DNA of 34,373 nt from assembly GCA_020720455.1 (NCBI GenBank), contig DYOQ01000011.1:13089-47461 (forward strand). Reading direction: 5' to 3'. Below, in pieces: positions 1-34,373 of this stretch (its first letter is position 1; the number at the start of each line of letters is the position of its first letter). The notes under the pieces were generated by a model. That model was not told the origin of the DNA. It ran no database searches and saw nothing but the letters and a program-made list of their open reading frames with translations. The stretch is from Bdellovibrio sp. Lineage in GTDB: Bacteria; Bdellovibrionota; Bacteriovoracia; Bacteriovoracales; Bacteriovoracaceae. The position numbers and the translations under genes were made by a program.

Positions 1-11
1 ATGAGAGTGAA

Positions 12-755
12 ATGAGATTTGTTGCGATTAGTGATTTTCATATTACAGATAGGTTTGATCTTGCGTATTCCAAGGTCATTGATTTTCTTAAGAGTGAGGT
101 TTGCCAAGAAGTAGATGTGATAATATTTTTAGGAGATATGTTTGATTTGATGGCCGGATGTCATAACGCATATATTAAAGAATACCAAGAGTTTTTTAAT
201 CAGATCACGGTCATTTTAAATTTAGGAAAAATGGTTGCATACCTAGAGGGAAATCACGATGTTCATCTAAATAAACTTTTTAAAGTTGCTTGTTCTGGAG
301 CCTCAGGTTTTGTTAACGTTCACAAAAAATTTATTATCAAAGATTATAATGATCACAGAATTCTTTTTTCTCATGGAGATGAATTATTATCTAATGATCC
401 TGCATACTCGCTATATAAAAAAATAATAACAAGTCCGCCACTTGAGTTTATTGCAGACTATCTGATGCCGTACTCGATGCTTCATGCGATTGGAACAAGG
501 GCATCGAAAAACTCAAGAAAAAGACATGAGAACAACTATACTGAGGATGTTGAAAGTGATATTCGCAGTAATCTTAGATCTGGAGTAGAGGCCCAGTGGA
601 AACTGAATAATTTTGATCTTGCGATAGTTGGGCATAGTCACATTTTAGATGAGTATGTATCACCAAGCGGTTTTAAATATTATAATATTAGTGGACCAAA
701 GGGATGTTTTAAATATTTTGATAGTGATGGTTTAGTGGTTAAAGAGATGCCATAA
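12..755 (+). CDS. LpxH-like metallophosphatase (UDP-2,3-diacylglucosamine pyrophosphatase family)
   Basis: This is a 247-residue calcineurin-like phosphoesterase. All metal-binding blocks are visible in order: SDFH (D8, H10), LGDMFDL (D42), EGNHD (N81, H82), SHGDEL (H121) and VGHSH (H208, H210). The HGD block followed by an aspartate-rich turn fits the family that cleaves UDP-2,3-diacylglucosamine in lipid A synthesis at the inner face of the inner membrane. The family's LpxH usually has GNRD where this protein has GNHD, so another pyrophosphatase substrate is possible and no symbol is given. The start ATG is preceded by GAGAG. A TGA in frame 1 at 13-15 overlaps this ATG as ATGA, so an upstream gene lying mostly outside the window may be translationally coupled. 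Its 3' end overlaps the convergent recN gene by 17 bases. Confidence 0.8.
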   Translation: MRFVAISDFHITDRFDLAYSKVIDFLKSEVCQEVDVIIFLGDMFDLMAGCHNAYIKEYQEFFNQITVILNLGKMVAYLEGNHDVHLNKLFKVACSGASGFVNVHKKFIIKDYNDHRILFSHGDELLSNDPAYSLYKKIITSPPLEFIADYLMPYSMLHAIGTRASKNSRKRHENNYTEDVESDIRSNLRSGVEAQWKLNNFDLAIVGHSHILDEYVSPSGFKYYNISGPKGCFKYFDSDGLVVKEMP

Positions 756-2379
756 GCTCCGCGTGCTCTTTTACTTTGCTTCCATAATGTTCGTTAATTA
801 TTGACTCCGTTCGAATGTTATCATTAGCACTGGATTTTGCAGACTTAGTTACTTCAATGAGCTTGTCAGCATTGATAGCAATTTGTGGAAGGTGTGTAAT
901 GGCAATAACCTGAGAATCTTTTGAAACTTCCTTAAGAGCTTTTCCAATTGTCGTAGCGGTTTTTCCTCCGACGCCTGTGTCAATCTCGTCAAAAAGAAAA
1001 ACAGAAATTGAATCATTTACAGATAAAATTTGTCTCATTGATAGTAAAATTCTAGAGAGCTCCCCTCCTGATGCTATATCTGATAGCTTATGAAACCCTT
1101 CTCCTGGGTTAGTCTGTGCCATAAAAGAAATTTCAGAAAATCCTGTTGGGCCAAGGTTGTTAGATTTTTGTACTTTAAGTTCAATTTGTGCTCCCTCCAT
1201 TCTGAGGTGTTGCACACTCTTGGTGAGCTTCTCAGACAAAATACATGAAGAGGTGTGGCGTGATAGGTGAAGGGCCTCTGCAATTTTTTTTGCCTTAGAT
1301 GTTAATAATGTAATAGCTTCTTTGGATTCATTAAGTTTTGTTTCAACATTTGATATTGAATTTAGTTCGTTTTGAAGCTCTGTAAATTGAGTAAGAACGC
1401 TTGTTGTAGTACCGCCAAATTTTCTTTTTAGTGCTTGGTATTGGTCAAGTTTATCAACTGTTGATTCTAGTAATTCAGGATCGAATTCTCTGTCTGTAAA
1501 TTTGGAGAGTGTGAAAGAAACGTCTTCTAATATGCCAGCAGCAGATTGAAGTGATTCAACTTGAGATAAAATGTCTTTGTTTTTTGAGCTAGATAAAATT
1601 TTGATTGCCTGTTTGATTTGCTCGATACTGCACGGTGATTCTTCACCGTCAGAAATAATTTTGTTAGCAGAGACGATATATTTAAGTTCAGACTGAAGAG
1701 TTACTAATTCTGCTTTGACTCTTAGTAGTTCATTTTCTTCTTCTGTTGAAGGGTTAAGTTTTGAGATTTCACTAATTTGAAATGTTAAATAATCTTTTTT
1801 TTGCTCAAGTTCTAATTGCTTCCTCGAAAGTGTTTCGACTGTTTTTTCAAGCTCAGTGATTTTAGCGTACGTATTAATATATTCATCGAGTAGTTGATTA
1901 TTTTTTGCAAATGAGTCCAAAAGGACCATTTGGTATTTGCTACTCATTAATTTTTGATTTTCAAATTGGCCAACTAGATCAACAAATCTTCTTGTTGCTT
2001 TTATTATGGCCGCGGTAGTGGTTGTTTGATGGTTTAAAAATATTTTAGATTTCCCGCTATCATAAACAATTCGTTTGATAACTATTTCCTTCTCAATAAT
2101 TGGAAAACCACTGTCTTCAAAATAATTGAAAATAGATTTATCGTCAGTTGTAAAGATTGCTTCAATGACTGCAAACTCGGAACCTTGACGGACACATTTT
2201 TTATCAGACCGACCACCAAAGATAAGTTGTAAAGCTTCAAGTATAAGGCTTTTTCCAGATCCAGTTTCACCAACAATTGCGTTGAAACCACTATCGAAGT
2301 GAATTGTTTGTGACGTAAATGTCGCAAAATTATTAACGGTGAGTTTATCAAGCATTAATTTATTTTTGAGATTTGGCAT
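739..2379 (-). CDS. recN: DNA repair protein RecN
   Basis: RecN is an SMC-like ATPase that acts in double-strand break repair by recombination. From the preferred start it has 546 residues, normal for the family. The Walker A motif is GETGSGKS (about 37-44), the long middle region is charged coiled coil, the ABC signature is ASGGELSR (about 436-443), and Walker B FLFDEID leads into the D-loop and an ITHLPQ switch histidine. An ATG at 2400 gives a longer form but has no ribosome binding site. The ATG at 2379 has AGAGAG seven bases upstream, so it is preferred. A third ATG at 2355 lacks such a site. The start overlaps the end of nadK by 20 bases, making recN the last gene of the long flagellar operon. 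Its tail overlaps the convergent metallophosphatase gene. Confidence 0.96.
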   Translation of the reverse strand: MPNLKNKLMLDKLTVNNFATFTSQTIHFDSGFNAIVGETGSGKSLILEALQLIFGGRSDKKCVRQGSEFAVIEAIFTTDDKSIFNYFEDSGFPIIEKEIVIKRIVYDSGKSKIFLNHQTTTTAAIIKATRRFVDLVGQFENQKLMSSKYQMVLLDSFAKNNQLLDEYINTYAKITELEKTVETLSRKQLELEQKKDYLTFQISEISKLNPSTEEENELLRVKAELVTLQSELKYIVSANKIISDGEESPCSIEQIKQAIKILSSSKNKDILSQVESLQSAAGILEDVSFTLSKFTDREFDPELLESTVDKLDQYQALKRKFGGTTTSVLTQFTELQNELNSISNVETKLNESKEAITLLTSKAKKIAEALHLSRHTSSCILSEKLTKSVQHLRMEGAQIELKVQKSNNLGPTGFSEISFMAQTNPGEGFHKLSDIASGGELSRILLSMRQILSVNDSISVFLFDEIDTGVGGKTATTIGKALKEVSKDSQVIAITHLPQIAINADKLIEVTKSAKSSANDNIRTESIINEHYGSKVKEHAELMASL

Positions 2380-3292
2380 ATCGATTCTCTCTTTTTCCAT
2401 GGAAAAATTTAGTTTTCAAAGTGTCAAAATAGGTACGTTTAGGATTTTGGACTAGAAGGACAAACTTCTTTTTGCAACAGCTAATATTAATTTTCTCAGT
2501 TTGTTTTACATGAACGGCCAACTGTCCATCTAACGTTAGCGTAATTAGTTGTGTCGTTTCAGGAATTGATATTGTAATTGTTGCGTTGTTAGGAACAACA
2601 AGTGGACGATGAGTTAAGCTGTGCGGACAAATCGGAGTTAATATAACAGCGTTAACATCTGGGTGAATTATTGGTCCGCCAGCTGCGAGTGAATATGCCG
2701 TTGAACCAATTGGAGAACTAACAATTAGGCCATCACCCGACAAATCATAAATGTGTTCGTCGTTACTTGAAACTTTCAGGGTAAACATTCGAGAGATATC
2801 GTTCTTATTTAATACGGCGTCATTTAGAAAGAATGATTTAATTCTATTTTTTTCGTTTTTGATAATTTCTACGCAATAGAGTTTTTGCTTTATGATTGAG
2901 TATTTTTTATTCAAGCAGTTTACAACAGCATCTAGGTAGTCGGCTTCAGAAAATTCTGTGATAAAGCCAAGGTGGCCCATATTTACGCCTAGGATTGGTA
3001 TTTGTCTGTTGGACATTTTTCTGCAAGTGCCAATTAGCGTTCCATCTCCTCCGAGAGTTATTATCAGATCAGGTTCATTATAAAGAACTGATTCTGGTAC
3101 AAACGTTATTGCTGAAGAGGTGTGTACAATAGCGTTTACACGCATAGATTCACGTTCATTGAACATTATATTGCACTTGTGCTTGATTAGTAGATTTGTT
3201 AATTCGCTAAGCATAGCTTTAATATCTTTTGCTTCGCCTGGTTTTAAAATAATAGAAATGCTTTTTGGTGAGCGGTATTGCGTGCTTGACAT
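2360..3292 (-). CDS. nadK: NAD kinase
   Basis: NAD kinase phosphorylates NAD to NADP in the cytoplasm. The 310-residue protein shows the diagnostic GGDGTL motif (81-86, with D83 as the expected catalytic aspartate), NMGHLGF (104-110), the FLNDAVLNK nucleotide-binding block (155-163), DGLIVSSPIGSTAYSLAAGGP (187-207), and a PHSLTHRP strand near 223-230. The start ATG has GAAAGG seven bases upstream, located over the stop of the response regulator gene only three bases away. Translation of the two is therefore likely linked. The end overlaps recN. A nadK-recN pair is common in bacteria, but attachment to a flagellar operon is unusual. Confidence 0.96.
   Translation of the reverse strand: MSSTQYRSPKSISIILKPGEAKDIKAMLSELTNLLIKHKCNIMFNERESMRVNAIVHTSSAITFVPESVLYNEPDLIITLGGDGTLIGTCRKMSNRQIPILGVNMGHLGFITEFSEADYLDAVVNCLNKKYSIIKQKLYCVEIIKNEKNRIKSFFLNDAVLNKNDISRMFTLKVSSNDEHIYDLSGDGLIVSSPIGSTAYSLAAGGPIIHPDVNAVILTPICPHSLTHRPLVVPNNATITISIPETTQLITLTLDGQLAVHVKQTEKINISCCKKKFVLLVQNPKRTYFDTLKTKFFHGKRENRYAKSQK
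2387..2392 (-). promoter_or_regulatory. Ribosome binding site that decides the recN start
   Basis: On the minus strand AGAGAG lies seven bases before the ATG at 2379. The upstream ATG at 2400 has only AT-rich sequence before it. This favours the shorter RecN. The site lies close to the 3' end of nadK, which suggests coupled translation. Confidence 0.5.
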
Positions 3293-3295
3293 AAT

Positions 3296-3661
3296 TTACC
3301 TTTCAATATTGCAGAAAATATTTATCGCTTCATCTATATCACTAAATGGTTTAGTTAGTAACCTACAACCATAGGCCTTTGCCTTTTTTAAAACTTGATC
3401 GGAGCTATAAGCAGTAATAATTACGAAGATTTTTTCTATTTCGTAGAGAGAATATTTTTTCTTTGATTCTTCAATGACGTCGAAGCCGCTGACGTCTTGC
3501 AGCATTAGGTCACAAATAATTCTATCATAATGGTTATTTAAAATTTCATCAATAGCATCAATGCCGCTGCTCTTAGCTGTTACATTGTGGCCCCTTTTTT
3601 TGATCAGTATTGTTAGTGACTTTTGAATTAAGAGTTCATCTTCAATTAATAAAATTTTCAC
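3296..3661 (-). CDS. Single-domain response regulator (CheY-like receiver)
   Basis: This is a stand-alone receiver domain of 121 residues with no DNA-binding or enzymatic output domain. It has the acidic pocket E7/D8/E9 in IEDE, the phospho-acceptor D51 in CDLML, the switch T83 in ITAYS and K104 in TKPF. The start is read as GTG at 3661 because its GTGA overlaps the TGA of the histidine kinase gene by four bases and the receiver fold begins there. A longer ORF from 3706 would add 15 residues that do not resemble a receiver. It is almost certainly the partner of the kinase immediately upstream. Position in a flagellar operon suggests motor or filament-assembly control, but that is inference. 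Confidence 0.9.
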   Translation of the reverse strand: MKILLIEDELLIQKSLTILIKKRGHNVTAKSSGIDAIDEILNNHYDRIICDLMLQDVSGFDVIEESKKKYSLYEIEKIFVIITAYSSDQVLKKAKAYGCRLLTKPFSDIDEAINIFCNIER

Positions 3662-4980
3662 GTGATTGTACCAAGAGGTAATGTAAGAGTAAAGCAGGCA
3701 CCCCATTCATTAAGGTTGTTTGCTGCACGAACTGTTCCACCAAGTTCCGTTGCTAAATATTCACATATTGTAAGGCCAAGTCCCGTCCCTCGCTCCTTTG
3801 TAGTAAAAAAAGGTTCGAAAATATTATTCACAATGTTGGCCGGGATCCCATTACCATTATCCTTTATAGAAATTGATACGGACGTTGGGAGAATATTTAC
3901 AATGACTTCAATTAGTTTGTCACGATTGACTTTAGCAAGTTCGTGAGCAGCATTGATTATAAAGTTAAATAGAATTTGTACTATCCATGTGCGGTTTGTA
4001 TTCACGAGGATTTGAGCATCACCACTGGTGTTTAGATACGTCGTGGTTCTTTTAATTTCACGACAAACACTTTTTGTTATGATGATTGATTCTTTAATAA
4101 TTGATTTTAAATCACACACAGAAGATTCTTTCTTTATGGCATACAAATTTGAAAAATTATCGATTATTGATTGGCATCGAGATGCTTCTGATGAGATAGC
4201 GTTAACAAGGTCAATTCCATCGCCACTAATTTTATCGGTGAGTAGACCTGCTGTGAGTTTGATTCCAAAAATCGGGTTACTTAGTTCGTGCTTTAGTGTG
4301 TTTAGCAACTCGCCAAGAAGTTCAATTTTTCTAACATGGTAGTTTTTTGATTTGAGTTCTTTGTCAGTGATAGGTTCACTCTCTAGAATTTTAATTGCAT
4401 TTGAAAGAATAACGTTTCGGTGTGTTTGCTTTTCTTCATTGATTTTTGCAAGGATTTGTTTTTTAAAAGAAGAGATTACTCGATAAAACGTGTCGTACTC
4501 AAAATTACTCGGGGGCAAAAAATCATTTCTAGAAAGTAAAACTATCAACTGATGAGTGCTGGCATCTAGTGCAACAGCTAAAAAGACGCCGACTATGTTG
4601 AGGTGGCGACTAAGTAGTTGTGATTGGTCAAAGAGTTTATTCTTACTCCTTCTGATGATTTCATAGATTGAGTTAAACTCTTGCGCAGGAACGATGCTTT
4701 TTGTTGATGCGGAGGCGTTTGTGCATGAATAAAGGCTAGTCGTTTCCTTCGCCCCTTTTTCGTGAATGAGACATTGGCAGGCCGTGTATTTTTTAAAAAA
4801 AACAAGGCTTAGAATATTTGCAGGCAAATTATCAATAGATTTAAATTTATTAATAAAAGTTTCATATGCAGGTGAGAGTTGGATTAAAATAGTTTCGATG
4901 TCGCTTGGACTATTTGTTAAGCTGTGTGACGAACTACGCTTAGTACTCTTGCCATTGGGGTTATGCAGTCGCTGTGCCAT
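3658..4980 (-). CDS. Soluble sensor histidine kinase
   Basis: This 440-residue kinase has no membrane segment, so it should act in the cytoplasm. The H-box is LKHELSNPI with H231 as phosphorylation site. The ATPase part has an N-box (FNFIINAAHELAK, N343), G1 DNGNGIP (374-380), an F-box FEPFFTT (388-394) and G2 GTGLGL (398-403). Residues about 50-180 look like a degenerate GAF-type sensor domain with several cysteines. Residues 1-27 are polar, serine-rich and probably disordered. Its ATG overlaps the preceding gene by 64 bases, and no other plausible start or clear ribosome binding site exists nearby. It hands over to the receiver gene by a GTGA overlap. Confidence 0.92.
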   Translation of the reverse strand: MAQRLHNPNGKSTKRSSSHSLTNSPSDIETILIQLSPAYETFINKFKSIDNLPANILSLVFFKKYTACQCLIHEKGAKETTSLYSCTNASASTKSIVPAQEFNSIYEIIRRSKNKLFDQSQLLSRHLNIVGVFLAVALDASTHQLIVLLSRNDFLPPSNFEYDTFYRVISSFKKQILAKINEEKQTHRNVILSNAIKILESEPITDKELKSKNYHVRKIELLGELLNTLKHELSNPIFGIKLTAGLLTDKISGDGIDLVNAISSEASRCQSIIDNFSNLYAIKKESSVCDLKSIIKESIIITKSVCREIKRTTTYLNTSGDAQILVNTNRTWIVQILFNFIINAAHELAKVNRDKLIEVIVNILPTSVSISIKDNGNGIPANIVNNIFEPFFTTKERGTGLGLTICEYLATELGGTVRAANNLNEWGACFTLTLPLGTIT

Positions 4981-5396
4981 TTAACAAGGTTATCTTTTAG
5001 TTCGTATTCTAGCAAGTCACAAATGAGTGAGATATTGTTATCCTTATGTGCAGCTAGGATTTCTTTTAAGATAGACATCAAGTGTGTTTCACAACGGTTG
5101 TATTTTTCAATAATATCTAGTGTTGCCTGTTCATCGGCAGTGTTGCATACATTAAGAATCTTGGTTGTTATCGTGACGGTGAGTTCTAACATTTTAGTGA
5201 GTTCAATAAACATTTTGTTTGCTTCTACAATATTGTTTGATTGAAAGAGGCCCGTAGTTTTGCTAATAACTGATTGGATGTTGTCAATGTAACCTGATAC
5301 AGACGAAGCTGATTCAGATGCTAGAGCAATACGGTCCAAGTTTGTTGCAGCAGGATTTTTTTTGTCTGTAGTTACGCTTGCTGAATCATTAATCAT
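4917..5396 (-). CDS. Uncharacterised helical protein of the flagellar operon
   Basis: I do not recognise this 159-residue protein. It has no signal peptide or membrane segment. After a polar N-terminus (1-20) it appears almost wholly alpha-helical, with heptad-like hydrophobic spacing and cysteines near residues 105, 118, 137 and 146, which could make it a small bundle or adaptor. The ATG overlaps the TGA of the GT9 gene as ATGA at 5393-5396, which strongly supports the start. Its last 21 codons are read again in another frame as the beginning of the histidine kinase. Possible roles include a partner of the kinase or of the glycosyltransferases; the sequence does not decide. Confidence 0.75.
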   Translation of the reverse strand: MINDSASVTTDKKNPAATNLDRIALASESASSVSGYIDNIQSVISKTTGLFQSNNIVEANKMFIELTKMLELTVTITTKILNVCNTADEQATLDIIEKYNRCETHLMSILKEILAAHKDNNISLICDLLEYELKDNLVKWHSDCITPMARVLSVVRHTA

Positions 5397-7072
5397 ACGG
5401 TTACCCCTGCATTTGTAGTGCTAAATTTCGTATTGTTTTTTATATCATATTGAGTAAGAATTTTTTCGATTAGTTCGTACATTATAGCGATGACTGTCGC
5501 GTAGTCGTTGAAAGTAATGTATGAGTTCTCGGTTATTGCTACTAGCGTCCCCCCGGGAAGGTTGCTTTTACAAACCTGAAAATAGTCGATTATGGGTGCT
5601 AGAAGTGGAAAGCTTTTTCTGACAATTTCTTGGAGATTGTCAATTTCGTCAATGTTTGCGGAGTGTTTTTTAATTTGATCTATTTTGGGAGGGGTGCAGG
5701 TAATATCTTCTAGAATATATCTTGAATATTTTTTACCAAATTCACAAAGATCGTATAAGTGTTGTAGGCCGGAAGCGTAGTGCTTTAATTCACTAGCAGT
5801 TTTAGCGTTTAGAGACGGAAACGGTAAATTTTCTTCGATTTCATCAAAGAAAAAATTCCAACATATCCGATACATTGTTGTCAAGATATGTGCAACCTCA
5901 CTTTCGTTCTTGGTTAGCTCAACTAGTGAAAGTTTATTCTGTAGGGTTATAGATGATTTGTAGATTCTGATCCCATCTAGATTGCAGCTCGGGGTGTATT
6001 TTAAAATAGTCTCTAGTGTTACATCTTGATTTTGAATTGCATTCTGTGCAATCGCGGTTATCGCTTGATAATGGATTTTCGAGTGACACCCAAGCAGTGG
6101 GCATTTCTCATTTATTTCGCAAGGGAAACAGTTAATTTTTGGAGTAACGACGATATTATTTTTCCCGTATGGAACTGTTTCTATAGGACGAACAGGTCCA
6201 AGTGACAATGTAATTGATTGTGTTCCTGTAGTAGATGCAATGTGGCCAACCATTGAATCATTACCAATAAAGAGTGCTGACTCTCTCATAATTTTTTCAA
6301 TATCACTTATCTCGCTTGATCCTGTGAGGTTTAGTATGTTGTCTTTGACTTTTTGAATAAGGGGAGAGTTAAGGATTGCACTTGCTTGAGTCATATCATT
6401 TTTTGCACCGACAATAACTATTTTCCACATAGGGTTTTGTTTAATAATAGTATAAATTAAGTCAGTCCACTTGATCGTGCCCCAGGTTTTTTTTGTTTCT
6501 GACGAGAATGGGTGTATTACAATCTGTTTTTTTCTGGTCGCTGATTTTTGTTGATCAAGAATAAACGGAGCACCAATTATACTCGAATATATGTCTACAA
6601 GAGAGTATGGGTTTAGAGTACCTCTCATTACACTAGCATAAATATGCTTTGACCATTTGTCGGAAATTATCACAGTACCATCTTTACCATACCACGGCCC
6701 AATCTTGTGCTTTGCTTTGATTAACGAGCAAAGATAAGACGAGGTTCTTGAAAAAGATAGATTTATGCATACGTCAATGTTTGAAGCGGAGATGTTAGAA
6801 ACAATTTTTTCTAGAGAAGTTGTCGCATCTGTAAGAGTTGTTTGATCGCCACTAGTAAATATCTCTTCTGGATCTATTAGGTGGCATTTCGTAAACGTTT
6901 TATTTAACCTATCAATAATTGGAGTCGCAAACTGCTTTCTCGCAACTAAAGTTATATTGAGACTAGGAATTGCTTTCTTCATGTATGAAGCAACCATCTC
7001 TGTTTGCAACAGATCTCCAATTCTAGTGATTTGGACTATGCAGATTGTGCTACTCTTTTTTTGTTGTACCAT
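5393..7072 (-). CDS. GT9 (heptosyltransferase-like) glycosyltransferase with C-terminal helical domain
   Basis: Residues 1 to about 350 form a two-lobed GT-B fold of family GT9. The acceptor-side loop is RIGDLLQT (17-24), the donor-side lobe begins near IVIHPFS (184-190), and the sugar-nucleotide region is FIGNDSMVGHIAS (268-280). A cysteine cluster C315-x2-C318-x5-C324-x4-C329 follows. Such clusters are common in GT9 and form an iron finger in the autotransporter heptosyltransferases of the TibC type. Residues 350-559 are an added helical domain unlike LPS heptosyltransferases. The ATG has GAGG six bases upstream. It overlaps the small ORF before it by 23 bases and the next gene by ATGA. A role in glycosylating flagellin or FliD is inferred from position; LPS sugar transfer is the alternative. 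Confidence 0.85.
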   Translation of the reverse strand: MVQQKKSSTICIVQITRIGDLLQTEMVASYMKKAIPSLNITLVARKQFATPIIDRLNKTFTKCHLIDPEEIFTSGDQTTLTDATTSLEKIVSNISASNIDVCINLSFSRTSSYLCSLIKAKHKIGPWYGKDGTVIISDKWSKHIYASVMRGTLNPYSLVDIYSSIIGAPFILDQQKSATRKKQIVIHPFSSETKKTWGTIKWTDLIYTIIKQNPMWKIVIVGAKNDMTQASAILNSPLIQKVKDNILNLTGSSEISDIEKIMRESALFIGNDSMVGHIASTTGTQSITLSLGPVRPIETVPYGKNNIVVTPKINCFPCEINEKCPLLGCHSKIHYQAITAIAQNAIQNQDVTLETILKYTPSCNLDGIRIYKSSITLQNKLSLVELTKNESEVAHILTTMYRICWNFFFDEIEENLPFPSLNAKTASELKHYASGLQHLYDLCEFGKKYSRYILEDITCTPPKIDQIKKHSANIDEIDNLQEIVRKSFPLLAPIIDYFQVCKSNLPGGTLVAITENSYITFNDYATVIAIMYELIEKILTQYDIKNNTKFSTTNAGVTV

Positions 7073-7196
7073 GGCCGTCCTCTTGGATAATGTGCTCTAG
7101 AAGAAGAACTAGCATGTCGTGTTCATCAAGAAGTTCTCCAGCAATTTTCTTAGCCTTTACGACCTTAACTTTTTCAGAAATCTCTTCTGTAATCAT
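7050..7196 (-). CDS. Small 48-residue protein between the two glycosyltransferases
   Basis: This ORF fills the otherwise empty gap between the two GT9 genes. Its ATG overlaps the TGA of the upstream GT9 gene exactly as ATGA (7193-7196), and its TAG lies 23 bases inside the downstream GT9 gene. The product is highly charged: it begins MITEEISEKVKVV, has a leucine/isoleucine-rich helix (residues about 21-38), and ends with a polar GHGTTKKE tail. It has no signal peptide. The same coupling style is used throughout the operon, which is the main support. I recognise no family. It could be a small helical subunit or regulator linking the two enzymes. Chance is the alternative, but a gap-filling ORF with a coupled start at this junction makes that less likely. 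Confidence 0.65.
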   Translation of the reverse strand: MITEEISEKVKVVKAKKIAGELLDEHDMLVLLLEHIIQEDGHGTTKKE

Positions 7197-8920
7197 ATGT
7201 TGCTCGCTTGAGTGCTTGGTTGTTGATGAGTCGTTGTTTTTTGTGATTTAACTTTAAAAACTGCATCTTCTTGTTGTTTTTGTTTTGTCTGCATATCCAG
7301 TGCATTTAAACAAGAGACAAGAGTTTGAAGACTATTTTTCACCTCATAAAGAAGTGTCTCTGCTGTTTTATAGTTATCAGTAAAACTATCATTTTCGGCA
7401 GATTCCATTTTCGCTCGTAAAATATGGAGAGGTATTGATGCTAGTTCTTCTGTTTGGCAAAAAGATAGAAGTTTATCTAGCGATACGATAAATTCCTGAA
7501 CATTGTCAGAAGATTTTGCGCTGACTTTTGTTAGAGAGCGAATAGTGCCAAGGAGTGCTCTACTAATTTCGGTGCAGGCCTCTTTTTCTTTTGCCATCCA
7601 ATCAATGATTGTTGCGTATGGTACATTTTTGTGAGCCTGAATAGGTATTGTAATAACTAATGTTTTGTTGGTCAAAGCCTTGATGTATTCGCGAAACATA
7701 TTAAACGATAATAGATCGTGAAAATTAACATGGCCAACTGCCGGAGTGTAGTACACCCCGAGGTTATCTTTTTTGGGGACATATAAACAAACTTCAGAAG
7801 ACGGAGCTGCTTGTTGCATCATTCTCGGAGTAAATAGACACTTTATTGACATGAATATATCGCTAGCTTTTATCTTCTGCTGGCAAAGATGTTTTGTGTC
7901 ACAGCTACATTCAGATTTGGCCGAACAAGGGTAACAACTAATCGTTGGTGCAAGTACGATGTTATTTAAATTATATCCACCTTGTTTTCTAAACGGGGCC
8001 GACCCTAGCGCAACTTCAACAGTAGGAATTCCTAGTAAGTCTGCTAAATGTTTTGTGACAGTATCTGGAGTGACAATTGCATCAAGATTTGAAATTACAG
8101 ATGGGAGTGCAACAAGGTCTGATTCAACAATAATAAGTGCATTATTAAACAGAGCGTTCATACTGTCTGCAATTTGTGACTCTGATTTTTGCTGAGATAC
8201 AAGTAATACCGGAACCATTGACTCAGAAGCATAGATTTTGTCAATAAGTTCAACTATTGTGTCATATGGGATGTTCTTTTTTTCGTCAGAAGTAAAAAGT
8301 TGGATTCCTACTAGCTGAATTGGATCAGAATTTTTTGAATATTTTTTTCTTACGGAATCAAAAGCCTGTTGAGATGTTTCGTTATGTTTAAGGTTTGTTT
8401 TAATAATCCCAGCAGAGACATTTTTTTGTCCTTCGATGTTACATATTTTATGGTAACAATCGATGTGGTGTAAGTTAGAGTACTTAAACTCAGTAAGAAC
8501 ATCGTTAAATAGTATTGCCCAGTCAGATGAAAACTGCGTTGTGTTTGCTTGAGAATATTTTACTCCGCAATATTTATCTTTCGATAGATATGCTGTTAAG
8601 TAAGCGCTCGTTACATCGTTTGAATAATTAACCACAGTCTCCCATTTCGCTTCCTTGATTTCATCAATGACACAAGAAAAAGCGTCCAGGGCCATTCCAT
8701 CAGAAAACAGTTTATTACCTGTTATCGATAGAATTTTTTTTCGGTCAATTGCATATGTTGTGGAGATTCCCTTAATGCTTTTTGCGGCCGCTTGGAACTC
8801 ACTATATACTAGCATTGAAATTTTACAGTTTGGATATTTGCTTTTGATTGAATCAACAAGATATGCTGAAGCATAGATATCGCCATATCGTAGTAGATTG
8901 ATAATAAGCACGCTGTTCAC
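7193..8920 (-). CDS. Second GT9-type glycosyltransferase, paralogue of the downstream one
   Basis: This 575-residue protein shares the plan of the GT9 protein encoded downstream. It opens with VLIINLLRYGDIYAS (4-18), has the donor-lobe start VGIQLFTSDEKKN (204-216), the VTPDTVTKHLADLLGIPTVEV block (283-303), and a cysteine cluster C329-x2-C332-x5-C338-x-C340-x5-C346. Residues from about 365 onward form a helical C-terminal extension ending in a glutamine/lysine-rich tail. The start is GTG at 8920, with AAGGA seven bases before it, inside the 13-base gap after the DUF115-like gene. The loop sequence RYGD replaces the usual RxGD, and catalytic competence is uncertain. Probably it acts with its paralogue as a pair on a flagellar protein. 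Confidence 0.8.
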   Translation of the reverse strand: MNSVLIINLLRYGDIYASAYLVDSIKSKYPNCKISMLVYSEFQAAAKSIKGISTTYAIDRKKILSITGNKLFSDGMALDAFSCVIDEIKEAKWETVVNYSNDVTSAYLTAYLSKDKYCGVKYSQANTTQFSSDWAILFNDVLTEFKYSNLHHIDCYHKICNIEGQKNVSAGIIKTNLKHNETSQQAFDSVRKKYSKNSDPIQLVGIQLFTSDEKKNIPYDTIVELIDKIYASESMVPVLLVSQQKSESQIADSMNALFNNALIIVESDLVALPSVISNLDAIVTPDTVTKHLADLLGIPTVEVALGSAPFRKQGGYNLNNIVLAPTISCYPCSAKSECSCDTKHLCQQKIKASDIFMSIKCLFTPRMMQQAAPSSEVCLYVPKKDNLGVYYTPAVGHVNFHDLLSFNMFREYIKALTNKTLVITIPIQAHKNVPYATIIDWMAKEKEACTEISRALLGTIRSLTKVSAKSSDNVQEFIVSLDKLLSFCQTEELASIPLHILRAKMESAENDSFTDNYKTAETLLYEVKNSLQTLVSCLNALDMQTKQKQQEDAVFKVKSQKTTTHQQPSTQASNI

Positions 8921-8933
8921 ACTAACATCCTTG

Positions 8934-9599
8934 TTAATTTTCCCGCTTCCGTGCGGCCATATGTTTAAATGCCATCAAGAGATGATCATTTTCTACCATA
9001 ATAGAATTTTTAGAACTAAGCCCTGTGGTCAATAATTCAGAAAAAATAGTATCAGCTGCAAAACGGCTTAGATACTCTTTAAGAGATTTGTTTGTTATAT
9101 GTTGTTTAATTTCACCGATATTTTCCGGTGAGCGATATGTTAGAAAATCAGTAAAATATTGTTTATGAAGATTAAATGATGGAGCATGTGAAATTACTCC
9201 AGGTTTTTTAAGTAAAAAATCAACGAGTTCTACATTGCGATACAACTCAGATATTTTTTGACCATGATAAATGGTTAGTCTGTCGGTTGGCAGTAGGTTA
9301 TTCGACTTACACTGTTGATATGTCTCACTTAGCGGTTCGATGACGACAACGCTAAACCCACTCTTGTGAGTATTTTCTAATGAGTCTAGAAGTTTTGCAA
9401 TATGGTAACCAAATCCAAGACCTAGGCATAAAATTGATTTGTTATTTTTAACCAAATCCTGATGTTTATCTATTAATTCGTCTGCCTCTTTTTCTGGATT
9501 ATAGATAGAGTGCAATTGAATACCATTAATAACCGGTATTTTTTTTCCAGTTTTAGACTCTCTAATCTGGTAATCTGAAATTTTGTAAAGCTCTTCCAT
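8934..9599 (-). CDS. DUF115/Maf-like N-terminal domain protein
   Basis: The 221-residue protein resembles the N-terminal module of motility accessory factor (Maf, DUF115) proteins. These transfer nonulosonic acids to flagellin in other bacteria. The visible hallmarks are HSIYNPEKEADELI (about 30-43) followed by a Rossmann-like ILCLGLGFGYHIAKLL and a VVVIEPLSETY strand that resembles a methyltransferase fold. The usual full Maf protein is about 600 residues, so the catalytic DUF115 half is absent here. The ATG at 9599 is chosen because AAGGTG lies six bases upstream; a GTG at 9608 has no such site. It sits between the FliD/FliS/FliT-like block and the two GT9 genes, consistent with flagellin modification. 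A stand-alone Rossmann enzyme is the alternative. Confidence 0.65.
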   Translation of the reverse strand: MEELYKISDYQIRESKTGKKIPVINGIQLHSIYNPEKEADELIDKHQDLVKNNKSILCLGLGFGYHIAKLLDSLENTHKSGFSVVVIEPLSETYQQCKSNNLLPTDRLTIYHGQKISELYRNVELVDFLLKKPGVISHAPSFNLHKQYFTDFLTYRSPENIGEIKQHITNKSLKEYLSRFAADTIFSELLTTGLSSKNSIMVENDHLLMAFKHMAARKREN

Positions 9600-9658
9600 G
9601 TTCCTCACCTTATTTCGCTAACATTCATTCTACTACTAATTGAAAAAAAGGCACGTCA

Positions 9659-10060
9659 TTACTTACGGACTGAGGTTAAGTTGTAGCCTTCATGGGCCTG
9701 TCGAATGTTGAATATTGTAGCAATCTCCTGGGTTAAATCTTTTCTGATTTTTTCAAGTTGGATGGCCGCTGAGATATTTTTTCTGTCAATTTCTTCAATA
9801 AAATTAGACACATCAACTGCCCATGTTTCCAGGATCTCTTTAATTTCAACAGGGATTTTCCCAAGATATGAAATTTTATCTTCAATATTTGATTGAGATG
9901 ACTCAGTAATACTAAATAGTCGTTCTCGGTTTTTAGTTTGCATCTCAATTGCATCAACATTATTTCTTATTGCTGCCATCTCAATTTTTATAGTTGCTTT
10001 TAAAATGTGTTCCAAGTACTCAAGATGTGCCATCAGAGAGTAAAGTAGTGAATCGTACAT
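9659..10060 (-). CDS. FliT/FlgN-like export chaperone candidate
   Basis: This is a 133-residue, almost fully helical, charged protein with no signal peptide and no membrane segment. It comes directly after fliS with a 16-base gap and an AAGGAG ribosome binding site seven bases before the ATG. In many flagellated bacteria the fliD-fliS pair is followed by fliT, which encodes the export chaperone of the cap protein, and size and helical content fit FliT or the related FlgN. Primary sequence in these chaperones is poorly conserved, so the call rests on position and architecture. A gap of 59 bases follows before the DUF115-like gene, the largest break in the operon. Confidence 0.55.
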   Translation of the reverse strand: MYDSLLYSLMAHLEYLEHILKATIKIEMAAIRNNVDAIEMQTKNRERLFSITESSQSNIEDKISYLGKIPVEIKEILETWAVDVSNFIEEIDRKNISAAIQLEKIRKDLTQEIATIFNIRQAHEGYNLTSVRK

Positions 10061-10076
10061 TGAGCTTCTCCTTGAG

Positions 10077-10484
10077 TTATGTGTTGTTTTCGTTTTGTTT
10101 ATTTACACTTCCTGGCTTTAAAGATTTTATTGCATCTCTCCAGCCATCGTATAAAGTTTCTAGTACCTTAAGACAACCGCCTAGTGCTTCTTTGTCAAAG
10201 TTGATGTTTGCTTGTGTACTTGAAAATAAAATATAGTCGTACAGTGACGACAACTCTTTTGCTATGTCTCCTCCGACTTCAAAATCAAGACTATTGTTTA
10301 GCTCGATGACGATGTCTTGTAGTTTTCCTATAAAGACACCTTTGTCTGCGATACTGTTTTTTTCAATTGCCTCAATTGCCTTCTTGCAGTTTTTGATTGC
10401 TGCTTGATAGAGCATTAACAAAATTTGTTCTTTGCTTGCGGTGTTGATAGATGTTTTTTTGTAAGCGCCTAGTCCGTAACTCAT
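10077..10484 (-). CDS. fliS: Flagellar export chaperone FliS
   Basis: FliS binds the C-terminus of flagellin in the cytoplasm and prevents premature polymerisation before export. The 135-residue length is typical. It begins with GLGAYKKTSINTASKEQILLMLYQAAI-type sequence, matching the AYxx...T..P.QLLLMLYEGAI signature, followed by the conserved helical bundle and a central SLDFEVGGDIAKELSSLYDYI region that matches the family's L.....g.iA..L..LYdY pattern. The C-terminal helix is LKVLETLYDGWRDAIK. The ATG has AGGAG seven bases upstream. It is 13 bases after fliD, the classical order. Confidence 0.95.
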   Translation of the reverse strand: MSYGLGAYKKTSINTASKEQILLMLYQAAIKNCKKAIEAIEKNSIADKGVFIGKLQDIVIELNNSLDFEVGGDIAKELSSLYDYILFSSTQANINFDKEALGGCLKVLETLYDGWRDAIKSLKPGSVNKQNENNT

Positions 10485-10497
10485 AATTTAACTCCTA

Positions 10498-11898
10498 TTA
10501 GCCTAGTTGGGCAACTGGGTTTGCAGCAGCAGATGCGGCACCGTTTAGGGCAGCAAGGCCAGCTCCTGAATTTTTAATGTTTGATATCGTTGTTTCTAAT
10601 TGTGCAAATTTTCTTTTTAGATTTTGTTCTTTTTGTTTTATCATGCGTTCTTTATTCGCAATTCGACGATCAACCTGCTCGATGCTTGATTTTAGGCTTC
10701 TTGTTCTTGATGTTAATAGGCCATCAGGAGTTCGAAGAGAGTTGTTAACTACATCGTCAAGATGTTTAATAAATCCAGGAGAGTATTGTTTATCACTTGT
10801 ATAATAACCAGTAAGAACTTCTGAGACCATTTGATAATTATTTGAGAGCATAGACTCAAATTTAGCTTTATCTAGCTTGAGGGTACCATCTTTTATGAAT
10901 TCTACGCCTAGATCACCAAATCTTTTGTTGCCATAGTTCGTCGGGATATCTCTAAAAATTACACCGCGCAATCTACCTTCAAGAGATTGTAGCATAATAT
11001 CGCCACCTAGTGTTCTTGAAGTATCTGTGTGCTGATCTAAAGTGTTTTGCTCTTTGATAAATTTTATAACATCATTTATTTTTTCTACCATGGCAGAAAT
11101 TTTCTCTGTTATGGCAACAATATCTTCAGTGATTTTAAGGGAGAATTCTTCGCCCGGTTTAGCTTGAAGTAGTTGAAGGGTTACTCCAGGAATAAGATCG
11201 GTGACCATGTTTTCAGGAGTCTCAATTTCAAAACCATCTAATTTGACTTTAGCGTTTTGGGCCGGCCGTTCCTTTTCTAAATAAAAATCTTCATCACCAT
11301 CAACAAAATAAAAATGAGGAAATTCTGCTTTATTTCCTTCTCCTGTTCCTGCTACATTGAAAATTAGTCTCCATGGTTTATCCGAACCAGTACCGTCATT
11401 GATCACGTTAGCAGTGATCCCATTTTCTGGGTCTGAATTTATTAGTTTTGCTATTCCATCAAGAGACGAGTTATCTGCATCAATGTAGATCTCTTTTTCT
11501 TCACCATTTGGTAGTTCAAACTGAATAAAACCTACTCCGATGTAACTATCTTTGCGATCAGCAAATGCAGATGACATCGCTGAAGATTTTTGAGCAAGCT
11601 GTGTTACTTCTAACTGATAATTCCCAGGTTTGGCCAAGTTTTTATCAAGCTTGACATCAACAACACCCTTGTTTGTATCAAACTGCAGTTCTCTGAAACT
11701 TCTGGAATTCATATTTTTTGTTACTTCAGTACGTACTTGTCCAAGTATACCTGACAGTTGTTCGACTAATTTTTGCTTGTCTTGCATTTTAGATTTTTGG
11801 TCTTCCATTTTGGTAATTGGTATTCGTTCCGCATTAACTAATTGCTGAACAATATCTTTTGGCAAACCAGTATTGATTGAACCAAATGAAATACCCAA
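10498..11898 (-). CDS. fliD: Flagellar hook-associated protein 2 / filament cap FliD
   Basis: FliD is exported and forms the cap under which flagellin subunits fold at the filament tip. The N-terminus GISFGSINTGLPKDIVQQLVNAER and the C-terminus with DxxxxxxxRxxxKERMIKQKEQNLKRKFAQLE are the two family hallmarks. The middle holds a FliD_N region, a VKLDGFEIETPENMVTDLIPGVTL segment, and the IRxxIF-like GRLRGVIFRDIP. I choose TTG at 11898 (466 residues). GAGGGAG lies eight bases upstream and the conserved block begins at once. ATGs at 11937 and 11919 give longer forms, but the first lies almost at the predicted transcript 5' end and the second has no ribosome binding site. It heads the operon. 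Confidence 0.92.
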   Translation of the reverse strand: MGISFGSINTGLPKDIVQQLVNAERIPITKMEDQKSKMQDKQKLVEQLSGILGQVRTEVTKNMNSRSFRELQFDTNKGVVDVKLDKNLAKPGNYQLEVTQLAQKSSAMSSAFADRKDSYIGVGFIQFELPNGEEKEIYIDADNSSLDGIAKLINSDPENGITANVINDGTGSDKPWRLIFNVAGTGEGNKAEFPHFYFVDGDEDFYLEKERPAQNAKVKLDGFEIETPENMVTDLIPGVTLQLLQAKPGEEFSLKITEDIVAITEKISAMVEKINDVIKFIKEQNTLDQHTDTSRTLGGDIMLQSLEGRLRGVIFRDIPTNYGNKRFGDLGVEFIKDGTLKLDKAKFESMLSNNYQMVSEVLTGYYTSDKQYSPGFIKHLDDVVNNSLRTPDGLLTSRTRSLKSSIEQVDRRIANKERMIKQKEQNLKRKFAQLETTISNIKNSGAGLAALNGAASAAANPVAQLG

Positions 11899-11906
11899 TT
11901 TAAAAT

Positions 11907-11913
11907 CTCCCTC
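11907..11913 (-). promoter_or_regulatory. Strong ribosome binding site for a TTG start of fliD
   Basis: Read on the minus strand this is GAGGGAG, the best Shine-Dalgarno match around the fliD 5' end, eight bases before the TTG at 11898. It lies inside the reading frame of the longer ATG forms, which argues that those forms are not used. Confidence 0.5.
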
Positions 11914-11947
11914 GGACATTGATAAAAAATAGTCCATGTCCGTTTTT

Positions 11948-11975
11948 ATTTTAACATATAGGGAGTTTTACTCAA
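11948..11975 (-). promoter_or_regulatory. Candidate sigma-70-type promoter of the fliD operon
   Basis: On the minus strand TTGAGT (11970-11975) and TAAAAT (11948-11953) are separated by 16 bases. Initiation would be expected near 11941. That gives a leader of about 43 bases to the TTG start but almost none to the ATG at 11937. I saw no convincing flagellar sigma-28 (TAAA...GCCGATAA) or sigma-54 match here. One promoter would have to serve twelve genes. Confidence 0.35.
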
Positions 11976-12066
11976 TTAGCGACGTTTTTTCCGATGGCCG
12001 AAATCAGCTCACAAGGCCAAGATAGAAAAAAATTGGGTGTTTTACTATGTGGATAGACTAAATTGT

Positions 12067-12075
12067 TGATATAAT
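12067..12075 (+). promoter_or_regulatory. Extended -10 promoter of the membrane protein gene
   Basis: TGATATAAT is a perfect extended -10 element (TGn followed by TATAAT). A recognisable -35 is missing, which is typical for extended -10 promoters. The expected start point near 12082 gives a leader of about 36 bases to the ATG at 12118. A TGTGGATAG sequence (12049-12057), one mismatch from a DnaA box, lies just upstream. Confidence 0.45.
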
Positions 12076-12117
12076 GTATGATTCTTCAGTCGATAACAAT
12101 AATAATAGTTGAGCGGT

Positions 12118-13617
12118 ATGCATAATAATATCCCACTTGATGGGTCAGACATAATAAGAGCTAAGTTTAAATTTTTTTTTAATAGAGCAATTGTTTATTT
12201 TGCGTTTTTGTTGGTTCCGGTTTGGACTCAGAAATGTATTGAGATGGATCTTGGGACACAGTCTTTGACTATGCTTTTATATATGGCCTTTATGGCCGGC
12301 CAGTGGTTTCTTCTTGGTAAAGAGATCGATTACAGATTAAAAATATATTTTAGAGTTAACTCATCTGTTGATAGGATTATTTATAGATTATTACTTGGAA
12401 TGGCAGTACTAATTATTTATTTCAATTTGCTTTTCCTTTTGCCAACAGAGATCATCAAACATTTTTTTTGGGGAACATGGATTTCGCTTGGCCTTTTCTA
12501 CTCATGGCCGACGAGAGGAAAAATCATAAAAGAGAGTGTGACGACTCATCTGGGTGAGTTTACGCATTTGGATTCATTTGAAAAAACGTTGCTATTTTTA
12601 ATTATAATACTATTTATTGTTTCTATTCCTCAATTGGGTACTTTCGATAGTATCGACGCAGTAAAGTTTAATTTAGATCCTTCTGGAAAAATTAGCGATC
12701 AACTATGGAATTTTTTATACATAAACTATTTTCCTTTTAAAAAATTTCCAAGACTTTTTTCTATGGCGTTTAATTTACATGTGTACGTAGTGTTTATGGG
12801 TACGTTCTTATTATCTTTCTATGCATTGCTGAGATTTATTGTGTGTAGAAGATTAGCGCTTCTTGGAGTTTTTTCCCTGCTATCGTCATGGGCATTTGCT
12901 CAGTTTATCTATGCCTCGTTAGCATTAGTGCTACCAACGACATTTTCTGTAATATGGATTTGGAGTTTACTGTGGGTAGTTAAAAGTGCAACATATCGTT
13001 CAGGACTGTTTCTAGGTATAATAATTTATATAGGTACTCTTTTGCACGCAAGTTATTTTCTTTTGCTCATTCCTCATTTTGTTTCTGTGTATTATCTTTT
13101 TTTGAGAGACAAAACTAGTTGGTACAAAAAACAGTTATTAAAATACACAGCGTTTGGTGTTGGAATGGCCATACTAACTCTTTTGTTGGAAAAATTTAAC
13201 ATGGGCGATTTTTATAAATTAGATTTTGGATACTTTAGCGAGCTAGCATACTTAGTTGGAAGAAAAGCTTTTTTTTCGCTCTCTTTTTTCGGTGTTTTAG
13301 TGTTGCCTCTTTTTCTGGTTAAAAGAGGGTATAAGCTTTTTTCTGAAATTAAAATTCAGCAAAGCTCATTCCAGATCGTTGTTTTTTCTTTTGCATCTTT
13401 AATCATTTTCTCTCTTTTTTTTGATTCGTACGTAGTTAGGTCATTTTCTGGAATGGTTCTGCTAGCAACATTAAGCTTAATCCCGATAGAAATTTTATTT
13501 CAAACATTGAGCAAGCTAAGGTCAAGCAGAAATATGATTTACCTCATCTATATACTGGTTTGCTTACTAGATAGCCATTTTGAAGGAAGAGTCAAAGTTT
13601 TTTTTAAGATGTTTTAG
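12118..13617 (+). CDS. Unknown polytopic inner-membrane protein
   Basis: I do not recognise this 499-residue protein. It has about 12 to 14 hydrophobic segments spread over its length, for example near residues 20-38, 85-108, 153-172 and 215-242, with short basic loops and only one longer soluble loop, around residues 170-210 (rich in D, F, P and K). The large non-membrane loop after an early membrane segment is reminiscent of GT-C glycosyltransferases or O-antigen ligases, but no catalytic motif is visible. The ATG at 12118 is preferred (GAGCGG just upstream); a TTG at 12109 adds three residues without a ribosome binding site. It is divergent from fliD, with its own extended -10 promoter, and is followed by a long gap, so it is probably monocistronic. 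Confidence 0.75.
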   Translation: MHNNIPLDGSDIIRAKFKFFFNRAIVYFAFLLVPVWTQKCIEMDLGTQSLTMLLYMAFMAGQWFLLGKEIDYRLKIYFRVNSSVDRIIYRLLLGMAVLIIYFNLLFLLPTEIIKHFFWGTWISLGLFYSWPTRGKIIKESVTTHLGEFTHLDSFEKTLLFLIIILFIVSIPQLGTFDSIDAVKFNLDPSGKISDQLWNFLYINYFPFKKFPRLFSMAFNLHVYVVFMGTFLLSFYALLRFIVCRRLALLGVFSLLSSWAFAQFIYASLALVLPTTFSVIWIWSLLWVVKSATYRSGLFLGIIIYIGTLLHASYFLLLIPHFVSVYYLFLRDKTSWYKKQLLKYTAFGVGMAILTLLLEKFNMGDFYKLDFGYFSELAYLVGRKAFFSLSFFGVLVLPLFLVKRGYKLFSEIKIQQSSFQIVVFSFASLIIFSLFFDSYVVRSFSGMVLLATLSLIPIEILFQTLSKLRSSRNMIYLIYILVCLLDSHFEGRVKVFFKMF

Positions 13618-14004
13618 CGAAATTTTTCAAAATTGTTAGTAACTAATAAAAATTATTTTGTTAAAGCGATCTCGTTTATTCTAATTATCGTGTTAAAACT
13701 AAAAATGTGGGCAACGTCTTGATTTTATAATAACTATTAAATATTTTTAAAAAATGAATAATTAGTTTGACAGCAATAATTGTGGATAACTTTGCTTGAA
13801 ATGTTGATAAATAGTGCCAGTCAAGAAAAAAAACTAGTTGGTGTCAGATTATTTTAGAAAATCTCACAAATTTAAATAGTTGACCTTAATGTTCTGGTAC
13901 GCTTACTTCATTTTTGAAATATATTTACATGATTTGAGGATAATTGATCTCATTCTCCATGGTTTCATCTTTAATCCACCTGCTAACTTTGAAGGAGGTT
14001 TTAG
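13618..14004 (+). other. 387-base AT-rich gene-free region
   Basis: No supported ORF, RNA gene or hairpin terminator is visible. It holds a very AT-rich stretch (about 13722-13765), a TTGACA at 13767-13772 without a matching -10, two DnaA-box-like sites (13781-13810), and a weak TTGAAA/GATAAT pair (13914-13944, spacer 19) that could serve the activator gene. It ends with a perfect AAGGAGG ribosome binding site at 13992-13998, six bases before the ATG at 14005. This is the only large gap in a densely packed window. Confidence 0.7.
13781..13810 (-). promoter_or_regulatory. Pair of DnaA-box-like sites in tandem
   Basis: Read on the minus strand, 13781-13789 is TTATCCACA, the E. coli consensus DnaA box. 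13802-13810 is TTATCAACA, one base different. Both point the same way and are 21 bases apart, two helical turns, directly beside an AT-rich stretch. DnaA binding is inference from the consensus. Confidence 0.4.
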
Positions 14005-14988
14005 ATGGATGAGGTACTTTTTAACTGGGCAAAGTCAGATGGAACAATTTTACTTTTAGGCGAAACAGGTGTTGGAAAATCATTTGTTGCAAAAAAAATT
14101 CATGAAAACTCAACGCGTAGAAGTGGTCCATTTGTTGTGGCACACCTAGCTTCAATTAGTGATGACCTGATCGAGAGTGAGCTTTTTGGCCATGTTAAGG
14201 GAGCATTTACTAGTGCGGATCAAGATAAGATTGGCTACGTGGAAGCAGCTGGGAGTGGAACACTATTTCTTGACGAGATAGGCGAACTTAGTTTGAAGGC
14301 CCAAAAAAAATTACTCTATCTTCTTGAAGAAAAAAAATACACAAGAGTTGGATCTAGTCGAGCGAATAAGTTTAATGGACGAATTGTTGCGGCAACCAAT
14401 AAGGATTTAAAGTCGATGGTTCAAAAGGGTGAGTTTAGAGAGGATCTATACTATCGCCTTATGGTTTTTATAAAGGAAATTTCACCGCTAAGGAAGAGAA
14501 GACCTGAGTTAAAAAAGATGATAGGTCAAACACTACATAGATCAATTGATAAATACTCAACTGAGCATGTTGATTTAGAGAGTGGCCTCTATGATTATTT
14601 AGCAGAGGAATATTGTTGGCCAGGAAATATTCGTGAGCTTGGAAATGTAATGGATTATTTAGTGAACGTAGGTAAATCTGTAGTTGGTATAAACGATCTA
14701 CCTTGTTGGTTAGATAGAGGAGCTGGTAAGGATAACTGTACGTTAACCACAAATAGTGAGAGTGAAAATAACTCTATGACTGATTATCCTCAGGATTACC
14801 ATTTGGCCTTAGATTTGTTCGAAAAGAGATATATTGGCCATCAATTACAAAAGTTTGATGGCAGAGTAAATCACACTGCTGAAGTACTTCGCGTAAGTAA
14901 ATCGACTTTGATTGCCAAAATAAGGAAATATGGTATTAATATTTGGCAAATAAAAGCAGATAGGCATGACACATGGGTTTTAAGGTAA
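14005..14988 (+). CDS. Sigma-54-type AAA+ activator without a sensory domain
   Basis: This bacterial enhancer-binding protein consists of an AAA+ domain and a DNA-binding domain only. Walker A is GETGVGKS (19-26), the sigma-54 contact loop reads GAFTSA (66-71) instead of the usual GAFTGA, Walker B is TLFLDE (86-91), FREDLYYRL (about 144-152) precedes sensor and arginine-finger elements, and WPGNIREL is present. A Fis-type helix-turn-helix occupies about 287-311. Most relatives have a receiver, GAF or PAS domain in front. Here the protein begins only 18 residues before Walker A, and an ideal AAGGAGG site fixes the start, so truncation by a wrong start call is unlikely. The end overlaps rlmE by 16 bases. 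Activity may be set by expression level or by a partner protein. Confidence 0.9.
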   Translation: MDEVLFNWAKSDGTILLLGETGVGKSFVAKKIHENSTRRSGPFVVAHLASISDDLIESELFGHVKGAFTSADQDKIGYVEAAGSGTLFLDEIGELSLKAQKKLLYLLEEKKYTRVGSSRANKFNGRIVAATNKDLKSMVQKGEFREDLYYRLMVFIKEISPLRKRRPELKKMIGQTLHRSIDKYSTEHVDLESGLYDYLAEEYCWPGNIRELGNVMDYLVNVGKSVVGINDLPCWLDRGAGKDNCTLTTNSESENNSMTDYPQDYHLALDLFEKRYIGHQLQKFDGRVNHTAEVLRVSKSTLIAKIRKYGINIWQIKADRHDTWVLR

Positions 14989-15569
14989 AAGATCATTATT
15001 ATAACAAAGCAAAGAAAGAAAATTTCCTTGCAAGAAGCGTATATAAGTTAGAAGAGGTCGATCAAAGATATAGTATTATTTCATCTGGAGATAAAGTTTT
15101 AGACCTTGGTTACTATCCTGGTTCATGGATGCAGTACACATCAAAAAAAATTGGAGTGAAAGGCCGTGCCGTTGGAATAGATATTCAAGAAGTTAATGAA
15201 AAACTTTCTAACTTGTCTAATATCCGACTAATTCAGGATGATATTTTTGAGATTTCTTCTCTAAATAAAATTGGAGAAACAACTCCGTTTGATGTTGTGC
15301 TTTCTGATATGGCCCCAAATACAACTGGGATTAGGAGCGTTGATCAAAATAGAAGTTTAAATCTTGTAGAAGCAGTGTTTGAGCTTCTGCCCATGTTTTT
15401 AAAAGAAAATGGAAATTTTGTTATCAAGGTGTTTGAGAGCGCTGATGCTCAAGTGTTCTTCAAAGAAAAACGAAAACTGTTTAAAGATTTTTCTTTTTTG
15501 CGTCCAAAAGCAACTCGAACTGTAAGCAAAGAGTACTTTGCCATAGGTAAAGGGTTTCAGCTAAGATAA
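14973..15569 (+). CDS. rlmE: 23S rRNA 2'-O-ribose methyltransferase RlmE (FtsJ/RrmJ)
   Basis: The enzyme methylates U2552 (E. coli numbering) of 23S rRNA using S-adenosylmethionine during late 50S maturation. The 198-residue length is close to the usual 200-210. The family's K-D-K-E catalytic tetrad is visible: K in ARSVYKLEE (about 21-29), D in VVLSDMAPNTTG, K in FVIKVFES, and E in SKEYFAIG. The SAM-binding motif is LDLGYYPGSW, where most members have LDLGAAPGGW, a mild deviation. It overlaps the preceding activator gene by 16 bases in another frame, suggesting coupled translation. A 47-base gap follows before the penicillin-binding protein gene. Confidence 0.94.
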   Translation: MGFKVKDHYYNKAKKENFLARSVYKLEEVDQRYSIISSGDKVLDLGYYPGSWMQYTSKKIGVKGRAVGIDIQEVNEKLSNLSNIRLIQDDIFEISSLNKIGETTPFDVVLSDMAPNTTGIRSVDQNRSLNLVEAVFELLPMFLKENGNFVIKVFESADAQVFFKEKRKLFKDFSFLRPKATRTVSKEYFAIGKGFQLR

Positions 15570-15616
15570 AAATGTAGTACAATTTTCTTTTACCATTTTT
15601 AGTTGGAAAATAAACT

Positions 15617-16879
15617 ATGGGAAAGTGTTGGTTATTTTTTATTTTAATCAATGTAGTGGTTACGGGAACGATTGTTTATACGACATCAAACGTAGTTGTT
15701 AAACCAAAAGTTGAAGAGTATAGATCAGTCATTGCTAAAAATAGTGTCGTGACTCAAGTTGAACATGCTCTGGTTGATTTAAATCAACTTGTGACAGAGG
15801 TTGATGTCGACGGAAAAACGTATAATGTTAAATATACACTGAATGATGAACTAACGAGTTATGTTAAAAAGCTGCTCGGCCAGTATAGAACAGATCATTC
15901 GGTAGTTGTAGTGTTAGATAATTCTACTGGAAAAATTTTGTCTGCTGTTGGATATGATGGTAAGGAGAGGTCCTTTGATTACAACCTTGTTTTTTCATCT
16001 ACTCATCCTGCCGCAAGTTTATTTAAGATTGTAACATCAGCAGCGCTGTTAGAAGGTGGCCATATCAATATTGATGATGAGTTTACCTATCGTGGCAGGG
16101 GAGCAACATTATATAGGTATCAATTACAGGATAAATTAAACAGGTGGAGCAGAAATATTTCTTACAAAAAAGCTTTTGCTGAATCAAATAATGTTGTAGT
16201 TGGCAAAGCGGCAATTAAAAATTTAACAGCAGGTGAAATTTATGAGATGGCCGGGGCCTTAGGTTTTAATAAAAATATTTTAGAGTCAATTGATGTGACA
16301 TCATCTAGATTTGAAATGCCTACGTCTCAATATAATCTTGCAGAGAGTGCTTCTGGATTTAATCTTAGTACTACAATTGGGCCAGTACATGCAGCACTTG
16401 TCTCATTGGTCATAGCTAATGATGGCGTAATGAACAAGCCAGCGCTAATCGAGAGTATCACATCTAGTGACGGGAAGGAGGTATATAGTTTGCAGGCAGA
16501 TGGCCAAAGGGTCATCTCTCACGATGCTTCAAGTAAGGTTAAGCAACTCATGCTTGGAGTTGTCTCTTCTGGGACTGCGAGTAGCTTTAAGAAAAGGTTA
16601 AATAGACATGTAAGAGAGAAGTTATTAGTTGGTGGAAAAACAGGATCGATCACTGGAGGAGTACCATTTGGTAAACGTGATTGGTTTACTGCGTTTGCGA
16701 TGCCAAAAGATGATTTTACAAACGGTAATGGTATTTCAGTATGTGTTATGAATATTAACGGGAAAAAGTGGTATGTTAAATCTACATATTTAGCTAAAGA
16801 GATTATTGAATTTTATTATAGTAAAATTAATCCAGTTGATGATGAAAGTGCGAGGAAAATAGCTGCAAGTGAACATTAG
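15617..16879 (+). CDS. Short penicillin-binding transpeptidase
   Basis: The protein has one N-terminal membrane anchor (about 4-23) and a periplasmic transpeptidase domain that cross-links peptidoglycan. The three active-site motifs are present: SLFK (S134-K137, the acylated serine), SNN (190-192) and KTG (341-343). At 420 residues it is shorter than class B enzymes such as FtsI or MrdA (about 550-650), because the usual N-terminal pedestal domain is reduced to about 80 residues; there is no glycosyltransferase domain. It sits between rlmE and lepB, with an 11-base overlap into lepB. It could be an elongation-type class B enzyme or a specialised wall enzyme. A D,D-carboxypeptidase is less likely, because the TGS/GV pattern after KTG resembles the transpeptidases. 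Confidence 0.88.
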   Translation: MGKCWLFFILINVVVTGTIVYTTSNVVVKPKVEEYRSVIAKNSVVTQVEHALVDLNQLVTEVDVDGKTYNVKYTLNDELTSYVKKLLGQYRTDHSVVVVLDNSTGKILSAVGYDGKERSFDYNLVFSSTHPAASLFKIVTSAALLEGGHINIDDEFTYRGRGATLYRYQLQDKLNRWSRNISYKKAFAESNNVVVGKAAIKNLTAGEIYEMAGALGFNKNILESIDVTSSRFEMPTSQYNLAESASGFNLSTTIGPVHAALVSLVIANDGVMNKPALIESITSSDGKEVYSLQADGQRVISHDASSKVKQLMLGVVSSGTASSFKKRLNRHVREKLLVGGKTGSITGGVPFGKRDWFTAFAMPKDDFTNGNGISVCVMNINGKKWYVKSTYLAKEIIEFYYSKINPVDDESARKIAASEH

Positions 16880-17639
16880 GCGCCTTAAAAAAGAGTTGTT
16901 GATTTTTGGGGCAGTAGTCAGTGTGATCCTTACTGCTCGTTCAATATTTTTAGAGCCATTTAGAATACCGACTGGATCGATGATACCAACACTAATGATT
17001 GGTGACTTTATCTTGGTTAATAAAATGGAGTATGGCCTTAAGGTCCCATTTGTTGAGTATTTTTCTGATCCAATTTATATTAAGGAGTTTGATCGGCCAA
17101 GAAGGGGTGATGTCATAGTCTTTAAGTTTCCAAGTGATCCACAGTTAAGTTACATAAAAAGAATTGTAGGTGTTCCTGGAGATACTGTTGAAATAAGAAA
17201 TAAAGTTGTTTATTTAAATGAACAACCACTTAAGACAGAAGAGTTTGACGGTAAAGATATAATGTACGACATGGATCAGCAGTATAAGTATTATAAGTTC
17301 AATTTTTTTCAAGCACATACTGGTGGCCATACTCATGTTATTCAACAAAACGATGATAACTATTACAAAATCGATTTTGATAAAGTAACGGTTCCTTCAG
17401 AGAGTTATTTTGTTTTGGGTGATAATCGAGATTTTTCTTCTGACTCAAGATTTTGGGGATTTGTTCCTTTTAAAAATATAAAGGGCAGAGCTTTTCTTGT
17501 TTGGTTTTCGATGATTATTCCACTCAGAGATGAGAAGTTTAAAATAAGGCCGTATCGTATGGGAACCATGGTTGATGAGATTAGCTATCCAGAAGAGATC
17601 ATGAAGAGAAGAGAAAAGTTAGGGCCCATTAGTCATTAG
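16869..17639 (+). CDS. lepB: Signal peptidase I
   Basis: LepB cleaves signal peptides of secreted proteins at the outer face of the inner membrane. One N-terminal membrane segment (about 9-25) is followed by box B IPTGSMIPTL with the catalytic serine S37, box C-like GDFILVNK, box D YIKRIVGVPGD with the general-base lysine K97, and box E GDNRDFSSDSRFWGFV. The 256-residue length is normal. The start is GTG at 16869, overlapping the penicillin-binding protein gene by 11 bases; GAGGA lies upstream at a long spacing, so coupling probably helps. The last codons and the TAG lie inside a heptamer repeat shared with the convergent mutS2 end. Confidence 0.96.
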   Translation: MNIRRLKKELLIFGAVVSVILTARSIFLEPFRIPTGSMIPTLMIGDFILVNKMEYGLKVPFVEYFSDPIYIKEFDRPRRGDVIVFKFPSDPQLSYIKRIVGVPGDTVEIRNKVVYLNEQPLKTEEFDGKDIMYDMDQQYKYYKFNFFQAHTGGHTHVIQQNDDNYYKIDFDKVTVPSESYFVLGDNRDFSSDSRFWGFVPFKNIKGRAFLVWFSMIIPLRDEKFKIRPYRMGTMVDEISYPEEIMKRREKLGPISH

Positions 17640-17655
17640 TAATTAGTCATTAGTA
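17628..17655 (+). repeat. Four perfect heptamers spanning both convergent stop codons
   Basis: ATTAGTC-ATTAGTA occurs twice in direct succession, a perfect 14-base tandem duplication made of four ATTAGT[C/A] heptamers. It contains the TAG of lepB (17637-17639) and the TAA of mutS2 (17643-17645 on the other strand), which are only three bases apart. Stop triplets occur in several frames on both strands. Confidence 0.9.
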
Positions 17656-20018
17656 ATTTTAGTAGAGCCATCGTTACCGTCTTTTGACTCTCCTTTAATG
17701 CCATCTATTGTTCTAAGTTGTTCTCGCAAATAATTTTTTAAAATTCCATCGCCATGTCCATGTATGATATTTACAAAAGGAACTTCCCATCTAAGAACAT
17801 CATCAATTGCACGTGTAATAACATTTTTAAATTCATCGAGCCTCATCCCTCTGCAATCAATTTCAATACTAGCTTCGCGATCAATTTTAGTTGTGACAGT
17901 AATGCGAGGCTGAGAGTTAGCTTTGTTTCCGGTTTCGTAAAGTGAATTGAGTGGGGCCAATATTTGAATGTTACCTTTTACAACTTTAGCCTGTCCTTTC
18001 TTGTTGTCGACAGAAATAACAGTTACAACAGAATTAACCATTGTAGAATAGTATTTGTGGTTAATTAAAATAGATTTGGCCGGGACCAAGTTTTTTGAAA
18101 TAACTTCGTTATTGCAATCTTGCTTTGGAGATTCATTAAGTTCATTGAATGAACCTTTGATACCAGAACTTTTTTTGCTAAATGTTTTAGCACTAATTTT
18201 TTCATTTCTTTTTATATTGGCAACTAACTCATGTGCTGAGGAGAGAACTTTGTCGAGCTTGCTTTTATATTCAGCGTATAACTGACTTTTTTCTAATGTT
18301 AAGAGTCCATGCATTGAATCTTTTTGATTTTTAAGTTCAAGCTGTAGTTGTCTGTTGACTCTTAATTCCCGGTCAATCTGGGCCTGTTTTTGAGAAAGCT
18401 GGCCGAGCAACTCTTCATAGGAGATTTGTTTTTTATCTAGAATCTCTTCGGCATCATTAGCTATAGATAGTGCTGGTCCAAACATGTGTGATAGTTTTTT
18501 GAAGATAGTAAATGCCATAGAGCTACCAGGGCCATCTAGCATCAGTTTATATGTTGGCCTGTTTGTTTCTAAATTGTAACCGACGTGGCCAGAGATGAAA
18601 TCTTTTCGCTGAAAAATAAGTGATTTTAAAATATGGTGATGGGTTGAAATGATTAATTTTGCTGAACTGTTTTTCTGTATGTAATCTATTAGGCCAATAG
18701 CAAGCGCAGAAGCCTCTTCTGATGATGTTGAATTAAATATTTCATCAATTATAATTAGACCATCCGTTGTAAGGTTAGATAACATTGTTAGATAATTAAC
18801 TGACTCGGCAGCAAACGAACTGAGGTTTTGCGAGAGGTCTTGCTGATCATTTGAAAAATAATATAGCGAGTTAATCGGAGAGAGTGTTGCACTTTGAGCA
18901 GGAACAAATAATCCATAATGAATAAACAGCTGTGCGAGGGCAACTGTTTTTAGAATAACAGTTTTGCCTCCAGTGTTTGGGCCTGAGATAATAATTCCAC
19001 TTTGGTTTTCGTTTATTAAAATATCGTTGTGGACAGGCCCTTCAATAAGGGGATGAAAAAAACCAAGCAATTTTAGAGAAAAATCTTTAGTGATGGTTGG
19101 CCTTGTTAGTGAGTAGTTTTTTGTAAACTTTGCCTTTGCTACGAGGATGTCGATATCGATTAGGTATTCAAATTGACGAGTTATCACTTGGTGATAATCA
19201 TGACAAATTTCAGAGAGTCTTACACAAATACGGTTTAGAATCTCTTCCCTGTTGGCAAGCAAGACTCCATATTCGCTATTATCATCCTTAACAGCGTGTG
19301 GTTCTATAAATAGCGTTTGACCACTTTTTGATCTTCCAACAACGCTACCATGTTTTTTGGTATATGAATCTGATCTTATTGCTAGAACAAAACGATCATA
19401 AAGAATGTCGAATTCTTCGAATTGCAAAGATTCTTTATATAAAGAATGCCCTTTAAGTTCGCTTATTTTTCCAAGTATCGAGGCACGTTTTGAAAAAATA
19501 GCGTCCTGAATTTTTCTAACTTCTGGGTGGTTTTCATAGTGATGCTCACCATGTTCACTTACTAAGAGCCTAATTTCTTTTACTAGTTTATTAAGTAGAA
19601 TGCTCTTGACGTCATTAACAATTCGGTAGTTTAAAATGGTCGAGGTTTTATGAGTGAGTTTTTCAATATTATAATAGACACTAATAATGGTGGCCACGAT
19701 ATGGAGCTCATTAGTTGAAGCAACATGTCCTTTATCAAACTTGCTAATAAACTGCATGGCATCGTAATCAAAAGTAATAGCTCGCAAGTTTGTTACTAAT
19801 GAATCGAAAGAAGTTTCAGGAAGAGCTGTAATTGAGCTAAGGCCATCCATAGATGCATTGATAGTTTCAAAATCTTTAACAATAGGATGTTTCTCGAGTT
19901 CTTTTTTTGCAGAAGATAAATTAGCATATGAAGAAATAATTCTAACAATTTGCTCCCATTCAAGTAGAATGAGAGTCTCTCTTGATTTATTGTTTGATGG
20001 TAGCAAGGTTGTCGTCAT
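17643..20018 (-). CDS. mutS2: MutS2 protein (ribosome-rescue / recombination-suppressing ATPase with Smr nuclease)
   Basis: MutS2 proteins act at collided ribosomes or on recombination intermediates. The 791-residue length is typical. Order of domains: a helical core and lever region (1-330) with FVLAIRSDSYTKKHGSVVG and SGQTLFIEP; Walker A GPNTGGKT (346-353); the QDLSQNLSSFAAE block; Walker B LIIIDEI (421-427); switch THHHILK; a coiled-coil clamp (about 530-590); a KOW-like VTVISVDNKKGQAKVV segment; and the C-terminal Smr domain (716-791) with IDCRGMRLDEF and HGHGDGILK. No ribosome binding site precedes the ATG, and this ATG overlaps the ATG of the divergent NFACT gene. The C-terminal ITND and stop are encoded by the heptamer repeat. 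Confidence 0.96.
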   Translation of the reverse strand: MTTTLLPSNNKSRETLILLEWEQIVRIISSYANLSSAKKELEKHPIVKDFETINASMDGLSSITALPETSFDSLVTNLRAITFDYDAMQFISKFDKGHVASTNELHIVATIISVYYNIEKLTHKTSTILNYRIVNDVKSILLNKLVKEIRLLVSEHGEHHYENHPEVRKIQDAIFSKRASILGKISELKGHSLYKESLQFEEFDILYDRFVLAIRSDSYTKKHGSVVGRSKSGQTLFIEPHAVKDDNSEYGVLLANREEILNRICVRLSEICHDYHQVITRQFEYLIDIDILVAKAKFTKNYSLTRPTITKDFSLKLLGFFHPLIEGPVHNDILINENQSGIIISGPNTGGKTVILKTVALAQLFIHYGLFVPAQSATLSPINSLYYFSNDQQDLSQNLSSFAAESVNYLTMLSNLTTDGLIIIDEIFNSTSSEEASALAIGLIDYIQKNSSAKLIISTHHHILKSLIFQRKDFISGHVGYNLETNRPTYKLMLDGPGSSMAFTIFKKLSHMFGPALSIANDAEEILDKKQISYEELLGQLSQKQAQIDRELRVNRQLQLELKNQKDSMHGLLTLEKSQLYAEYKSKLDKVLSSAHELVANIKRNEKISAKTFSKKSSGIKGSFNELNESPKQDCNNEVISKNLVPAKSILINHKYYSTMVNSVVTVISVDNKKGQAKVVKGNIQILAPLNSLYETGNKANSQPRITVTTKIDREASIEIDCRGMRLDEFKNVITRAIDDVLRWEVPFVNIIHGHGDGILKNYLREQLRTIDGIKGESKDGNDGSTKITND
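19942..19970 (+). promoter_or_regulatory. Candidate promoter of the NFACT gene inside mutS2
   Basis: CTAACA (19942-19947) and TAGAAT (19965-19970) are spaced by 17 bases. Initiation near 19977 would give a leader of about 40 bases to the ATG at 20017. The elements lie in the 5' coding part of mutS2 because there is no intergenic space. An AAGG ribosome binding site at 20005-20008 follows. Confidence 0.3.
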
Positions 20019-21402
20019 GATACAGAACTTATTAACAATTCAACATAGTGTCCAGAAATATCATACCTTAGTTTGCGGAGATAAATCTAGTAAGGGGCAG
20101 GTTCAAAAAATATATTCTACAGCACATTTAATTTGTTTGGTTGTACGGTATCCAGGCCAAACGGTACACCTTTATCTCGGTCGAGGAGGTGGTTATGAAG
20201 GTTTCTGGCATGGGGACATAGTGCCCGATTCTAAATTTAGAATTAGAGATCATTTTTTAGAATATCTAAGGAAATATGTAAAAGGGTCTCTTCTTGTAAA
20301 TGTTGTTAGTGATGATAAAGACCGAATTGTATCATTGGAATATAAAAACAGTGAGATCCATGGAAAATGTTATTTTTTTTGGAAAGGAAGATCGTTATAT
20401 TTTTCTAATCTAACAGAAGATAATGAAAAAAACAGGTTGCTGTTTAAATCGTGGGAAAGTAAAGGTAGTACGGTTCCAAGTGATGTTGAAATTGAGTTTG
20501 GAGATATTTTTGACTCTATCGGAAGAGATGATCAAACTAGCGACAAACACCAAATCCAAGAGGTAGATTTCTTGGCAGAGTATTATAAAAAACTGGATGA
20601 ACTTACCAGTACCGTATTGATTAATGGCAGAAAGAAAAAAAGGTTTGAGCGCAAGATAGAAAAAATCAGAGATGATTTGGATCGAGTTAAAAAATGGAAA
20701 GAGATAGTTGAGTACATTAAAAATTTAAATTACGAAGCTGAGCTTCCAGTTGAGCTAACGATATCTGAAGTCTGTTTTAAATTTCGACGAAAATGGAATA
20801 CCCATCAACGAATTGATTATTTATATGGGAAAGTTAAAGGGTTTAAAAAAGCAGAAGCTTTGTTAAAAGAGCGGTACAAGGAAGCGCTGAAGGAGTGCCA
20901 AGAATACATAGGTGGAGTCAGGCCTGAGTACAAATCTCCAAAGATAGTTGGGCCAGTTTGGTCAAAAGAGAAAGTTATTATTCGCAGTAGTGGAGATGAA
21001 TCGTCTAGTATTAAGAGCGAAAAAGTAGATTACTTTAATTTTTTAGGAGTGAAGTGTGCAGTAGGAAAAGATGCTTGCGCCAATGATTTTATTAGAAGCA
21101 GGTGGGCATCGCCAGATGACACATGGTTTCACATGGATGGAGATAAGGGTGCTCACTTGATTTTAAAACACACAACAAATATTAATCTCCATGAAATTTT
21201 TACACTAGTTGGCTCAATTATTAGAGATTATTCTGGAATTAGCTCTGATGAGATCAATTTAATCTATGCAAAAGTGAAAGATGTAAAAGGAGTGACAGGA
21301 AATGCCGGAAAAATTACATACAAGAGGGCAAAACAGATAAGAGTCTTGTATAACCGATCATGGAAAGAAATAGTTTTTACATCCTCTGCAGTCAAGCTAT
21401 AA
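20017..21402 (+). CDS. rqcH: RqcH-like NFACT protein (ribosome quality control)
   Basis: NFACT proteins bind stalled 50S subunits with peptidyl-tRNA and add alanine tails. The N-terminal NFACT-N part (about 1-170) ends its first half with DKDRIVSLEY, where D102-R103 matches the Asp-Arg pair needed in RqcH. A lysine-rich coiled coil spans about 175-300. The C-terminal NFACT-R domain has NDFIRSRWASPDDTWFHMDGDKGAHLILK and ITYKRAKQIRV. At 461 residues it is shorter than the usual 550-570, mainly in the N-terminal and HhH regions. A longer frame from 19858 runs inside mutS2 and is not needed. The ATG at 20017 has AAGG eight bases before it and overlaps the mutS2 start. MutS2 and RqcH both act on stalled ribosomes, so the pairing is functionally sensible. 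Confidence 0.85.
   Translation: MIQNLLTIQHSVQKYHTLVCGDKSSKGQVQKIYSTAHLICLVVRYPGQTVHLYLGRGGGYEGFWHGDIVPDSKFRIRDHFLEYLRKYVKGSLLVNVVSDDKDRIVSLEYKNSEIHGKCYFFWKGRSLYFSNLTEDNEKNRLLFKSWESKGSTVPSDVEIEFGDIFDSIGRDDQTSDKHQIQEVDFLAEYYKKLDELTSTVLINGRKKKRFERKIEKIRDDLDRVKKWKEIVEYIKNLNYEAELPVELTISEVCFKFRRKWNTHQRIDYLYGKVKGFKKAEALLKERYKEALKECQEYIGGVRPEYKSPKIVGPVWSKEKVIIRSSGDESSSIKSEKVDYFNFLGVKCAVGKDACANDFIRSRWASPDDTWFHMDGDKGAHLILKHTTNINLHEIFTLVGSIIRDYSGISSDEINLIYAKVKDVKGVTGNAGKITYKRAKQIRVLYNRSWKEIVFTSSAVKL
20060..20065 (-). promoter_or_regulatory. Candidate -10 element of mutS2 inside the NFACT gene
   Basis: On the minus strand TATGAT matches five of six -10 bases and would give a leader of about 35 bases to the mutS2 ATG. 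No good -35 element is seen. It is proposed only because the two genes leave no other room for a promoter. Confidence 0.2.
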
Positions 21403-21435
21403 TTTATAGAATGTATAGATTATGGAGATTGTAAA

Positions 21436-22296
21436 ATGAGAAAAATTCTAACATCTATTTTTGCACTACTAATTTCAGGTTCTGTTTGGGCGAATGTTAA
21501 TGAAGATTTGACGCTAGGAAAAGCAGACGCGATAGATCTGTTTGATGGACTTTTTTATAAACCACATGACATTGGCCTTCGGGATATGACTTGTGAGGTT
21601 AGAATACTAGGATTGACAGAAAAAATTAAAGAAAGAATTGCGAAGAACAAACTAAGCGACGTCTCTTTTAAGCTATATTGGGTTTTTCCGGGAAAGGCGA
21701 TGGTCGAAGTTGTTGGACTACCAGAAGGCTTTCAAGAGCTAAAAGTTGAATTGTCAGCAGTGATTCTAGGAAAGCTTGATATCCTTTTTCCGAAGAAACT
21801 TTCTGATGAGTTTAGAAGTTATAAATTTACCTCAACAAAAGATGGAAAAGATGCAATAGTTAAGGGTGTTGATAGTACGAATATGAATGATGTGTCAGAG
21901 GTTACATTGATTTTTGGAGATAGCGGAAAATTGAATTCTCTAAGAGCGGTGGGCCCAACTGGCGTTAAAACGGTATCATTCTCTATGAGTAAAAAAGAGT
22001 GGTCAGAAAATAAAATTGTAATAGACGATATGGATGTCAGAATTAATGCTGGAATTCATACGACCAGTATAAAGCAGACGTTAGAGTATAAAAAAGTGTC
22101 TGCGTATGGGTTGCCTGTGAGACTTGTTCAAGATGTAACTCAAAGAATTAATAGTCCAGAAAAATTTAAAAGTAATAGCAATGAAACCAGTGATAAGAGC
22201 ACAATGGTTTTTTCAAATCACACAGTGAACGATGGATCGGCATTTAAGTACATTCAAAGGATGAGTGAGGGAAATAGTAAGAAGTTTGATAAATAG
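21436..22296 (+). CDS. Secreted protein of unknown function
   Basis: A 286-residue protein with a clear signal peptide (MRKILTSIFALLISGSVWA, cleavage expected after residue 19). The mature part alternates beta-strand-like stretches, for example LRDMTCEVRILGL, FKLYWVFPGKAMVEVVGL and SEVTLIFGDSGKLNSLRAVGP, a pattern seen in LolA/LolB-type lipid-binding folds, but I see no decisive motif. The C-terminal 40 residues are polar and probably unstructured. The ATG has GGAG nine bases upstream. Its 3' end overlaps the giant lipoprotein gene by 32 bases, so the two products probably act together in the periplasm or at the outer membrane. Confidence 0.8.
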   Translation: MRKILTSIFALLISGSVWANVNEDLTLGKADAIDLFDGLFYKPHDIGLRDMTCEVRILGLTEKIKERIAKNKLSDVSFKLYWVFPGKAMVEVVGLPEGFQELKVELSAVILGKLDILFPKKLSDEFRSYKFTSTKDGKDAIVKGVDSTNMNDVSEVTLIFGDSGKLNSLRAVGPTGVKTVSFSMSKKEWSENKIVIDDMDVRINAGIHTTSIKQTLEYKKVSAYGLPVRLVQDVTQRINSPEKFKSNSNETSDKSTMVFSNHTVNDGSAFKYIQRMSEGNSKKFDK

Positions 22297-25200
22297 ATTA
22301 TTAATATTTGGAACTATTTTTTTATTTGGATGCTTTGGTCAAAGTGTTCCAGAGATTGCTAGTGATAATGATCAGAGAAAAATCGAAGATGTAACCAAAG
22401 GGAACGCTTGTCTTGTCTACTCAGAATTAGTTTTTAATAAGGCACTCTCTTATCAAGCAGTTTTATCAATGTTTTTGTGTAAGGGGTGGGACAAGGGCCC
22501 TGAGGGGTTACCTCATTTTTTTGAGGCGATCAAACAAATTGGCGAAGCCAAGTGGAACCATCTGTTTATGCCAATTAATAATGAGTTGTTTAACAAAGCT
22601 AATGTAAAAAAACGTGACCTTTTGTTTAAATATATTAGAGACCTCGATAAAGAAAATGGTCTCGATGATTTAGGGACAGTAATTTCTGCTCTTAATGAGG
22701 TTAATTTTTTCGACGCTCTTGCAAAGATCTTTTCTTGTGCAGATGATGGTGTCGAAAGTTGCCCCAAGGACAAACAAGATAAGAGGTTAAGCAAAAAAGA
22801 GATCATTGACGTATTTAAAATTATTAATATAGATGATGTAACAACGAAAAACTTAAGTGGATTTTTTAAAGGAATTAATAAAGCTGTTTCAGCAAATATT
22901 GATTCATACAAAAATGAATACAATAAAATTTTGGCGGATGATTTGGGTGGGGAAAATTTTCGGACGGTTAGAAAAGAGCTTATAGATGAGGTCGCTGAGA
23001 AAGTAATAGATGGCGGCATAACAAATCTTGATAGAAACTTTATTCAGCGGGCAATGCTATTTACCAAGGCAGGTGACGATCTTCCATGGATTAGCAAGTG
23101 GTTTAAACAAGAGGAAGTGACTAGTGATGTTGTAAAGAGGTTAATCATGTTCCCTGTGGAGGAATATCCTACAATGGAAAATGATTTTAAAGTAATCAAT
23201 AGTAAATATAATGATGATGTTACTTGTGAATTTAAAAGCGTCAGAGATGACCTTATCATTTCTATAAACTTTAAAAATCAGTTAGAAAACTATGTTGAAA
23301 AAATTGTTTATGAAAACAAGGATGATTTTTACGAGTTTTTGCTAGGACAAATGTCACAACTAGTGACGGCATCATCATTTTGTCCAAGCTATGTGGATAT
23401 TAAGAGGAAAATTAATGAGGATGGTAGAGTACATTCTGTTAATATGTTTAATTTAATTAATAGATTAAATAAGTTTATGGAAGAGGATCTTTTCTTTGAT
23501 TTATCTAGGATGATCTTATATTTTTCATTGGGTGAAAACAGAAATAACAACATAGATAAGCTTTATCTTTTAGATTTCTTTGCAAAGGATATTTTTTCTA
23601 AATTAAACAGACTTAATACAGTAATTATCCATAATTCACCTCGCATGTTTGATGAACTACTGGCCGTATTTAAAGGGTTTGGTGTAGAGAGTTTTGATGC
23701 GTTTGCTACTATCTTTATGTCGGCAACAGAATTGGAAAGTGTGGCCGAGCTTAGTTCAGCGGCAAAGCTGTGGCATTTTTATGATAAAGATGAGCAGGAG
23801 TACCTGCTTAATTTTATAGATAGACATTTTAGTAATGATATTAATACAGTTGAATTGTTAAAGTTTTATACAAACTTGCTTGATCTTTTTGCGGGATCAC
23901 TTCCTCAAATTGCCAAAAATTTAGTTGGAGATGAGACCAGTATAAATAAGACATACGATGCTGCAAAAACTTTTATCGAAAGCCTGAAAGGACAAGATGT
24001 TTTAAATGATTTTAGAAGGTTCTATTCTAGGGATCAGATTTTAAAGGTTATCGAGATAATATCTAAGAATACAGGTTCCGGCTTTAACGTAGAAGACAAT
24101 TCAGGTTTTATTTCGAATTATAAAGATAAAATGACGGATCAGAAATTTAAATTTGATTTTAGTTTTGGATCGAACGAGGAAGCTAAGAAGAAATCTAAAT
24201 GTATTACAGAAATATCGTCAAAAGGTTTGACGTTACAAGATGCGATAGTGGGACTTCCTGATCAGTGTTTAAACATAGAATCAGATGAGTTCGCTTTTAC
24301 AGTGTTATTCTGGTTAAACTATATTAATAAAGATTTTACAAAAATTAAGAGATTAACAACGAGTGAAAATGTCAGGGGGCATTTTTTAGATGATTCAGGG
24401 ATCATTGCTCCGAGGATGATTAATAATTTCGTTGGCATTGTTAAATTACTTGATGATGCTTTAAAAACTGATGGAGATGGTGGACTAAGATATCTCGTTG
24501 AGTCAGTTCAGTTTCATTTATACGAGCTTGGTGGTAGTGGGCAGGTTGGTTTATATGATAGCGCTATTTCCATTTTTTCACAGCTTCTTCAAGAGCTCCC
24601 AAGTAACCACGCACAATTTAGAGTGTCACTTCTTTCGGAATTTGTTAAAGATGAAAACTATTCTAAGATTGTTGATGTGATTGGTAGCGGTGGAAAGGTT
24701 TTGGGTGATTATGGTAAGTATGTTAAAGAGAGTGCTTCTGTCCAAAGTCAATATGAGTATGACCCAAAATATTCTTGTAATCAGTTTTTGGAAACTGGTG
24801 TCTCTGGAGGAAAAGCTGGAACTGTCTGTCCTGACGCTAGAACGATAAAGATAGTGACTAGAAATATTTTGAAGAAAATCAAAGTTGATTTTGAAAATGA
24901 TAACAGTAGCTTTGCAGGACAGCTATTGCAGGCGATGATTCCTGGTTCTGGGATTGAAGTTCCATACAATGTCAAATTTAAGAAGGCAGAAAATTTCCGA
25001 GTGTCACTTAAAGAGTTAGCAGAGATGTTTTATGTGTCGCTGGATAAATCTCTGCCAGAAAATAGAAAAATAGTTGAGTATGCTTCGGAAGATGACAACA
25101 GAAGTAGAGAAGAGGATGATGGAATAAGAACTAAACAGTATACACTTTCTACGCTTGAGCGAGTTGAAACTACAGTTCGAGAGGTTGGTTTTGATCGGAA

Positions 25201-26572
25201 TTACCTCGGTTCGTCATATATGAATGCCATTGCTTCCAGTGATGATTATGTCGGAACGTCGGAAGCGAAACTAGGCCTTTTAAAGAAATGTAAGAGTGTT
25301 AAGTTTTGTGGTAGGTGGTTAAGTAAAGATGAAGTCAGAATGGCAAAGAATGCGATTAGTTCTTTTCCTGGACTGATGGATATTGAGAGAGAGTTTGAAA
25401 AAGGTAAGATGATGCAATCTCTTTTAGTGTGTGCTGTATCATCTTCAGGTAAAGATGTAAGAATGCCAAGATTACTACCATATACACAAGAAGAATTAGA
25501 AAGGCACAATGGCCAGATTATTACAAACATTGCAAGCATTGGAGGAATGACGAATATTGGTAGGTTTTTGCATGACAGAGTTGGTCGGACAAATGAAGAG
25601 TTTAAAAATTTTATTAATAGTAAACAATTCCTAAGAGTAAGTGACCGGTTGCTTGCCAATTTTCCTGTGGCAACAACAAAAGAGAGGGTTGAGTCTATAG
25701 TTGACAATATTCTAGCAACTACCAATCAACATGGTGATAGCATTGTCGATGCTTTGATTGATTGGTTAAGTGGTTTAAGTTATAACGATTTAAGATTGGT
25801 TGAGGAGACTGTTGGTAATGTCGCTGTTGTTTCTACGTATCTTGGAAGTGAGTCAGATGTTTACGGAGTAAATTCAAATAATAGTAGCTATGAGAGTAAT
25901 GATCTTTTCTCAATGTTTGATAGTATTGATTTAGTTGTATCACTGTGGCCAGTTGTGCAAAAATTGTTTCCACAGGATGTTCCGTTGATAGATGTTGTTA
26001 GGCCATTAAATAATATATTTAAATTTTTAAAAGAGAAGTTACTTGCTAGTAGAGATGCTCGTGATAGTTATTATGTTGTTCTAAATGGCATCTACTCTAT
26101 GGTAAGGAATATATTATTAGGGCCAAGAGATAACTTTAAAGGTTTAGATTTTGTTTTGAGTTTGAGTAAAAATAAGCCAGCAGTGATTGAGAAATTTCTT
26201 AGTACGATTAGAGGTTTTTATAATTACTTAGATCTTTTACATGGAGTTGGTGAAAACAGTGGGAAATGGTTTGTTAATATTTCTCAAAAAATATCTTTAA
26301 TTCCACTTGAAGATGTTTTAGCAAGTAGGCCAGTTCAGGACTATTTAAAGTACACGACGATCCCTTATTTATCAGAAGGAACATCTGGGTATGTGGTTAG
26401 TAATTACCACTATGATGAGCTAGCTTCTGTTTTATTTTATCTCGAAAAGCAAGATGGCAAAACAAAAAGGTCAAACTTTGTTATGGCCCTTGATTCAATC
26501 TTTAAAAAAGAGATTGATAATATTACTAGGTTAATTGACGAATTCTCATCTATTCTTACTGTTAAACGCTGA
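22265..26572 (+). CDS. Giant lipoprotein of unknown function
   Basis: This 1435-residue protein begins with a type II signal sequence: hydrophobic residues to a lipobox LFGC, with lipidation expected at C23, followed by FGQS. The rest is predominantly helical, with regular blocks of charged residues and leucine/phenylalanine, more than ten scattered cysteines, no membrane segment and no repeat that I can align by eye. I recognise no domain. The call starts at GTG 22265, which overlaps the preceding gene; a TTG at 22286 would give a shorter signal peptide and is also possible. Such long lipoproteins at the cell surface are frequent in predatory Bdellovibrio-like bacteria, so a surface or periplasmic scaffold is a reasonable but unproven idea. 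Confidence 0.85.
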   Translation: MREIVRSLINRLLIFGTIFLFGCFGQSVPEIASDNDQRKIEDVTKGNACLVYSELVFNKALSYQAVLSMFLCKGWDKGPEGLPHFFEAIKQIGEAKWNHLFMPINNELFNKANVKKRDLLFKYIRDLDKENGLDDLGTVISALNEVNFFDALAKIFSCADDGVESCPKDKQDKRLSKKEIIDVFKIINIDDVTTKNLSGFFKGINKAVSANIDSYKNEYNKILADDLGGENFRTVRKELIDEVAEKVIDGGITNLDRNFIQRAMLFTKAGDDLPWISKWFKQEEVTSDVVKRLIMFPVEEYPTMENDFKVINSKYNDDVTCEFKSVRDDLIISINFKNQLENYVEKIVYENKDDFYEFLLGQMSQLVTASSFCPSYVDIKRKINEDGRVHSVNMFNLINRLNKFMEEDLFFDLSRMILYFSLGENRNNNIDKLYLLDFFAKDIFSKLNRLNTVIIHNSPRMFDELLAVFKGFGVESFDAFATIFMSATELESVAELSSAAKLWHFYDKDEQEYLLNFIDRHFSNDINTVELLKFYTNLLDLFAGSLPQIAKNLVGDETSINKTYDAAKTFIESLKGQDVLNDFRRFYSRDQILKVIEIISKNTGSGFNVEDNSGFISNYKDKMTDQKFKFDFSFGSNEEAKKKSKCITEISSKGLTLQDAIVGLPDQCLNIESDEFAFTVLFWLNYINKDFTKIKRLTTSENVRGHFLDDSGIIAPRMINNFVGIVKLLDDALKTDGDGGLRYLVESVQFHLYELGGSGQVGLYDSAISIFSQLLQELPSNHAQFRVSLLSEFVKDENYSKIVDVIGSGGKVLGDYGKYVKESASVQSQYEYDPKYSCNQFLETGVSGGKAGTVCPDARTIKIVTRNILKKIKVDFENDNSSFAGQLLQAMIPGSGIEVPYNVKFKKAENFRVSLKELAEMFYVSLDKSLPENRKIVEYASEDDNRSREEDDGIRTKQYTLSTLERVETTVREVGFDRNYLGSSYMNAIASSDDYVGTSEAKLGLLKKCKSVKFCGRWLSKDEVRMAKNAISSFPGLMDIEREFEKGKMMQSLLVCAVSSSGKDVRMPRLLPYTQEELERHNGQIITNIASIGGMTNIGRFLHDRVGRTNEEFKNFINSKQFLRVSDRLLANFPVATTKERVESIVDNILATTNQHGDSIVDALIDWLSGLSYNDLRLVEETVGNVAVVSTYLGSESDVYGVNSNNSSYESNDLFSMFDSIDLVVSLWPVVQKLFPQDVPLIDVVRPLNNIFKFLKEKLLASRDARDSYYVVLNGIYSMVRNILLGPRDNFKGLDFVLSLSKNKPAVIEKFLSTIRGFYNYLDLLHGVGENSGKWFVNISQKISLIPLEDVLASRPVQDYLKYTTIPYLSEGTSGYVVSNYHYDELASVLFYLEKQDGKTKRSNFVMALDSIFKKEIDNITRLIDEFSSILTVKR

Positions 26573-26589
26573 TTCAATCTTTCCCATTA

Positions 26590-26617
26590 TTGTGACAATT
26601 TCTTCATCATCTATACT
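26590..26617 (+). promoter_or_regulatory. Promoter of the moxR-bat operon
   Basis: TTGTGA (26590-26595) and TATACT (26612-26617) are 16 bases apart, a good sigma-70-like match. Initiation near 26624 gives a leader of about 50 bases to the ATG at 26674. Confidence 0.5.
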
Positions 26618-26641
26618 AGTTGTATATTGAAATAGTTATCG

Positions 26642-26658
26642 GTTCCGATTATTGGAAC
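26642..26658 (+). repeat. Short inverted repeat in the moxR leader
   Basis: GTTCC and GGAAC enclose a seven-base loop, six bases before the AAAGG ribosome binding site. It could form a small hairpin or be an operator half-site pair downstream of the promoter. Five base pairs is short, so chance is possible. Confidence 0.3.
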
Positions 26659-26673
26659 AAAGTAAAGGTGTCT

Positions 26674-27624
26674 ATGGGTATTGAGTGTATTGAAAAAGCA
26701 AATCGGGTTTTAGCAGAAGCAAAAAAAGTTGTGTTTGGCCAAAATAAAATGCTTGAATCAATATTGGCAGCGTTAGTATGTGAGGGCCATGTCTTGATTG
26801 AAGGGATGCCGGGACTAGGAAAGACAATGAGTGTATCAGTAATGAGCAAGTTGTGCGATCTTTCGTTTAAAAGAATACAGTTTACTCCAGACTTGCTTCC
26901 ATCAGATTTACTTGGGACAATGATTTATAGTCAAAAGACGGAACAGTTTTCAACTAAGTTCGGGCCAATTTTCACTCAAATACTTTTGGCCGATGAGATA
27001 AATAGATCACCGGCCAAAGTGCAAGCAGCACTTCTTGAAGCAATGGCCGAAAAACAAGTTACCATAGGTGAGAATAGTCACAAGCTTACAAGTCCGTTTG
27101 TTGTTTTAGCTACACAGAATCCAATTGATCAAGAGGGTACTTATCCGCTTCCTGAAGCTCAGATGGATAGATTTATGATGAAAGTTGTGGTCGATTACCC
27201 TGATTTTTCTGCTGAGAAAAATGTGCTTGGCCTAAAAAGTAATCCTCTTGGGTCTTTGACTCCACTTATTTCTACTGATGATATTTTACAAATGCAAGAA
27301 GAGGTAGAAAAAGTTTATGTAGATGAAAAAATTAAAGATTTGATTATACGAATAGTCCACGCAACGAGACCTGGGACTAAATTTTTTCCTAAAGAGCATG
27401 ACGGTGTAATTTTAGCAGGGGCTTCTCCTCGAGCATCAATATGGCTCTATCGTTTAGGTAAGTTTATGGCATATATGGATGGTAAGGATTTTGTTTCACC
27501 AGAACAGATAGTTAGAGTAGTGCCAGATGTCCTGGCCCACCGAGTATTATTAACTTATGAAGCAATGGTAGATAAAATAAATACTAAAGATGTTGTAATT
27601 AAGGTGGCAAAACAGATGGTGTAG
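26674..27624 (+). CDS. MoxR-type AAA+ ATPase
   Basis: MoxR ATPases act as chaperones that assemble or activate complexes with von Willebrand A proteins. The 316-residue protein has Walker A GMPGLGKT (44-51), QFTPDLLPSDLLGT (69-82), Walker B LLADEINRSPAKVQAALLEAM (104-124), sensor 1 ATQNPIDQEGTYPLPEAQMDRF, and sensor 2 GASPRAS. The ATG at 26674 is chosen because AAAGG is five bases upstream; a TTG at 26620 would add 18 unconserved residues and lies at the promoter. The stop is two bases before the DUF58 gene. First gene of the Bat operon. Confidence 0.95.
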   Translation: MGIECIEKANRVLAEAKKVVFGQNKMLESILAALVCEGHVLIEGMPGLGKTMSVSVMSKLCDLSFKRIQFTPDLLPSDLLGTMIYSQKTEQFSTKFGPIFTQILLADEINRSPAKVQAALLEAMAEKQVTIGENSHKLTSPFVVLATQNPIDQEGTYPLPEAQMDRFMMKVVVDYPDFSAEKNVLGLKSNPLGSLTPLISTDDILQMQEEVEKVYVDEKIKDLIIRIVHATRPGTKFFPKEHDGVILAGASPRASIWLYRLGKFMAYMDGKDFVSPEQIVRVVPDVLAHRVLLTYEAMVDKINTKDVVIKVAKQMV

Positions 27625-27626
27625 CA

Positions 27627-28481
27627 ATGGATCTAAAAAGCGTTGAGAGAACTGTTGCTCAAATTAAAAATACAATTTTTAAGAATTCAAATTCTTTTTC
27701 AATTGGAATGCTTAAATCAAAATTTAAAGGAACTGGCCTTCAGTTTAAAGAGCATCAGATCTATTCGCACGGGGACGATGTAAGGTTCATAGACTGGAAA
27801 ATTTTGGCCAAAACTAGTCAGCCATATATTAAAACATTTGATGAGGAAAGAAATGTCGAAATTGTGGTTTTGATTGATGCCACAGAAACGATGTTGATTG
27901 GCCATAAGGGTGTCTCTAAATTACAAGCTTCGGTAGAGCTCTGTTGTCTTTTGTATTTGTTGGCCAAAGAGAGTAGCGATTATGTTCATGCAGTAATTAT
28001 TTCTGATAAAATAATTTCTTTAAAAAGAGCATCTGGTGAAACAGGTGTTATCTCTTTGATTTCTGCATTAGAGGCAGATGGCCTAATGTTATCAAATGGT
28101 AAAATCAATATTGGTAGAAAATATAATGAGTATGTCGCGGATAAAGAGTTGATTGCAAGTGTTTTAAAACATCTTGAAAGACGAAGAGAGGTTGTTATTT
28201 TCTCTGACTTTAATAATTTTGTTGATGACACTTTTTTAAAAAGAATTGCTATTAGAAGTAATGTTCACTGTTTTCAAGTTCAGTCACCACTAGATTACGC
28301 AGATAAAATGCCATATTCGATTATCACTAAAAAACCTATTGGAAAGGGAAAGTTTAAATGTCGTCAAGAGAGAGTATGTATGCTCCAAACTCATCGTAAG
28401 GAAGGTGACATTGAAAAAAAAATTAAGAGACTTCATCTCGATGAACGTTACCTCGAAGAGTTTGTAAAGGAGATGATCTGA
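27627..28481 (+). CDS. DUF58 domain protein of the Bat operon
   Basis: DUF58 proteins contain a von Willebrand A-like fold and almost always follow moxR. The 284-residue protein carries the family hallmark YSHGDDVRFIDWKILAKT (46-63) and then VVLIDATETM (80-89), a MIDAS-like strand where the usual D-x-S-x-S is D-A-T-E-T. No membrane segment is visible, so it is cytoplasmic. It begins two bases after moxR and its TGA overlaps the next ATG as TGATG. Probably it is a partner of MoxR in building or regulating the Bat membrane complex; the biochemical activity of the family is not settled. Confidence 0.92.
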   Translation: MDLKSVERTVAQIKNTIFKNSNSFSIGMLKSKFKGTGLQFKEHQIYSHGDDVRFIDWKILAKTSQPYIKTFDEERNVEIVVLIDATETMLIGHKGVSKLQASVELCCLLYLLAKESSDYVHAVIISDKIISLKRASGETGVISLISALEADGLMLSNGKINIGRKYNEYVADKELIASVLKHLERRREVVIFSDFNNFVDDTFLKRIAIRSNVHCFQVQSPLDYADKMPYSIITKKPIGKGKFKCRQERVCMLQTHRKEGDIEKKIKRLHLDERYLEEFVKEMI

Positions 28482-29290
28482 TGCTTAGACAGGCACTTCT
28501 TTTATTGTTCATGTTTATGCTTTTGTTGGTTGTTGGCCAATCATTAAATGCAAGCAGTGAGTTACAATTTCAAATTAAAACGCATAACGGTAAGAGTGTT
28601 GATTTCGTTCCAGGAGATGTGGCCCATCTAGTGGTTCAAGTTTGGCCAGTAGCTGAACGTGAAATGCAAAAGTTTGTAAGTCTTGTTGACCAGAATGAGA
28701 TTGATTCTATTTATGTTACAGAAGTATTGTCGTCATCTTTTTCAGTAAATAATCAAGAAGTGTTAGAGATAAATGTTGTTGCAATTATTCTGGGTTCTCG
28801 TAAAGATGGCGCTCCTGAAACTGTTTTGGTTAATGGACGAAATGTTGACGTTATATATCAGAAAATCAAGATGAATATTCAGGGATTAGTGAAAGAAAAA
28901 GATTTTTATATTTTAGAGCAATCTGTTCAAAATGAGTTTCGGCCATCCATGGTAGTGATTATCTTACTGATAATCTTAATCGGACTATTGTTAGTAGTGC
29001 TATGCAAGTTGTTGATTAAGAGAAAGACCCAGAAAAGAGAGCTGAAAATGCAGGAGTTATTATTTGAAACTGCAAAAAATATTTTATTTGTCGAACGTCA
29101 AAGGGGTTCCATTGAACAGGTATATTTACAGAAAGAGTGTTGGATACCATATCTTAAAGATGATCAAGATGCTAATGAGTTACTTAAATGTATCGAAGAA
29201 GTTTTATATGTCAGAGAGTGGAGCGAGAGCGCAACCGCTCTACTGAGTGAAAAATGTCATCACCTTGGAAAACAACTTGAAAGAGTATGA
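28481..29290 (+). CDS. Single-span membrane protein in the Bat operon
   Basis: The 269-residue protein has a signal peptide (1-24), a periplasmic beta-rich domain (about 25-155), one strongly hydrophobic membrane span (157-179) and a basic then mixed cytoplasmic tail of about 90 residues. In Bat operons this position often holds a short uncharacterised membrane protein, sometimes of the DUF4381 type, that bridges DUF58 and the first von Willebrand A protein. I see no motif that fixes the family. The start overlaps the DUF58 stop by one base, and its 3' end overlaps the next gene. Confidence 0.75.
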   Translation: MLRQALLLLFMFMLLLVVGQSLNASSELQFQIKTHNGKSVDFVPGDVAHLVVQVWPVAEREMQKFVSLVDQNEIDSIYVTEVLSSSFSVNNQEVLEINVVAIILGSRKDGAPETVLVNGRNVDVIYQKIKMNIQGLVKEKDFYILEQSVQNEFRPSMVVIILLIILIGLLLVVLCKLLIKRKTQKRELKMQELLFETAKNILFVERQRGSIEQVYLQKECWIPYLKDDQDANELLKCIEEVLYVREWSESATALLSEKCHHLGKQLERV

Positions 29291-30266
29291 GTTTGTTCAC
29301 ACATTTTTTATAGTTGTTGGGGCAGTTGCTCTGCTCGTGTGGAGCGCCGAATATTGGAATTGGTTCAAGCGAGGGCAGTTAATTGTTTCTAAGCGTGTTA
29401 TTGGTAAACGTCTTGTTATTAGACGGTTGCTGTTTTTTGTAATGGGAAGTGTCGGGTGGTTGCTTATTACTTTTGCAATGATGGGCCCGAGAACTCCGCA
29501 GGGTTTTGTTAAGAATGATATTGAAGTTAATGATGTCACTTTTGTTGTTGATGTTTCAAGGTCAATGCTGGCAACTGATTTTACTCCAAACAGACTTGAG
29601 GTCTCAAAAGATAGGATTCTAGATTTTATTAAGCTAAGACCTAAGGACAGAATAGGAATCATAATATTTTCGGAAAAAGCGTTTACGCTTTTGCCTCTCA
29701 CTACTGACATGGAGTTAATTACTCATGTAGTTGGTCAAATTAATCCTGGGTTTTTAGGGGCCGGGACGAATATTGGAGATGCTGTTGGGTTAGCTGTTGG
29801 AAGGGGTTTGCATTCAATAGCAAAGAGTAAAATTATAATTTTGCTTACTGACGGTGTTAGCAATATTGGAATGTTAACGCCGGCAGAGGCAGCGGAGAAA
29901 GCAAAAGAAAATAACATAAAGGTTTACACGATTGGGGTTGGCGGTGATGATGATGCTAAAATACCGGTTCCAAAAAATTTGACTGGGGGAGTGTTAATGT
30001 ATCAGACAATTCCAGGTGGTAGTGTTGATTTTGAAGTGTTAAAGAAAATGTCAGAGGTGACAGGTGGTAAGCACTACGTTGCTAAAGATGAAAAAGCTTT
30101 GAGTGATGTTATGAGGGAAATTGAAAAGCTTGAAAGAACAAAGATAAATGTAGAGGGGATGGTAGTGTATAAGGAACACTACTTAAAGTATTTGATATTT
30201 GGACTTGTGATGCTAGTGTTTGCAGAATTGTCGAGACGGATAATAACAAAAGAGGCCGTGATATGA
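29247..30266 (+). CDS. BatA-like von Willebrand A membrane protein
   Basis: The protein has two N-terminal membrane spans (about 18-33 and 60-79), a periplasmic-facing von Willebrand A domain and a C-terminal span (about 313-330). The MIDAS metal site is complete: DVSRS (D102, S104, S106), the threonine of GAGTNIGDA and the aspartate of LLTDGVSN. VTGGKHYVAKD near the end is typical of BatA. GTG at 29247 gives the longest form and overlaps the previous gene by 44 bases; TTG at 29277, with GGAA six bases upstream, is an equally good start and still keeps both spans. The end overlaps the second von Willebrand A gene as ATGA. It probably pairs with that protein in a MoxR-dependent envelope complex. 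Confidence 0.9.
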   Translation: MKNVITLENNLKEYEFVHTFFIVVGAVALLVWSAEYWNWFKRGQLIVSKRVIGKRLVIRRLLFFVMGSVGWLLITFAMMGPRTPQGFVKNDIEVNDVTFVVDVSRSMLATDFTPNRLEVSKDRILDFIKLRPKDRIGIIIFSEKAFTLLPLTTDMELITHVVGQINPGFLGAGTNIGDAVGLAVGRGLHSIAKSKIIILLTDGVSNIGMLTPAEAAEKAKENNIKVYTIGVGGDDDAKIPVPKNLTGGVLMYQTIPGGSVDFEVLKKMSEVTGGKHYVAKDEKALSDVMREIEKLERTKINVEGMVVYKEHYLKYLIFGLVMLVFAELSRRIITKEAVI

Positions 30267-31978
30267 TTATCATGAATACTTCTTATCTATATGCTGTAAT
30301 TGGACTGTTTGCGCTTATTTCGTTGTATGTCTTAGTATATGATATCAGATACGTTAGATGGGTTAAACAACACTGGTTTTATTCAAGACGGTTTCATAGT
30401 TATCTTGCGACATTATTATTTTTGTCCGGCATTATGCTAATGATGGTTTCAGCTCTAGATATTAGAGGAGAAGAAAAAAAAATCAATGCTCAAATACCGG
30501 AACAAAAAACGGTTTTGATGATTGATGTTTCTGAAAGTATGCTGGCCGAAGATGTCCGGCCTAATCGTTTTGAAAAAGCTTTGATCATGGCACAGATCTT
30601 TGTAAAAAGAGCTGTAGGACATAAAATAGCAGTTGTGATTTTTTCTGAAACAGCTAATGTTGTTATTCCATTTACTACAGATGTTGATTTGATAAATGCA
30701 AGGTTGAAAGCGCTATCGAAATTGGAAATTGTTCAAGGTGGAACAAATTTGAAGCTCTCCATTAGAGAAACGCTTGGTTATATAAAAACATCTGGAATAG
30801 ATGTTGGGACTAATGTTTTATTATTTACTGATGTTGAAGACCAAGAGATTGGCCGGCCAGTAGAAGTATTAGATCAAATAAATGTGGGTTTAGTTGGGAT
30901 TGGCACACGAGACGGTTCAAGAATCCCTATCCGTGATGAGTTTGACGTGTTGAAAAAATATAAAACATTTAAAGGAAATGAGGTTATCACAAAACTTGGC
31001 GAAGGTAATATTGATAAAATATTTACAGGAAACTTAAATTATAAATACTGGATTGTTAATAGTTCAAATTTAGCAGTCGATGAAGTTTATAATTTTTTTC
31101 AACAAAGCTTTAAATCTAAAATATCAGACAGAGAGATTTATATTAGAGATGTTTATTCATACTATTTTATTTTTATCGGAGTGGTGCTCTATGTCTTTTC
31201 TATGCTTCTAAAGTTTATTAATCCGCTCAAGATTATGGCCGCAGGATTAGTTTTTGTGCTAACCACCCTGCCTGCGTTTAGTGTAGAAGAGGATGTCAGA
31301 AATGATCTTTTGAATCTCCTTAAGTCAAATAAGATTAATAAAAGCGAAAAAAATAAGTTGGCAGAGTTTTTTTTAAAAGAAGGAAAAACCAAAGAGGCAG
31401 TAACTTTGTATACTGAAAATCGAGGAGGAGTGTTTCTTACAGAGAGTAATGAGGTAAGGTTTAATAGGGCCACAGCATTGATTGCAGATAAGAATATTAA
31501 AGCATCTGCAAAAGAGTTTTTAGAATTTCAGAATGAACTTAAATCTTCTGAGGAGTTAGTTGATATTTTGAAAAAATCTAGGGTTAACTTGTTGTTGGCC
31601 GTGGCAAGGCAAAGGGCGGAGTCTCAAGACAAAGACAAAGACAAAGACAAAAACAAAAATAAAAACAAAGAGAGTAAAGGAAATAAAGAGAATAAAAAAG
31701 ATGGTGGTGATGGGCAGTCAGAAAAACCTAACAATAAGTCTTCGCAAAATAAAAACAATGATAAGGACGAAAAAAAAGAAGATAAAAAGAAAGACAAGCA
31801 AGAAAAAGAAAATACGAAAGATGAGCAGCTAGAGAAAGAAATGGATCAAGCTAGGAAAATGGTTAAAACACCTGCAGTATTAAAAAGTTTGATAGATGAG
31901 GATAGAAATATTCAGAGAAAATATATGAGTACATTAATTGATCGAAAATCGAATAAAACAGAGAAAAGGGATTGGTAA
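30263..31978 (+). CDS. BatB-like von Willebrand A protein fused to a C-terminal BatC-like tail
   Basis: The first half repeats the BatA plan: two spans (about 8-28 and 47-64), a von Willebrand A domain with the MIDAS motif DVSES (D88, S90, S92), GGTNLKLS and LLFTDVEDQE, then a further span pair near 290-335. From about residue 345 it continues into a helical, TPR-like region and a highly charged lysine/aspartate/asparagine-rich segment (about 455-520). In many genomes this BatC-type part is a separate protein; here it is fused, giving 571 residues. A hexanucleotide repeat at 31628-31669 encodes part of the charged segment. The start is set by ATGA overlap with batA and the stop overlaps batD by one base. 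Confidence 0.88.
   Translation: MIIMNTSYLYAVIGLFALISLYVLVYDIRYVRWVKQHWFYSRRFHSYLATLLFLSGIMLMMVSALDIRGEEKKINAQIPEQKTVLMIDVSESMLAEDVRPNRFEKALIMAQIFVKRAVGHKIAVVIFSETANVVIPFTTDVDLINARLKALSKLEIVQGGTNLKLSIRETLGYIKTSGIDVGTNVLLFTDVEDQEIGRPVEVLDQINVGLVGIGTRDGSRIPIRDEFDVLKKYKTFKGNEVITKLGEGNIDKIFTGNLNYKYWIVNSSNLAVDEVYNFFQQSFKSKISDREIYIRDVYSYYFIFIGVVLYVFSMLLKFINPLKIMAAGLVFVLTTLPAFSVEEDVRNDLLNLLKSNKINKSEKNKLAEFFLKEGKTKEAVTLYTENRGGVFLTESNEVRFNRATALIADKNIKASAKEFLEFQNELKSSEELVDILKKSRVNLLLAVARQRAESQDKDKDKDKNKNKNKESKGNKENKKDGGDGQSEKPNNKSSQNKNNDKDEKKEDKKKDKQEKENTKDEQLEKEMDQARKMVKTPAVLKSLIDEDRNIQRKYMSTLIDRKSNKTEKRDW
31628..31669 (+). repeat. In-frame hexamer repeat in the charged tail of the BatB-like protein
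   Basis: Four perfect GACAAA hexamers (31628-31651) are followed by AACAAA, AATAAA and AACAAA, encoding alternating Asp-Lys then Asn-Lys. Because the unit is six bases, slippage would change tail length without a frameshift. Confidence 0.85.
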
Positions 31979-33654
31979 TGAGAAACCTCTTTTGCATATT
32001 AATTGTTATTTTTTGTATCGTAAAACATGCTTGCGCTTTTGAAGTAGAACATGAAATCTCTCCTAAGTTAATTGTTGAGGGCCAGCAGTTTGAGATTACT
32101 TTTAGAATTAAAAATATTACAGATAAGGCCCTCGATGTTAGGTTTAGGCCATCTCCAAAGCTAGAGGTTATTGAGAGATTAAAGAATAGTGTTTCAGTAA
32201 ATGGCCAAGTTGTTAACGGTAAGATAGTGACTAGAAGAGATGTTGTGGTAAAGTTTTTGATGATTCCAAGTGGGGTTGGTCAAACTTTTATAAGCGATAT
32301 TAAAATTGTCGATGGAACTAAGGTGCTGGATTATCCGACAGTAAATATCGATGTACTAAAAGAGTTGCCAAGGTTGCAAAATATTTTTGTTCAAGCAGAG
32401 ATTGAGAAAGATAGCGTATACAAGGGAGAAGGTGTTAGGGTTGATTATTATTTATATAACAGTGTTCACATTTCTCTTTATGATATTAAAAAATTTCCTA
32501 AGTTTAATAAATTTCTAAAGAAAAATATCAACGTGGATAATGTTCCATCACAAACAGTCAATTTGGCTGGAACCGTGTACAGGAAAGGTATTAAGTATTC
32601 GGCGATACTCTATCCTGAGGTTGCAAAAAAAATCACAATTGATTCTCTTGGGATAGCTGTTAGATATAGAGATTTGGTTGGTGCATCTATGTATTCAGGG
32701 CACAGAGAGAAAAGTACTGATGTGAGTAGTAGGCCATTAGAGATTGATGTTAAAGAGTTGCCATCAGAAGGTATGCCGAGTGATTTTACAGGGCTTGTTG
32801 GTGATTTTAAGTTTTCTGTGGATGTCCCCAAACGTAAAACAATAGTTGGAGAGCCAGTAGATATCAAGTTAAGTGTTGCAGGAAGCGGTTTGCTTGATAA
32901 TTATGAGCCACCAGTTTTATATTCAGATAAACAGCTTGAATCTTTTGATAACGAAAGCGAGACCAGAGAGATTGAAAATGGAAAAGGTGAAAGAGTGTTT
33001 ACTCAGACCTTTATGGCGAGAGGGCCATTTGCGATTCAAGATAGAATAATTACTCAATCGTTCTTTAATCCAAATACGAATCAGTATGAAACTCAGAAGA
33101 TTGAGATCCCCGGAATTAGCGCTATTGGTACAGGGAGTGTAGAAAATAAAAATGAAGATACTTCACCTATCGTTAATGTGACGCCGATAGTGGCTGCAGC
33201 AATGCAAATTGTGGTGCCACCAAGAGAAGAAAAATTAAATCTCCTAGGTCCTGTTTTTGAAAGGTGGAATAACGTAGGAGGTTCACTTGTCACTACTTTG
33301 CAAGTATCATTGTTATTCGTTTTTATAATGCTTCTGTTCTTTTTGCTTAAGAAAAAAGGGTATTCAAAAGAGGTGTCAAAAGAAGTTGCTAATCTCTGTC
33401 AGATATTAAAAAAAGATGGGTTTAACTATCCAGTTCTGTATAAATTAATTTTTTGTGTTAAAGAAAGTGAATCACATACATCACCAGAAATGGTTATTAA
33501 TAGCATAAGTATCACTGATGATGCGAAGTTATATTTTATGGAACTACTTAAAAAGAGTGAAAATAGTGAGTATGGAATTGGACACACTGCTTATAGTAAT
33601 AATTTTAAATACAGGTCAAAATATTTTAATGAGCTGATTGCACATACAGAATAA
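31978..33654 (+). CDS. BatD-like oxygen-tolerance membrane protein
   Basis: The 558-residue protein has a signal peptide (about 1-21, ending HACA before FEVEHE), a long periplasmic region with tandem immunoglobulin-like beta domains, a C-terminal membrane span (VSLLFVFIMLLFFLLKK, about 442-460) and a cytoplasmic tail of about 100 residues. This is the BatD architecture, and a PSGVGQTFISDIKI strand with ...YxTVNIDV fits the family. BatD occurs with BatA/BatB and MoxR in aerotolerance loci. The ATG at 31978 is chosen because AAGGG precedes it and it overlaps the preceding TAA as TAATG; a TTG at 31972 adds two residues. It is the last gene of the operon. Confidence 0.88.
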   Translation: MRNLFCILIVIFCIVKHACAFEVEHEISPKLIVEGQQFEITFRIKNITDKALDVRFRPSPKLEVIERLKNSVSVNGQVVNGKIVTRRDVVVKFLMIPSGVGQTFISDIKIVDGTKVLDYPTVNIDVLKELPRLQNIFVQAEIEKDSVYKGEGVRVDYYLYNSVHISLYDIKKFPKFNKFLKKNINVDNVPSQTVNLAGTVYRKGIKYSAILYPEVAKKITIDSLGIAVRYRDLVGASMYSGHREKSTDVSSRPLEIDVKELPSEGMPSDFTGLVGDFKFSVDVPKRKTIVGEPVDIKLSVAGSGLLDNYEPPVLYSDKQLESFDNESETREIENGKGERVFTQTFMARGPFAIQDRIITQSFFNPNTNQYETQKIEIPGISAIGTGSVENKNEDTSPIVNVTPIVAAAMQIVVPPREEKLNLLGPVFERWNNVGGSLVTTLQVSLLFVFIMLLFFLLKKKGYSKEVSKEVANLCQILKKDGFNYPVLYKLIFCVKESESHTSPEMVINSISITDDAKLYFMELLKKSENSEYGIGHTAYSNNFKYRSKYFNELIAHTE

Positions 33655-33705
33655 ATAATCAACAAAAAGAGTAGGTCGTGGATAACTTGCTGAGTACAAT
33701 TTGTG

Positions 33706-33733
33706 TTGCAAATAGGTTTTCTAGGTATAGAAT
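33706..33733 (+). promoter_or_regulatory. Promoter of the FecR-domain gene
   Basis: TTGCAA (33706-33711) and TAGAAT (33728-33733) are 16 bases apart. Initiation near 33740 leaves a leader of about 33 bases. AGGAG at 33758-33762 lies ten bases before the TTG start. Confidence 0.45.
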
Positions 33734-33772
33734 GTGAAGATGTTTGTTTGCTAATGTAGGAGAAGTTTCGTA

Positions 33773-34373
33773 TTGAAAACAATATTATTATTCTGTTTAT
33801 TATTCTCGTTTTTTTTAAATGCTACAGATGATGTTGCTTTAACGAAGGTTGCTCTTGTTAAAGGTGTTGCAAAAATTAGGCGCGGAAAAGAGACGCTAGA
33901 GGTAAAACAAGGAATGGTGGTTAATAATGGAGATATTATTTCAACGGAGAGACGAAGTCTTGTCGTGATAAACTCTAAAGCATCAACATATAAAATAGCA
34001 CCAAAAAGTGAACTTAGAATTGATCTGAGCGATAAGGATGTGATGAGTGCTGATATGAAAGTTGGAACTGTTGTTATTAACTTTGCAAGAGAAAAAATTA
34101 GTCAAACCTCATTTGGGAAAATGAAGATTAAGACGCCTACGGCCTCATTGGGTGTTAGAGGTACTCGTTTTTTTGCTCATGTCGGTGATAAAAATAAAAA
34201 CTCCGTCTTGTCTGTTGAAAGTGGCTCCGTTGCTTTTGAACAAGGTGGAGATGCAGAGCATACGTTGATTGTTGAAAAAAACAGTTCAAGTATGACTAAC
34301 GTCAAGGGAGAGGTGATTGAGGCTCGCCAACTAGGTTTCGAGGATAAAATTAATTGGAAAGTAGAAGTAGAAG
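33773..34373 (+). CDS. FecR-domain secreted protein (partial, runs off the window)
   Basis: The reading frame is open to the last base: 200 complete codons are present. Residues 1-18 form a signal peptide rich in leucine and phenylalanine (start MKTILLLFCLLFSFFLNAT). The following sequence is the FecR/LysM-adjacent beta domain: KVALVKGVAKIRRGKETLEVKQG, VVNNGDIISTERRSLVVI, then KIKTPTASLGVRGTRFFAHV, the hallmark of FecR-domain proteins, and VLSVESGSVAFEQGG. The only suitable start is TTG at 33773, with AGGAG ten bases upstream. FecR-domain proteins outside iron transport are usually periplasmic proteins of unknown role. It has its own promoter, so it is probably separate from the Bat operon. 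Confidence 0.85.
   Translation, partial: MKTILLFCLLFSFFLNATDDVALTKVALVKGVAKIRRGKETLEVKQGMVVNNGDIISTERRSLVVINSKASTYKIAPKSELRIDLSDKDVMSADMKVGTVVINFAREKISQTSFGKMKIKTPTASLGVRGTRFFAHVGDKNKNSVLSVESGSVAFEQGGDAEHTLIVEKNSSSMTNVKGEVIEARQLGFEDKINWKVEVE

Follow-up and report, generated by a model that had tools for sequence, protein, structure and literature searches.

The flagellar-cap genes of a Bacteriovorax relative adjoin a conserved gene set encoding two GT9-family proteins

The window, a stretch of 34,373 nucleotides, carries the flagellar-cap genes of a Bacteriovorax relative next to a conserved gene set encoding two GT9 paralogues, GT9A and GT9B. FliD, FliS and this module form a single gene run:

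10498..11937, minus strand: FliD, the filament cap (Pfam FliD_C, 147 bits)
10077..10484, minus strand: FliS, the flagellin export chaperone (Pfam, 125 bits)
9659..10060, minus strand: FliT-like small protein, 133 aa, named by position only; the position is conserved
8934..9608, minus strand: MafN, 224 aa, a stand-alone Maf-type N-terminal Rossmann-like domain with a short C-terminal tail
7193..8920, minus strand: GT9B, 575 aa, second GT9 paralogue (Pfam GT9, 47.1 bits)
7883..7936, minus strand: GT9B cysteine cluster C329-x2-C332-x5-C338-x-C340-x5-C346, from the sequence
7232..7792, minus strand: GT9B C-terminal domain, residues ~377-563, topology as in GT9A (model)
7050..7196, minus strand: small gene, 48 aa, MITEEISEKVKVVKAKKIAGELLDEHDMLVLLLEHIIQEDGHGTTKKE, overlapping the end of gt9B and the start of gt9A
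5393..7072, minus strand: GT9A, 559 aa (Pfam GT9, 66 bits)
6086..6130, minus strand: GT9A cysteine cluster C315-x2-C318-x5-C324-x4-C329, from the sequence
5438..5977, minus strand: GT9A C-terminal domain, residues ~366-545, beta hairpin and five-helix bundle (model)
4917..5396, minus strand: PhoU-like protein, 159 aa (NCBIfam PhoU, 26 bits, below cut-off)

The original prediction of two GT9 paralogues with cysteine strings and helical C-terminal domains is confirmed by Pfam, by the sequence and by AlphaFold models. Their placement after fliD-fliS also holds, although not "directly" after, since the FliT-like reading frame, which gave no match in a Pfam search, separates fliS from mafN. The start of the PhoU-like gene overlaps the end of gt9A, and this gene is a neighbor in most loci; weak PhoU-like matches also occur near the long GT9 of loci L142 and L145. 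An Rfam search of the window returned no match. The gene order fliD-fliS-mafN-gt9B-gt9A is kept throughout the Bacteriovoracaceae but is lacking in the two clean non-flagellated relatives, and the module order recurs in about 66 Bacteriovoracia loci, which is more than chance. Gene order alone is nevertheless a weak argument, since phoU, HK, RR, NADK and recN are equally conserved neighbors that have no glycosylation role.

The gap between gt9B and gt9A is occupied by the conserved 48-aa gene, which was absent from the original finding. Of 49 loci, the window among them, 47 have a counterpart of 42-75 aa, and substitutions by codon position (96/67/187) show a third-position excess. No conserved sigma-28, sigma-54 or sigma-70 motif was detected in this gap.

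Both GT9 scores exceed the Pfam GT9 (PF01075) cut-off of 22 bits. The catalytic residues of GT9A, the proposed catalytic subunit, are intact (R17, G19, D20, S191, K195, D272, and H277), and both window GT9s read RGDSKDH at the seven checked positions. In the residue table, 71 of 78 GT9A proteins have the full catalytic set, a count in which some genomes were entered twice. The four-cysteine cluster of GT9A, which may bind a metal, is kept in every one of the 63 aligned sequences, five other phyla included. We rejected it as a unique mark, because a related C-x2-C string occurs in about half of the GT9 proteins scanned (17 of 36), its carriers being mostly ordinary GT9 proteins of relatives. 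The AlphaFold model of GT9A (pLDDT 92.1) shows a GT-B core followed by a beta hairpin and a five-helix bundle, and its closest fold is 3TOV (Z 27.6), with WaaC at Z 26.0.

Enzymes of this type are familiar chiefly from the synthesis of LPS, the cell-surface lipid. The GT9 fold, together with NCBIfam similarity to LPS heptosyltransferases I-III and the presence of heptose pathway genes, would also fit a reading of the two proteins as heptosyltransferases of the LPS core that lie by chance inside a flagellar gene run. Sheath LPS could also be their product, as the flagella of some bacteria have a membrane sheath. This alternative had been allowed for in the original prediction and we retain it as a weaker rival, although we consider it unlikely. 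Against the models for LPS heptosyltransferases I, II and III (TIGR02193, TIGR02195, and TIGR02201) the GT9s reach at most 52.6 bits, far below the curated equivalog cut-offs of 134.6-185.3 bits (for example, 47.7 against 134.6 bits). In a tree with 32 ordinary GT9s their core domains cluster separately (support 100), and the long C-terminal domain is absent from ordinary GT9s. Moreover, ordinary short GT9s are available elsewhere, one of them in this genome.

GT9B has the same predicted architecture of GT-B core, beta hairpin and five-helix bundle (pLDDT 92.0; 3TOV, Z 29.7). Its active site is intact in the window but degenerate in 32 of 92 proteins, about one third of its relatives, and the two GT9s are therefore not equivalent. 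As for the cysteine clusters predicted for each paralogue, both strings are exact in the window, but the GT9B pattern is not a family feature: a scan of 59 Bacteriovoracia GT9B proteins longer than 500 aa found it in none (0/59). It is present in L061, a member of another family. Many relatives have lost both the catalytic residues and the cysteines of GT9B; the window copy keeps both. Among the 21 best conserved GT9B positions, 12 fall in the C-terminal domain.

The C-terminal domains of GT9A and GT9B align with each other at 50% over 165 columns (hhalign, profiles). The GT9A domain has no known sequence relative, a profile search of PDB sequences yielding chance matches only. A relationship of these domains to FliS, the FliT-like protein, the PhoU-like protein or the C-terminal part of MafN-CgeB was considered and rejected (hhalign at most 0.6%). 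The helical domains may recognize or hold the acceptor.

MafN had been described as the Rossmann half of DUF115, which does not hold: it matches only PF20157, the Maf N-terminal domain, and does so at 19.5 bits, below the cut-off of 23.5. Within its family, 19 of 29 members match PF20157 (best E 1e-6), and a Pfam search of MafN gave neither a PF01973 (DUF115) match nor a glycosyltransferase domain. Its closest relatives are MafN-CgeB glycosyltransferases of five other phyla (Nitrospirota, Nitrospinota, Cloacimonadota, Latescibacterota, and Thermodesulfobacteriota); hhalign gives 99.9% for their N-terminus and 64-79% for their extreme C-terminus. Derivation from the canonical Maf of the same phylum was rejected, as the N-domain gave 96% against 99.9%, and the tail 0.1% against 64%, for MafN-CgeB. 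An earlier labeling of the distant partners as full-length Maf was dropped; Pfam identifies them as MafN-CgeB. MafN is best read, from its sequence, as a MafN-CgeB protein without the catalytic domain that would have retained a docking role.

Of the 14 loci of other phyla, a set selected for MafN because MafN alone served as the query, 13 have a long GT9 after the MafN-CgeB gene, and in 5 these genes adjoin fliC, fliD or fliS. One natural fusion protein joins MafN-CgeB and a long GT9. The long flagellar GT9s of these phyla share a common origin with GT9A and GT9B.

All 33 family genomes with FliD hold at least part of the module, while the clean non-flagellated relatives in the comparison, only two in number (G028 and G032), are without FliD, flagellin and GT9A. 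Both retain an HldE-domain-I kinase match, as expected if LPS is separate, which again speaks against an LPS role for GT9A. The absence of FliD from G008 and G030 was rejected as evidence, since flagellin genes are present in both and an assembly gap is likely. In two further genomes, G003 and G006, GT9A is missing and only MafN and a degenerate GT9B remain; some of the module is therefore of value in a way that heptosylation by GT9A leaves unexplained. Those two genomes, the degeneracy of GT9B, the concentration of its conserved positions in the C-terminal domain and the missing catalytic domain of MafN would be in keeping with a module whose main task is flagellin chaperoning or export control, carried out by a complex of former glycosyltransferases in which catalysis is dispensable or has already been lost. 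The complete catalytic set in most GT9A proteins and the intact state of both window GT9s make this quite improbable.

The gene for HldC, which forms ADP-heptose, lies 8 kb from GT9A and immediately precedes two flagellin genes (TIGR02199, 197.6 bits, cut-off 181.5), and the suggestion that the sugar may be a heptose has thereby gained support. In 21 of the 25 family genomes that have both on one contig, no more than 20 kb separates HldC from fliD; where HldC is more distant or lies on a different contig (G029, G001, G005, and G026), it adjoins a flagellin gene. A single ancestral arrangement could account for this position, and in other phyla no HldC was detected in the neighborhood of the module. 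HldD scores above its cut-off, and GmhA- and HldA-like genes score below theirs. GT9 enzymes can take other donors. Neither NeuB nor a DUF115/PF01973 domain was found in this genome, and canonical Maf chemistry is therefore not available.

The module genes closely follow fliD and fliS in one run, as might be expected if the target were FliD or another filament-associated protein instead of flagellin, perhaps as a quality mark on the cap. However, HldC adjoins the flagellin genes and not fliD, and canonical Maf enzymes, which in another family of the phylum are encoded near fliD, modify flagellin (PMC4065374, PMC11339370), so we regard a FliD target as rather doubtful.

We favor, with a probability of roughly two in three, a system in which flagellar filament protein is O-glycosylated in the cytoplasm, GT9A heptosylating flagellin before export. 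The flagellar protein-glycosylation role put forward originally has good support from synteny, from the absence seen in both clean non-flagellated relatives and from the long GT9 genes beside fliC, fliD or fliS in other phyla. We infer both sugar and acceptor: GT9A would transfer the sugar to Ser/Thr of flagellin before export, with FliD as second choice, and the sugar would most likely be D-glycero-D-manno-heptose, donated by ADP-heptose. GT9B, MafN and the 48-aa protein would be accessory parts that, together with the C-terminal helical domains, recognize or hold the acceptor.

More tentatively, and with the odds somewhat against it, the module may descend from an ancient flagellin-heptosylation machine, spread over at least six phyla, that combined an active GT9 carrying an acceptor-binding helical domain with a MafN docking protein. 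In Bacteriovoracaceae, the CgeB protein would have been stripped to its docking part, the second GT9 would be drifting toward a pseudo-enzyme and the 48-aa protein would have been added, giving a four-protein complex that puts heptose on flagellin, drawn from ADP-heptose whose enzyme is encoded beside the flagellin genes.

To our knowledge, dedicated flagellin glycosyltransferases have so far been of the Maf and FlmG types, and the flagellin heptosylation reported to date, from enterotoxigenic E. coli, still lacks an agreed enzyme. If the favored reading is true, GT9 enzymes are another widespread lineage of dedicated flagellin glycosyltransferases, and there are dedicated candidate genes for flagellin heptosylation in cultivable environmental bacteria. 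Cultivated members of the group are predators of other bacteria and need motility to find prey. The MafN domain stands here without any catalytic part, unlike in Maf enzymes, and its function is thus directly testable. The original description of the modification as a new one goes too far where flagellin heptosylation itself is concerned, since enterotoxigenic E. coli provides a precedent (PMC5000012); flagellar GT9 genes have precedents as well.

Among known systems, WaaC, WaaF and 3TOV, a GT9 protein of unstated function, share with the window GT9s the GT-B GT9 fold over residues ~1-350 (Z 25.0-29.7) and the catalytic Asp, Lys, Asp, His set. The window proteins differ in their extra 200-residue C-terminal domain and flagellar context; the cysteine cluster was not found in E. 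coli WaaC, WaaF, WaaQ or WaaU. Of the two structures named for comparison at the outset, WaaC proved the closer match, and that to TibC was weaker (Z 17.4-17.9). The TibC/BAHT protein heptosyltransferases resemble GT9A, itself a GT9-like enzyme here proposed to heptosylate protein, in having four cysteines after the second lobe. Its iron finger comprises Cys339, 342, 358 and 370 (PMC4358343), a longer spacing than in GT9A, and an N-terminal beta barrel of ~97 residues precedes its catalytic domain (PMC4358343). The models of GT9A and GT9B have no such barrel, their first Rossmann strand starting at residue 9 and residue 3, respectively. No autotransporter substrate lies beside the module, whose neighbors are flagellar genes, and the TibC analogy is loose, the models agreeing better with LPS heptosyltransferases.

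Maf enzymes (PF20157 + PF01973) appear to share with the module an N-terminal Rossmann-like domain, cytoplasmic flagellin glycosylation, as proposed here, and a locus near fliD, where canonical Maf genes lie in another family of the same phylum (f9). The central catalytic MAF_flag10/MptE-like PF01973 domain is missing from MafN and from the whole genome. The MafN-CgeB and long GT9 pairs, for which no published function was found in the literature searched, are alike in the MafN domain, the C-terminal tail and an adjacent long GT9 that belongs to the same clade and shares the cysteine cluster. What sets them apart is the DUF3880 + Glyco_trans_1_2 catalytic part, which they retain and which is gone in the window; the window, unlike them, has two GT9 paralogues. 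FlmG of Caulobacter, a GT-B enzyme with a protein-binding domain, modifies flagellin in the cytoplasm (PMC7591256). FlmG binds through an N-terminal TPR domain, for which Pfam gave no match in GT9A or GT9B, whereas the corresponding part here would be the C-terminal helical domain; the two-part logic of a GT-B enzyme joined to a protein-binding domain, as proposed here, is common to both.

The genes that follow fliD and fliS in the window (C67:13089-47461, part of a 2.70-Mb draft genome) form a conserved, probable flagellar protein-glycosylation module: mafN, encoding a 224-aa stand-alone Maf-type N-terminal domain, the GT9 paralogues gt9B and gt9A, and a 48-aa gene between them. Its most likely function is flagellin heptosylation, in which GT9A would act as the heptosyltransferase and GT9B, MafN and the 48-aa protein would serve as accessory parts. 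Gene anatomy, conservation, protein folds, relatedness and gene linkage were established computationally; the sugar, the acceptor, the accessory roles and any metal in the cysteine cluster are inferred. The minus-strand run from fliD to recN is tightly spaced, with several gene overlaps, and begins as follows.

10498-11937, minus strand: fliD, first in the run
10077-10484, minus strand: fliS, after fliD
9659-10060, minus strand: FliT-like open reading frame, between fliS and mafN
8934-9608, minus strand: mafN
7193-8920, minus strand: gt9B
7050-7196, minus strand: unannotated 48-aa gene, overlapping both gt9B and gt9A; counted as part of the module
5393-7072, minus strand: gt9A

The run continues with a PhoU-like gene, a histidine kinase, a response regulator, an NAD kinase-like gene and recN. 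The first three (3296-5396, minus strand) are the usual followers of gt9A, and weak PhoU-like matches also occur near the long GT9s (with an extra C-terminal domain) of the distant loci L142 and L145; this set might sense flagellar modification. Divergent from fliD, and adjoining it in nearly all relatives, a 502-aa multi-pass membrane protein (12109-13617, plus strand) had no Pfam or NCBIfam match; it is possibly a membrane glycosyltransferase or a flagellar-sheath protein.

GT9A matches were found in 45 of 59 relatives, weak matches to ordinary GT9s included; Bacteriovorax sp. BSW11_IV and Halobacteriovorax marinus are among the window's relatives within the Bacteriovoracaceae. Around strong matches (27-42% identity) the order fliD-fliS-(fliT)-mafN-gt9B-gt9A-phoU-histidine kinase-response regulator is retained, and a genome-collection scan with MafN as query gave about 66 further Bacteriovoracia loci with the identical order where contigs were long enough. 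The module is present, in part or in full, in every one of the 33 FliD-bearing family genomes. Genomes G028 and G032 have neither FliD nor flagellin and no GT9A, with an HldE-domain-I match still present. Two more FliD-less genomes (G008, G030) do have flagellin genes and probably reflect assembly gaps, so the clean contrast depends on two genomes and on related species. Partial modules occur: G003 and G006 have MafN and GT9B without GT9A, G011 has GT9A without the other two, neither was found adjoining GT9A in G015, and G004 and G024 carry shorter forms. In some relatives (L111, L113, and L026 of G011) gt9A is split or has an in-frame stop, which suggests that the catalytic subunit was lost repeatedly or that the sequences contain errors.

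What looks like a 120-bp gap separating gt9B from gt9A proves to be a gene, usually of 42-53 aa, in 47 of 49 loci (window counted). Codon positions 1, 2 and 3 differ at 96, 67 and 187 sites across ten pairs of relatives, one of them (L110/L121) badly aligned; this third-position excess is expected of a translated gene. The product is short, acidic and probably helical; judging from the location of its gene, it may act as a small subunit or an adaptor.

Structure models of GT9A and GT9B (pLDDT 92) showed a GT-B core followed by a beta hairpin and a five-helix bundle, bearing out the extra helical C-terminal domain of the original prediction, whose two cysteine strings also read exactly as described. 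Of the two enzymes proposed for comparison, WaaC is among the top fold matches of both models (3TOV, WaaC and WaaF, Z 25.0-29.7), while TibC matches less well (Z 17.4-17.9). Chain a of PDB 7wff, a plant chloroplast NDH complex subunit, also lies near the models (Z 19-23, above TibC), an unexpected place for a GT9-like fold given the respiratory-type complex.

The R-G-D, S-K and D-H catalytic set is full in both window GT9s and in 71 of 78 GT9A proteins; D14, K215, D286 and H291 are all kept in 60 of 92 GT9B proteins, the remainder being degenerate or partial (the two collections overlap, and some genomes were entered twice). The four GT9A cysteines, which may bind a metal, are invariant (63/63 sequences). 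The cluster was missing from the Bacteriovoracia GT9B proteins scanned, and the window GT9B retains it. Twelve of the 21 top-conserved GT9B positions fall in the C-terminal domain, suggesting that selection maintains this domain rather than catalysis. GT9A and GT9B have mutually related C-terminal domains (hhalign 50%, shared topology); a PDB sequence search found no other relative. In a quick core-domain tree, the long GT9s cluster with GT9A and GT9B, apart from 32 ordinary GT9s (SH-aLRT 100), and within this cluster GT9A and GT9B are sisters (support 89).

MafN had been described as a DUF115-type protein; its sole domain match is instead Maf N-terminal PF20157, weak for the window protein alone and found in 19 of 29 relatives. 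The MafN scan also gave 14 distant loci (Cloacimonadota, Nitrospinota, Nitrospirota, Latescibacterota, Thermodesulfobacteriota and one unclassified bacterium). In those examined by Pfam, MafN forms the N-terminal part of a 530-700-aa protein that also carries DUF3880 and Glyco_trans_1_2, a CgeB-like glycosyltransferase (MafN-CgeB). A long GT9 (about 550-610 aa, larger in one fusion) follows this gene in 13 of the 14, the C-x2-C-x5-C-x4-C string of GT9A recurs in these GT9s, and flagellin, fliD or fliS is close by in five. Near fliC and fliD in a Latescibacterota locus, a single 1190-aa protein (L142:7990-11562) joins long GT9, MafN and CgeB, a natural fusion that strongly hints that the three parts cooperate. 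The window MafN matches the MafN-CgeB N-terminus at 99.9% (hhalign), and its last 60 residues match the extreme C-terminus at 64-79% (controls 0.1-0.6%). With both ends matched, MafN is best explained as a MafN-CgeB protein without its catalytic middle. Canonical Maf, in contrast, gives a weaker N-domain match and leaves the tail unmatched.

Immediately left of the window lies HldC, a heptose-1-phosphate adenylyltransferase (197.6 bits, cut-off 181.5); after it come a small ORF and two flagellin genes. Of the 25 family genomes carrying HldC and fliD on one contig, 21 have them no more than 20 kb apart; where HldC lies further off or on another contig, it adjoins a flagellin gene in several genomes. 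The genome also has the remaining ADP-heptose enzymes, HldD scoring above its cut-off and GmhA-like and HldA-like genes below theirs, and neither NeuB nor a catalytic Maf domain was found in the whole genome. Together, these observations make heptose the most likely sugar. A gene's position may, however, be inherited and carry no functional meaning, and at loci of other phyla HldC was not seen linked to the module.

No paper on the pairing of GT9 with MafN turned up in our literature search, which covered few subscription journals. Enterotoxigenic E. coli flagellin bears heptose (PMC5000012), and GT9 genes of enterobacterial flag-2 loci are predicted to act in flagellin glycosylation (PMC6993521). 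Among protein heptosyltransferases, the iron-finger enzyme TibC (PMC4358343) is the model, and the established flagellin glycosyltransferases are Maf (PMC11339370, PMC4065374) and FlmG (PMC7591256). A different family of this phylum has a canonical PF01973 Maf a few kb at most from fliD-fliS (L193 in G051, L194 in G058, L195 in G044), at a locus like that of the GT9 module in the window's family.
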